Positions 1 to 64,000 of a stretch of DNA of 64,000 nucleotides are shown here, one piece after another (position 1 is the stretch's first letter; each line of letters begins with the position of its first letter). Position numbers and translations under genes: made by a program. This DNA is from Hericium rajendrae (taxonomy: Eukaryota > Basidiomycota > Agaricomycetes > Russulales > Hericiaceae). Under the pieces are notes generated by a model. The model did not search any database and was not told the DNA's origin. It saw only the letters and a program-made list of their open reading frames with translations. Location: contig CM065878.1 of NCBI GenBank assembly GCA_033439255.1, positions 1,240,001 to 1,304,000 of the forward strand, given 5' to 3'.

Positions 1-3000
1 GCAGCGAGAAAAGGTTGACCGAGACGAAGGATGTTCTCATCTGCAGCTCGAGGTGAACTCTCATAATCTCAGCTTCGCCGAGTCTGGACTCACGATGCTT
101 GCCACTGGAGAGAGAATTGACAGTGTAAAGTCTGTACTGACCCTAGTCAGTAATGAGTCAATATCTAGACAATGTGGAAAAGCGAACGAAGGAGGGTAAT
201 AATGGAACCCACTTGAGAGGTCTTGGCATAAGTGAGAGTGAGCAAATACGCTGCCAGGTATAACTAAACAGCGACTGGTCAGTTGTATCATCCGCGAATA
301 AGCTGTAGAAACCAACGCACGATAAACATGACAATCTGATACCCTGCGGCAGCAGCAAAGGCAGCCAGAGGCGATGCCGTCGCGAGTGACACACAGTACG
401 AGAAAAGGGCACCAACAATCCCATAGAGGACTAAGATGAACCACTGCCATTGTCATGAGTGAAATGTCGGCTTGATGGACGGAAAAGACCCACGAAGAAG
501 CCGAGGCCGTGGAACTGATTTGAAACCGCAGCGAACATGATGACGATAATAGTGGATAAAAAGACAACAAACATAGAATCGAAAAGGAGATGCCCGACCC
601 ATAAACCGACGGGGTTGGACAAGCCGTTTGACAACTGCATAGCCTGCACGGAGGTGCGGCGTTCCTGCGAGATGTACAACGCGAAGAACGCTGGATATAC
701 GGCCTACAAAAAGAAAATGCAGTCAGTGAACCGCGCGGACGTGGCCATGCCTGGAGATACGCACCATAGCTGTGCCGAAGAAGGCGATCCATTTCAATGC
801 GACGAGCGTACCGGCATCTACAGGCGGGAAGTTCTCGTAATTCGCTAGGATGAGGCTCGGTCCTGGCGCTGTATTGCCTGTGCTGTTCAGTGCATGACTG
901 TACAGGATATTGGAAGCCAGATTGAGCAGAATAGGTCCATTGATCCCTGGGGAAGTCGCTTCCCATGCAACCAAAGCTTCATTTGTCTGCAAGTCCATGG
1001 AGATACCACCCAAGGATAACTCGTGGAAGTTCTGCTGTATAGTGTGAACGAAGGTGTCATTATCTGGTATATTGCGGATATGCAAAGCAGAACTGTTGCC
1101 GAGGGCCGATGTGATGTTAGGCGGCGTCACAAGAAGCTCTTCTCCCAGAATCAACCCGAGAAAATTACTCGGAGACGCAGGGAGATACAGCGGCATCTGC
1201 GTCGAGTTGCGGAACGTTGTCGTGCAAGATTGTGATCTACCGGAAATGAAAAACAGAGGGATGCAAGATCCAGCGATGGCCATGATGACAAGTAGAAGTG
1301 GCATTAACCAGCTGCGCCATGCGATGTAGTAATGCTTCTGGAAGATGATAAAGGACTGAAGGAGGGGGGCCATCTTTTGTCCTGTGGTTAGTTGAACAGC
1401 AGAGGGTATTTTGCCGTCCGAAGGCATGAGGGCGCGATTCATCTCTTTGTCAGTCCTGGATGAAGAGCTAAGTTGAGATTCAGAGTCCTTGTTCATGAGT
1501 TTCAAGAAGATGTCCTCCATAGTTGTACCTTGTATGTCGTAGGAGACAATACCATAGGTGTTGCTCTCCTGATCGAGAAGCTGAAGCACACGCTCCACTG
1601 TCTGTGCATCTTTCGTTCGTAAGTGGTATGATATTTGCGTTGGCGATGACGAGGATGTATATGTGGATGGCGCAAGCGCACGGATGCTTTCAAGTAAGCT
1701 GTCTGGTGAGAATTCGAGATCAACCTTCTTCTCCACCTTGACCTCCTCGAACATGACATGGACTGTGTATCCTTCTCCAAGATTGGATTTAAGAGAGACA
1801 GGAGAGCCATTGGCCACTAGCTTTTCAGGAGCGGCAAGAATAGCTATATTGTCAGCCAAAAGATCAGCCTCATCAAGAAACTACATACAACACCCTGTCA
1901 GAAATGTCAGTATGCGACACGAAAGATCTCACGTGAGTAGTGAAGATGACCATCCTGTCATGTCAGGCTGACGTCAACGTTCTCCATAATGCACGGCGGG
2001 ACAACGGATCTACGCCAGACATGCATTCATCCACAAGGACGACTTGGGCACTCGTGTTAGCACAGGAGGACACTTTGCAAAGAATAGCACCCACTCTTCG
2101 AACCACCAACAAACCCAATCGCCAACTGCAGTTTCCTCTTCTGCCCTCCCGACAAGGTATTTGCATTCTCATGGGTCTTCTTCTCCAAATCACAATCCCG
2201 CAGCAGCTGCTCTAGATCATCATCTCCAACCAGCACATTTTTTGAATGCTTGATTGCCTTCCAAACGCGCAGCATCTGGTAGCACGTCAGCTCCGGGAAC
2301 AGCACGTTCTTCTGCAGGACGATACCGATGGTGCCACGTGGCGGGTGGGCAACGCCACCTTCGAATGTGACAGAACCAGACGTATGACCAAGGAGGCCTG
2401 CTATGATCGAGAGAGCGGTCGATTTTCCGGCTCTGAATCATACCACCAGTCAGCACATGGAACAGAGGCAGGATATACCACTGACCCATTTGATCCGAGA
2501 AGAACGAAGATCCCAAACTTGGGTATGTCAAACGAGAGATCCGAGATTGCTGTAACGACGCCGTGCGAGCGACGGAAGAACGAAGGGTCGAACATCTTCT
2601 GTAAGTTGTGCACCGAGATCGCGGTGTCGGGAGACATATCTGTAGCTGGCTGATTTATGCTGAGCATCTCCCTGCATCTCCAGAAGAGCCAAGATCGACC
2701 GCTTGACGGTTCGCGTGCATCATACAACCTTCTCTCCCAGAGCACGGCAAGCCATGGCCAGAGAAATATGTCGATCTGCAGTTCATGATAAGTGCTAGGA
2801 GATATTGAACGCGAGACATAGACTGACTATTCCCGCAATCAGAATGGGCAGCAATCGCATCCCGCTATCCGGATCTGCGTCCAGCACATTGGTCGGCATC
2901 TGGCGGTTCTCGAACCCAGCAATCGTCCGGATCGTGAAGATATAGTATCCCGGTGGGAATATCACGGAAAATATGAACGCGGTCCCAGAGCCCACCGCCC

Positions 3001-3788
3001 CCATGACCAGCGCAATGATCGTGAACACGATCGCAAGAAACGTCGACGCTACAGCTGCGAGCTGCGGACTTTTCTCGAAGGGCATAGCGACGAAGAAGGA
3101 CCAGCTCGCGAGGGAGAGCCCGAGGATGAGATGCACCACAAAGATAAGTCCTGCGGAGGACGCGCTGAATATGCGCACATGCCATAGGAGGGAAACGATG
3201 ATCCATGCGGGAAGGTATGCGAGTGAGATGCTCACATGCCATGAGAGTATGCGTGCCGAGTCGATGAGACCCATCACTTTGAGGTGGCTCGTGAGCAGGT
3301 TTGCCCGCTCGCCCATGAAGGAGCCTGGGAGCTGATACGCGATCCCGATGTAGCAAATGAACAAGGCCAATACGAGTAGAGTTCGGAGGCCGCAAATATA
3401 ACCTAGAAAGGATCTATCAAACATTGAAACAACGGACAGAAGGTCAAGACTGACTGAGGCGGATATCTGTGTTTTGCATCTCATTAGTTTCCTGGTTAAA
3501 TGGCCACTCCAAGGGTGTTGGCACTTGCTGGCCTGTTCTTAGAGATATGAAGGCCTTCCGAAATGTCATGTCAATGCCCAAGATGCTAAAATTCGAGATG
3601 TACCTCATCGAGCGCCCACTGCAACGGAAGGATGCGCTTCTCGTAGTCGCTATTATGCTTTGGCGAATCAATATGGAACAAACCTCCATCTGCGCTGATG
3701 GTATAATTTATGGGAAGCACTTCGCTAGCATCTGGAAAAACGGTTTTTCGGTTGATAGCCGAGGTCTTGTTATAGTAACCGCTGCCAG
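1..3788 (-). pseudogene. ABCA-type ABC transporter body, interrupted by a stop codon
   Basis: Reads right to left and continues past the left edge. Removing introns of about 40-65 nt gives one continuous ABC subfamily A protein: extracellular part (ADGGLFHIDSPKH, near 3690), membrane spans (3400-2800), then the first ATP-binding domain with Walker A GSNGAGKST (split by an intron, 2420-2500), signature LSGGQKRK (about 2130) and Walker B IVLVDECMSG (about 2020). The ADNIAILAAPEKL stretch follows (1859 leftwards), then the second membrane domain. The second ATPase domain lies outside the window. One codon breaks the frame: TGA at 1965-1963, where the family has arginine after ALWRTLTSA. All flanking sequence is clean, so the lesion is recent or a base error. 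The N-terminal pieces lie beyond large insertions at 7263-7554 and 12445-12519. The family moves lipids or other hydrophobic compounds across membranes; the substrate here is unknown. Confidence 0.85.
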
Positions 3789-3974
3789 CTACAAATAGAA
3801 GACTTCTGAACTATGATTGCTAATGATTAGATATTGATGGAAGCATCTTGGTATGTAATACGCAACCCAGCTACAGTAGCATCTATAGCAGTCATATTTC
3901 TGAGGAAGAAATCAAGTCATATATTCAAAATAAAGCTACAAATTATATTATATTATGACTCTACTTTACAAGGT

Positions 3975-5155
3975 AATAGTTGGGGGAGACAACGCGGGTG
4001 CGGGGGAGACGACACGGGTGCACAGGAGATGGCAAGGGTGCACGGGAGACAGCAAGGGCGTGCGGGAGACGGCAAGAGCACGTGGGAGGCGATGCAGACA
4101 TGTGCGAGATGGCGGGAGGCATGTGGGAGGCGGTGCTAGTGCGCGGGAGACGGTGCCAGTGTGCACGAGGAAGACGGCACCGACGTGAGGGGAAGACGAT
4201 GCCGACGTGTGGGGAAGATGATGCCGATGTGCAAGAGGTGACGCAGGCGAGTGGGAGATGGCAGGGGTGCGCAGAAGGCAGCAGGGGGTGCACAGGAGGT
4301 GGCGCGGACGCGCGGGAGATGGCAGAGGGTGTGCGGGAGGCAGCACGGATGCATGGGAAACGGCGCAGATGCGAACGAGGCGACACAGGCACGGGGAAGA
4401 TGGCGCCAGCGTGCAGGAGACAGGAGAGGCGTGCGAGAGGCGACACGGACACGTGGGAGACGACAGGGAGTGCGCGGGAGGCAGCACGGATGCGCGAGAG
4501 ATGGCGCGGGAGATGGTGCAGGCACGCACGAGGCGATGCAGGCATGCACGAGGCAATGCAGGCACAAGGAAGATGGCGCCAGCGCGTAGGAGACGGGAGG
4601 GGTGCGCAGGAGACAGAAGGGCACGCGGGAGGCGGCGCGGACATACGGGAGGCGGCAGGGGGTGCATGGGAGGCGGCACGGATGCACGGGAGATGGCACA
4701 GGCGTGCAGGAGACAGCGCGGGTGCGGGGAAGATGGCGCCAGCGCGCAGAAGATGAGAGAGGCGCGCAGGAGACGGGAGGGGGCGCAGGAGATGGGAGCA
4801 GTGCACGCGAGTCGGCGCGGACAGGCGGGAGATGGCAGGGGCTGCACGGGAGTCGGCGCAGACACGCGGGAGATGGCAGGGGCTGCGCGGGAGTCGGTGT
4901 GGGCGCGCGGGAGTCGGCGCAGGTACGCGGGAGTCGGCGCGGGTGTGCGGGAGACGGCGCGGGCGCATGGGAGATGGCGCGGGCGCATGGGAGACAGCGC
5001 GGGAGATGGCGCGGGCATGCAGGAGACAGCGCGGGCACGCGGGAGATGGCGCAGGTGCGCACCAGGCGACGCAGGCACGGAGAAGATGGCGCTGGCGCGT
5101 AGGAGACGGGAGGGGCACGCGGGAGACAGCATGGATGCGCGGGATGCGCAGAGTA
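3975..5155 (-). repeat. GC-rich imperfect minisatellite, left arm
   Basis: About 1.2 kb of degenerate repeats with a period near 21 nt (seven codons), G-rich on the plus strand and C-rich on the minus strand; the minus-strand unit resembles CCCGCGCCGACTCC. Because the C-rich strand almost never forms TAA, TAG or TGA, all three minus frames stay open for 300-425 codons. None of these frames shows a domain, so they are best read as a composition effect. The array follows directly after the hairpin and intron module at 5161-5238, as in the other copies. Confidence 0.8.
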
Positions 5156-5160
5156 AAAAC

Positions 5161-5238
5161 GAGAGTATCGCCTGTATTCGAACAGGCGATACTCTCTGAA
5201 TTAGTGGTGAACAAGGTCAATAAGATGGATTTACTCAC
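5161..5238 (-). other. Hairpin plus intron-like module, copy A
   Basis: Minus strand: donor GTGAGT at 5238, branch-like CTAAT, acceptor CAG ending at 5196, giving a 43-nt potential intron. The acceptor is followed at once by a perfect hairpin (5161-5196): 15-nt stem beginning GAGAGTATCGCC, 6-nt loop. A second potential intron lies just upstream on the same strand (5328-5285, 44 nt, GTATGT to TTGCAG), leaving a 46-nt exon between them. After the hairpin the C-rich minisatellite begins. The splice signals are strong for this fungus; whether a transcript exists is unknown. Confidence 0.7.
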
Positions 5239-5657
5239 TGTGTAGCCTCTACAGCTCTTCCCTGTGGTGAATCTGGCTTAACACCTGCAAAAGATATGTG
5301 AGTTATCCATTGACGGAGGGAAACATACCTTGCAGGTTTGAAAAAACAGCCGTGGGACATGTTTGGCTGCAGCCAAACGTTTCCCACGCACCCCCCCGCG
5401 TTTTTTTTTGGTTCAACTTCACAAGTCGAAACGTGCGCAGGCACGGCCCGTCGCGCGCCGTGCTGTTTTATTGCCCATATATGGTCATTAAAACAGCTCG
5501 GGCCGCGCGGCTCCGTGTGCTCAACTTGTGCGCGACTCGACTTCGTTTGCCACGTCGTCTTCCTTCCACCCACAGTGACCCACCCCTTCCTCACTGTGGA
5601 AATTTTATTGTAAGTATCTTCCAATCTTTTTTGATACTTCTTGGGCTGCGAATAAAG
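5239..5657. other. Head-to-head core with palindromes, possible bidirectional promoter
   Basis: The two modules A (minus) and B (plus) point away from this core. It holds a 38-nt imperfect palindrome centred on GCTGCAGC (5351-5388, two mismatched pairs), a palindrome centred on CATATATG (stem 5462-5470 with 5489-5497), and a longer diffuse inverted symmetry spanning about 5420-5540. The symmetric layout suggests one region driving transcripts both ways. No TATA box stands out. The promoter role is inference. Confidence 0.45.
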
Positions 5658-5733
5658 GTGAGTACCTACGGTTTTGCTGTAGCTTCGCTGTCTAATCAAG
5701 AGAGTATCGCTCGCATTGTCGAGCGATACTCTC
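5658..5733 (+). other. Hairpin plus intron-like module, copy B
   Basis: Plus strand: donor GTGAGT at 5658, branch-like TCTAAT, acceptor CAAG ending at 5700, giving a 43-nt potential intron, the same length as copy A. A perfect hairpin follows at 5700-5733 with a 14-nt stem beginning GAGAGTATCGCTCG and a 6-nt loop. The C-rich minisatellite starts about 10 nt further on. Copies A and B are in opposite orientation around the core. Confidence 0.7.
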
Positions 5734-5744
5734 ATTTTTGTACA

Positions 5745-6790
5745 CTTTGCAATGCCCCCACCGACTCCTGCGCACCCACACCGCCTCCTGCGTGCTACGT
5801 CGCCACCCGCGCACCTGCGCCGCCACCCGATCGCCTCCATCGACTCGCTCACATCTGTGAGACGCCAGCGCCAACTCGCGCGCGCCTCTTGCCAACTCGC
5901 GCGCACCCTCGCCGATGCCCCTGCACTCCCATGCGCCCGCGCCGACTCCTATGCACCCACAACGATTCTTGCGCACCTACGTCGACTCCCGCGGGTCCCC
6001 GCCGACTCGATCATGCCGGCGCCACCTCCCGCCTCTCGCCTTCCCAAACTGCCTCCTGCGCGCTCCCGCACCACATCCAGCGCGCCTCTGCCGCGTCCAG
6101 CGCGGCTGTGCCTACGCCTGTGCACCCGCGCCGGTCTACTGCATGCCCGCGCAGACTCGGACATCCCCGCGCGGACTCATGTGTACTATCTGCCGACTTC
6201 TGCATCCCTGCGCCGATGCCAGCACGCCCGCGACACCTCCCATGTACCCGCGCCTTCCGTGCCCGCGCCTTCCGTGCCCGCACGCCGACTTACATTCGTG
6301 CACGGATTTCTGCGTGCCTGCACTGCCTCCTGCTGCCACCGCCTGCACACCCATGCTGCCTCCAGCATGGCCATGCCGATGTCTGCGTGCGCGCGCAGAC
6401 TCGCACACCTCCGCATGGACTCGCACATGCCCCCTTGCGATTTCTTCAGTCCCCGCGCTGATGCCTGCACGTCCGCGCCGCTGCCAGCATGCCTCCATGA
6501 CGACTTGCATGTACCCGCGCCGTCTCGTGCGCCCCGCGCCACCTCCTGCTGCCCCTGCCGCTGCCTGCACGCCTGCACCATCTCCAGCGCACCCGCGCTG
6601 GCTATGACGCGTCCACACCGACTCCTGCATGCTGGTGCTGACTCCCGCATGCTAGTGCTGATACCCATGCAGCCCCGCCGATGTGCGTGTGCCCTTGCTG
6701 ACCCTTGCAATGTGCCCCTGCCACCTCCCGCACATGCCCACCAATCTCTGCATGTCCCCCACTGACCGCTGCATGCCCATGTTGCCTCCT
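5745..6790 (+). repeat. GC-rich imperfect minisatellite, right arm
   Basis: About 1 kb, C-rich on the plus strand, with degenerate units of about 20-21 nt resembling GCGCCGACTCCTGCGCACCC. It mirrors the left arm in inverted orientation. Long plus-strand frames exist (up to 349-387 codons) but consist only of Arg, Pro, Ala, Ser, His and Cys low-complexity sequence, so I do not call a protein. Confidence 0.8.
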
Positions 6791-6796
6791 GTAGTG

Positions 6797-6834
6797 CGTG
6801 GGAACTGTTTTGCTGCAGCAAAACAGTTCCCACG
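6797..6834. repeat. Perfect 38-nt palindrome
   Basis: Both halves match exactly around the centre GCTGCAGC, with the outer ends CGTGGG and CCCACG. A second palindrome of the same length, core and ends lies at 5351-5388 with two mismatches. The pair brackets core plus right arm, so it may mark a unit of the element. Confidence 0.85.
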
Positions 6835-7262
6835 AGGCATTGATGCTACAGGTGCAGAAGGATATGGAGCAGGAGATCCATCTGTGTAATATAGCTCTGC
6901 TGCTGACTGTGTGTTACTAATAGTGTACAAAATGTAAATAGCCAAAAATATAATATTTTGCATGATATATTCTTGGAGATCTGATATGAGAGACTAATGG
7001 ATTATAGCAAACTATATTGTACTGAATCTCACATACTGCAGTATAGCCTTATAGTAGCTACAGTAGCTGCACAATATAGCTACAGTAGATACTGACATCT
7101 ACAGACACTATAGATCACTACAGACTGACTACAGGCTGATACAGACCGCTACATGTACTTGTAATAAAGACCCACCTATCAACAGATGCTACAGAAAATA
7201 TATAATCTATTATAGCTATTGTAGACCATATTTTCTACTGTAGGCTAAAGTAGTACAGACAC

Positions 7263-7554
7263 TTTTTCCAGATGGCCTATTGTTCATGGGTGGTATAGAA
7301 TTAAACGAGACAGTGGCAAAGCATTTGGAGAAGAGATTGAAATTCTGCGGACATGCCGATGGTATATCGGTGGGAGACACGACCTTCCGCACAGCGTGAA
7401 GTTGTCTTGAAGAAAATCCCCATGTCACATGCAACATGATATCGGCAGGATTAGGGAAACTAGAGCCATTGGTGCCATCTGCCCATATGAGAGCAAGCGA
7501 CCCATCAAACTCTTGTGTCAAGTTGAAGACAGGAACGGGTGATCCAATGCCATA
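7263..7554 (-). pseudogene. ABCA-type transporter, N-terminal extracellular exon
   Basis: Starts after an acceptor CAG with YGIGSPVPVFNL and continues with EFDGSLALIWADG, TWGFSSRQLHAVRK and IPSACPQNFNLFSKCFATV, then FNSIPP. This is the first extracellular loop found in fungal ABCA-like proteins. It fits in order between the N-terminal exon (12445-12519) and the body (up to 3788). The frame is open throughout. The exon can end before a GT at 7262 in the phase needed by the next exon. Upstream, only about 26 nt separate it from the end of the outer hAT-like element. Confidence 0.8.
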
Positions 7555-8458
7555 CTGACATTTTTAACATCTTGTCAAATTAGGGTTCGACACGAGTCAG
7601 AGTCACCCGCAGGTCAATACAGGTATACCCGCGAAATTTACCTGCGGGTTCCTGACCCACAGATCCGGATCACCTGGTGGCTGAGACTCACCCGGATCCA
7701 GGTCAAGCTTTTTCTAAAATGCACAAACCCGCGAGTGACCCGCAGGTGACCTGTGGTCCAGTATTTATTCATCAATGGTGTTTTATGTACTACTCAAGTA
7801 TGTACATCTACAAAAGATACATGAACTTTCCAATTTATGTGTGTAGTGTATTCAACCCTCTTCGAGTTACCGCCGCCACCATATTTACTTACTACTGCCT
7901 GCTGCCAGTGCTTCTGCGCATGGTCATTGAGGCTCACCGCTATACATGTGCATGCGCTAACGGGGCGTGAGCATAGGTGTACCCTTCGCAGGGATGCGAA
8001 GCCAACGCTGTGCTGTTGAGGGGCATGTGGAGGGTGAGGCGGACACGGGCATGGTATGGAAGTTGGCACATGCAGCCTCCACGCCGCTGAGTCTTACGAG
8101 TCGTCGCTCGCAACATGAGCGGGGGATAGGCGTGAGGCATCCATGCATCATGTGGTGTATGTGGCAGCGCGCACATCTGTTGCATGCATAAACGTACATG
8201 TGGGGACGGGGCTAGGCAGTCGGGGGCACATTCGCGTGCCTGCACTGGCGAGGCATGAACGGTAGAGATGTGAGCATGCGGTGTTCAAGGTGAGACACGA
8301 ATGCATTGATTTGTGACATACGTGTGGGCACCTTAATGTGCGATACCCGCGCTGGATGGGGCACGGAGGCATTGATGATGGGGCGCGGATGGGGCGTGAG
8401 CGGCAGACATATGTGCATGTGTGCACGCTGGCGACAAGTGCACACTGTCAGTATGCAG

Positions 8459-10247
8459 TAGGGATGGACACGAGTCAGAGTCACCTGCGGGTCAATACAG
8501 GTATACCTGTGAAATTTACCCACGGGTTCCTGACCCGCAGATCCGGATCACTCGGTGGCACAAACCCGTCCGGGTCCAGGTCAAAGTGTTACTGAAATAT
8601 GTTGACCCACGAGTTACCCGCGAGTAACCTGTTGTATTTATTTAATAGTTGTATATTATCATTATAGTATGTACACTATATACATGAACTCGATGATTCA
8701 TAATTCTACTGTCGCACACTGCCTTCTTATGAATTACGGATGTGACAGAGCCGTGCGCAAGGCGCGCACGAAGCGTCAAAGGGAGCGGGTGACGGAACCG
8801 CGCGCGAGGTGGCCAAGGGCGGCAGATGAGGGGGAGGCATGTGAATGGGGGGCGCGCGGTGCAGCAAAGGGCGGGACATGCACGCAAGGCGTGCAGTGGG
8901 TGGCGCCGCACCGTGCGCGCCGTGAATGAGCGAGGTCTTCAGCAGATGCATGAGGTGTCGGGGGCGGCGAGAGGCGTGCGGGGTCGTGTGCGACGTGGCA
9001 GACCCATCGCCAGAGAGAGGTGCTGGGAACATGCGAGGGGCGTGCGCGAGGCCATGGGCCCGTGCACCATGCGCGCGGGGCGTGCACAACGCCGCAGGCC
9101 TGCAGGCGAGGCAAGTGAGGGACATGCGACGGTCCCCGGGCTGTTGCGTGCCCGTGCGAGAGACGTTCGACTGCCGCGGGCCCGTACGCGATGCAGGGTG
9201 CATGCGGGACCGCGGGCAACGGGCACGAACGACGGACGAGCCCCATTGCCATGGCAACGGGACTCTACCGTGGGTGCCCGCACGTCGTTGACGACGCACA
9301 GGCGGCGCGGAACGACGTGGCACGACGGCCATGCGTGGCCGTGCGCGCGAAAGGGGAGCAGGGGGATGCAGGGATGTCGTCATGCGTGGGGTGTCAGTGC
9401 CGCGCCCGGGCAGCTCGATGAGTTGGCGATGTTACGCGATGCGAGAGGGGGCGATAGGGACAAGGGGGTTGATGTTGGACGGGCGATGGTGGGAGGGCGG
9501 GGACAAACAAACGAGTGTCGTTCATTTTCGAACGACACTCTGAGTTAGCAAAAAGAAACACGAAAAAAATGTTTTTTTTTTTACTCACCTGATGCCCCTC
9601 CAGCTATAATCCTCTATACAACCCGTCTTGACCATCGATAGGCGTCAAGAACGAGGCGAGGCGAGAGAGCAGAGATAGAGAGAGTAAAGGAAGGAGAAGG
9701 AAGAATAAGCAAGTGCAGTCTCGACGTGCTTCAGCCACCGAACGCGCTTCAGCCACCGAACGAGCGAAGCTACGTTCCTCAAGCTTCAACAAATCAGATA
9801 AAGTGGTATAAAATAAGAGAAAAAAGGTGCAATAATAGATAGTACTTGAGATTTACATGAATGAGAAAATGACGTATTTACTGTACTCTGCATCCCTGAG
9901 CAACAACATCACCTTAGTGAAGTCTGCTGCCCACAAGCTGCCCAGTCTCTGATGCAGCTCTCGGCAGCTCCCGGCAGCCACGGTTCTCCTGCAGCGCACT
10001 CGTCGCCGCTGGCGCTGTTCTACAGCCGTTTTCACTGCACCGGTGCATTGAGTTCTGTCACTGAAGAATAGCAGGATCACTACATAACTGACCTGCGAGT
10101 GACCCGTGATGTCACAGGTACCTGACCCACGGCTCCGGATCACCCGGTGGCTGAAACCCACGCGGATCCAGGTCAGGCGTCGTGCTATGTTGAATACCCG
10201 CGGGTTCGGATCCGGGTCACCCGCGAGTGCACTCGTGTCCATCCCTA
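8459..10247. mobile_element. Inner hAT-like non-autonomous element with perfect 8-bp target duplication
   Basis: Ends are the 17-bp inverted repeat TAGGGATGGACACGAGT, two bases different from the outer element. It is flanked by the direct repeat GTATGCAG at 8451-8458 and 10248-10255, a perfect 8-bp target duplication, the hallmark of the hAT superfamily. It is 1,789 bp long, sits inside the outer element, and shares its plan: subterminal motif-rich ends, an AT-rich zone, a G-rich zone (8750-9500), a hairpin-intron module (copy C) and a TATA-like sequence on the minus strand near 9815. It encodes no transposase, so it must be moved in trans. Confidence 0.88.
9513..9588 (-). other. Hairpin plus intron-like module, copy C
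   Basis: Minus strand: donor GTGAGT at 9588, branch-like GCTAAC, acceptor CAG ending at 9540 (49 nt). The hairpin at 9513-9540 is perfect, with an 11-nt stem beginning GAGTGTCGTTC and a 6-nt loop. C-rich sequence follows on the minus strand. Upstream on the same strand is a 62-codon frame (9792-9604) and a TATA-like TTTATACC near 9815, which could be a first exon and promoter. Confidence 0.7.
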
Positions 10248-10660
10248 GTATGCAGAGCCATGCGCGGGCAATTGCTCGTTGTTGAAGGGCATGTGGGCGG
10301 TGAGAGGAACACGGGGGCAAGTGTCGAAATTGACGCATGCGGTCCCGCGCGGGTGATAAACAGAAGGCGATCGATCTCGTTGCTACAGCAATGAGGCTCG
10401 ACCATTCTTGTTGCGGGCCATCCATGCACTATGCCTGGACCATGCGTACACTTAGGGTGGTGAGCGGGAGATAGAACGTCGTGCGCACGAGCCCGGTTCG
10501 TGGACGATCGGGGCGGGGCACAGGTTTGACGCATTGATGAGGGCATTGTGGGCACTGGGGGGGGAGTATTGAAAGCAGAGGCACGGGCAGTGCGCAAGAG
10601 GTGATGGGGCTGTCAGAGGACCGTGAGGTGTCATCAATGTCGAAAAACAATGAAAAGCGC

Positions 10661-10734
10661 GAGTCTCGCTCGTTATTACGAGCGAGACTCTGATATTAGC
10701 ATAGTAGAATGAAGGTAAAGACTTCACCACTCAC
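10661..10734 (-). other. Hairpin plus intron-like module, copy D
   Basis: Minus strand: donor GTGAGT at 10734, branch-like GCTAAT, acceptor CAG ending at 10690 (45 nt). The perfect hairpin at 10661-10690 has a 12-nt stem beginning GAGTCTCGCTCG and a 6-nt loop. It belongs to the outer hAT-like element and occupies the same relative place as copy C in the inner one. Confidence 0.7.
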
Positions 10735-11057
10735 CTGAAGCACCGACCCATTGCTCATGACTTCATTCCTGCGCGTCCTCAAGCTTGGTAGCCTAGCGCA
10801 GGCCAATTATGAAAAGTGAGAAAGTCATGGTGGCAGGGCGATGAGGAAAGTGAGACTGACCTGCAGGTAACCCGTGGCGTCGCAGGTACCTGACCTGCAG
10901 CTCTGGATCACCCGGTGGCGCGAACCTGTCCGGATCCAGGTCCGACCTCGGGCCAGGCCAATGACCCGCGGGTTCGGATCCGAGTCACCCGCGAGTGCAC
11001 TCGTGTCGAACCCTAGCTCAAGGTCACCGATTTATTATTATTATCTGCCAGTGACAT

Positions 11058-12444
11058 GTACACCGCCAGCCCATCGATTGAGTGCAGCCACAAATATTTC
11101 GGATCAGCGATAGCTGCAGATTAGATCAGTCGCTGCTTCAAATTTGTATCGTGTAAAATCATGAGTCCGGCCGATCGAGTGGAGGCTTGAATCCACATTT
11201 GCATGAACCACGATTCCTGCTGTATTGTGAGTAACCACGGATCCATACTCGTGAAGTTCACAGATGCGTCTTCGACACACAGCGACAGTGGCGGCACCTT
11301 GCAAGCAGTGTAAGTTCCTCAGGCATCAGCCTGAAGCATCTTCAAAGCATAAGTGAACAGGTACGTATATGTCTTGTCCTACTTGCTTTGAATCATAGAC
11401 GAATACTGCGACACATCCAGCCCTGCAATCGTCGTGCGCGCCGTTCTGACAGAGACTAATCTGGTCGTGAGGTTCACTACAACGCTGCATGGAAGTTCGA
11501 CAAGCACGATGACGACTCGAGGTATCGGAGCTGTATCATTAACATTTCGTGCAGCAACGACCTTCGCTGTTGGAAAAGATACCTCCAAAATGAGGTGGTC
11601 AACACAGCAACAGACGCCGTGCTCGGCTCGCCTGCGACGGCCGCGCAGTTGCAGACCACGGACGGGCGGCTCATCCAGAATGCGAACGACATGATGCTGC
11701 TGTATGCCATACTCGAACTGCTGCGAACAGCATGATCATGAAGCTCGAGATGAGCTGGTCGACGGAGCCCACGTCGGGCGACGCCACGGGAACGTTCGCA
11801 GGGAAGTGTCATAGCTTATCCACCCAATCCGCTGCAGTCTACACCCGCGTGAGCAGTCGGACCTCGCCATCCTCTACCATGCTCATACTCGACCTGCACA
11901 CGTCTGAACACTGCGAGACGCTGCTCAAGATCATGCTGCACAACCTGCATCACGTCCAGCGTATCCTCTTCCATGTGCTCTTCTCTCAGCCAGTTTTCAG
12001 GAGATGGAGACATATACCGTGCTCTTCGCCGTGCTCCTTTCGGCAGGCCCTCGTGGGTATTGCATTGCCGGCAATCTGCACCTGGCGTACTGAAGATGTT
12101 CGAGACAATTTTACAGGGCCTTAAGATTGGTCGAAGGTACAAATTATAAGACAGTTTGGTGTAATAGGTTATAGTGCTCGTCGGGTACCTAGTTCGATTC
12201 TTGTTGCACGCATGATGATTTATGTTGCATTTTTGTGGTTGGAGACTGTGAAATAGCGCGGACACTATCGGGCCGTGTGGACGGATTGCATGCTGCCACC
12301 GATCTCTCGATTATGAAAACCATGATTCTAATTTGAGGCTTTACTCGATCGGCCAGACTCATGGCTGCCGCAAATCCGGATCTCAGGTAACCGGAGATTA
12401 CGAAATATCAGGAGCAGCACACGATCCATGGGCTGGCGGTGTAC
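11058..12444. repeat. 1.4 kb segment bounded by diverged inverted repeats
   Basis: Sequence from 11058 rightwards (GTACACCGCCAGCCCAT) reappears inverted from 12444 leftwards and can be followed for about 120 nt, including a shared block ending GGCCGATCGAG. Identity is roughly two thirds by eye. The right arm abuts the ABCA N-terminal exon exactly where its coding match stops. It looks like an old terminal-inverted-repeat insertion. No target duplication is visible. Confidence 0.5.
11472..11735 (+). pseudogene. Unidentified ORF fragment inside the inverted-repeat segment
   Basis: An open frame of about 87 codons with ordinary protein composition, containing VHYNAAWKFDKHDDD, ISCSNDLRCWKRYLQ and IQNANDMMLLYAILELL before a TGA at 11733-11735. 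I do not recognise the family and see no start codon with good context; the upstream part needs an intron or frameshift. Downstream (to about 12124) another open stretch may belong to it. It could be the decayed cargo or transposase of the surrounding element. Confidence 0.35.
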
Positions 12445-12519
12445 CAATGGGTATTTTGACAGTACAATCCAGTTCTTCCAAAAGAGAACGCCGAACTGGC
12501 GAAAGAATAGAGATGCCAT
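12445..12519 (-). pseudogene. ABCA-type transporter, N-terminal exon
   Basis: The ATG at 12519 opens MASLFFRQFGVLFWKNW followed by IVLSKYPL, the cytosolic start and beginning of the first membrane helix typical of ABCA proteins. After KYPL the family match stops at the border of the inverted-repeat segment. About 35 residues of the first transmembrane helix, expected before YGIGSPVP (7554), are not found anywhere between. A GT follows the last codon (12444-12443), so a splice to 7554 is formally possible, but the product would lack that helix. Confidence 0.75.
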
Positions 12520-12905
12520 GCTCCTTCGCCTGTAGGATATGCAGGTATAAAGGTTGAGAGATGAAAACAGAATGTGTCACTGATATAACATGGCCGCTGT
12601 ACGTGACAACCGGACTGAAGCAGTCTTGGAATTCTACTTCAGCTGTGTCGATTTTGACATATGAGTCTAGTGTGAGAGTACACGCCAAATTGGCAACTCA
12701 TACCGCCGCCGACCGGCCATCTCGGCCTTCCGATGGAAGAAGGAGCACGTGAGTTAGGCGCGCATGTCATGTGGTCGCGACGCGCTGGTCTTTTTGGTAA
12801 ATTTCGGCAAGATCTTGAGGGTCTCTTCGCATGCTTCGAGCTTCATGTATCATGAAGACTCTAGATATTCAGAAATCAAAGAAATCAAACTAATATAGAC
12901 AGAAA
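12520..12905. other. Upstream region of the ABCA gene; no gene seen
   Basis: A minus-strand frame of 96 codons crosses part of this region but ends in the inverted-repeat arm and has no recognisable content. The region probably contains the former ABCA promoter; I see no clear TATA box. Confidence 0.4.
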
Positions 12906-13160
12906 ATGAGCGTTGATGGATACCTGTCTGATTTGGTACTCGGTCGATTTTCAACTGCTTGGGAGGCCGACGAACTCTTCCCCGGCATGTATAGCATGCC
13001 CATTGGCGTCGTTCCGAAACCGGACTCCGACAAGCTTCGCTTGATCACGAATCACAGTGCCGGGAAACTTGAATTCCATGATCCCAAAGCCCTCTTTCGA
13101 TGAGAAGGTCCATGTCGATAACGTGCAGGTGGCCGATAATCCCTTTCCCTGCCTACATCC
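12906..13160 (+). pseudogene. Retroelement reverse-transcriptase fragment
   Basis: Contains FPGMYSMPIGVVPKPDSDKL then RLITNHSAG in one frame and NLNSMIPKPSFDEKV in the next, matching the fingers region of agaricomycete reverse transcriptases (…MPIGVVPKPDSDKLRLI…HSAG..LNSMIP). A single frame change near 13060 separates the two parts. No catalytic YxDD motif, RNase H, integrase or long terminal repeat lies nearby, so this is a small relic. Confidence 0.65.
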
Positions 13161-13493
13161 ACGTCTTCTTCCCATCTCCAACGTGTACTTTTCTTACTTA
13201 TCACCTCTACCTTATCGAGCCACCTCACTTCCTCACTTAGCTATTAGGGATCGTTCTCTCAGCGGCACGATAACGCCATGTGTCCTCCTCGGGCCGCCCG
13301 TTTTCGCGCGTGTGCGGGGTGGCCGCGAACTCCCAGTATCTGCAAGCTCGTTGCCAGCTGGCATAGCTGATAGACGAGTTGACGAAACTATCACAGACTG
13401 GGATACACACAAATCACTACAACAAGGGACATAACGTACACACCAGTCATCTGAAAACCTTCACAGACGATTCTTTGAACAGCCAGCTTGTAG
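13161..13493. other. No gene recognised
   Basis: Sequence between the retroelement relic and the stop codon of the flavin-binding protein gene. I see no domain, RNA gene or clear repeat in it. Confidence 0.4.
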
Positions 13494-14264
13494 TCAGGGC
13501 CCAACCACCACCTCCTTCCATACCCCTCCCTCCCTCCAAAACTTCGTCCTGCGGTTTGGCACCATCCCGAGCTCCAGCCAATCCACTCCCACTGGCTCAA
13601 TCACCAGCAATGCGAAATTCTTCAACGCTTCCTGCACATCCTTCTTCTCCTCTTCCGTCTTCACCTCCGAAAGATTCGGTAGCTTATGCGGATACTCCGT
13701 CTTCAACGCCGCATATCCGCCCTCCAACGGCGCACCAGGCTGCGGCCCGTGGAACGACGAGCGCAGCGCCGGCCCGACCGCGTCGAACAGCTCCGTGCGC
13801 TTCGCCGCCCAGTCGAACGACGCATCCGCATCGAGCGCGGCCAGACCGGGGCAGTCGGCCTTCGCGGCGTCGCGCACGCCGAGCACCTCGCCGCCGCTGG
13901 GCGGGACGAGGCGCGCGGCGCCCGTGATGCAGAACTGGTCGGCGGAGCCCTCGATCCACCACGTGAGCTCGACGGCGGGGTCGTTCGCGATCTGCGCCGC
14001 CTTTGCGGAGCGGATGTCGGTTGTGGTGAGCATGAGCGGGTGGGCGGGCGCGGTGGGCGGGATGAGGAATTCCCGGTGGACGAGCGTGCGGACGTGCGGC
14101 TTGTGGGCGGCGTCGACGGTCGCGAGTTGGTAGACTGTTGCGACGGCGTGAAGATGGTTCGTTCAGAGGCTCATGTGAGCTAGGAGGTACGTACAGGAAG
14201 ATTTCTTTGTTTCATTTAGGATCTTTGATAGGTCTGTGTACCAGCGGGGTGCAGAGGATGACAT
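13494..14264 (-). CDS. Pyridoxamine 5'-phosphate oxidase-like (PPOX, Alr4036-type) flavin-binding protein
   Basis: Two exons: ATG at 14264 to 14195, intron 14194-14135 (60 nt, GTACGT to ACAG), then 14134-13494. The protein starts MSSSAPRWYTDLSKILNE and continues YQLATVDAAHKPHVRTLVHR, the first beta strands of the split-barrel FMN-binding fold. TDIRSAKAAQIANDP, VELTWWIEGSADQFCITG and, near the C-terminus, VIEPVGVDWLELG follow. The C-terminal part is the fungal Alr4036-type arrangement. About 236 residues, usual for the family. Likely a soluble FMN-dependent oxidoreductase or flavin-binding protein; the substrate is unknown. The second exon is notably GC-rich. The family call is good, the reaction is not established. 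Confidence 0.85.
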
Positions 14265-14630
14265 CGTGATAGTTATCTTCTCGTGGTTGTGCTTGCAGAT
14301 AGAGACGTTGGATGTGTTCTATGAAGTCAACTGTTACTTCAGACCACGTCCTTTATATTGCTACTTGCATTCCACAACGAATCGATGACGTCAGACGTCG
14401 TGATGCCCAATCTGTACAAAACGAAGGAAAACAGCGGGAAAACAGCGCGATACGTTTTGTGTCAATATGATGTTACTTATGTACAGAAGGACGTGCAGAA
14501 CAGAAAACATCGACAGCAGGAGTAGTACAGACCAGAAACCGAAGAACAAAACCAGCATCATCCGAGGCGGTCGGCAGTCCACGAGAGGGCATCACAGACC
14601 AACCTGCCCGCTGATAGGCATTTAACATTT
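14265..14630. other. Intergenic, no gene seen
   Basis: Lies between the start of the PPOX gene and the stop of the acidic protein gene, both read on the minus strand. It would hold the PPOX promoter. No RNA gene or repeat noticed. Confidence 0.4.
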
Positions 14631-15278
14631 CTACGCCTTTACCTTCTTTGCGCCTTGCTCGGCATTATCATTAACGCCATGCTCATCTTCCTTTTCATCT
14701 CTTGTACGTTTCTCACCAGCCACGGCCTTGGCAGCGGGCATGGTGCCGTTACCATTAGCATGCGGTTTTGCGGCGGCGTCTTCCCCTTCCTCCTTGTATT
14801 CGTCTTCCTCTTCTTCCTCTTCTTCTTCCTCAGCCTGTGGTAAGAACATGAGCGACATTAAGTAGAAGAGAGAGAGGAACGCACGCCTTCGCCGCCAAGA
14901 AGAAGTGCTGTCAGGCTTGGTTTCTGCAAACACCAGTCAAGCTTTCTGTATGAAGTAAGGTCAAAGTACTCACCTCCTCCTCAACTTCCTCCTCCTCCTC
15001 CTCCTCCTCCTCCTCCGTGTCGTCTTCAAACCCGCCAGTTTCTTCCTCTTCCTCGTTCTGTGAACAGGCCGCCGCGCATGAGCCTTATTCGACTAGCCCC
15101 CCCGTCCAGCCTTAGAACACACCTCAACGTTATCGTACTCGTCGCTCTCCTCACCTCCGTTCCCTGCCGCTTTCTCGGGAGCTAGCTTCTCCGCGATCTC
15201 CGCCGTCATCTTCGTCGCATCTCCGTCCACCGCAGCGGCTGTGGCGAGCGCGTCCCTCACCTGCTTCGGGTCGGCCAT
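14631..15278 (-). CDS. Small highly acidic protein, probably nuclear
   Basis: ATG at 15278 (MADPKQVRDALATAAAVDG). Joining four exons by GT-AG introns gives a protein of about 160 residues: an N-terminal helical part, an Asp/Glu tract (NEEEEETGGFEDD, then runs of Glu), the short hydrophobic motif PSLTALLLGG, a second Glu tract, and a C-terminus with GEKRTRDEKEDEHG and AKKVKA, a likely nuclear localisation signal. The layout resembles prothymosin-like or histone-chaperone acidic proteins, but I do not recognise a defined family. The third intron could use a different GT, so the sequence around LLLGGEGAEE is provisional. GAG/GAA codon runs make the middle exons repeat-like. Confidence 0.65.
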
Positions 15279-16945
15279 CGCGAATGAAAGGTTTAAATTA
15301 CAACTTGGGGCGGGGGATATAAAAAGAGATAAATATGAAGGCGGAGGGAGTAGCGCGGTGGTGTTGTGGCCAGCAGTGACGGTTCAAAGTCGCAGGGGCT
15401 AAGATAAGACTGGCCCCGCGTCTGTAGGCGAACTGCCAGTGGCTCTCCGCCGAGCGGGGGATGTTCGAATGATCGAGTCTGGGGAAGGTACCTCCGTCAT
15501 AGACCGAGTCATGGACCTGGTCCCTGGGTCGAGGACAATCTAATGACTCATGAGTAAGCACTTTTCAGTCATCGCCCAGAGGCTTCAAACAGTGACTGCA
15601 GCTTCGCGTGTCTGAAGTCGAGCACAACGATGAGGTTCCACGGAATATTCATGCACCTCGGGGAACCATCAGATAGTATTATGACAAGGCATGCTGTATA
15701 GAAGATGGAGAAAACCATAGATACTACAAATATCAACCGACTACTCCCGCAAATCAGTGCAACGCCACACCAGACCTGATCACCCTTATCCACCAGGAGG
15801 TACAGTCGGGGACATATATGTGTGCCGGCTCACCTTGGTGTCGGGTGCATGCTGCCGCAGGATCGCAGCTGCAGGGATACATGAACGTCAAGAAATAGAG
15901 TAGGATCTTGGGCAAAAAGCTCCATGGGCCCCAGGCAGGAACGAAGAAACGCGAGAAGGTTGAGGTAGATAGAAGACAATGAAGACGGGCCTCGAGATGT
16001 ACATACAGAGAAGCTGTCCTCTGTAAAATCTTCGCCTAAAAGTGAAAGAGGATGATGCGAAGGGAGGAAGGCGTGGCAAACACACGGCAGTTCCTGAGGA
16101 GCGCATTGCGACTAAGAAGGCCGTTGCAGTCGGCAATGCCGATGTGAAGGGCGATGCGATACAACAAGTTTTAAACTTGGCAAGATCTGGGAGGTGAAGT
16201 GGTTCCCGTTCCGAGGATAACGTCAGACTGCTTCCTTATATAAAGGTCCAGTCCAAAATCATGTCCTACATCTTGTCATGCCTCCTCCAGTAATGACGGA
16301 CACACCAGCATTTCCAGACCCCGGTGCGTCATGTTAAAGACGACAATGCTGCGCATGACTACGCAGCGCTCAGCCGGCAGCTTGTTGCCATTCTAGTTCA
16401 ATGGGTCGTCATGACACGAACTTCACGCAGCCGTAATTGCACCAAAGATTCACCCACCATCGTGTTCCAGACTGTGATCCCCCTTATTCCTGGCCTTCTC
16501 TACATCCATGCACCGCTGTTGGTCCTGGTCGATGACGACGGCGTCAATGAGAGAGGAGAGATGGATGTTCGGAATTGGGGCGGAGGGCTTACATACTGGA
16601 GTGTACGCATCGATATCTACGCGCCGACTTCGGCGGCGGGTTCGAGTGACCGCGTCTCCATCTTCCTGCTCCACGGTCCACCTCCCCCATTTCGACCTGC
16701 TCGTCGAGATTTATCTTCTTAAAACCAATCTGCTTGCTTGCAGAACTACTCTTATTCATATCGACCTTCCGTATCCTTGTTTTTCCTATCCCAGCAGCCA
16801 TAAACATTGACGTGTCTGTCGCCCACGCGCTCTCAGGAGATTAACTCCCTGACGACTTGCCGAGGATCCATCGAGACACCAGCGTATCCCACCAAGCTTT
16901 CGATACTTTGTCGGCACTTGGTTTGGGACAGAGCAAGTCGGGCTT
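15279..16945. other. Unresolved region; possible membrane-protein fragment and small transcript
   Basis: On the minus strand, 15793-15569 encodes hydrophobic sequence (GVALICGSSRLIFVVSMVFS, then IFYTACLVIIL) preceded by an acceptor-like CAG, which looks like one exon of a multi-span membrane protein; upstream pieces to about 16136 may belong but do not join cleanly. On the plus strand a TATATAAA-like box at 16233-16241 precedes an ATG at 16278 (MPPPVMTDTPAFPDP) with plausible 40-45-nt introns downstream. No known domain appears in either. I regard both as weak. Confidence 0.3.
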
Positions 16946-19900
16946 ATGGCGCCTGGTTTTCTGGCAAAATTAGTGAAGCATCCTCGCGATCACAATCATT
17001 CACGGGACAATAGTTCTGCGTCCACGGCATCTTCAGCGGATCTTGCTCGCGCCCGCGTTCTCTCCTCACCCGGGCCACCACCCAGCATCAATGTACACAA
17101 ATTGACAAGCGAGGTTGCTGAGCGCAGAAGCCACGATGCACAGAGGTCGTCGCCTAATAGCTCCATCCGCTCCGGTTCGACACAGCCAAGTGTGACGGTC
17201 ATCCCCCCATCTCCTCAGAGCCACGCTGGCTCATTTCCCAACTCGCGCGAACCCAGCGTCAACGAGCCTGCAGAGGACGGCTCAAAACGTAGCCGTCGTC
17301 CATCGAAAATATCCCTGAACGGCACATCGAGTACTGACGAGTCTGGTCTTCCGACGCCGACGCCAGGTCATCCGAACACACTAGGTGTATCCGAGACCGG
17401 AGGCAAGCGTCCACTCACCCCGTCCTCGTCCACAGGCAACCTCCGTGCACTCATCCGCCGTCGTTCCGGGTCTCGAGAGTCGTCTCCGCAGTCAGACATA
17501 CGCCGGACATCATCAGCTATGCTACAAAAACAATCCGATCGCCCACCTCTTCCTCCGCCTCCGCCCCCACCCGCTACCGCATCCTCCACTCAGCAGTCCT
17601 CTACACGGGCCCGCGCTGCTACATCTCCCGCTTCCCAACAACCGCTAAATGGTCAGATTCGTCAGCAGCCTTCCGAAACAATGGACACCCCTAATGGCAG
17701 CGCGGCACCGACCGTCTACACCGACCCACCCAACATTGTTGATTCCCCTACCAACCTCCCTCCCGATTACATCGAGTCCTCACCAACTACATCTCCTATC
17801 CAGCTCACGCCTACACAGTCATACCCATTCGGCTCCGGCCCTGCTCTTCTCTCACCATCAGGTCAAGGACGGGACTCTGACGCCGCGTCCGTGAACTCGA
17901 CCGCCAGCACGCGCAAGCATCGGCCCTGGTCCAAGGGCACGGCCAGCAAAGACGCTCCTGTCTCGCCGAAACGCAAACCAAGCAACTTGGCATCTGCACT
18001 CGCTGGCGCGGGCATGGCCATGGCCAGTCCTGGGTCGTCGAATCACACGTCGCCGCCACCGTCGCCGCCGGCCCGCAATAGCGTTCAGATCGCAGGTCGG
18101 ACAGGCTCGGTGGGCTCCGCATACCGCGGCAGGTCGCCAGCGCTGGGCGGGTCGCACATGTCGCGCGGGTCGATCGACGGCGTGACGTCATCGTCGCCGT
18201 CGCACACCCGCCATGGCTCGCTTGCGGTCCCGCAGGATGGTGTCGACGACGCGGGGTCGGTGTATCTTTCGTCGGCGGGCTCGGATGACGAGGAAGACAG
18301 CGATGATGAGGCATTGCTGAACGACTTGAGTGCGAATGATATACCCGTGACGGGCTTCGCGGTGGCGAGTAATAAACGGAATGCCGACTTCCACGACCTC
18401 TTCCCGGCGGTTCCAGAAGGCGATTATTTGATCGAAGGTGCGTTCTTCATGCTGTCATAGAAGCGAGTTATGGTATTGACCATGCTCTCGATCAGATTAT
18501 GGCTGCGCACTTCAACGTGAGATCCTTATACAGGGACGCATCTACATCTCAGAGAACCACATATGCTTTCACGCCAACATTTTTGGTTGGATCACAGATG
18601 TACGGATGTTCATACCTGCTTTGCGATCACAGATCTCACACGACGATTTCTCGTTTCTTTAGCTCATCATCCCCATTTACGAGATCATGTCATTAGAGAA
18701 GAAAATGACTGCGTTCGTCATTCCGAATGCCCTGCAAATCACGACACGTGCTGCGAAGTATACGTTCGCATCCTTCCTGGCGCGCGATACCGTGTACGAC
18801 GTCATCTACAACATCTGGCGCCTCGCACGCCCCGAAGATGGGTCGCTCGGTTCAATCCCAGGAATACATGAAGATGGCCAGGGGACTATACCTGGCGCCA
18901 TAGCTGCCATACCGGATGGTACTGCTGCTGCCGTGCCAGTTAAGAAGGCTACGCAGTGCGCCTGTGGCAAGGAAGGTGGTCACTTGTCGGAGGTGGCAAT
19001 GGAAGCCATTTATCCCGGGACGCCGGAGAGGATTTACAATCTTATGTTCGCCAGTGGGTTTATCAAGGATTTCATGAGGGTTGACCAGAAACTTGATGGT
19101 GAGATCGTTTCTTATTCCTGGAACATTGCATTGACCTTGGCGCGCAGACATTCAGATATCCGACTGGGTGCCGATGTCCCCCGACAATCCGAAATGCTTG
19201 ACACGCAACATGTCGTACATCAAGCCTTTGACAGGCAGCATTGGTCCGAGGCAGACGAAGTGTGAGATCAAGGATGAGACCCTTCATTGTGATTATGACG
19301 ATTACGTCACGACCTTGACGACGACTCGGACGCCCGATGTCCCCAGTGGTGGTGTCTTCGCTGTCAAGACGCGCACATGCGTAATGTGGGCGAGTGCGGT
19401 GTCGACGAGGGTCATTGTTACGACCCAGGTTGACTGGACCGGCAGGAGCTTTATCAAGGGTGAGTCTTTAGTTAATTTTGTTGGTCTGGCATTGACCACT
19501 TCATAGGTATCATTGAAAATCGGCCATCGATGGTCAGAAAACATATCACAATGAACTCGATAAGGCGATGCGCGAATACATCCGCGAGCACCAGTCCGAG
19601 TTTATCCCTGCTGGTGTCGACCCCGCCGTCGTCGAGGAAGAAGTGCAAGGCCCCAACTTCCGCCACGACCACGCCGCAATTGGAACAGAAGCCGCTCAGT
19701 GAAGACGAGGCACGAATTGCGCGCGAGAAGGAGCGCAACCAGCGCGGCCTGCAATGGGCGTACGACACGTTCGAGGGCGCGTACGGCGTCGCGAAGCAGT
19801 CCACGAACGGCGCGCTCGAGCTCGTGCGCGACGCGTGGGACCAGTCGAGCTCGTCGACGATCCTGTACTTCATCATCACGTTCCTCGTGATCAGCAACAT

Positions 19901-20180
19901 CTGGACGCTGATGATCGTCGGCCGGCGCGAGGACATCGGGCGCCGCAAGGAGATCCGCAAGATGGAGGAGCGCGAGAAGTGGGTCGAGGGCATCGTCACG
20001 ACGCTCTGGGACGAGCTCGCCGCGGGCAAGCTCCCGCACGGCGCGCCGCAGGTGCAGATGCCCCCGGCGGCGCGCCCCGACGGCAGCTGGCGATCGGAGG
20101 TGGCGGATATCAATAAGGTACTGGATGCCATTGAGGAGCGTGTTTCCGGTATACGCAGCGGCCTCAAGGACTTGGATTAG
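16946..20180 (+). CDS. GRAM-VASt domain membrane protein (Lam/Ltc/Ysp-type sterol transfer protein)
   Basis: The ATG at 16946 (MAPGFLAKLVKHPRDHNHS) opens a long Ser/Pro-rich disordered half (about 470 residues). The GRAM domain follows (DFHDLFPAVPEGDYLIE, then ILIQGRIYISENHICFHANI, 18380-18830), then the VASt domain (about 18985-19640; IYPGTPERIYNLMFASGF, DIQISDWVPMSPDN, RNMSYIKPLTGSIGP). A coiled stretch and one transmembrane helix (STILYFIITFLVISNIWTLM, about 19855-19910) come before a cytosolic tail. The family sits in the ER at contact sites and moves ergosterol to the plasma membrane or mitochondria. Introns at 18440, 18590, 19103, 19459 and 19650 are supported by frame continuity. After the intron ending at 19506 the frame is short by one base near 19515: either a real frameshift, which would remove the membrane anchor, or a base error. 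Confidence 0.85.
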
Positions 20181-20466
20181 TTTATCAACAATTTATCCTT
20201 TGCTTTGCTCGTTGATAATAAGGTTTATCTTGTACGGAATATTGCTCATTGCCACATATCGATTTGCTTTCTTGGGTTACCTCTCCTCGTGATCCCCGCT
20301 GGTTACCTACCTTCTTACGCCGTGCTCTGTACGCATTATTATGCTTTCTTATGCTGGTCAATGATCAGTGCTTCTGTCGACTCTGGTGCTGCATTATAGA
20401 CACGTTACAAATACGAGATTTCCCGACACAATGTGGTATTAACAATACTTTATTAGTTGGGAACTT
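20181..20466. other. Convergent 3' region
   Basis: The GRAM-VASt gene ends at 20180 and the kinase gene ends at about 20467 on the other strand. No gene seen; probably both 3' untranslated regions. Confidence 0.5.
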
Positions 20467-23400
20467 CTAACGACGTTGACGACGGCAATCACGATTTCTG
20501 CGATTGAACCAAATGAATGAATGGATGTTGTGTTGGGTAAAACTATATAAAACAGCAGCGGTGAGGAGAACGCGACGGGTAACGACAGTAGCATTTACAC
20601 TTTGGATATTAGGCCTTTGGGGCATAGAGGTCCATGAACCGCGCCGATCGACGGACAACGAAAGCAAATGAGAGTGCGAAGGTGAGGTCAGTGATATATA
20701 ATATAGCTCCAAGTCAAATGCATAGACGATAAACGAGAAGGAATCAGATGCGAACGAGGGACGCAACGACAGAGAATCATATAAAAAGGAACAGGGGAAT
20801 TCAGACCTGGCAATGCGGACGTGTTTAACGAGGGGAGGAAAAGAGGGAGAACATCTTTCGGCGCCCTCCTTGTACTTCTTCAGCTTCTTGTTCTTCTGCC
20901 TGTCTGCTTCGTCAAAGCCGGACGCGGTGGCCGACGCAGGAGCTTTCACGGTCTCTACGACATCCGTGTCACGCGCATCGTCATTCATTGATGTATCCGA
21001 GGACGAATTCGGACTGCCGATCGAGGTGGCCGATTCCTTGGACTTGAGCGACATCGAAGGTGACATCGCGAGCGCGTTGCGGGTCGAAGGATGCAGACTC
21101 GAGGCCGTCGATGAAAGCGTCGCCGACGTCGAGTGGTTCAACGTCTTGGCGGACCGCGAGGACAACGAGGGCGACGACTTGGGCTGGAGGAACTGCTTGT
21201 GGTGTTTCCTGAAGGGCAGCCCGGGTGTACGGCCACGGCGCTTCTCCACGGGGTGGGGGAACTTGAGTTCGATACTGGACTGGCCAAGTCGGACGCCTGC
21301 GACATGGCCGAGACGGAGCGGTTCGGCGTGGAGCCCTTGCGGAAGACGGCAAGCCTGTAGCGATCGACGACGCCCCGTGCAAAGAGGCTCGTGCCCTTTG
21401 TGCCGTTGCGGTCCTCGCCACGGTCCTCGCCATCGGCCTCGATGAAGTCCCAGTCCTCGTCCTCGTCTTCGCGCTCAGTTGGCGCTTCGTCGTCATCGTT
21501 GGTATCGGAGAGGTCGCGATCCAGAGCAGGAATGCCTGACTTCTCTCTGCGGTTGCGGGTCGCGCGAGCAGGTCTATTGGGTGCCTTCGTCGTGACGACC
21601 GTCTTCTTCGGGTCCTTGCGTTTCTCTTCTGCGATACTGCGCGCAGCGGCAGCGGCGGCCGTTTCTGCGACTGTAGTGGGCGACTTGGGCGTTTGCGGCA
21701 GCTTCTTGTCGGAGGAGCACGTGCACTGGTATCGATCCTCACCGACGGTTTCGCTGCGTCCTCGGGAACTGCAGGGGCCACTGTCTCTGCCTCTGCGACG
21801 GGCTCCTCGTCTCTCTCCGCCGGCGTCTCTGGCAGAGGAGGAAGGCGAGCTTCAGGTGTCTTCGGCTCTGGCGTCTGTTCCTGTGATATGCCCTCGTCTG
21901 CCTTCTTCGCAACAGCTTCGCCGTTGAGCTCGGCGAGCATGCTTTTAGTCGCGTCGTCCTCTTCGTCCTCTGCCTCAGAGGACGACTCTTCTGCCTCGTC
22001 ATCCTCGTCCAAGATGACGGAGTGCCGGCCCTTGAACGAATATCCGTCGAACACGTCTACGGACTCATCCTCTACGGGCGGGGGTGTACAGACGAGCTGC
22101 GCGACTGCGACGGCGTCGTGACTGAGTCCTCACCGTCTGTGCGGTCCGTATCGGTCTGATCACGCTCTTGGTCCGTGTCCATACCGTCCGCATCATCGTT
22201 CTCGTCGTTGATGACAGGCTCCATGTCGAGGAACGTTTCGTCGAAGTTTTGGGTATCACTTGCATTTGAAGGGTCGATGGGTGGGATGTATGGGGCTGTA
22301 ATAGACGCCAGAGCCTGAGAAGATGAAACTTTTCTGAAGATGAACGAACTCACGTATATAGCGCTTGTAATACACGTGAGACCAGTCTCTGCAAATACAA
22401 AGTGTTCAACAAACGGCAGAAGGAACACTGCTGAATACACACATCATGGAGAAATACGGGTGCTTCTTTATTCGCGGCTCGCTGATTCTGAGGGCAGGAT
22501 TACGTTGAAGCAACTGGTATTTTCATGAGACCAAAAGACACATGCATCGCAGATGTGAAAACGTACTCCGCGGATCAAACTCTTCGTGTCTTGATCCATT
22601 GCTCTGTCATCTGGGAACTGCAGCTCATCCTGCAGAACTCTGACATACATGTCAGAGTGGTTGTCTGCCCAGAATGGTGTCTAGAAGCAGTGGGAATTGG
22701 TCTACTATTGTGAACAGGAACATCGAAAAACTCACAATCCCAGTCAACATCTCGTACAGCATCGTGCCAAAGCTCCACCAGTCTACCTCATAGCTATAAG
22801 GAAGGCCCTGAATGACCTCTGGCGCGAGGTATTCCGCCGTCCCACAGAACGTAGTCGTCGAATCCGTAGAACGGGGCGGCAACGGATGCGCCAGATCCTG
22901 CGTGGGGCTCGCCCCATCTGCAGACATCCAATATGGCTGGCGCGCACCGGCGGAGTTGCCGTTCGGCGTCGCGGGTGCTGTGATGGCATTGCTGCGGCGC
23001 GGAAATTCCTTCGACAGACCAAAGTCGGTGAGGACGATGTGCCCGTCCGCAGCGATGAGGATGTTTTCGGGCTTCAGGTCGCGGTAGATGACGCCGGCAT
23101 TGTGCAGACCCTCGACACCTTCGACGATCTCAGCTGCGTAGAAGCGGGCGCGATCGCGGCCGAGGCGGCCCCAGCGTGCGAGCTGCGTCGCAAGGTCTCC
23201 ACCTGGATGGAAATCCTGCGATACAAAACTATGCATGAGCTTCATCAGGACCGACTAAAAACGGGCAGACGCACCATGACCAAGAATAAGTTGTCCTTAT
23301 CATGGAAACTCCACCAAAGCTTGACCACGAACGGGTCGCTGCCCTCGGCCGCCATGCGTTTCAGCACGGCCTGCTCCGTGAGCGTGTGCTGCAGCTCCTG

Positions 23401-25285
23401 GTGCGCAAGCACATGGCGCTTCGTGATTGCCTTGAGCGCATACAGGTCCTGCGAATTCTTGTGCCGCACGAGCAGCACCTTGCCCGCACAGCCCTTCCCG
23501 AGCACGCGCAGCATCTCGAAGTCGTGCACCTGCACCTTGCGCTGCGCCTGCGACGGGCGGCGCCGCAGCTCGCGGTTCGGGTCCATCGATTTGGAGCGCT
23601 TGCTCTTGCGCGACGACGACGCGGCCTGCGACGTGTTGATCGACGAGTCGTCTTCCGTCTGCGAGGCAGACGCGGAGGCGGACGTCTGGCTGATCGCGCC
23701 ATCGCGCTTCGAGGGCGCGAACAGGCGCGATATGCGCGCGGCCTTGTCCGGGTCTGCAGACTGGGAGCGTGGGATCCGCGACGCGGGGGACTCGCCGTTC
23801 GCCGCGACGGGCGTGGACGGCGTATTGACGTCTTCGTCCTCGGCAACAGTGCCATTTGGCGCCGCGCCTTCCACCGTCTTGTCTTCATCGGTAGGGGCGG
23901 GGTCAATGATAGACGCCTTCGGCGACCGCGGCGTCTCCGGGCGATCCTCCGTCGATGCCGCCTCGTCCTCTTCGTTGACGTGCTCCGTGAACCGGCTGTG
24001 CCGTCTGCTCAGTCCCGGCATCTCATCCAGCGCGCTGTCAGTCTCTCTCGGCATCCGAACGTCCACCGTGCTCGGCGACACGACGTGCGCAGCGAGATCC
24101 GACCGCACGCGCTTGATCGCGCGTTCGACACGCACGCTCTCGAGGTCATCTGTCCGCACGCGTACAAAGCGCTTCCATGGGCGCGCCTGCCGCAGCATCT
24201 GGTCGTTCGACAGCGTCGTCAGGTACGCCGCTAGGCCTGTCAGCATCGGGTTGGTGGACGTCGGCGCGGCCTCGACTTCCGGACCGAACGAGGAGAACGG
24301 GTCCATCAACTCTTGCGCCGGCGACGTGATTGGCGTGGGTGCGACGCTGCTCGCGGCGGTCGAGTTTGTCGACGGGCGCGAAGCATGGCGCAGAGTGGAC
24401 GACTTGGTGGAAGGGGAGGCCAACCGGGACAGTGTGTTCAGGAAGGCAGATTTGCGCTTCGCGGGCGGCGGGAGTGCATTGGTATCTATGGGAAGGACTG
24501 GAAATTTGACGTTGGGATATGCATCGCGCAGCTTGTGGTGCAGTTCGACGACCTCGTGGGTGGTGCGGCTAAGTGTTAGGTTGTGGGTAGGCGCTGAAAG
24601 AAGTAATGTCAGTCGGGTCGCAACGGGGAATGGCAAGACTCGAGCAGGCAACCCCACAGAAAATTGGATACAACGAAAGGAAACGAGATTGCCCGGATAA
24701 GGCGAATACAAAATAGAGTGTTGGGGCGAAATGGATTCGAACCAACAACGCTTAGAAAGAGAACGGATACAAGAAAAGAACATCGGGTCATATCCATATC
24801 GATCCCTTGCGAGCTCGGGATGGCAGCAATACCATTCTTCAAGATGACAAAAGCAAAGAGATAAAGTAGTAGAGACGAGACTCACTTTTCACATATAGGC
24901 TATACGAGAGAGTATCGCCCGGGTTCTCAGCAACGCTAACCGTCCATGGCCCATCCTGAGCGTCCATCCTAAGGACAACTCTCCGCGAGGGTCGTGCCTG
25001 CTGTTGGTCGGGATCCTGCTCCTTCATCTTGGTAGGCGACGGCGGGTCCGTGTTGACGACAACGGTCGATATTGGTTCAAAGAAAGAGGCGTCGGCAATG
25101 CTCTGGCTGTCTACCTTGCGTGTCTTGCGCTGCGAGCTTCTGTTGTAGCTGCCGACGAGATCGACGCTGCGACGGATCAGTGAGGGCTGGGTATCTCCCG
25201 AAAGGATGCCTTTGAAGGTGAGGGCGGAAGGGTAGTGGGAAAGGGAGTGTTGCTGCGGATGGTGACCACGACGGACGCTAGGCAT
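20467..25285 (-). CDS. PX-domain AGC-family serine/threonine protein kinase
   Basis: Start taken at 25285 (MPSVRRGHHPQQHSLSHYP). A PX (phosphoinositide-binding) region spans a roughly 300-nt intron: DGPWTVSVAENPGDTLSYSL then HNLTLSRTTHEVVELHHKL (24590-24500). After a disordered stretch comes an AGC kinase: glycine loop VLGKGCAGKVLLV, lysine in LYALKAI, catalytic VIYRDLKPENI, TDFGLSKE, then about 55 extra residues before the activation segment TTTFCGTAEYLAPEV, and VDWWSFGTMLYEMLTG. The AGC tail (YKRYIPPYIPPIDPS, NFDETFLDMEP) ends near 22200. A further 400-450 acidic and basic residues follow, with DWDFIEADGE (about 21450) and LFARGVVDRYRLAVF. PX plus AGC kinase recalls SGK3/Ypk-type kinases that act on endosomes or plasma membrane. 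The 3' end needs a 38-nt intron near 21720 and a frame change near 21290, so the last 250 residues are provisional. Confidence 0.8.
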
Positions 25286-28200
25286 GCACTTGGACTGGAT
25301 GCCTGGACGGACGTGGCAACGGAGACGACGTCGGTCAGGCGTCGAACGTCGGCGCTGTTGATGATGACAACCGGGTGAGGTAGTCAAAGAAAGGTAAAAG
25401 GAAGGAGGGGATCGGTTGGGATGTTTACGTGAAAAAAGTGAGCGAAGGAGTGCGTGCGCCCGGAAAGCGTGCAAGCCACGAGTCGAAGACTGCCTCGAGG
25501 CTCGCGCTAACAATCAGTTCTGCTCGCGCCACGGACTTGCAACGTGCAGATGCCGGGGACAGGGTAGAAGATGGACGAAGGAGAGCTTGACAAAGTGGGG
25601 TTGACGGGTTTAGATAGGTTGACAAACGCTGGTCCATTCGTCCGTCGTGATATGCTCCCGCTCAATACGTAAATGTCCTTAGCACAGCATCTCTCGTTAT
25701 CGTTTTGTCTCTACTCTACACAACAGATTATAATCAGACATAGCGCAAGAACGCGCTGCGCTGTGGGCTAAAAACAATTGTCTCTCGCACGGAAACCATC
25801 GACTCAAAGTCGTGTACCCGAAAGGCCTCGTTCGAGAATTGTAATCCAAGACGGAAGACGAGGAAACGAGCGCTCCGCGACCGGAAATATCATGCCAGGT
25901 TCGTCGATGGTCCTTTGGTTTCGCTCGTTGCCGAACAGTACCACCATATAGAGCGCAGAGCAGGGCAATCATCTGCGCAATCCGGGCGTTGTTCCTGAGA
26001 TGCATCGTCGATTTGAACCTTCAGGGTGGAGACACAGATAGACTAGAAGACAGCGGCCCGCAGCGGTTATGGATGTATATGTCGAACTTGGGGTTCAGCC
26101 TGTGTGATGAAGATAGATTCTAGAACCACCGATATCAGGATCCCAGCAAAATGAGGATGACAAGCACACTTCGGTCGCAATACGCCACGTGGAGAGGAGG
26201 CTGCACGCTCGTGCGAGAGGAATCTTGAGGAGAGATGCTTTAAAGTTTACGGTGACTTTCATGCACAGCTGCCGACAGTGAAATCCAGACCCAAGAGGCA
26301 GCAAAATCACATGGATTTGTGATTGAGCATCGACGGATGCCCTAAGCATGATCAAATCACCATTTTGTAGATGATCGTCGATATAAATGGCGTACCATCA
26401 TCAGATTTCAAGACCTGCTCTCACAGACAGATCAAGGCATGTGTTCGCAGTAGGTCAGCCAAGTCGATATGGAATAAATCATAAGATGATAAGGACGCAG
26501 CGCGGACAGTAGGAATTCGACTCGACAGACGGGTCAGACCTAGTCTCACAGCGAGGCGTTAACGTTGAGAGATAATCAGTCAATGCCTCTGATCAACGAC
26601 AGGCCGATCACGGACACCTACCTTGGTCACCGTTCCCGTCCCTCCAACAAAAGATCTATGTGTATTGAGGATAAGTACCCAGCCTGAACCAATAAGCGAT
26701 AACTAAACGTACCACAGGCTGCCGATATTGAAATGACGACAGCGCATTTAAGTATGCATGTATATGCGATTGCTCGTGCGTGCACAGTTACTCGCGTGTA
26801 TGCGGTGGCTCCTAGTTCTGATCCATGAGGCCCATGCGGAACGAGGGGTCCATCAAGACTGCGACATCCAGGTCGTGCAGGAGTGGAGACACCGTGCGTC
26901 CTAGATGAGGAGTGTAATCTCCGCTTCATTTATTTATGATCTGACGCCAAATAGGCTTTCAGATTCGTCAAGCGAACTGAGAAGACACCGCTTTCCCGCT
27001 TCTGCCAATGCGAAGACATCGAGGCTGCAGCAATGGATATCCGGAAGCCATGCTCTGCGGGCGAGGATCATTGACTCCGACATGTTTTAGCGCTGCCGCT
27101 GGAGCACTTGTGCGCCTACAGCAAATGTAAGATTAGCATCATTCATATGGCTGAGGTATTCCGGAGACAGATGCGTGGGGACACAGAACTGACGCGACGA
27201 TCAGATCAAAAAAAGACAGACGGCACATTTGAACGCGGCTGGCAGTGTTCAACACGAACATAACTGGGAACCAATACAACCTGAGAAGTAGACTTGGTTT
27301 GGCTTGCTGTAGTAGTGAAGCAAACCAAGAAATGAGGGAGGAGCAAGCAGTTATTGATTGGTTACTGACGTACATCCAATATGCATTGTACCAAGCTGTA
27401 GACCAAGGTGCACCTGCACGCGAGAACCAACGCTCGACAGTTTCACTTGAATAACATTGGTTCTTGCCTTGAGTCGCCATTGATATCCCTCAGCGGCCCT
27501 CGATTGTCGTCGACCGTAAGCTTGGACCCAAGCACTCGTCGTTGCGTAACTCAGACCCGAGGTGGTCGAGAGTCTCGTTACGACCTGTTACGACTAGTTC
27601 TTTCGGCGGGCCGCTTCGGCCCGTCGACACTTCCGCTGTCGAAGTCTGTGCAATTGTCGACTCAAGCACGATCCTGACGACTATCATTTGGTGCCACCTC
27701 TCCATCATCAGCCCATTTCAATTCCTGGGTGACGACAGCTGCAGCTGTAGGCCAGAACTCTCTGGTCAGCCTCCGGGTGACTAAGGTGCATACGTGTGTA
27801 AAGCAAGCGATGTTCCTTCCACACCATTTACTTCGAACCCGCTTGCGACAGTGCACTCTATTATGTCTCTCACATCCGAATCTGAGGTTGGTACCGCATT
27901 GATGGACCAGCATGCGCCGAATTGTGCGACGCCGGTGTATCTGTGGAGACTTCTATACACAACCGTGTCCACCTTCCGCCCGCGGCCCCTCGTCGCGCGC
28001 TGGTCACCAGTTCAGCGGGGACTCGTGTAAGTTGAAATTGATACAGCCTAGAAATATTCCGGTACGCACGGATCCGCCAATCATGGAAAGTCTAAGGCTC
28101 TGTGTGTGCTCCGTGTTGTTCAGCGCCTCAGTTTTGACTTCACATTTCACAGTTCTCGTCTATCTCCGCAGGGGCGAGGAAACGGTGAGGTCGCACTGAC

Positions 28201-28679
28201 ATCTTCCAGGAAAGAAGTATTTCGCAGGGTCCGTCCTGCATTATACGGTATGTGAAGCAAAGCTGCAAAAGGCATACTTATAACCAACGTGAAAGCGAGA
28301 ACCCACGCACGATCCAGCCATGCAACATGGAGCGCACGAAACAACGCTCAGTCCTGCAACTTTGCAGACAACAAGGTGCTTCTCGATACTTTTTCGCGAA
28401 TGACTTCGTGCAGGATCGTCTCCAAAAGAAAGGTAGGCGACAGCGCGAGTCACGATCACTGATCGTGCAGCGTATGTCTAGGTAGAACTCAGGAAGTCCG
28501 AAACGACGGTGTGGTTCACATTGGGTTCACAGCTCAATACAAAAATTGTATATCGCATCAGGAATACTTGTTCACATGCGCCGCATACGCTTGTATATAA
28601 GCTCACTATACAGTATGTTGCCTTCAACGATTCGATTCCACGGCTCACGATCCACATCGCTCACCTGCGAATGCTAAAC
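25286..28679. other. 3.4 kb without a supportable gene
   Basis: Many short frames but none with recognisable content or good splice joining. Two stretches are the least random: a 69-codon plus frame at 27245-27454, and 27490-27790, open on both strands, with a small hairpin CGGGCCGCTTCGGCCCG near 27615. The kinase promoter should lie near 25300-25650. I saw no long repeat, retroelement domain or RNA gene. Confidence 0.4.
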
Positions 28680-31600
28680 ATGTCCGGCACCATAGACGTC
28701 GGTGTTGCGGAGATCACTTCACGGGATGGCTTCAACAGCATGGTATGTTCTCTTTCGTATGCGAAGAATATCTCGCTGACTACAAATATAGAATGAAGAT
28801 GCCTCTAAAGCGGGAAAGGTCGCGATCCTCATCGTCTATCAAACCTCGTCCAAACCGTCTCTCACAATTTTCCCTGTTTTCGAGAGTTATGCTAAGCAGC
28901 ATCCCGAGAATGCGGTGTACTACAAACTGGATGCTGACAAGCACGACATCACCAAAGTTTCGGATAAAATGCGGGGTGTCACTAATGTGCGCGATCAACT
29001 GCGTTCTCGTGCTTTGCAAAGATAGCTCATATTTGATTTTCAGTTTCCTACTTTTCTGGCCTTCAAGGATGGGAGGAAGATTGGGGAACTTATAGGTGCT
29101 CATATTCCCAAGTTGCGGGTGGGTATCATCTAGAACGGATTAATAGCTATCCTTCGCAGAACTGATATAGCCTTCTGACAGAAATTCATAGAGACGTATG
29201 GCATCCCAACGCCTCGTCGAAACGTCAACCCATCCGAATACCTTCCGCACCCCGCTCTTGGCAACGAGACATCGTTCAACTGTCCGTGCCAGCAACGTTC
29301 GGGGAGGAATCTGGTGGTTTGCATCGACGGTACCTCCAACCAATTTGGGGAGAATGTTGGCCTTTCAGCTTTGACTCGGATATTTGATGCCAGGTGTGCT
29401 AACACAAGTTCTCAGAACACAAACGTCGTGGAACTATACCACCTTCTTCAGAAGGACAATCGGCAGTTGACCTATTACGACAGCGGCATTGGAACATATG
29501 CCAAGCCAACATTTAGACCGTTCAGCCCCAACCACTGGAAGCGGGCTATAGCAAACAAGGTCGACATGGCCATTGCTTGGTATGTTATTAAGCACATCTT
29601 TTGTTTTTATCAATAGTATCGCTCACACATCGCAATTTGCAGGAGGTTTGAAGACATTATCTTGCGGGCGTATCGGTGGTTAGCTGAGAACTATGACGAA
29701 GGCGACTCTATCTTTCTGTTCGGTTCGTTGTGAATCGTCAGGCATTCCCTGCCCAAATGACCTCCAACTTCAGGATTCTCTCGGGGAGCGTATCAAGTGC
29801 GCGCTTTATCCGCAATGATCTATACGGTGAGATCACCTTGCGGTTCCATGTGGAGAGGTCTGATGCGGGTTCATTGACTTCAAGGTCGGCTTGATTCACA
29901 AGGGCAATGAAGCTCAAATTCCATTGTAGGTGTCCGTTTCAATGTTCTCCGGCTGTTGCTCATTCGATCTAGTGCGTACAAGTTGTATGCTTCTGTTGAA
30001 GATTCATCCTACCTTGACGATATGGTGCTGCGCATGCAACAATCTATCGGGACGGTGCAGCGACCTCGGAGCGGAGAACATTTCCCAGACAGCCATGCGA
30101 AGTCTCGATTTATGGCTGACAACTTCAAAGCCACGTTCTCTCGGAGCGTTCAAGTGCATTTCGTTGGTGCCTGGTATGTTTTTCCCAATCCAGTGTACTT
30201 TTTACTGTTCAAACACCTCTCTTCAGGGATACTGTGTCGTCCGTAGGCCTTGTCCGAAGCAAAACCCTACCGTTTACCGCGAGGGGGATGAGCCATGTTT
30301 GCTATTTCCGGCACGGTCTCGCCCTCGATGAGCGCCGAGTCAAGTTCCTGCCAGAATATGCGCATGGCGGTATCTCGAAGAACGAGCCTCCAAAGGCGTC
30401 TCCTGAAAAGTACCTAGATGTGTCTCAGGATGAAAAGTTTTTAGCTGTGCCTCAGGCTGGAAAGCGTCTGGACGTACCTCCCACGGTCGAGAGACCATCG
30501 GAGCCACATACCAAGGAAGTGTGGTTCGCAGGATCGCATTCAGACATGTGAGTGATGGGTGTATTTGACGATTGTGTATGACGCCAAGTTGACCGTGGTC
30601 CGTGGCCCACAGAGGCGGCGGGAACGTCTCGAATATGCAGCTGAACCGCAGTCAACCGGCGCTGCGCTGGATGTCCTACGAGGCAGTCAAGGCCGGGCTC
30701 TTCATGCACTCTTTCAAGGGTTATTGGGCCTTGGAGAATACACCGCAGATCCATGAATCACTGAAGCATGTCTGGTGGATTTTCGAGCTGCTCATTCCCG
30801 TCAAGCAACTGTCGTACAAGGGCCAAAATGACACCATTCGAACGTGCGTGGCCAATCTCATCATCCTATATGTCCTGCTGATATCATAAAATTTCAGATT
30901 TCACCGAGGAAAAGGAAGATACATACAGCCTGGCCAAATGATCCACGACTCCGTCTTCAAGGTCATCGAAAAGTCCGAGCCAACCTACCTGCCTCGCGCA
31001 AGCCTTCCAGGCCCCAGGGACAAGAAGCCAAAACAGCAGGCCTGGGAAGACTTCAAGCTCGAGACGTCCAAAGTTGGCTCGGAATCTCCACTGGAAAAAG
31101 ACGTGCTGGGCACGGTCTACTATCTGGCTGAGCAATGTAAACGGTGCGGCGACTCCGACGCTGCTGAGATCAAGCGCATTAGCCGCGCTCTCAAGACGTT
31201 CATGGCGACAGGTCAGCTCAGACGTAGTGGCTTTGGCCGCCAACTGACGACCACTGCCCTGTATGTAGAAGAAGCAGGCCGCGCCATGCACGAGGCCGCC
31301 AACGTCTCCAAGACGTTCATCGAGTTCTACGCCCGCCTGCCGCAAAAGTCTGCCGGTTCCATCCCCATCCACATCGTCGACGACATCAGACTTCTGCCAC
31401 CGGTGCTCCACGCCAGGCAAAAGACTGCAATCGACGTCCACTTCGTCAAGAAGGCGGACGAGGCCATGCTGATCCTCGAGCCCATTCAGTCGGCAGGCTC
31501 AGAACTCGCGCCCCCGGGCGACAGAGGTACCGACGAGCTTGACCACGTTCAACTGAAGTACAAGAAAGCGGCGGCGCTGGAGTCCGATTTGATCACAGTT

Positions 31601-31722
31601 TGGACATCATCCTCAAGAACGTCCTGGAAGAACTTGGCCTGGAACGACACTATAGCACGATCAACGGGTTTATCGTGTGTAGAATGGCATTTGGGAGCGA
31701 GCGGAACTTGGATAAGTTGTAA
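28680..31722 (+). CDS. Thioredoxin-like domain fused to a DUF2235 (Tle1-type) alpha/beta hydrolase
   Basis: The ATG at 28680 opens MSGTIDVGVAEITSRDGFNS, then a thioredoxin fold: VAILIVYQTSSKPSLTIFP, NAVYYKLDADKHDITKVSD, NFPTFLAFKDGRKIGELIG, IPKLRKFIETYG. The usual WCGPC is absent (YQTSSKPS), so it cannot do disulfide exchange. The last helix runs across a 63-nt intron (29119-29181) into the second domain: RNLVVCIDGTSNQFGE, nucleophile elbow FLFGFSRGAYQVRAL (Ser), HFVGAWDTVSSVGLV (Asp), CYFRHGLALDERRVKF (His). Then come FAGSHSDIGGGN and, near the C-terminus, VFKVIEKSEPTYLPR and a helical tail. Such domains resemble bacterial Tle1 phospholipases. About ten exons. The end at 31722 uses a very short 32-nt intron near 31530 that restores LDIILKNVLEELGLE; without it the frame ends at 31840. 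Confidence 0.85.
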
Positions 31723-31977
31723 GGCTGGGCTGGGCACGGACGAAATGGCTGACGGACTGTCTCCGACTCGTATTCATGTCTCGCAGCGAGAGATTATGCA
31801 TATTATTTTTTGGGCCTTTTCTGCTGGACAGACTACTTAATGGTCTTTGAATGAGCACACGTATATTTTACCCATTGAAAAACATTCGAATTTTGGTTGC
31901 AACTTTCCGCGCTGGTAGACCAGGGACCGCGAGACATTGCGTTATGAATCGAAGGAACCAGATAAGAGTTCGAACAT

Positions 31978-33192
31978 ACTGCTCTTTTAGGAAACCTTGC
32001 GTGGCGCGTCTGAACGCGCGGCGAAATCCCGAAACTCCCGAAAACTCGAAAAACTCGAGAAATTGCGTAGACTGTTGCTCTCTGTCTATTTCTCCTCAGT
32101 CATCTCATGGTCTTTCGGGAAATCGACCCCAGCATCGAATAGCATGTAATTGAGTTGCTCAAAGATGAGTGGGGCAAGGATGCTGTTCCAAATCGGGAAG
32201 ACCATCTTGCAAGACCTATGAGGTCTCGTTGGGAGAATATCGGGGCTTGGAACTCATCGAAAGCTTATAGATTTCCATTCTTATTGTCCAGAATAACATA
32301 CAGTAGTTACATGATAAGATATGTACATTTTTACCCCTATAGCTCGGTGGCTTCATCATGCATGTACGGTGTGCAGTGGCGGCGTACAAACAGGTGGGCA
32401 GGGATGCTCCGGCAGGATGTGCGGGGACAGAATGGATGTGCGGGCAAGCGTTTGACAAACAGATAGGCAGGAACGGGACGTGCAGGAGCGGAAGTGAGCG
32501 AACGAGCATACGGGTGGGTGGATATGCGACAGGCGGGGTGGCATGTGATGGGCAAGCTGGCATGCGACGGCTGGATGCGCTGGCATGTTGCAGGGGGGTG
32601 CGCACGCATGTCTGCATGCGTATGTGTTGCAGGAGGACGCGGAGGACGCGCATGGGTGAATGTCGCCAGTGTGGAAGCATACTCATCGCGCTGGTCTGTA
32701 CGATTGTTATCTTCGTCTTGCTCATGCGAACGGCTCTTGACACGTCTGCCGTAGTCCGGTACGGCATACGAGCATGCAGAGAACGCAATGCACGAGGGGC
32801 CGCTGTGGTGCACTGGCTTCGACATACGCTACTACGAGCATTCAGTCGAAATTCAGTTCAGAATGTTTGCGGACTCACGTTCAGGGTCGAGCCTGTCAAT
32901 CTCCTCACTGGCTTCATCTGAGAACCCTTCTGAACCGTCATCCACACAAGGCCCATCGCGAGCCATCGCAGACAAGGCCTTCTTCATCACTAACGCTGAT
33001 GACCTCGGAGTTGGGCATTTTGCAGAAAAAAGGTGGCAAATAGCTTGGGTTACAATATAACAAGAGCTCAGGACACGCAAATGATGATTATATGAGGTGT
33101 AGAAGATATGATAGAGTTTCTCGAGTTTTTCGAGTTTTCGGGATTTCGCGGCGCGTTCAGGCGCGCCACGCAAGGTTTTCTGAATCAGCAGT
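31978..33192. mobile_element. 1.2 kb terminal-inverted-repeat element with G-rich interior
   Basis: About 75 nt from 31989 (starting AGGAAACCTTGCGTGGCGCG) recur inverted ending at 33181, nearly identical; weaker symmetry (TACTGCT) reaches 31978 and 33192. Both arms include a run of AAACTCGAAAAACTCGAG. The interior is G-rich on the plus strand (32340-32660) like the ABCA insertions. On the minus strand a short frame with ALSAMARDGPCVDDGSEGFS precedes a GTGAGT at about 32878, again with a C-rich tract downstream. No transposase and no clear target duplication. It lies between the hydrolase and LysM genes. Confidence 0.75.
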
Positions 33193-33576
33193 AAAGAGAT
33201 TGCAGCTCAGCAAACTCTGCTAGCCTGAAATCGGGTTTCAGCAATGATATACATATTTCGAACAATGTCGAACGGTAAAGATAATTAGGCACTGGGTCCA
33301 CTTTGGTCTTCGATGTCGGCGTCGAGGGACAGATGGTCGACGAGTGCTGGACGTTGGCTCGACCACGAGCAAACGTCGCGACGAGTCTGCCGCACACTGC
33401 CGAAGCCTAGACACCCCAACGGCCTGGGCGCTAAACAAGCTATCAGACTGATTAGAGCACCCATTATACCCCGACTCGACTCGTCCCTCGCCTCTTGCCT
33501 CTGGCTCCTATTACCTTCAAGACAACCCCGTTGAGTCCGTCATAACTCGCAAAAAACAAGACAGTAACGACATCAT
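33193..33576. other. Upstream region of the LysM gene
   Basis: No gene seen. This should contain the promoter of the LysM protein gene that starts at 33577. Confidence 0.4.
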
Positions 33577-34345
33577 ATGGGACGCTGGACGCAATACGAC
33601 GAGGTGCGTAGTCTCCCGTGACCATGGGATCACACAATGATGGTGCTTTGTCTCCTTACCATCAGGATGACTATCGCCTGCCGGAGGGCATGACTCGTGT
33701 AGGATACGACAGCGACACGGGGAAGTATTATTTCCGCGACAAAGATGGCTGCATGTGGGAGGGCGCAGAGGGCGCTCAGTATGGGGAGATGAAGCGAAGT
33801 ACGTGGACAATCCGATTTGGTAGAGCCGCGCTGGAAGGACTGACGTGTCCCGCCATGCTACGCAGTCTCTGATGGGCCCGTCGACGTCCCAGAATACAAT
33901 ACAGACCCGGACGTGGAAGGGCGTGGAGACGGGTACACGCTGCTTGCGACAGACACTGTGCGTGCGCTGCCTACGCGGGAGCCAGACTGATAGGCTGACT
34001 GCTTCGCGCCCATAGGGTCACACCTTGCCCAGCGCCCGCAGCACCAGTGACAACCCGTACCGCATGCTCTTCCCCTTCTTCCTGCTCGTCATGGTCGTCC
34101 TGCTCCTCGCCGCGCGCCTGTTCGTCTTCCCAGGCTCCAGAGAACCCTCATCTACGGTCTTCTGTCCTGAGAACAGCACCGCCTCGGCTATTGTGCCGGG
34201 CGACACCTGCTGGGATATTGCCGAAGATCACAGTTGTAAGGTCGACGACCTGTATAAGCTCAACTCGGAGCTCGACTGTGACGCGCTGCGGCCAGGAGAC
34301 TGGATCTGCGTGCCGATGGCCGATGGATCGACTACGAGTCCGTGA
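33577..34345 (+). CDS. LysM-domain type II membrane protein
   Basis: Four exons from the ATG at 33577 (MGRWTQYDE, then DDYRLPEGMTRVGYDSDTG). The N-terminal part has a WW-like pattern (GKYYFRDKDGCMWEG), followed by a linker (GPVDVPEYNTDPDVEGRG), one transmembrane helix (YRMLFPFFLLVMVVLLLAAR) and a single LysM domain at the C-terminus (AIVPGDTCWDIAEDHSCKV, DDLYKLNSELDCDALRPGDW). LysM domains bind chitin or related GlcNAc polymers. Here the domain would face the cell surface or a lumen, with the N-terminus in the cytosol. There is no cleavable signal peptide. About 180 residues. All three introns (57-66 nt) have GTRCGT donors and restore the frame. A role in wall or chitin-oligomer binding is inference. 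Confidence 0.85.
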
Positions 34346-34700
34346 TGAGACGTCATCCTATTTGCACCCGGACTTCTTGATTATGGACCCTGGCGGATAC
34401 CTAAGCACCTCCATTTTCCGACACTATACTCTACGCTGTACACTATTAGCCATCTTATCCAGTTGTTTTGTCACTGCTGACGGGCAAGCGGGTGCTCTGC
34501 GACATGCGCTGCGGAAGCATTAGGGCGCCGGAGGTATCGCCGCCGAGTTGCCGGGATGATGTCATGCTAGATAGATCCGTCTGTGTCTCGTTCGTCAATT
34601 CAGTTCGGACGCAAAGTCTATCATGGAACGCCCATAACTAACCGCCGCAGCTTTCAAGCTGTCTATCTCTTTCTCTCCCCACACATCTCCTCGAGAAAAC
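34346..34700. other. Intergenic, no gene seen
   Basis: 3' region of the LysM gene and 5' region of the next plus-strand gene. Nothing recognisable. Confidence 0.4.
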
Positions 34701-35697
34701 ATGGTTAGCAGCATCCATATCCGAAGGGGTTACACCAGTGCGCCCAATTTGCTCTTTTTGTTTTCTCGGCACATCTGATCACTACGTATTTGTGTAGTAA
34801 CGTTCATTCTGCTCATAATTTTCGCGATTATCGAGGTTGGTGCCTCTGCTTCTGCGTTCCATTCCGGCTACCTGCACATTTTGATGCTCGTGATCACCAG
34901 CTAAGCATATCAGCATGGCTCGTATCCCGCTTCAATGACCATCACAACTATCTGAGCACCGCCGTCCGTGACCGCACGCGCTTCCTCCTGTTCTGCTCGG
35001 TCTGGACGGTCGCCCTCGCGCCTATTTTCTTGATCATGTTCCTGCTCGCCCCGGGCTCCTGGTTTTCCAGCCTTGCGACTAACGGTATCTTGTGAGTCAT
35101 AGTTTGCAACTGCCTTGCTTCACTTCACTGATTACCCCTGTCCCGTTCGGGAACAATGTTAGCATCTTCATGACTTGGGTGTTCTGGCTCTCAGGCGCGG
35201 CCGCAATCACCGCCGCGTATAACGGCCGGCTCGACTGCAGGTTCGTCTGGTTCTAGCGCGCGTGATATCCGCTGCTCATTGTGTTTTCCATTCTCGAACT
35301 CGGCTGCTTGCGCGCCCTGATGCTTTGATCTTGACCTTCTCCGACGTCGTTGCCTGATCCGTCGCATCACCTTCTCGCTCATTTCAAACGGGACAATTCT
35401 TCATGATATCCCCTTTGGGCGCGCAGCCATCACTTCGTCTATTGCGGGCAGCAAAACGCCCTCGAGGCTTTCGCGTGGATTGAATGGTGCGTGGCTCCCC
35501 TTCTGCCACAGTCACAGGCTTTGGCTGTGTTGCGGCGTGTCAGTCGCGTGAAACTAATCAATGGCCTTGTTTTGTGGCAACGTTACATCAGGGTTTTGCT
35601 CACCTTCATCTTCGCCGTGATGATCCTCCTGGGCATAGGTGCTATCCGCCGCGGAGAAGGGGCCCGCGGCCCGCTCTACACCCCGTCCACCCTGTAA
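34701..35697 (+). CDS. Small four-span membrane protein, MARVEL-like
   Basis: Exons give several hydrophobic helices: FILLIIFAIIE (about 34805), FLLFCSVWTVALAPIFLIMF (about 34985), FMTWVFWLSGAAAITAAYN (about 35165) and LLTFIFAVMILLGIGAIR (about 35590), with the C-terminus RRGEGARGPLYTP. Between the last two, NALEAFAWIEW is separated by introns. The spacing of the helices and the RRGxGxxGPL end resemble the MARVEL-domain-like membrane proteins common in basidiomycetes. The first exon (ATG at 34701, MVSSIHIRR) and the long intron at about 35246-35461 are less certain. Role unknown; probably plasma membrane or vesicle. Confidence 0.6.
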
Positions 35698-36315
35698 TTC
35701 CCGCGTGCGATTCGCTACGACGTTGACGATTGCGATCACGAGCGGTGTGGGTTGCTGTAGATTGCTGTTATTGTATCGGGACAATCTTAGGCCCGTTTTT
35801 GTCTTATTATATTCTGCTTGTTGCCAATATCTATGTACCCGACAGTGCAACTGTTGTTCCGGACTATCATCGTCCGCTATCGGGCATATGCGTGTGCCCG
35901 TGCTTCCTCTAACAGAACAATAGCGCTAGATCAGAAAGTCAAAGCGTCGTCGCGTCGCGAAGCCGCGTCAAGGCGTGGTCCTTGTATTTGCACCGCATCG
36001 ATGGCGGGATCTGGTGATGGGGAGTTCCACGTGACGCCGACGCCCGGGCCAAAGCCACGATGGCCCGATTTGGGACAAGCGCCTTGTTGTGCGTATTGTC
36101 TGGGACAAAGCGCTGCACGTCTTGGCAGCCACAGTCGCTTTGACCTCTTCTAAATACATAAATCCCGAACAATGCTCACCATCTTTCCCCCCACGTTTAC
36201 CAGACCACGTACGTTTGCACTTACCGCAACCTCTCCAGACTTGCCTGCGCTCGCGAAGAACACCATCTCTACGCTCGAGCTTGCAGATACCACACCCGCA
36301 TTCTAGGATCGCACC
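35698..36315. other. Intergenic, no gene seen
   Basis: Between two plus-strand genes. Short frames only. An ATG at 36173 (MLTIFPPTFTRP) followed by a donor-like GTACGT was considered as an upstream exon of the next gene but gives the wrong phase. Confidence 0.4.
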
Positions 36316-39300
36316 ATGTTGATCCTCCCCGTCGTCATCCTCCTCCTGGGGATGGGGACCACCTTCCTGATCCCCGCCACACAAGTCGTCGGCGACGCCC
36401 TCGTCGCATTCGGCACCGCGTTCATGTACACCTGGTTTGACTTCTCCCACCTCCATGCCCCCGCCTCTGCGCCCGCGCCCACCGGTCCCGAGCCCGTCAC
36501 CAGCCTCAGCATCTACCGCCCGTTCGTCCTCCCGCCGCCACCGCCGCCGACCAAGCTGCCCTTCTTCTCGCCCACCGCTGTGCTCCGCTACATCAGCCCC
36601 GCGCCGCTCGCCTCTGCGCGCCTCGTGATCCGCGACACGCCCACCGGCTACGTCCCGGTCCCCGCCGCCTATGCGAACGGCCCATACGAGCTCCCGCAGT
36701 TCAGCACATGTGTGCTGCACGCGCTCGAGCAGGCCGCGCCGCTGATCTTACTCGCTTTGGTCTCTGCTGTTGTGTTCCGCTTGGTGAGTCCCCTCGACGT
36801 GTGGCGTAGACGGTTTCTGACCGTCTTTCAGGCTATCATCCAGAGGTTCACCTCCGTTGGGTCGAGGAACGCAAAGCGATGTGCCTCGTCGTCGACGGAC
36901 GCGGATCTCGATGCGTCTGCGCTGTCGACGCAGGATACGAGCTCTGATGAATCTGTCGATACCCTCGTGAGTTCTGACCCAGAATGGAGGTGGGCCACAC
37001 TGATAATGTGCATCATAGGTCGCCGAGACTCCAGAAGTCTTTACCATTGTCGAAGAAGAACAACCTGCCGCTCAGGTCTTCATTGATCAGGTCGTTTCGT
37101 CCAACGTGAGTCTGTCCTCTCAATTGGAGGAGTGGCACTGATCAGTCGCATGCCAACAGCCCGCTAGTCCAGTTACCAGCCCGGTGCAGAAGCCCGTTGA
37201 TCTTATGCAGACTCCCGAGCAGGCCACCGACGCAGAGAACATGGTCCCAGTCGCCATCCCAGAATTCAGCCTTGACAACGTCGAGCAGGCGCCCGAAGAC
37301 GTCGAGCAGGCACCCAAAGACGATGACGATGTAAGCTCTCTTCCTATGACCAATGAAAACCGCACTCACCCGTTCGCACAGGATGGACCCTTCCGTTACC
37401 CAGGTGCGGACACCGCAGACATGAACGCGGATACCACGGGCATCAACGCAAGCACCTCAGCCAGCAACGTGGACATCTCAGGCATCACCGCAGTCGCGCA
37501 GGATGAACCCTTCCACTACCCAGGTGCGGACACCGCAGACATGAGCGCAGACACCACAGGCATCAACGCAAGCACCTCAGGCAGCAACGCGGATATCTCA
37601 AGCATCACCGCAGACACCGCAGACAACATCGCAGACGCCGCAGACAATGCAGACATCAGCATAGACACCGCAGACACAACCGCAGACGTGCAGAGCTCCT
37701 CCCCCTCCGCCGCGGAAGACTACGTTCCCGCGTGCACCTCCCTAACCGGCCCCCCTATCCCCAACATCGGCGTGGATGACAATGTCCCTGCGCACGATTC
37801 GATCCTCGTGGACGACAATTTTCCTGCGAGTGATTCGACCTGATTGTCGGCGTGGAGAACAATATTCCCGCGCACGACTCCCGGGAGGAGCCTGCACCTG
37901 CACCTGTTTCTGTTTATGTCTCTGCACCTGCTGCGCCTGTTTCCGCCTGTCTCTGCGCCCGTTGCGCCCTTGAACTTGCCCGCCAGACCCGCCTCTGTTC
38001 TGCCTCGGAGCGTCCCTATCCCCGACGACGACGACTCAGATGATGACGACAACTCAGATGAAGACAACTCAGATGAAGACGATGACTTCCACTACCCAGA
38101 TGAAGATGATGACTTCCACTACCCAGGCGCGGACACCATTGACAACAGCATTGATACCACAGGCATCAACGCGGGCACCGCAACCATTGACGCAGATATA
38201 GCAGACATCGACGCAGATACCGCAGACGTGCAGCGCTCCTCCCCCTCCGCCGCGGAAGACAACGTTCCGCGTGCACCTCCCTAACCGGCCCCCCTATCCC
38301 CAACATCGGCGTGGATGACAAAGTTCCTGCGCACGATTCGGTCCTCGTGGACGACAATTTTCCTGCGAGTGATTCGACCCTGACCGTTGGCGCGGAGGAC
38401 AATGTTCCCGCGCACGACTCTTGGGATGAGCCTGCACCTGTGTCTGTTTCTGCACCTGTTTCTGTTTATGTTCCTGTTTCTGCCCCCGCGTCTCGGTATG
38501 CACGTACCGCGCATCTAGACTTGCCTGCCAGACCCGCCTCTCTTCCGCCTCGGAGCATTCCTATGCCCGACGACTCCGACGATTCCGACTCCGACGATCA
38601 GACCTGCACACCAGTCCCGCACGCGCGCCAGAATACCGCTCGTCCATCAAGCACGATGTCCGAGATGCGCGTGTCTGCGTCGGGCTGCAGCGCAGACACG
38701 CACATATCGGACATCGTGCTCACGGACTCTGTTCAAGTTCAAGACGACTTGACGTCGATGCTGGTGCCCGCTGCTGTTGCTACGACGGACGACTCTACGG
38801 TCACTGTCACGGACGACGCTGCTATCAATGCCATGGAAGACGTTCCCGTTACCGCCGCGGACGATGCTGCTGCTCTTACCACGGAAGATCAGTCTGCCGC
38901 GGGTCCCAGCAATGCGGAAGCCCCTACTTCTGACACCGTGCCCACCAACACGGTCCCAATGGCGACTGGTGAGAACGAGGGCGATGAGCCATTCATCTAC
39001 CCCACGGACCCGCAAACCCCTAGCGACTCCCCGACAGCAGATCTGCCTGCCCAAGAAGAAGCGCGGAGTGACACCACCATCGCCGCCCTAGATTTGGCGA
39101 TTTGTACACGACGCCCGGAAGTCGAGACGACGGACTCTGCGCCCGAATGCTCCTCCGTATCGCCTGTTGACACGGCAAGCGAAAGAGCAACCGATGACAC
39201 TGACAAGGATAATGGCACCGTGAGTACCTGCTTTTCCGTTTGTGGACTGCGCTGAAGAGAGTGAGCCTTTCAGAGCACCTTGGTTACGACCCAGCAGGAT

Positions 39301-40436
39301 GCCGAACGACCAGAGAGCCCGAATCCTGCACAGAAACTCGCGGCGCGAGGACGTAGTCTTCATGATTTGATACAGGCCTCCAAGCCGGAACCCGAGCAGT
39401 CGGAAGCAGGACGCTCCACGCAAGCTCCCAAGCAGCAAGGACGTGGTCTCAGCGGCTCGATATGGGCCCACAACAATCAGCGACCCGAGCAGCCCAGGCA
39501 TCAACCACTTGGTCTCAGCGACTCGATGCATGCCTTCAAGCCGAAACCCGAGCAGCCGGAAGCAGGACCGTCCACCAGCGCCCCCGAGCAGCAACCCCCG
39601 ACGCCAGAATCCGGTATCAATGACTCGATATGGGCCCACGACAATCAGCGATCCAAGCAGCTCAGGCACCAACCACTTGGTTCCGGCGCCTCGATGCATG
39701 CCCCCAGGCGGCAACCCAAGCAACCAAAAGCAGGGCCCTCCATGTACCCTCCGAGGCAGCAATTTTCGAAGGAAGGTCGCAATGACTACAATTCGAGGTA
39801 CGCTCGCCCGCAGGGACCCGCGCCACAGCGCCATTTCGCGGGTATGGACACCGACGCTGGCCGCTCCATGGTCGCCCCATGGCAGCCTCCTGTATTGGAG
39901 CCGAGGGCGGCGAACAAGCCGCAGCGGAGGGGGAAAGGCAAGGGTAAGGCAACGCACTCTACGGAAGAGTCGTGGTCTGACGGCGTGTCCGCGTCTACCC
40001 AGCACGATGAGGCTGCATCGACTTTGGGGCAGGAGGCGTCCGGATCCATGCTCAACCCACGCGCCCCGGAGTATGTGTGGCCGAGTGGCACGGCCTCGGG
40101 AGTCGCTGGCGGGACGTCCTCCCCGATGGATGAGTCGACGGGCTGGACCCACCATTTGGACTATTTGGAGCGGATGGGTATCTTGGGGCGGACGGATGCG
40201 ACGTCGACTGAGCAGGTGAGTCCTGGTCGTGTTCATGTTGTGTTCATTTGTTGATTGCATCTGTCGATGCCCAGGGCCCCCACTCCCTATCAGTGCCGCC
40301 CGTCGAGGCGGTCGGCCCGCGGCTCAGGGACCATCGTGCGATTCAGCGGGTTATGTCTAAAAGACATCCACGGCGGTACTTGCAGGCATTGCGGCGGCGG
40401 CAGCAGGCAGACATCGGCTGCGGACCTATGCAGTAA
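36316..40436 (+). CDS. Long acidic, repeat-rich membrane-anchored protein with frame breaks
   Basis: The ATG at 36316 opens a hydrophobic start (MLILPVVILLLGMGTTFLIP), then a Pro-rich part and a second helix (QAAPLILLALVSAVVFRLVS, about 36730). The rest is Asp/Thr/Ser/Pro-rich. Repeats: a 120-nt unit (YPGADTADM, DTTGINASTS) twice from 37380, a larger duplication of about 540 nt (37.69-38.04 against 38.23-38.58 kb), and units SIWAHNNQRPEQPRHQPLG and KPEPEQSEAG (39.37-39.75 kb). The C-terminus VMSKRHPRRYLQALRRRQQ ends at 40436 after an intron at 40216-40273. I do not recognise the family. Stops at 37841-37843 and 38282-38284 interrupt the frame: each duplicate lacks one C in a CCC run that the other retains. 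The gene is therefore either decaying or miscalled at homopolymers. Confidence 0.5.
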
Positions 40437-40771
40437 GGTAGATCATGGATACCGTATTTTTATTTTTATTTTTATTGTTTCTTTTCTCTCGGGACAATGG
40501 ACCTTAGTACTGTACCGGTAGTAGCTCTCATAGCTCCTGTGTAATGTACGTGCATTATATCAAATGCAATTCGTAGATATCTCCACCTACAGTATATGCA
40601 CTGCGTGAACCACCTTAATTCTACTTTCAGAATTCCACGACTTACGATTTCAGATAATAGGACAATGCGTCCGAAAGCAGTGATTACATCTCGCTGGTGA
40701 AATTAAGCTAGCCCGCCAATCACATCGTACAGTACTCGTAACGCGCACACTATCACCACGGTGCCAGTCGC
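40437..40771. other. Convergent 3' region
   Basis: Between the ends of the repeat-rich gene (plus) and the RhoGEF gene (minus). A T-rich tract (TTTTTATTTTTATTTT, from 40456) follows the plus-strand gene. No gene seen. Confidence 0.5.
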
Positions 40772-43700
40772 TCACCGCGTGTGCTTCCGCCGCCCCAGCA
40801 GCTCCCCGAGCTTCACCACCGCAGCACTATGCTTCAGCGACGACGACGATGCGCTCGCCGGCGGCGACTCGCTATCGTGCCTCGCGCTGCCCCCGCTCTT
40901 CCCGCCCAGCACGAGCGAGATGCGCTTCGAAAGCCCCTCGCCGGACGAGTTCGGCCGCGCCGTCACGGGCGCAGTGTGCAGCCCCACCGCGGGCATCGAG
41001 AACCGCTTGTGCCGGCGCGCAGTGTCCTCGCGGCGGCGCGTCGGAGACGGCGCGGGCGCGAACGCCGCCGAGTGCCCGCCGAGCGACTCGGGTGAGGCGA
41101 CCTCGCCCGCGGCCGTGTCGGTCGAGTCGTACGTGCGCCCCGTGCGCACGGAGAAGTGCGACGTCGCGGGGCTCGGCTGCGGCGGCGCGCTCCCGTTGGT
41201 GCCCGGGTTGCCGCTGTCCGGCTGCCCGCGGAAGTCCTCGAGGATCTGGTGGAAGGAGCGCGGGCGCGAGGGCGGCTTGACGCGGATGACGGGATGTGGC
41301 GACGTGCGGTCGCCGTTTGTGCTGCCAGAGGGCTCGAGCTCGCCAGATGTGTCGGAGACGTCGTCGATCCGCGCGAGCGCGCGCTTTGGGGTGCTCGTGT
41401 CAATTGCCATGAGCGCAGACGCAGGGCGCGCTTTCGAGCTGGACATGGCGAGGGCGGGCATGGACTGCCAGGAGGGGAAACCGGAGAGGGTGTGTGTCGG
41501 TGCAGGAACATGCGGCGACGCGGACGGGTCGATGATTGGGAAGACGGTCTCGTAGCAGGCGTCACAAGCTCGCGCTGGCTTGCTCGTGTCTTTAGCCTCC
41601 TTGGCGTCGGGGTCGGTGATGAAGAATGTCTGTGGGGAAACCATCAACTTTCTGATGGAGGTAAGAGAAGATGCGCACGCACGCTTCCTGAACAACTCGC
41701 GCAGATGCACCGCCCGCAGAGCCTGCAGTGGTGCCGCCGCCGGCGCCAGCCAAACGTCCGCGCACATCGCATGCAGCTCTCCGTCTTGCCATCCGGTATC
41801 CAGACCGGCGGCACGAAGTGCTCGACCTTCCCGCGTTTGGGCTTGCGTCCCTCTTCCTCGGGCAGATGCGGCAGCGCTTGCAGCATGCGCCGGATGTGCT
41901 GCGTGGACGAGGATGACGTCAGGGTCGAGTTCGGATGTGTCGAATTCAGCGAGATAAGGAGCGAGGCTTTGGCGTTGCGGATCGCCTGCGCCCATTCATC
42001 TCGCTGCTCTGAACTCTCTGTAACACTGAGTAAATCATTGACAGAGCGAGATGCCTCCTCACATCCCGACCCACCTGCATACAATGCGAACGACCCCTCC
42101 GGGCTCAGCAGTTCGAAGCGTGTCTCCTCGCCGAGCTCCGTCGGCGGGCTCATCACAATCTCGGCATCCACGAGCTCGACCTTGCCCTTGAACCACCATT
42201 TCTCCTCGCCTGTGCCGTTGCTCGCCTGTCGCGTCTTGCTGCCTCGTACGGGGCTCACCCCGCTGCGGCTCGAGCGCGCGCTAGAGCTTGGACGGACGGG
42301 CGACGGCGGCATGGGCGCCAGGCTGCGCTTGAAGTCCGCCTCGCTGCGGCTCCGCGAGCGCAGCACCGGCGGGCGTCCCCACGCGCGGCGCTTCCCATTC
42401 AGCACGGCGTCCTTCGGTGCGCCGCCCGCCATCCAGTCCCAGCGCTCGGCGAGCTCGCCGTCGCCGCGGTCGAGGTTCGCGAGCCAGAGGAGGCAGTCGG
42501 AGAAGAGGAGGAACTCGCGCTCCTTTGGAAGGGACGCGCGCTCGAGCTGCAGGAGCGCGCCGCGCTTGAGGAAGGTGCGGCCCGGGGAGATGAGCTGGAA
42601 GGGCAGGTTCGGCGTGCTGCGCTGCAGTGCGAGGAGGGAGAGCGTCTGCTCGTGCATGTACAGGGAGGAGTTAAGGGATACGGTGACTGAGGTAATCAGC
42701 AGTTAGTAGAGGATCCGGCAAGCGGGGCGGGGCCGACTAACTCTTGGAGACGAGCGAGTGCGCGGCCATCAAGGATGCACGTTCGGCGTCTTCGGTGTCG
42801 GTACAGTTGATGAGATCCTTGAGCAGGAGGAGGTACCGGGGACAGCGCTGGACAATCGTGAGAAGCCAATCTCGCAACTTGAGCTTTCCGCAGCGAGGAT
42901 CAGCTTCCTGCTGCGCGACGAAGGCCGAGAATAGGCTATTGGAGTTTAGCAGGATGGTCAATGAGGATATGGACTCGTGGAACGACGTGACAAAGGGCGT
43001 GTATAGTGACAGATATGGAAAATGCGAAAGCAAAACAGGGGACAGGGGATGCGATGAAAGTTCGGAGGTGGTGGCCTGACTGGAAGATGCTGTAGCATTC
43101 TGTCTCGTAGATGATGAGGGTACTGGTGGCGAATGCAAGTGTTCTGTGAGAGACGAGAAGAAAGAACGATGGAAATTCCAGATGTCTATGAAGTTGGAAA
43201 AGACCGAGGTGAGTTCTGCGCGGTTGAGTAACGGTTGTGGGGTATCCAAAGCAGCAATTATCGGCGTCAAGAAATGCTGTACAAAGATGCGTGAGAATCA
43301 CAACGCTGATACCAGCCAGTGCACGTTACCGAGTAGATGAGATCCAATCCTTGGACATACGTCCGCTCTGTCTCGTAGAACTCCTCGATGACCTTCACCC
43401 GTTTCGCCAGCTTCGCCGCGTCCACCGGCCGCGCCTCCCTCCTCCGGTGAGCTTTCCTCTGCAGCTCGACGGACGAAGGGCGCGACCTCGCCTTCTTGAC
43501 CGGACTCTTATTAACAGGAAGTGTGGTTGATAACGTATCCCTGGCCTCCTCCGGAAGCGAGTCGAAGGACGCCATGCTCACGACCGACTGCCTGTTTAGC
43601 TGGCTCGGCGCGGACGGGAGCGAGATCCTGCGGAAAGGAAGATGAGGAGGGCGCGCATGCTGCATATATGACGACGGAGGCGCGGGACTCGACGGGTCGG

Positions 43701-43813
43701 ACAACGGGAAGTCGACCATAGACGGTGACACGGACGGGCCAGATGTGCTGGCTATACGGGGGTAAACTTGAGGCTCAACCTCTTGAACTAGGAGCCTGCT
43801 CACCAGAAGCCAT
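40772..43813 (-). CDS. Rho guanine nucleotide exchange factor with DH, PH and FYVE domains
   Basis: The ATG at 43813 (MAS, intron, then STSGPSVSPSMVDFPLSD) opens a Ser/Pro-rich N-terminus. The DH domain runs from RVKVIEEFYETERTYVQGL (43370) through LDTPQPLLNRAELTSVFSNF, SLTILLNSNSLFSAFVAQQ and LLTIVQRCPRYLLLLKDLI (about 42815). The PH part has FLKRGALLQLERASLPKER and FLLFSDCLLWL, with a Ser-rich insert, and ends near DEWAQAIRNAKASLLIS. The FYVE zinc finger follows: WIPDGKTESCMRCARTFG, RRRRHHCRLCGRCICASC, then ARACDACYETVFP. FYVE binds PI3P on endosomes; DH-PH activates Rho/Cdc42 GTPases. The order matches FGD-type factors. A long disordered C-terminal tail runs to 40772. The FYVE N-terminal WxxD is seen as WIPD. 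Confidence 0.9.
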
Positions 43814-45259
43814 GGCAGCCAGACAGGAGCAGCCTTATAGGCCGACGATTAGGGGTATCGTTGCAGTCCGCAAGTCTGGACTGAGATGAGGATGCGCCAG
43901 TGCTTGGAAGTGGTCGACTCGTCTAAACCACCGTCGCCAGTCCGCCACCGCCTCCTGAAAAGGAAGTCGGTCAGATGCTCGTCATCGACGCGCCAGATCG
44001 CCGGCGCGCAACACCGAGCCGGCGGATGGTCAGAGTTGGACGAACGTTGCAGCAGCGAACGCGTAAAGAAAAGCCCATGCTGGAGACTGGAAAGGTGTAG
44101 GACGCTTGCGAATCCACTGCAATAGGAGAAAGAAGGACGTGACTGGTCACCTGGACCCAAGCAAACGCCGCCCTTCCTACTGCTCGGACTTATCAAAACA
44201 GCTTTCTAGATAGCAGCAATTGTCCTTCCGAGAATTGCCATCAGTAAGGAGAGAAGGTTTATAGACGTAGGTTACGGATTACCTTTATTTCTGTCCGTCT
44301 GGTGGATTGAATTCTACACCGATGCGCGTAGATGCACGCCAAGATGTGCTTGAAGAGATAACTAGGTCTACATGCTGGATATACCTCGAATGTTGAAAGC
44401 GATATGGGGGTGCCAAGTTTGAAAGTCAGTATCCAGAGCACACGTAGGAGCATGCGTCAAGCCTAGAAATCTCAGTGTATATGCGCATATATACGAACTT
44501 TCTGAACCAATGAGAGCTTACCTTCGCTCAGCCCGTGCCTTTCCTGGACTCTACGTTGGATACAGAACGCGTACATAGAGGGCACCAACACTGTTTCCAA
44601 AATGCTATAGGCGCCCTCATCGGTCGAGGCCTAGGATCACCTAAACTCCGTATTCGGTACCTGCTGGATAGTGAAATGGTATCTGTGACGGTCATCAAGC
44701 ATGATGCACATATCATCATGGAAAATGGCAGTGTTGTTCCATGCTCGTCTTGTGGGATATGATTGCGCTGGAGTTGAAAGATGTCGATAAACGCGGACAG
44801 GAGGTAAAACAGCGCGCGACGCGTTGGCGCCCATAAGTCGCGTCGATCACGTGTTCCGCCAACTATATTCGTTCAACGACCCGTAGCGCCCGTTGGCCGC
44901 CTGGAGACTTCACCTGTGTCTTCACCTCATATGTTGACCTTTCACAACAATGCGATTATGCCTACCAACTATCCTCGGCGAACCCATCAGATTTCCGGTC
45001 AATCGATGCAGGCTAGATGAGAAGTCTTGATCACCCGAGCAAAAGCATGTGGGCACAGTACGGCCAAGTGCGCTCAAGAAGAGGTACCAGTTCATTACAG
45101 CACGCACAAGGGCTTCTGGATTCTTCGACATGTGTCAAGTGATGCTATAGGTGCCCTGTATGTACAGACCCGATATAAATGACTGTCTTCAAGTGGTCAA
45201 AGTCCACCTATCGCGGGCTGCTCTCTGTTCGCGCTCTAGTATCCGCACGCTTCTCGACC
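43814..45259. other. 1.4 kb without a supportable gene
   Basis: Contains the promoter region of the RhoGEF gene (minus) near 43830-44200 and that of the secreted protein gene (plus) near 45100-45250, with a TATAAATG at 45174. Short frames at 44535-44834 on both strands show no family resemblance. Confidence 0.4.
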
Positions 45260-46096
45260 ATGCAGTACTCCATCTTGGGCTTCATCTTTTTGCTCGTCTC
45301 ATCGATTCATGCTGTATGGTGTGCCCCAGCTATTTCTCTTCCAGATGGACTCGATGAAGGCAAGGTTGTGGGCCTGCTCACCGGGGGTCTCATCACACAT
45401 CTCGACATTCTTTTTGCGGTTCGTCCTGCCGTTCATGTACTGATGTAGTCCTCTGATATAAACTCATGCGATTGACACTTCACAGGTGGATACTGTGATA
45501 ACTAACCTGCTTTCGTGAGTATTACCTTCATCCTGCATATTACCTCATCTTGAAGGGGAAAGCTCTGCGCTGAAGGGCCGACTTTGATGGTAAATTGTCA
45601 ATTCATGTCCTTGCGTTCCGCTTGCGCTAAGTACGGCTTGTTTCACAGTGCAAAACCTTCTCCCATTGGAGATTACCATTGACCACGTCACGGCTGACGC
45701 AGGCATAAACGGAACTGCCCTCATCCACTTCGACCAGGCATTTACGGGTTTCATCGTGCCAGGATTGGGCACCGCGAACAGCGGTACCTTCGATAACGTC
45801 GAGCTGACGCAAGGCGTGTTGGCCTTACTACCCGTCGTTCTGCTCGGGGAACTGGATATTATGAACACGGACGTGTCGCTCAGGTATGCGTGAGAGTTTC
45901 TATCTGTTTCAGATATTCAGGCTGATTGAGTGCCCCATAGAATCGCCACGATCAATGGCTCGTTGGGGGTCCCGTTGTCGCTGGATGGGCTGCAAGAGAG
46001 CGACGTCAGTACAACGTACGTGATTGTTTAGCCGTACATGGATGGGTAATGACATCGCCGTTGCCCAGATACTCCCTCGGTGGCCTGGTTCGATGA
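45260..46096 (+). CDS. Small secreted protein with LEA2-like beta domain (hypothetical)
   Basis: The ATG at 45260 gives a signal peptide (MQYSILGFIFLLVSSIHAVW, cleavage near CAP). Exons then read VDTVITNLLSADFDVQNLLP, LEITIDHVTADAGINGTALI, FIVPGLGTANSGTFDNVELT, GELDIMNTDVSLRIATINGS, and SDVSTTYSLGGLVR to the stop at 46096. Reading the conserved NLLSADFDVQNLLPLE requires a 14-nt micro-exon (about 45575-45588) flanked by GT-AG introns. The pattern 'internal strand, N-P-L-P, T-I-D-x-V' resembles LEA2/NDR1-like beta sandwiches and is common in agaricomycete secreted proteins. Function unknown. An in-frame ATG at 45179 would add residues before the signal peptide and is less likely. Confidence 0.7.
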
Positions 46097-49000
46097 GTAG
46101 ACTGTCGGATGTTTGGCATTTGGAGGGCAGCATGCAATCATTTCGTCTAGCGGGCTTTACTTCAGGGATCGACCCCAGATACGAATCTGTACATCCCTGC
46201 AGTCGCCTCTTGAATGCTAATCCTGGTCAAGATCCTTGTGGAGATGAATGCAATCACAGCATTCAGACATTCAAAGAGCTTATTGGACGAGAAGGATATA
46301 GATATCGTCCCAGTTGAGTGCAAGTTCCGGATTCGGACTAACAGAGGATAGAAATCATCAGACGTGTCAGATGCGTGTAACACGCGCCGCATCGCGTTTG
46401 CTAATGCTTGAAGCCGACCGTCATCATGTCTCCGCAACGACCATGGACTAATCCGACAAGGTAGACAGTTAAGCAAGCCACGCGAGGCCATAGTCCTCAC
46501 ACGGCTGAGGAACCATGGGTTTCGACTGTGATCACGTCAAAATCGATTGTCAAGATGTGACTCCGAACCCCCAAGTCCCGATGTCGACTCACTAGCATTC
46601 GACAACTCTGAGCAGCTCTGAGCTCTCCAGCCTATCCATAGATCGTAGAACAAATGCCTGGCACGACCTCGGGAGCTTACTACGCCGCGAAGTCCAATGG
46701 CTGGTACTTCACCTGGTGTCTCGATCCTTCGTCCTATAGCATCTCATCTCCTTCAAGCGGCCGGGCTTCTCGTACTCAACCAGATCCCAATCTTCACGAA
46801 TCCACAATTAATTACATGTGTCAGTCCCTTCCAAGATTGGCTACGATTTCAGCAACGATCTCTCGACAAAGTTCGCATGAGGCCAGCCGTCTCTCAGTCG
46901 TGTAGGCCGCTAGAGGCTCGGGAGTCCCGGGTAGGCTCTGACAATCAAAAATTCAGGATCAGCCATCAAAGACCCATCTTTCCGTACAAGACCGGGACAC
47001 GAGGCCAACCTCGATGCGCTGACGTTCTTTATGAACAGCATGCCCATCGTCCGGCTGGGCGGCATGCCGCCAGCCCCATCTTCATCGCTTCAATCGCATG
47101 CCATCACTACGGCCATCGCACATACGCTCGAAATACCCTGGAGGAGCACCGCTACGCCTGAACGAGCTCTCTGCCGCCTCCTTCGTCCCTCATTCTTGAA
47201 AACTGCATGCGATTGCAGACGTGTCGCGACGCGTGCAGAAATACACGACTTGCTCGATGCACCGGCCATACCAACAGCCCGGGAGGCCTGCGCATCTGAA
47301 TGCTCGAAAGGCTGATCAGAAACCATCTCGCGGAGGCGAACTACGGGCGCATCCTGCGGTACCTTCGTCGAGCACGTTCTCGAGCGGATGTCCCGCCCTC
47401 GATAGCCGCGCTTCTACATTCGCTGGTTTTCCTCGCTGCATAGCCCATGTATCACTGCAAAGCCGCATATGTTGTCCCAAAGGACATGGCCATCGCGAAC
47501 AGCTCAGCACTTCTCTGGCCTCGCAGTGATTTCTGCATGATGATCTGGATGCACCCGGATGACGAGGCGACTTTGTGCGCGGCGGCGGTCCAGCTTCTCG
47601 TGAACGTCAGGGTGGCCAGACCAGCTCATGATGTCATTTATGGAGTGATCTCTGATTTCCATTGTGTTATCGTGCGGATCGGGCGTTCGAGCGGTGGGAC
47701 GTTTATTCACACACCTCCGTGGCCCTTCCTACCTACGTGGTACGCAACTTCATCCTTTACACCCGGAATCGCCGCGCTCGGGCGTCTTTTCTGTCTACCG
47801 GATTGTCGTATCGCATCTAGTCTGATGCAACGGCCTCTACGGGCTATGCGGGCGAGGACGAAGAACTTGAGAGAGACTCGTATGAAGCGTAGGTTACCTC
47901 CGCACCGGCGTCATGTTCGGCCAGGTACTAACAGGTATCCTCCAGCGCATCGCGGGTATCCTGTCACACAGGCTGCTTTTACACGTCTGCTTGTGTCGCT
48001 GCTGCTGCCAGTACGGTGCTCCACGATGTCATCAGCAACAGCAGGGGCGCGCAGTACCGCCTCGCTGCCATGTTCCCAGAAGATGGCACGCAGCGCCTCC
48101 GGGCGTCTTCCAGCATACCACAGGCGCGGCTCCTCTGTGCTATGTTTGATGCACTTCTAGATGACGGCTCGAGATCGAGCTGCATGTCATCCGGCACTTA
48201 TGGATGCGCGATACGATTCAGAAGAGGACAACAGCTTGTACGTCGTTTCGCAGGTGCGCATGGCGGAGCGAGCATCGTGGAACCAATTATTCTATTCGTA
48301 GTGACAAGGAAGAATGATCTCATTGTACATTTACAGGCGTTGAGTCTACGACCATCGTCATCGTCAATATGATGGTGATCACATAAGTTATCCGAACTCG
48401 AATGTTGTACTTTGCTCGTATATGGTTGTAATATCCCGTGTGTTCTTGTATTTTATCCATCAACATCACCCGTTTGTGTGCTGATATCATCCGGTGGAGT
48501 CTAGCAGCTTGAACAATTGGAAGGTTTAATCGATGTTAATCATGACGAGCTCATCATTCCGGGATGTTGTCAACGACGGTGATGCTGCTGCTCTATAGGC
48601 AGTAACCCTCTAAACCCATCCCGATTCACACTGCCTGAGATCTATCACCCGGCAACCAGGTTGCCCCGCTACATCGTCTCTGATCCGTCGTCCCGTCGTC
48701 AGCACCGATGAATTATTCGGTAATTCAGTTGAGATCGTTCTGGCCTTCATGTATCTGAGGTCTTTGTAAAGTGGGGGGTACTCCAGTTGATCGTTGCAAC
48801 ACGGTATGTAATGAAAACCATTTCTGAGCAGCTCACATCCGACGTCTGCGTCCACAGGACACGATCGAGGCCCTTCAGCTATTTGCTTGAGCAGTGTCCC
48901 AGACCCGCCGAATGGACAAGGCCTGTACTAGATACTCGGGAACATCATCATCAGAATCTTGATTCGACGTATGGGGTTCGGAACCCCACAACATGCTGTG

Positions 49001-49239
49001 CACTGACCGCATCGGTGATGCCCAGGCTGTATGAAATTTTACTCATGCACCTTCCATAGCCGTTGTCTTTTGTCTTAATGAGGGTTTGGACGGTTGGCTC
49101 GTCAAGATGAGATTCAGGGTCGACGCTGGGCAACATCGTAGAAGACGCCCTTATTGGTATATAGAGGTACCGGGGAGGACGAGCCATTCTCCCTGACATC
49201 GCGAAACGAGGGCAATCCCATTCACGTCCATCGCTAACC
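46097..49239. other. 3.1 kb of apparently decayed sequence
   Basis: Stretches of protein-like sequence occur in changing frames, for example NAWHDLGSLLRREVQWL (about 46662) and FFMNSMPIVRLGGMPPAP (about 47025), interrupted by stops that introns do not remove cleanly. The clearest piece is reported separately (47447-48160). No recognisable repeat or RNA gene. The last 0.9 kb (48370-49239) holds nothing I can name apart from the upstream region of the next gene. Confidence 0.35.
47447..48160 (+). pseudogene. Hypothetical protein fragment (237-codon open frame)
   Basis: The open frame contains a stretch with natural composition: WMHPDDEATLCAAAVQLLVN, AHDVIYGVISDFHCVIVRIG, FIHTPPWPFLPTWYATS, TPGIAALGRLFCL. 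The motif VISDFHCVIVRI followed by a Pro-rich PPWPFLP resembles hypothetical proteins seen in agaricomycetes, but I cannot name a domain. The second half turns into Arg-rich sequence that looks out of frame; GVMFGQ in another frame near 47915 may be the true continuation. Probably a decayed or partly mis-spliced gene. Confidence 0.35.
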
Positions 49240-50139
49240 ATGCTAGCTCACGCTAAACCGCTGTGTGCACCTATGCTAGATGATGTTCAGCAGACTATGC
49301 CCTCACTCACTCCAAATATGCCTGTCCCTGTGCATCATCGCGAAGATTCGTCATCATCCTCATCCTTCTCCTTCACGATGCAGTCGCGCCCTCCTTCCTA
49401 CCACCGCGAAGACACGTTGACCCTCCACAAGGCGGAGAGCCAGCAATCTCTTCGACCGCGCCCGCTTCCTCTTCTACCATTGCCGCAATACTCCCCGTCG
49501 CCGTCGCCGTCCATGCGATCGTCCTTTTCCAGCGATTCCACAGCCTCTTCGTCGAGCGCCACGACCACACACTCGTTCAATTCGTCTTCTTCCATGTCCA
49601 CATCTTCGCGGCCGCTCCCTACCGTACCGATTAAGCCTCCGCCTCGCTCCCACTCGTTGAACAAGCTCGCTCCACTCCCTCCTGCCCCGTCTGTACCGCC
49701 CCCCTTGAGCCCCGCAGCCCTATCTCCCATCTCACCATGCGTGCTGCCACCACCACCACCCGCAGAGGTCCGACGCAAGAATCTGAACAAGCTCCGTCGC
49801 CACCTAGGCGAAGCAATCCCGTCCATGCTCGTGCCCCTCCCAGCGGCAATCAACAGGAAGAGCAGCGACGACGAGCAAGGACAGACGAATCTGAGCATGC
49901 ACAGCGAGGAACAGGACGTATACCGCGATGTGGATCCTGAAGCGCTTGCGTTCGCGGCGGCATCGGCGGCGGCGCAGCAGATGCGGCAGGGTGCCGTGGT
50001 GGCGTTGGCCGTGCCCGAGGAGGAGCGGCGCGCGATGCATCGGCATCTGAGCATGAAGTGGATTCGGGAGCGGAAGGGAAAGCGGTGGACGGAGGACAAC
50101 TATGGCGTGGTTGCACATGCGCTGCGCAACCTTCGCTAA
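49240..50139 (+). CDS. Hypothetical Ser/Pro-rich protein with conserved-looking C-terminus
   Basis: Single exon of 299 residues from the ATG at 49240. The first 170 residues are low complexity (Ser and Pro tracts, PPPRSHSLNKLAPLPPAPS). The C-terminal third is more ordered: EVRRKNLNKLRRHLGEAIP, DVDPEALAFAAASAAAQQM, HRHLSMKWIRERKGKRW, EDNYGVVAHALRNLR. This C-terminal block looks like a conserved module of unknown function; the helix before it is basic. No signal peptide or membrane helix. It could be a regulator or scaffold, but nothing in the neighbourhood supports a guess. Confidence 0.6.
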   Translation: MLAHAKPLCAPMLDDVQQTMPSLTPNMPVPVHHREDSSSSSSFSFTMQSRPPSYHREDTLTLHKAESQQSLRPRPLPLLPLPQYSPSPSPSMRSSFSSDSTASSSSATTTHSFNSSSSMSTSSRPLPTVPIKPPPRSHSLNKLAPLPPAPSVPPPLSPAALSPISPCVLPPPPPAEVRRKNLNKLRRHLGEAIPSMLVPLPAAINRKSSDDEQGQTNLSMHSEEQDVYRDVDPEALAFAAASAAAQQMRQGAVVALAVPEEERRAMHRHLSMKWIRERKGKRWTEDNYGVVAHALRNLR

Positions 50140-50618
50140 GAGCAGGGCATCCGGGCTTACCTTCAAGCTGTCTGGAGCTTCTTGCTTGGTCGTTTGTTCG
50201 AAGTTTACACCCTTAAGATTCTGACCTTCATTGCACATATGGACGGTGGTGGACTTGGACGAATCACTATCTCGAAGCATATGCATCAGCTGTCACGCTC
50301 GTGTAAACGTACCTTTGTGCCCTCATACTTATTGTTCAGTTGTCGAGTCGCCTACTTATTGTATAAGAAGCATCTGCGGCAGTTTCAGCGATACAAAAAC
50401 AAAACTCCCGCTCCTTGAGGGGACCATTATGGGCGTCGAGCAAAGGTCAAGAAGCTATAGCAGGGTGTGATACGTTTGAACGCGTAACAGACGCGAGCGA
50501 CGCGAATACGCAGCACGCGTTATTTGGATGTTTGCCCTACTGTACAGTTGCCTCAAGCCACCCATTCTCAATTGGGACTCTTAAGCGCTCATTACCCTCA
50601 CCCGCACATCTCTCTACA
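50140..50618. other. Upstream region of the ribosomal protein L28 gene
   Basis: No gene seen. It includes the 3' region of the Ser/Pro-rich gene and the promoter of the L28 gene; pyrimidine-rich sequence just before the ATG (50580-50618) is typical of fungal ribosomal protein genes. Confidence 0.45.
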
Positions 50619-51615
50619 ATGTCCTCCGATCTTGAGTGGCTCCTTCTCCGCGTAAGTTTCTGCTACTTTGGCGGTACAATGATTCGGGAGAACTGACGAT
50701 TTTTCTTTGTTTCTGCGATTTTATAGAAGAACAACTCCTTCACTGTGAAGCGAGTTCCTGAGGGACCGACTTTCACGAAGGAGCCAGTGCGTATCTCTCA
50801 TCCCTGACAGGATCTGTGCAGCAAAAGGCTTACAGTTTCTTGTCGGATAGGGCAATCTCAGGAACATTCATTCGCACAAGTACTCGGGTCTCGCCAACCA
50901 GAAGGTTTGCTCAGCCGTATTCGAAACTTGTAACTGCCTGACGGACCTCGATCAGACCATTGACGTGCGCTCGACACCCCAGGGCATTGCGATCACCCAC
51001 CGCAAGAAGAACGCCTCGATCCGCGCCGTCCGGTCCGCGCGCAAGACCACCGTCATCAGCTCGCGCACCGGCCCCCGCCGTGCTTTGGGTATTGGCGCCA
51101 GCCTCGCCAAGCGCGGTTATCGCCCCGACCTCCGCTCTGTGAGCCTCTTCTTCTTACCTTCATTCGCTTTTTTTCGTCCTTTTCTTTTCTTCTTGTGTTT
51201 GGAATTGGATTAGAAGAAATGCACTCTCGTTAGAACCCACTGGACACACGTCCCAAGGCGTTATGAAGGATGGGCGTGGACATGTTTGCAAAAGCGATCC
51301 CAATCCAGCCGGAGTCGATCAAACTCCACTGGATAACTCTCCTACGCTATCGGAACTCGTACGGTTGCGCCACGCGAGCGTCCGACGAATTGGTGATGAC
51401 ATCCGTATTTTCTTCTATATTCATCGTTTTTGCCCTTCTCGTTCGATATCTTTAATCGCCGTTGCCGTTACTGTGTGGTGAGCTATTACTGACCAGCTTT
51501 GCTCACACAGGCCGCCGTCGCCCGCGTCTCTGCCCTCATTGCCGCACAAAAGGAGCCCGGGGAAGAGCCTCCGAAGAAGCTCAGGGGAAAGAAGGCGAAG
51601 CTTCTCCCTGTCTAA
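50619..51615 (+). CDS. RPL28: 60S ribosomal protein L28 (eL28)
   Basis: The ATG at 50619 gives MSSDLEWLLLR, then after a 75-nt intron KNNSFTVKRVPEGPTFTKEP, then GNLRNIHSHKYSGLANQK, TIDVRSTPQGIAITHRKKN, ASIRAVRSARKTTVISSRTG, IGASLAKRGYRPDLR, and the last exon AAVARVSALIAAQKEPGEE to LRGKKAKLLPV, stop at 51615. This is the eL28 family of the large cytosolic subunit, about 145 residues as usual. Five exons. The last intron (about 51140-51510, some 370 nt) is several times longer than the others and may carry a small nucleolar RNA. It is followed within 5 kb by two other ribosomal protein genes. Confidence 0.93.
51391..51494 (+). ncRNA. Candidate C/D box snoRNA in the long L28 intron
   Basis: Inside the 370-nt intron a C-box sequence GTGATGA (51393-51399) is followed about 90 nt later by a D-box CTGA (51489-51492). 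Flanking bases can form a short terminal stem (TTGG with CCAG, one wobble pair). The size and the host (ribosomal protein intron) fit C/D snoRNAs. I could not identify a guide target. Boxes this short occur by chance, so this is tentative. Confidence 0.3.
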
Positions 51616-52065
51616 ATCCATACTTTCCATCCCTCCATCTCCACCTCCACCCCATGATTATCGAGCATATGCGCATGTTGTGCCATCAGAGCAATAAATA
51701 TGAGACATGTATAGGGCGAATCCTTGAAACTCCTACGCAGTCAGATCAGTCGCAACTTCGAAAGTCAAGTGCGTTATGTTTTCAGACAAGGCAGCTCGTC
51801 GCGCAAAGTGGAGAAGAGCCAGTGTCCTACCGGTGCGGGCTCCGTTACTCGTGAAGTCTGATAATCATACTCTCACCTGCGTTCTCTTGTTGCCATGTCT
51901 ACCCTGGACCACAGATGATATAGAATGCCACAACAAATGCAAGATTGCGCTGGACACAATGATAGCCTAATTTACACATGAAAGCACGGAATAACAGTAC
52001 ATTGAGCACGCGTTCAGCCTTCAATTCCGGAACTTCAAACCATTGTTCTTTTCTTCGATCGCTCT
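51616..52065. other. Convergent 3' region
   Basis: 3' untranslated sequence of L28 with an AATAAA at 51694, and the 3' region of the small basic protein gene on the other strand. No gene seen. Confidence 0.45.
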
Positions 52066-52535
52066 TCAAATGCCGAAGGTCTTCTGCGCCGGCTGGCTGA
52101 TCCTACCAGCTCCGCCGACGTTGGCCTTGCCACCAAATCCATCCCTGCGCGGGCGGTTCTCCTCGGCCTTGCGCGCCGCGCTCTCGCGGAAGCGCCACTC
52201 CATGTCGGGTGAGCCGCGGCCCTGCTTCTTCTCCTTCTTCGGCACCTCTTCCTCGGTGTTGGTGTGAGGCGGCGGGTGCGTCGGTCGGAGGCGCAGGGCG
52301 CGGGTAGTCGGCAGGCTCGCCCGGGGAGGGAGCATTGCCCTCGCTGGTAGAATAAATGATGTGAATGCATATGCATGTGGAAAGACTTGCCTCGAGACAT
52401 TGGGCTTGGGCTTGCCTGATGGGATGGACATGCGACGTCCGCCGACGCGCACTGGTCGCGAGGTCAGGTCAGGCGCGTGCACGGTATATTGGAAGACTCA
52501 CTGGCAGGGGGGTGCTGGGAAGCGATTGAGGCCAT
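52066..52535 (-). CDS. Small basic protein, function unknown
   Basis: The ATG at 52535 (MASIASQHPPA) is joined over a 50-nt intron (52501-52452) to MRVGGRRMSIPSGKPKPNVS. Next is a possible 47-nt intron with a GC donor (GCAAGT) and CCAG acceptor (about 52391-52345). The C-terminus EEEVPKKEKKQGRGSP, DMEWRFRESAARKAEEN, RRDGFGGKANVGGAGR ends with ISQPAQKTFGI at 52066. It is small, charged and probably RNA- or ribosome-associated by composition only. Using the GC-AG intron puts the next stretch (EGNAPSPGEPADYPRPAPP) in a different frame from the C-terminus, so either another tiny intron or a frame error remains; without that intron the frame is open throughout. No family recognised. Confidence 0.5.
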
Positions 52536-52996
52536 GATTTGGGTGTGTGGAAGTGTGTTGGGTGGTCGAATGTGAGAGGGGGATGCAGGGAGACGACGTT
52601 GCGCTGCAGAATATATAGCAGATCGAAGGCGTTGTGGGGTGCAGTGCGGGGGAAGGGTCACGCGAGCGCAAGCTCCTGGGAAGTGAACCCGACGCGTATC
52701 AGGCGCGCTTGTTCTCCTTGTGTTGCCGTCCTTCCATCATCTACCTTTTTGTTCTCTGGTTGCAAAGCACAGGCCACAAAGAAGAACAAGAAGTGTCTTT
52801 GTATAAGTACGCATACTTACGCCCTTAGTACTTTTGTGAATTTGGAAGCCGACGTAGCTCAAGGAGATTCTAACGCCGGTGCAGAAGACACGCCTGCGGA
52901 ACGGGCCTTGATCAGTTCTTCTTAACACTCTGGCACATCACACGTCCTTTTCCTTTTACACAACCATCATTCTTTGACCTGTACACGACCTTTATC
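52536..52996. other. Divergent promoter region
   Basis: Between the starts of the small basic protein gene (minus) and the Trf4-type polymerase gene (plus). Short frames only; no RNA gene or repeat noticed. Confidence 0.4.
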
Positions 52997-54753
52997 ATGC
53001 CTATCGAGGTGACCGGACCTTTACCTGCCAGTGAAGTAGCATCAGATTCCATAGCGCCAAAAGACGTCGTCCAGGACAGCTCCAGCCAGAGGAAAAGGCC
53101 ACGAAAGCGAAAACGCGGGAATCGCGAGGACGACGCTGATGTGCCTCTGCCCCTCGAGAAGCAGCCTTTGTACACGCCGTGGCTTTCATCTCTTGGTCCA
53201 ACAATCGCGGACGATGAAACCGAAGAACAAAGGTACGTCAACGTGCCTCTCGTGCTGCTTTCTTACATTCAGGGTGCTGATAGGAGGTTATGGCGTTTGT
53301 TCAGATTGCACGACGAGATCGTGGGATATGCCGGATACATACTACCAACGACTCAGGAGAAACGCGCCCGGGACCGGCTCATCTCACGCATCGAAAACGT
53401 GCTCAAGCGTCGGTTCCCAGATGGTATCATCCATGTGTATGGCAGTGTCAGCACAAATCTGTGTCTGCCAAACGGGTGAGCGGTCTGGACTTCCGTTTTA
53501 GTGTCGCGAAGCTAAGGGCTTCTGCTTCGCCGCAGCGACGTCGATGTCGTTATTGAGACCAGAGGAGTTACGACCACCGAGCAGATGAAAAACGCCTTGT
53601 TTCAGGTCCGAAACATGCTACAGCGAGCGGACTTAGCAGCTAGCCTCTTCGTGGTCTCTCGCGCCCGCGTGCCCGTCATCAATATGGTATCCACACCCGA
53701 AACAGGTACTTTCTACGCCCCAAATCTTCTATGCGACCTTGTAAGTGACGGATAAGCACAGGATCTTTCAACATTGACATCACGATCAATGGTCTCGAGG
53801 GTGTACAAGCCATTAGCATCATCAAGGACTACCTCGCGCAGATGCCGGCGCTGCGGTACCTAATCCTCGTGCTGAAATGCTTGTTCGAACAGCACAATCT
53901 GCATTCGGCCGCGACGGGCGGCCTGAGCAGTTATGCATCGACGTGTATGGTCATCAGTTTCCTGCAGGTCTGTCTCTCCTTTTGCATCTACCGTCTAGAC
54001 ACTTAACGGAGTTGTTTTGTGCCCGCCAGCTGAACCCGGCAAAGCGCTCGAAGGAATTCCTCGAGCAGCCTATCAAGTCCAAGTCATTGGGCATCCTGCT
54101 CATGGACTTGCTCAAGTACTACGGCGACGACTTCCTCTATACAGAGTCCTGCATATCTGTGCGCGACGCGGAGCTCAAGTCTAAGGAGGCAAAAGGCTGG
54201 GCGGATGAAAATCAGCCTGGGAGACTGTCAATCGAGTGCCTCGTCCATTCTGGTCAGTGGCCCTTGCTGGTTTCAGTTGAGATTGACCGGCCAGGATAGA
54301 ATTGCTGATTTGACTGTAACGCAGAGAACGACATTGCGAAAGCGACGGGCAGAATCCGTCAGGTCAGAGAGCTGTTCCAGGCGTCGTACAAGTCGCTTGC
54401 CGAGGCAAGTCTGCAGAGTACGACAAACAATCTTCTCGGGACGATCATCCGGCTTTCGCAAGAGGTCAGTCTGCTATTTCCAGCTTCAATGCTCCCGTAG
54501 ATTACTGAGAGTGGTCTGAAAACAGACACTGGACAGACGCGAACGATTGCGAGAGATCGGCGAATCGAGAGACTATGCCCAGCCTTCGAGTGCGGGGCAT
54601 CATAGGCAGGAATTGCCGTACCACTACCAGCCGCCGCACTACTACCAGCAGCGGACCTACTACCCTCCACCACAACCCGCATATCCATACCATGGACAGT
54701 CTAGCTCTTCGCGAGACCAATCATATCATTCAAACAAGCGACCCCGAAGATAA
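52997..54753 (+). CDS. Non-canonical poly(A) polymerase, Trf4/Cid14 type
   Basis: The ATG at 52997 (MPIEVTGPLPASEVASDS). A basic nuclear region (RKRPRKRKRGN) is followed by TPWLSSLG, RLFRLHDEIVGYAGYILPT and the nucleotidyltransferase core: HVYGSVSTNLCLPNG and, after an intron, DVDVVIE with the catalytic Asp pair. The third Asp is in GSFNIDITINGLEG. The PAP-associated part has LRYLILVLKCLFEQHNLH, GGLSSYASTCMVISFLQ, SLGILLMDLLKYYGDDFLY and ATGRIRQVRELFQASYKSL. The Tyr/Pro-rich C-terminus ends HSNKRPRR at 54753. Trf4-type enzymes add short poly(A) tails to aberrant nuclear RNAs in the TRAMP complex to feed the exosome. All three catalytic residues are present. Eight or so short introns, all frame-consistent. 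Confidence 0.92.
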
Positions 54754-55024
54754 CATCCTTCGCTAACCATTCTTGCAATCCAATGCTTTATCCACCGCAT
54801 CATTCTATTCGTACCGCTGACACGCACTCTTGTTCATCTGTAAAGATACCCGATTCTGTAAATGTGGATTCGAGAAGTAGGCATCCCATCCATAGTCTTG
54901 TATGTTCCTCCTTATGCAGCGCAATCTTAGTCTGGCACATGAATAGTTTTGCATATGGGCCATAGACATGAAAGCAGGATAACGGACATAAGACAGAAGT
55001 GGATATCAGATACATGGGGGCTGA
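54754..55024. other. Convergent 3' region
   Basis: Between the ends of the poly(A) polymerase gene and the S9 gene. No gene seen. Confidence 0.5.
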
Positions 55025-55886
55025 TCACTCGTCCTCTTCCTCCTCTTCGCCGCCCTCCTCCTTCTTGGCCGCGGCAGCAGCGCGCTTGCGCTTGACGCGA
55101 CCAGGACGGCCTCCACCGTATGGCGAGGTAAGGGCGAAGTCAATGTGTTTTTGGGAGTCGAGACGGACGACGAACGACGGGACGTTGACGATCTGCTTGC
55201 CGACACTGCAATACCACCACAAAAACTCGTCAGCTTCACATTCCGCTCAGACAACCGAACGCACACACCGGATGTGACGCTGGCGGATCAGGACACGCGC
55301 GTGATGGATCGACTTGGCGAGGCCGCTCTTGAATACCTGGGTCTGGAGGCGGCGCTCCAAGAAGTCCTCGATCTTCAGCGCGAGCACGTAATCGAGACGC
55401 ATGCGCGACTCGTCGAGCACACCGATGCGCACGAGCCGGCGGATGAGGGCGTTACCCTCGAACAGACGCTTCGGGTCCTTGTCGTCGAGCTTGAGCAGCT
55501 CACGGGCAGCACGACGGATCTTGGACAGGATGAGGGCAATGCGCCAGATCTCGCGCTTGTTGCGCAGGCCGTACTCGCCGGCGAGCTGGGACGCGAAAAA
55601 CGCGACGAATTCAGCCGGAGTCTTGTGCGGCAAATTGAGATGTGTGCATACCTTCAGCTCGGCATCGAGACGAGCCGATTCATAAGGTCGACGGGGGACC
55701 TTGTAGCTGTTTAGATCATAAACATGGGGCACGGCTTATGGTCAGCAACGTGTTATCCCTCCACACGAAGTGGATCTTGAAGTAGCAATAAAAAGCTCAC
55801 GTCTTGCTGTGGTTCCTCGGGGCCCTACAGTGATAGGTTAACATACGACAGCCCTGGCCACAGGAAGAATGACATTACCTGGGCAT
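55025..55886 (-). CDS. RPS9: 40S ribosomal protein S9 (uS4)
   Basis: The ATG at 55886 begins a tiny first exon (MPR), joined to APRNHSKT, then [18 protein letters not shown], then [96 protein letters not shown], and the last exon [37 protein letters not shown]. The S4 RNA-binding motif covers the [10 protein letters not shown] to RQRHIR part. The Glu-rich C-terminal tail (GGEEEEEDE) is a fungal feature. About 195 residues. uS4 helps set decoding accuracy in the small subunit. The gene is divergent from the L21 gene with only 285 bp between the two start codons. Confidence 0.95.
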
Positions 55887-56171
55887 TTTGCTTGAGGAGG
55901 AACGGAAGGGATATGGAGAGAGGGCCTTGCTTGTCTTGCCTTGACGAAGAAACGGGTGCTCGCGGGAGGTGGCGTCAACTCAAGGTTTGGCGCCCAGCCA
56001 CAACTATACAGTCTACATCAGCCACCCGGGAATTGCCGGACACCCAACTTTCGAGGCGCGAAGTACTCGACACCGACACCAACGACGCCCTCCGCCCCCG
56101 ACAAATAATGTGAGTATGTCCGTTGCTGCAGTCGACGGAGTGCTGACGGACGTCCGAACGCAGTCCTCAAG
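55887..56171. promoter_or_regulatory. Shared divergent promoter of S9 and L21 genes
   Basis: The two ribosomal protein genes start 285 bp apart in opposite directions, so regulatory sites must be shared or overlapping. A possible 5'-untranslated intron of the L21 gene lies at its right end (GTGAGTATG at 56109 to CGCAG at 56162). No TATA box is evident, as is common for ribosomal protein genes. Specific factor sites cannot be named from sequence alone. Confidence 0.6.
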
Positions 56172-56828
56172 ATGCCGCACTCCTTCGGTTACCGCGCGCG
56201 TACGCGCGACATGTTCAAGCGGGGCTTCAAGGGTGCGTATGCCTTCACGTCTGTGAAAGCTCCGCCGTTTATCTCTTTCGCAATGCAGAGCACGGCCAAA
56301 TCAAGCTCTCCATTTACTTGATTCCCTACCACATTGGCGACATTGTTGACATCAAGGCCAATGCCGCGCAGCAAAAGGGCATGCCCCATAAATTCTACCA
56401 CGGGTGCGTTTGACTTAGGCATAAACATTGTAGCTGTCATCTGAAGAGGGACATTTGCAGCCGCACTGGTATCGTTTACAATGTCACCCCTCACGCCGTT
56501 GGTGTTATCGTCAACAAGGTCGTTGGCAACCGCTACCTCGAGAAGCGCGTGAACCTCCGTGTCGAGCACATTAAGCACTCGAAGTGCCGACAGGAATTCT
56601 TGGACCGGGTGAAGCGCAACCAAAAGCTGCGTGAGGAGGCGAAGGCCAAGGGCGGTGCGCCATCCCCGTCTTCCGAAGTTTGAGCTCTCGTATTGATTAT
56701 ACGATGCTTTTGCAGAGCGTATCCCGACGAAGCGTTTCCCCGGCCGGCCCCGTGAGGCGCACACTGTCGTTGTCGGTGACAACACTCCCAAGACCATCAC
56801 GCCTATTCCTTACGAGACCACTATCTAA
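56172..56828 (+). CDS. RPL21: 60S ribosomal protein L21 (eL21)
   Basis: The ATG at 56172 ([20 protein letters not shown]), then [97 protein letters not shown], and [20 protein letters not shown] ending with [13 protein letters not shown]. This is full-length eL21 (about 160 residues) of the large cytosolic subunit, with three short introns. It shares a promoter region with S9, which suggests coordinated expression. Confidence 0.95.
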
Positions 56829-57341
56829 AATGCGAGACGTTTGCGGGGTGTGTTGGTGCTGAGTGGTGGCTTGCGCATTATTGTTAGGTTCCTCATGTCT
56901 TTTTCTAGTCTTATCCTCCGCTATGAACCCCATGCAATGATTAAGCAGAGCATGACCACTTGTAGCTTTTAGCGATCTTTCATGAGCTTTGCATCTGAGG
57001 AACCTTCATTGCGAGAGTGCTAGTGCTTGTCTGAGACCTACAATCGTGCCCACGGAGTCCAACGGGCTTTCGCGGTAGTCACAACTACTGTGTCATGCAC
57101 ACCATTCAAGACTGATACTTGGCAATCCATCCGAACTCACCACAAATTTTGCGATACGAATTTATACCGGTAGGTTCGGACCGGCCCTATCATCGGGGAA
57201 ACCTCTGGAAACTGTACCATATAACGAAGCGGCGGAATCCCTGAATACCAGAATACTTCATCTTACCCCATAATCCCCCTCCTTCAAAGGTTTGACAAGG
57301 TCGAGTTGGACCAATCACACCGTCCTGATATTCTCCGCAAG
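56829..57341. other. Intergenic, no gene seen
   Basis: 3' region of L21 and upstream region of the gluconokinase gene. A small hairpin-like CCGGTAGGTTCGGACCGG lies near 57168. No RNA gene recognised. Confidence 0.4.
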
Positions 57342-58184
57342 ATGGTGGCGCCCAAAGTCACTGCAGACATCAGTCCTGCACCTACACCAGCGGCTGAGGA
57401 CCTCGCAATGAACAGCATCGGAGGCGAACGAGCAACAGATCCAGTTGTTTCGAACGGCCATGCAGCAGAGGTCTCGCCGTACATGATTGTGGTAATGGTG
57501 CGTCGACGTTTGCCATGCACAAGCTTTAATCGCGAAATTGACGTCGAATGTGAGCAGGGCGTCTCCGGCAGCGGCAAATCCACACTAGGCCAAGCACTTG
57601 CTGCAAGCCTGTCTTTGCCCTTCTTGGACGGCGATGATCTACACCCGCCCTCGAACATCGAGAAGATGAGCCGTGGCGAGCCACTGACGGATGCGGACCG
57701 CGCGCCGTGGCTCATGCACATCCGGGAGGAGGGTTCGAGCACTGTTAGGGAGAAGCAAAGCAAGGGTGTGGTAGTAGCGTGCTCTGCACTGAAGAGGCGG
57801 TATCGCGAAGTGCTGAGGGGAGAACGAGTCGGGCTGGATGATAACAAGGGGCGGGAAGAGAGCGAGGTGGTGCAGCGGGTACGAGAGACTGAACCTGGCG
57901 CTGGCAGTAGTGAAGGATCAACTGCCAGTGGTCATCTCGAACGTCCGTCCGATTTGCGGACGTTCTTCGTGCATCCGCATGGGACGAAGGAGGTCCTGCT
58001 TTCGAGGATGGAGAGCAGAAAGGGTCACTTCTTCAAGGCGGCGATGCTGGACACGCAGCTTGCGACCCTTGAAGTCCCAGCGCTGAGCGGGGAGGACAGC
58101 ATTGTGCAGGTTCATTTAGAGCGCGATACCCAAGGGCAGGTTGAGGAGGCGAGGGCAGGATTGTCGAAGTGGATAATTCTGTAG
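57342..58184 (+). CDS. Gluconokinase (GntK family)
   Basis: Start at the ATG at 57342 (MVAPKVTADISPAPTPAAED); the frame extends upstream only to a TTG. An extra N-terminal stretch of about 50 residues precedes YMIVVM, an intron (57499-57560), and the P-loop GVSGSGKSTLGQALA. Then LPFLDGDDLHPPSNIEKM, LTDADRAPWLMHIRE, VVVACSALKRRYREVLRG, then FFVHPHGTKEVLLSRMESR, GHFFKAAMLDTQLATLEVP. These are the Walker A, the DGDDxHP substrate motif and the ACSALKRxYR motif of gluconate kinases, which make 6-phosphogluconate from gluconate and ATP for the pentose phosphate pathway. A 45-residue acidic insert (DDNKGREESEVVQRV…) sits before the FFVHP strand. Cytosolic. Confidence 0.92.
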   Translation: MVAPKVTADISPAPTPAAEDLAMNSIGGERATDPVVSNGHAAEVSPYMIVVMVRRRLPCTSFNREIDVECEQGVSGSGKSTLGQALAASLSLPFLDGDDLHPPSNIEKMSRGEPLTDADRAPWLMHIREEGSSTVREKQSKGVVVACSALKRRYREVLRGERVGLDDNKGREESEVVQRVRETEPGAGSSEGSTASGHLERPSDLRTFFVHPHGTKEVLLSRMESRKGHFFKAAMLDTQLATLEVPALSGEDSIVQVHLERDTQGQVEEARAGLSKWIIL

Positions 58185-58381
58185 CATATGAAGTGGGATC
58201 AATGCTTACCAGCATGATTACTGATCTGCCCTTCAAAAAAATTAAGTCAAGAGAATTACATCGCTGAGCTCGACATCGACGACGGTGACATCGTGGTCGG
58301 TGTCAAGAACGCCGCGCGCGTATGAGGTCAGCAGACCAAGGTCCAAACGCGCTTCACTCAACGTTGCAGACGACCACCAAC

Positions 58382-59588
58382 ATGCCGCGTTCGCGCCCAA
58401 GATCGCGCTCCCAGTCACCGGCCAGAGCCCTTCCAGGAGGTGCAGATCCCATATCTGAGTCTGACTACTATAACAAGAGTCCTGAGTTCAGTATGTGGCT
58501 CAAGGACGAGAAACACAAGGTACGGATGGATTCTATCATGTCCTTCATGCTCGAGGCCTGATAGCGAGGGCATTCTATAGTATTTTGACGACTTGTCTGG
58601 CGAGAAAGCTCGAAAGTAAGTCTCCACAATTATTGGTAGTAGCATTTGCTGAGCAATGGAGCAGATATTTCCGCAAGTTCGTCAAGGTAAGCACCCCAGA
58701 CGACCCTAATAGTGTGGCAGTATCTCATTCACCAAGCCACACTACCTAGGAATGGAACAGAGGGAAACTACATAGTGCGTCGACCTATAAACTTCCTTGC
58801 ATCATCACTTAACGTCTATCAATCCCACCAGAATCGCTCTACGCAGGGATAGCGCCATCCACACAGTCCGCGACGTCACAGACGTCGTACAAATGGGGCT
58901 TCGCGTCCAAATCATCCAAGAAGGAGAAAGACGCCATCGAAAACGCTCGTGCTGAGATTACTGCGCTAACATATGGCGCCGAGCAGCGCGCTCGCTCGCG
59001 CTCGTCTGCCGCAGGCCCGAGCGCGAGTAGCAGTGGTGCACGTAGGGCAGTGGGTCCGACGCTGCCCTCGCGGGAAGACATCATCCTGGCGCGCGAGGCC
59101 CAGGAAGAGGCGGACGCAGCTGAGCGCGAGTACCGGCGCAAGCGCGAGCGCAAGGACGCGAAGAACCGCGTTGAGGACGTCGTCGGCCCGCGCGAGGTCG
59201 GGCGCGAGCGCATGATGGAGAAGAAGCGCGAGAAGCGCGAGGGCAACCGCTCGTTCAGAGAGCGCGGGGACGAGGGGTTCGTCGAGGCCGATGAGAGCAC
59301 GCTCATGGGCGGCGGGGACAGCTTCAAGGAGCAGTGCGTGTCTGCATCGATCGTGATTCTCCGTGTGCTGACGTCGTGTGGGGATGGATCTTGCTATCTG
59401 AATTGGTGGGTATGTTCGTTTGCAGGATTGCCCGGAGAGATGCCGCACGGAAGCGCTTTGAGGAGAAACGTGGAGCTTCGAGGGAAGATAAGACGTCTGT
59501 GGTGCGGGAGCGGGCAGAGGCGCTGCGAGAAAAGGAGAAGGCGACCATGGACATGTTCATGCAGATGGCAAAGCAGAAGTTTGGCTAA
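58382..59588 (+). CDS. SCI1-like nuclear protein (stigma/style cell-cycle inhibitor 1 family)
   Basis: The ATG at 58382 (MPRSRPRSRSQSPARALPGG) starts an RS-rich segment, then the family's conserved block ISESDYYNKSPEFSMWLKD, YFDDLSGEKARK, YFRKFVKEWNRGKL and ESLYAGI, interrupted by three introns. A long charged helical part follows (REDIILAREAQEEADAAERE, KRERKDAKNRVEDVVGPRE, RFEEKRGASREDKT), ending MDMFMQMAKQKFG. The block 'DYxxKxxEFxxWLKxEK … FxxFVxxWNxxKLxxxYY' is what I know from plant SCI1 and its relatives in animals and fungi, which are nuclear proteins. The role in fungi is not established; RS content suggests an RNA-processing connection (inference). Confidence 0.75.
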
Positions 59589-62142
59589 CTATGGTATGCA
59601 ACTTGCAGCAGTCCTCGATAGCAGTTCGGGCCGTGGTTGATGGAGACTTGTATCTATTCTTAAGCGGGTGGATTTTTAGGTTCAGGGATGAGTCCCATCT
59701 GCATATTATATTTACAAATGGTTCTATTTGCATAATGCCTTAAGGTCAATACGAGTAAATTCCACCACTGAATGCGTGCAAGCAAGCCACGACTGGCCCC
59801 TACATCCATGCACAATTGTCGGTTTCCAGGGTGTGCGACTGTAGGACAACCAGTGAGAACCAAACTAAGGATATCAGGATGTATCAACGAACCCCCTGAG
59901 CGATGCCGCACGCTTTCTTGTCCTTGCGGACGAATAGCCTCTTCGACCACGACCTTCCGCTGCTTTTGGTGCTCCTCGCGGGGGAATCCCAGGCCCTATC
60001 ATCCTCATCGAGCATCTCGGCCTGAAGGAACGCAAGGAAATGAATGACGGCATCCCAGACGTCAGATTGTGACGTCCCGGAGAAAAGAGAATAAGCAACA
60101 GACCTCGAAAGCGGGGCCGGCGTAATTCGTCTGCTCCTGGAAGAACGACGATCGGTGACATCGCCTCATGCCCTGACGCACAATTTCTCCGACCCTATCA
60201 CTGTTTTCCCGCGCCCATGCGCGGTCGTCTGCAGTGATGCGATAGTCGGCGTCCTGCTGACGCTGTCTATTAGCGCGCTGTAAAGGTATATAAGGACGAA
60301 GCTAGCTTGCCTCTGCCTCGTTCACCTCGGCGAGGCTGCCATAGCTGGGCGGTGGGTCGACTGGGGTGTCGATTGCGAACTCCATCTAAGGTATACAGGT
60401 AAGTCATTGAGGACATTGTCGAGGGCAGGTGGGATCGCACCAATGTGCTACATTCCGATTCTGTTGGCGAGGGGATCACTAAAGTCCTCTGGTCCCAAGC
60501 AACGCTGGATCGCTGTAGGTGACAGGTTGTCATTAGTGTAAAAGATACAAAATATCGACGGAAATACAACGAACAATTTTGAGGGCCGATCTCACCCTAG
60601 AGCACATCGTCGAATTTTTGATTGCTTTCGAGGATTGGTCGGCGCCGCCGATAGCTGATCGTGTGCTATGAGAAACCTTTGACACCAAACAGCTGCGCGT
60701 TAGCGTTGCACAAAGCAGTATCAATGCGGCGCTCAACGCGCTCACCATGCTTAGGCAGTACGTCTGCAGCGTGTCGGGGATCTGTCGGGTGGATAAGGTG
60801 CAAGCTCGGGACCTGGAGCAAGGCCTCCAGCCCGCACAAGCTCATATACGACTGGGGGAGGTCACGGGCCGATGCACACGACCAGCACCCCTGGCCTGCT
60901 CCAGGCATAAGCATGCTGGCACATTGGCAGATCCGCGTGCAGCGCGGTGTCCATGGATTCAGAACGCTCAGCACGCAGACTTACATAGACAGGGACAAGG
61001 TTGAATGGCCGCGAACGGTATTGAGAAGCACAAGGCACTTCGCCGGTGCTACGTCAGGAGATTCCTCGTGGCCATCTCGCCTGAATTCGCGCTGGAAGAC
61101 CCTATGATCGGCGCCGGCGAGGTTTCTCCCTACATACGCAGCGGTGCACCTGGCCTGGGGACGGGAAACGATGCCAGCGCTGTGGTAGATAGCGATAGCG
61201 CCGATTTCTCCGCTTCGCCCAAGGACGTGGAAAGGGTACATATGCACGATGAAGCCGGTCCAAATTGACGAGAAAAGCACAAGCGGGCCCGGTGCGGTCT
61301 TGCAGCTCTACCGTTCCGCCATGTTCTGTCAACGACCCACCCTCGACCGTTGAACGTGAGATGTACAGATTGCCATATTGCGACACGGCGAGCGATAGCA
61401 ATCCTGTTCGTCCTAGAATAGTCCTGTCAATAGAGATGGCCATCGCTCTGAGCTGCGATGAATGGTCACAGGAATAGAACAGGGCAACTGACCGCCTGCC
61501 TCCTTGTCCTCGGGACCGTCATCAGTCATCGATATTCCGAGGTTCGACCCCAAGCATAAGGTATTGACCGTGGAAACTGAAAAGATTGCCTGAATAGTCT
61601 GTAAGCATCAGGACGCCTATACGAGTAACAGTCGTGCGGTTAGCGAGGTCGACGTCTCGATAAAGGACGACGTACGTCTGTGTTGCCTGGGTAAATAAAG
61701 CGCGATCTGCTGTGTTCGACGGCATAATTAGCACTGGACGCAGCTCGAGCCAGTCTCGAATATGATAGCAAGAATAGATGGTCTCCCACAGCCATCTCAT
61801 ACCTGAAAGAGTTGGCTCGTCTACAACGGCACTCCAGCACTACGAACATTCGTTGGAAGTCGATTCAACGGGATGATGGCCATCATAGAAGCATGAATGG
61901 GGCATATCGACAAGCAAACATGATGCTTAGAATCCTGCATAATCTCGGACTTCATCCAAGTGTATTTCAGTGATGTGTCATCAAAATTCTCTCGTATTAC
62001 AAATGCATCATATCTCGACAAAGCAATCTATGAGAAGGAAACAGGAAACCAAAAGATCATTCCATCCATTCATTTGCACATCCCAAGCATGCATCGACAG
62101 ATACACGTCAACAGGAGGCGCAAAAGAAGAGAAAGTATGATC
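59589..62142. other. 2.5 kb without a supportable gene
   Basis: Two minus-strand stretches look mildly protein-like: 61800-61522 (TQATQTYVVLYRDVDLANRT, TRIGVLMLTDYSGNLFSFHG) and 61443-61230 (NLYISRSTVEGGSLTEHGG). They could be exons of a multi-span membrane protein, but I cannot join them with confidence. 59660-60660 and 60650-61100 hold only short frames. No repeats or RNA genes noticed apart from U2 at the right end. Confidence 0.35.
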
Positions 62143-62327
62143 CCCCGACGACACGGGCCGGTAGTGCAGCGGCGAGGTCATCGCGTCCCCGGGTTGCAAG
62201 CAGAGCCCAGGGAACAGGGGCGGCAAAAATTAGATAACCAATAATGGGGGCAGTGCCCCCATAATAGTGGTTAAACTATTAAGAACAGATACTACACTTG
62301 ATCTAAGCCAAAAGGCCAGAGTGGTGA
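62143..62327 (-). ncRNA. U2 spliceosomal snRNA
   Basis: On the minus strand the 5' part reads TCTGGCCTTTTGGCTTAGAT followed by CAAGTGTAGTATCTGTTCTT, the stem I and branch-site recognition region of U2. The branch-pairing GTAGTA is intact. Next come a short stem IIa-like part, a GC hairpin (GGGGGCA/TGCCCCC) and TAATTTTTGCC, an Sm-site-like sequence. Stem-loops follow, the last with a CTGCACTACCGG loop region like U2 stem IV. About 185 nt, the expected size. The 5' end is set from alignment to the usual U2 start and the 3' end is approximate. A TATA box lies 25-32 nt upstream. Confidence 0.92.
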
Positions 62328-62351
62328 GGAAAAGTACATGTCGCGCGCCGG

Positions 62352-62359
62352 TATTTATA
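62352..62359 (-). promoter_or_regulatory. TATA box of the U2 snRNA gene
   Basis: TATAAATA on the minus strand, 25-32 nt upstream of the inferred U2 5' end, the spacing expected for a TATA-dependent start. Confidence 0.7.
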
Positions 62360-62647
62360 CGTTTTCGAGTGCGCACGGACCAGGTACTTTTCTCGCGCCG
62401 CCGCTGTGACCAGGCCGTCACGATCCGTCACGCGTCACGTCTCTTAGTCACCGACATCTCCCTCGACCTGCAAGTCAACACTCAACATGGTATTCCCTGG
62501 AGCGTACCAGGATCTGGCAGTACGAGGTATGTGGATTGATTGGCGCGCTCTGGGTCGATCAATTCGAGGACAGGATTTCGTGGACAAAGACTTTACAACG
62601 AGGCAGGTAAATACCCAAAACCGCTGAACCCCAGGTCTCGATAAGTT
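62360..62647. other. Short region upstream of U2 and downstream of the DUF3140 gene
   Basis: A 46-codon plus-strand frame begins at 62487 (MVFPGAYQDLAVRG) in reasonable start context. It has no recognisable content, so I do not call it a gene. Confidence 0.3.
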
Positions 62648-63472
62648 TCAAGCCTGCTTCGCGTCAGTTTCGCCGGGAGTGACACTCTTCGAAGTCGCTT
62701 TGCGCCGCTTTGGAGCTGTCGTGCGTGTGTTGTGCCTCGTTGCCTTCTTATCATTCGCAGTGTCTTCCTCCCGAAGCGTACGCTCCACGTTGTCTTCCTC
62801 CTCCTCCTCCTCGTCGCGCTTGCGCTTCGGGCCTGTTTTGGCCCCAGGCTGTCTCTTGCCTTTCTGCGCGCCGCTGGCCTTTCCAGGGTTATCTTCCTGT
62901 TTCTTCACCTTGACGGGATCCTGCAAGGTGGTCAATACACGCCGAGTGTCGGGTTTATAACGGACGCACATGGCCCCAGTTCCTCAAACTGCGCGAACTC
63001 GTCAATACGGGTATCAGCGCCGAGAACATGGACCAACCTTATTGTGCTCTTGGCGTTCTCTAGCTGCTCGATCGTCTTGGTATCCTTCAAATGGCCTTCC
63101 TGCGCCAAATGACGACTATTGTAGCTGCATCCACAGTTATCAGGACTTCGTACTGGCCGGAAAGCGAAGAAAGCGTCACTCACGCGACAACCTTGCGCAT
63201 GTGCGCGATGTCGTCCTGCGGGGCGCCGTAGTCGTCAGCCATCGCGCTCGATGCTTACGATGCTGGCGGAGACCCACCTCATCATACTTCGCCTCCTCCT
63301 TCTTGGGGTTCTTTCTCAGGATCTGCACGATCCGCCGGCCGCTGTCGTGTCCGACGCCGGTGCCCGCCTTTCTGCTATTTGGGTTATCTAGCCACTTCTC
63401 GAGCTCGTCGGCCGTGAGATTGACCTGCTCGTGGAAGGTTTGGATGATCTCGGTGGTGGACTTGTCAGACAT
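62648..63472 (-). CDS. DUF3140 family protein with basic C-terminal tail
   Basis: The ATG at 63472 (MSDKSTTEIIQTFHEQVNLT). The conserved DUF3140 core follows: ADELEKWLDNPNSRKAG, GVGHDSGRRIVQILRKNP, then over introns DDIAHMRKVVA, YNSRHLAQEGHLKDTKTIEQ, LENAKSTI, LRNWGHDPVK. This is a small helical domain found in bacteria and fungi; a DNA-related role has been suggested for the family but is not proven. The C-terminal part is fungal-specific: Lys-rich with KGKRQPGAKTGPKRKRDEEE and APKRRKATSKSV, a likely nuclear localisation region. Five exons, all introns 40-60 nt with good frame continuity. Its presence in a fungus with such a tail suggests nuclear use. Confidence 0.85.
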
Positions 63473-64000
63473 GACAACTGATGTGGTTCGTGAGTTACAG
63501 ATGGTAGTTGCAGGAGAGAGGACAGTAGGATGGGCGGTTTGTATGTCGGCGTTGAGCTGGAGGCTGGCGGGCTTTTCGTCATGTCTCACCGCGGCGGACG
63601 TGGTTTCTGTTGGTGGCTGACGGCCTCGTTGGCTATGACGGTACGACCAAGACACCTGCGTCTAGTCGGTAGATCTCCGTACAATATGTCTGGCTGGCTC
63701 AATAAAGGACATTCATCTTTATGCATGAGATCTTTTTCCGTTACTTGGAGAGTACATTGGTCGTTGATCTCGATGATGTCCACGGGAGACCGACCCGGTG
63801 CGCGTGCGGGGCCTACCAGGCTAGCTAAGACCATTAATTCAGCAATAACAACCCAGTCGACGACTGACTTCGACCAGCTCTGCACTTGCGCGAACGTGTC
63901 TTGCGTGTTCAATGATGCATTGCGTCTCGTTGAACACATCGCTTTGAATTTGTGGAACCCGTAAAAATCGTAGACCAAAATAGAAAAGAATTATGATGAG
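63473..64000. other. Right edge, no gene assigned
   Basis: A minus-strand frame of 130 codons (63978-63586) has fairly ordinary composition (DTFAQVQSWSKSVVDWVVIA, SPVDIIEINDQCTLQVTEKD) but no recognised domain, and it overlaps the expected DUF3140 promoter. It may be the end of a gene starting beyond the window or a relic. Confidence 0.3.

Follow-up and report, generated by a model that had tools for sequence, protein, structure and literature searches.

Why does one combination of a splice donor, a branch motif and an adjoining hairpin recur four times in a short part of the Hericium rajendrae genome, and what could it do in a transcript? The window analysed here is a stretch of 64,000 nucleotides. 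All four modules that the original prediction had placed in it are present where it placed them, B on the plus strand and A, C and D on the minus strand:

5161..5238, minus strand: module A, donor GTGAGT at 5238-5233, branch CTAAT at 5204-5200, hairpin at 5196-5161 (15 bp)
5658..5733, plus strand: module B, donor at 5658-5663, branch CTAAT at 5692-5696, hairpin at 5700-5733 (14 bp); it points away from A
9513..9588, minus strand: module C, donor at 9588-9583, branch CTAAC at 9548-9544, hairpin at 9540-9513 (11 bp)
10661..10734, minus strand: module D, donor at 10734-10729, branch CTAAT at 10699-10695, hairpin at 10690-10661 (12-13 bp)

The pattern GTGAGT...CTAAY...AGAG, which was derived from the wording of that prediction, matched only modules A to D in the 64-kb window (five overlapping matches). 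Shuffled windows gave a mean of 0.03 matches and none of 100 reached five. RNA folding gave z values of -6.5, -6.1, -4.6 and -4.6 for A, B, C and D, with stems and loops of 15 bp and 6 nt, 14 bp and 6 nt, 11 bp and 6 nt, and 13 bp and 4 nt. The stem lengths and 6-nt loops originally described are correct for A, B and C, while D folds with 13 bp and 4 nt rather than 12 and 6.

Copies other than these four had been expected and are abundant. A strict donor followed after 30-55 nt by the left hairpin arm occurs at 285 places in the genome, as compared to 0-1 in the reversed control. Donor and right arm together were found 314 times (control 2), including a few cases in which the donor lies on the wrong side, and the hairpin GAGTNTCGYTCG-N3-8-CGAGCGANACTC about 200 times (reversed control 0). 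In a list of hairpins compiled blind to the donor, 46 of 51 have the strict donor, the list covering contigs C1-C3 of a genome total of about 200; the remaining five show GTGCGT, GTAAGC, ATGAGT (twice) and one altered donor. When the conserved upstream block served as query, a module lay behind 19 of the 19 matches checked on contigs C1-C4, a count that includes the query's own locus and leaves out 21 matches on other contigs. The hairpin is shortened or once mismatched in two of these 19. One exact spelling of the hairpin, with a 4-nt loop, gave no match in viral and prokaryotic contigs. Among Rfam covariance models U2 alone reaches its gathering score in the window, and just two matches, both far below the gathering score, were obtained in loci L037, L051, L059 and L061; a known Rfam RNA was ruled out as the identity of the module. 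The view that no element with this layout had been described agrees with the literature searched, which holds no transposon cassette of this kind (most subscription papers lie outside that search).

The modules reside within non-autonomous terminal inverted repeat (TIR) transposons of two superfamilies, hAT for C and D and PlavakaB-like for A and B together:

3729..7274: PlavakaB-like non-autonomous TIR element of 3546 bp in which A and B stand back to back; terminal sequences CATCTGGAAAAA / TTTTTCCAGATG
7581..11015: hAT-like non-autonomous element that carries D and is interrupted by element C, TIR TAGGGTTCGACACGAGT
8459..10247: hAT-like non-autonomous element of 1789 bp that carries C and is inserted into element D, TIR TAGGGATGGACACGAGT

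Element C is flanked on each side by the 8-bp duplication GTATGCAG, and its copies in L034, L035 and L036 have 8-bp duplications too. The flanks of element D are unmatched in the window; its copies in L029 and L030 are bordered by the 8-bp duplications GCATGGCT and CAGTTGAT, and the uninterrupted copy in L029 shows the insertion site without element C. With TIRs of the TAGGG type and 8-bp duplications, elements C and D resemble other hAT non-autonomous elements, but differ from them in holding the same cassette as Plavaka-like elements. The PlavakaB-like elements are 2.6-3.5 kb long. PlavakaB itself would call for the termini CATCA..TGATG and a duplication of 2-3 bp. The termini of the module elements read CATCT..AGATG in A+B, L061 and L067 and CATCA..TGATG in the L059 family. 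A 2-bp duplication is present in five of the seven elements examined (L047, L052, L058, L061 and L067; neither in L059 nor in the window copy of A+B, which has no matching target duplication), four of the seven being one family. They share with PlavakaB (PMC12730594) the CATC..GATG ends and, in most elements examined, the 2-bp duplications; unlike PlavakaB they are short, with no transposase seen, and the available text of that source makes no mention of an internal cassette. The claim that the modules belong to mobile DNA is borne out by their position within TIR elements, most of those examined having target duplications.

No Plavaka transposase was seen within the module elements; among the Plavaka matches listed, only one locus on contigs C1-C3 was judged by eye to be less than 5 kb away from a listed module, and the Plavaka locus C3:1368106-1372509 surrounds one module. 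At least three KDZ matches lie 2-5 kb from a module (C1:5286729, C2:2868205 and C3:2496652). Judged by eye on the listed module positions of contigs C1-C3, modules do not regularly have a KDZ or Plavaka match next to them, and the module as the 5' leader of an autonomous element was therefore rejected in general, although single copies may be such leaders. L066, considered as a candidate autonomous copy, proved to be an A+B element interrupted by an LTR retrotransposon. Introners and introner-like elements, in the accounts available, are likewise mobile sequences tied to splice signals; here, in contrast, the splice signals lie within an element that does not itself constitute an intron, and the mobile unit is not the hairpin.

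The element ends also bear on a Helitron, the alternative first considered, in which hairpin and TTAG, read on the other strand, form the 3' end. TTAG or TCAG indeed follows the hairpin in many copies. A Helitron has its hairpin near a CTRR 3' terminus and neither TIRs nor a target duplication, whereas these hairpins are internal to TIR elements, the nearest end being 325 bp (D) to about 1.5 kb (B) away, and most of the elements examined have target duplications of 2 bp or 8 bp. Moreover, conservation continues past the TTAG to the donor and beyond. The ends refute a Helitron terminus, to which we give practically no credence.

Donor and branch were predicted to be conserved, and they are. AG directly precedes the donor in 75 of 80 modules and GTRAGTAA is found in 60 of 75 families, and the module donor AG/GTRAGTAA is consensus-like in its letters. 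The branch motif reads RCTAAY in 57 of 75 families and TACTAAY in 36. A U2 gene within the window reads GTGTAGTA, of which the putative branch TACTAAY is a near full complement. Host intron candidates, which are motif-based and not verified gene models, have a CTGAY/TTGAY branch in 60 of 66 cases (about 22 expected by chance) and TACTAAY in one. The hairpin starts 5, 4 or 3 nt past the branch motif in 59, 1 and 10 of 70 modules. Upstream of the donor, module C has the following part:

9589..9981, minus strand: upstream part of C, with the exon end and its AG, a CT-rich tract and a block common to other families

The upstream block of 10 of 12 aligned families contains a TTATATA box; module C is without TTATATA. 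Little conserved RNA structure was found in this block, only two short helices, and a conserved fold was rejected on that ground. The sequence immediately ahead of the donor showed no Sm-like site.

The acceptor is a different matter. According to the original prediction, an intron of 43-49 nt is spliced at a CAG or AAG next to the hairpin, with which exon 2 would begin. Across 74 non-redundant modules the type of the first AG after the branch is not conserved (GAG 28, AAG 17, CAG 16, TAG 9; no branch motif was recognised in 4 of the 74). An AG is always near, and the introns of Yarrowia have a comparable branch-to-AG spacing. This AG sits at or within the stem foot as folded, in A to D 5-6 nt from the branch, and is a pyrimidine-AG in only 25 of 74 modules as against GAG in 28. 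Host candidates are in excess at a branch-to-AG distance of 11-24 nt (45 seen, 13 expected) and not at 3-10 nt (7 seen, 11 expected). The host-like distance and pyrimidine-AG of a canonical short fungal intron ending at the hairpin were not found, and the shortage of AG continues far downstream. Splicing at the stem foot is in our judgement quite improbable.

Behind the hairpin the sequence is rich in C and poor in AG, in the window as follows:

3981..5160, minus strand: C-rich, AG-poor tract of degenerate repeats behind hairpin A
5734..6796, plus strand: C-rich, AG-poor sequence behind hairpin B

In 74 families the observed/expected ratio of AG is 0.27 over the 80 nt that follow the hairpin. 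AG is four- to five-fold below expectation in the first 100 nt, and with growing distance the ratio runs 0.25, 0.21, 0.41, 0.49, 0.68 and 0.70 (31 families), as compared to 1.13 in C-rich 80-mers of the host (n=30). Since GG (0.38), TA (0.41) and AA (0.52) are likewise low, the shortage may partly be a general avoidance of neighbouring purines. The C-rich tract holds long open reading frames (ORFs) in several frames. We take them as compositional and reject a protein-coding tract, because the one ORF scanned (window 3961-5238) has no Pfam domain and TGA, with 33 seen and 20.6 expected, is not depleted in the 0-100 nt after the hairpin.

The first AG behind the hairpin is late, not absent (median 109 nt, 29 families). 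This leaves room for an ordinary intron whose 3' splice site is distant, in which the hairpin hides early AGs and a free AG in the C-rich tract is used. Such splicing would explain both the AG exclusion zone and the spacing of the hairpin, and yeast ACT1 was still spliced with a 40-nt stem-loop between branch and acceptor, as far as the accessible part of PMC7935899 reports. Because that stem-loop was tolerated, a hairpin alone need not block the second step. On the other hand, the position of the first AG is widely scattered (11 to 540 nt), and no acceptor context common to 17 picked loci was seen. AG-to-AG gaps stay long past the first AG (medians 109, 67 and 41 nt; 29 families), and nothing like a conserved exon was noticed further downstream. 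The use of a distant AG is unlikely on this evidence, and it is the main rival to a splicing reaction that ends with its first step.

The hairpin itself persists while its stem sequence changes, as predicted. Its loop is not always 6 nt: in 79 of 80 modules the 12-nt arms are separated by 2 to 12 nt, most often by 4 or 5, and one module has lost its right arm. Compensatory changes in the stem, another part of the prediction, are upheld by two measures and left unsupported by two others. In 13 aligned modules 18 cells changed on both sides (6.6 +/- 2.1 after shuffling) and the covariation score is 0.284 (0.156 after shuffling), values reached by none of 500 shuffles. The measures less sensitive to relatedness are unremarkable, with 6 pairs changed on both sides as compared to 4.0 (38 of 500 shuffles reach 6) and 9 further pair types as compared to 10.1 (477 of 500 reach 9), and covariation above relatedness is not established.

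A DNA-level explanation is that the hairpin is a palindrome recognised by a protein, or a cruciform that template switching keeps perfect, next to the splice signals of an unrelated leader. Palindromes can stay perfect in the absence of selection on RNA, and besides the robust covariation measures the small strand preference over all stem pairs (32 G.U changes, 27 A.C/C.A) speaks for it. Against it, the variable arm gap is unlike a rigid dyad site, and hairpin and branch motif stay together at a spacing of 3-5 nt. Within the inner stem, end pairs omitted, G.U-type changes in the transcript sense number 22 as compared to 10 (left arm 14 and 5, right arm 8 and 5), a count that ignores kinship. 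We consider a DNA-level hairpin improbable, if less so than the short intron; the evidence for its maintenance as an RNA structure is mixed.

The reading we tentatively prefer, at somewhat less than even confidence, is that a transposon-borne RNA element would recruit the spliceosome strongly and deny it a nearby 3' splice site, leading to first-step-only cleavage or a stalled spliceosome. One RNA-level cassette would be carried by several non-autonomous TIR families, hAT-like and PlavakaB-like. The upstream block, with its putative promoter, would be transcribed toward the hairpin, and the transcript would present a consensus-like donor and a branch nearly fully complementary to U2. In the sequence, the stem-loop 3-5 nt past the branch motif occupies the sole close AGs, with the AG-depleted C-rich stretch behind it. 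Step one of splicing would then proceed and exon joining would be slow or fail, so that the complex stalls or sets the 5' exon free, much as fungal telomerase RNA gains its 3' end through the first splicing step. The transposon could in this way end a short non-coding RNA or prevent a full-length transcript; in a basidiomycete with Argonaute it could also feed or escape spliceosome-coupled RNAi. Confidence in first-step-only splicing is lowered because neither the relatedness-robust covariation nor the strand count over all pairs favours an RNA hairpin. The fuller proposal is rather doubtful: a spliceosome trap of promoter, strong donor and branch and acceptor-denying hairpin, an instance of first-step-only splicing outside telomerase RNA, which two unrelated superfamilies would have in common because it yields a defined non-coding RNA or steers RNAi.

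The closest known system is Schizosaccharomyces pombe TER1, in which, according to the available part of Kannan et al. 2015 (PMC4299874), a strong branch and a long branch-to-acceptor distance uncouple the splicing steps. The same source expects further means of uncoupling to be found. At the level of sequence the module may be likened to TER1 in its strong branch (TACTAAY in 36 of 75 families), in the shortage of AG with no close usable acceptor, and in the expected release after step one; yet an AG lies 5-6 nt after the branch in A to D. Unlike TER1 as described there, it is transposon-borne, has hundreds of copies and a hairpin 3-5 nt past the branch motif, and lacks a telomere template; nor was an Sm site noticed beside its donor. 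Should the module indeed uncouple the splicing steps, nature would provide a case beyond telomerase RNA that is replicated many-fold, and its approximately 300 sequence variants would be a ready test set for step uncoupling. The module shows one cassette common to hAT and Plavaka-like elements, and it could link transposon success to spliceosome-coupled RNAi in basidiomycetes. In the SCANR system of Cryptococcus, stalled spliceosomes on transposon transcripts trigger siRNAs (Dumesic et al. 2013, as summarised in the accessible part of PMC6643885). Both cases would concern basidiomycete transposon transcripts that stall spliceosomes; in contrast to SCANR, the donor and the branch seem strong here and an acceptor appears to be missing. 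Piwi-domain matches are present in this genome.

The window spans C1:1240001-1304000 in a eukaryotic genome that comprises 46.8 Mb in 19 contigs. Re-reading of the window confirmed four modules, each made of a donor, a branch motif and a hairpin, where the original prediction had placed them. They are listed here with further features of the window:

5161-5238, minus strand, module A
5658-5733, plus strand, module B
9513-9588, minus strand, module C
10661-10734, minus strand, module D
2795-3484, minus strand, host gene with a weak ABC-2 membrane match below cut-off
23245-24885, minus strand, host gene with a protein kinase domain
57225-58181, plus strand, host gene with a shikimate-kinase-like P-loop
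62139-62327, minus strand, U2 snRNA gene (Rfam RF00004, 116 bits)

The expectation of further genomic copies was borne out. Genome-wide, the hairpin pattern (GAGTNTCGYTCG, 3-8 nt, CGAGCGANACTC) gave 199 and 202 matches on the two strands (reversed control 0), which corresponds to about 200 places since the pattern is a palindrome. Donor plus left arm occurred in 285 places (control 0-1) and donor plus right arm in 314 (control 2), a few with the donor on the wrong side. Module A has relatives at 20 places including itself, some partial (79-100% identity); C has ten including itself, two being halves of one interrupted copy, and D three including itself. Two donor-independent ways of collecting copies, the hairpin list and the conserved block upstream of the donor, agree. 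A strict GTRAGT donor is correctly placed in 46 of the 51 distinct hairpins among those listed for contigs C1-C3; the remaining five comprise one GTGCGT, one GTAAGC, two ATGAGT and an altered donor. Forty of 299 candidate upstream-block matches were scored, and the 19 on C1-C4 were examined, the other 21 lying on other contigs; a module was present behind all 19, one being the query's own locus. Among 43 distinct modules at loci found by similarity, two lack a donor of the form GTRNGY. Of the 19 modules behind upstream-block matches, those of L152 (shortened hairpin) and L154 (one hairpin mismatch) escaped the regular expression and were recognised by eye.

In 12 aligned families a conserved block is succeeded by U-rich stretches, a CT-rich tract and a short exon end; then come GTRAGTAA, an A-rich then T-rich interior and TACTAAY. 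The hairpin stands 3-5 nt further on, and behind it lies a C-rich tract whose length ranges from several hundred nt to about 1 kb. Ten families have TTATATA in the block and one has TTATGTA, whereas C lacks both. Most of the 12 have a small hairpin of type TTCGGTGGCTGAAGCACCGAA beside the U-rich stretches, and most carry GAGGG...AG in the exon end. In a set of 80 modules, donor-to-hairpin distances span 43-50 nt, and 75 have AG directly before the donor. This set was drawn from about 100 listed donor plus left arm places and is selected by those two features; the two window modules in that list, matches with the donor on the wrong side, near-duplicates and part of the later positions were left out. 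Three loci have perfect hairpins with exceptional donors: ATGAGT directly after AG in L149 and L150, and an altered donor, perhaps also ATGAGT, in L151.

One 3546-bp element with ends CATCTGGAAAAA contains modules A and B in back-to-back arrangement. Related elements end in CATCTGAGAAA (L061, L067) or CATCAGATAAAT (L059 family). PlavakaB termini read CATCA..TGATG, with a target duplication of 2 or 3 bp (PMC12730594, in excerpt); the L059 family matches these termini, and A+B, L061 and L067 nearly do. Duplications of 2 bp were found in five of seven A+B-like elements, four of the seven being one family, and none at A+B or L059. The elements of C (1789 bp) and D have the terminal inverted repeats TAGGG(A/T)T(G/C)GACACGAGT, and 8-bp duplications flank C and five other copies examined; D as it stands in the window lacks them. 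These features follow the hAT pattern. D is interrupted by C; an uninterrupted copy of D lies 1-2 kb left of the window. Two transposon superfamilies thus carry the cassette. The upstream block, too, is common to C and the Plavaka-like L061/L040 family (67% over 737 bp, E 5e-44), so that for C the likeness is due to common descent rather than a look-alike; in the loci compared, D showed the donor-hairpin layout alone. Counted per exon, the genome holds 172 KDZ and 132 Plavaka transposase matches; together with the intron signals these suggest that the host is a basidiomycete. Two 38-bp palindromes of type CGTGGGAA...TTCCCACG (window 5351-5388 and 6797-6834) flank module B and its tract within the A+B element, and at L002 a similar stretch comes after the C-rich tract. 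One A+B copy (L066, C2:2530201-2540200) is split by an LTR retrotransposon that has a direct repeat at either end, and a C-type copy (L038/L039, C12:1895064-1899023) carries an insertion of about 3.9 kb at the hairpin base, with CTCAGAG on either side.

The evidence for the proposed compensatory changes in the stems is mixed. In 13 aligned modules, cells changed on both sides numbered 18 versus 6.6 after shuffling, and the covariation score was 0.284 versus 0.156 (slid partners at most 0.101), both above all 500 shuffles. Pairs changed on both sides (6 versus 4.0, reached by 38 of 500 shuffles) and further pair types (9 versus 10.1, reached by 477) were not outstanding in these modules. Because the aligned rows are kin, covariation beyond relatedness is not established. 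With the left arm held fixed, the right arm is perfect in 59 of the 80 modules; departures were 18 G.U (8 internal, 10 end pairs) versus 5 C.A (all internal), omitting a module without right arm. For the left arm, compared against a fixed right arm, 29 departing rows chosen by eye among 100 listed donor plus right arm matches gave 14 G.U (all internal) versus 22 A.C or C.A (5 internal, 17 end pairs) and one G.G. Over both arms, internal pairs favour pairing kept in the sense RNA by 22 to 10, and all pairs give 32 G.U versus 27 A.C/C.A. This strand bias is suggestive at most, since copies are related and CpG decay hits both strands. Arm spacing ranges between 2 and 12 nt, a variability that suits RNA better than a rigid dyad in DNA.

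Splicing of 43-49 nt introns at a CAG/AAG beside the hairpin, as originally predicted, is not supported. In modules A-D the AG lies 5-6 nt past the branch A, and its type is unconstrained across 74 families. Host intron candidates, which are based on motif statistics in the 53 kb of window outside the repeat block and are not verified gene models, exceed expectation at branch-to-AG distances of 11-24 nt (45 seen, 13 expected) but not at 3-10 nt (7 versus 11). Behind the hairpin, AG is scarce: observed/expected is 0.27 over 80 nt (74 families). In 31 families the ratio is 0.25 and then 0.21 in the two 50-nt bins next to the hairpin, and it climbs to 0.70 at a distance of 700-1000 nt. GA gives 1.36 and 0.97 in the same two bins, and AG 1.13 in 30 host C-rich control stretches. 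GG is as scarce or scarcer, with 0.09 over the first 100 nt where the host control has 0.66, and the ratios for TA and AA are likewise low, so the AG shortage in part reflects a general scarcity of adjacent purines. An AG exclusion zone past a strong branch site would be expected if the spliceosome acts there and later AGs are harmful or taken.

These features suggest that a putative module transcript may undergo spliceosomal step one, with cleavage at the donor. The sequences, copy numbers, element ends and statistics are observations, from which host identity, transcription, cleavage and function stand apart as inferences. In Schizosaccharomyces pombe TER1, a fully U2-complementary branch site combined with a long branch-to-acceptor distance leads the spliceosome to free the 5' exon once step one is complete, and other fungi reach this outcome by other means (PMC4299874, in excerpt). 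TACTAAY occurs in 36 of 75 module families and is rare in host candidates; the U2 gene of the window reads GTGTAGTA. About half of the families thus have the U2-complementary branch site, and the modules have something like the second feature. The donors of L149 and L150, perhaps L151, recall that of Aspergillus TER, AUA(A/C)GU, whose A1 blocks step two (same excerpt). Splicing to a distant AG is a serious rival: yeast ACT1 splices despite a stem-loop between branch and acceptor (PMC7935899, in excerpt), so for arrest after step one the missing AG would weigh more than the hairpin.

In Cryptococcus, stalled spliceosomes can trigger siRNA production (PMC6643885, in excerpt). With this precedent and ten Piwi-domain matches in the genome, counted per exon, the modules may have a role in RNAi. 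In most of the 12 aligned families the TTATATA box is followed some 200 nt on by a T-rich run, both being kept; conceivably the two bound a Pol III transcript.
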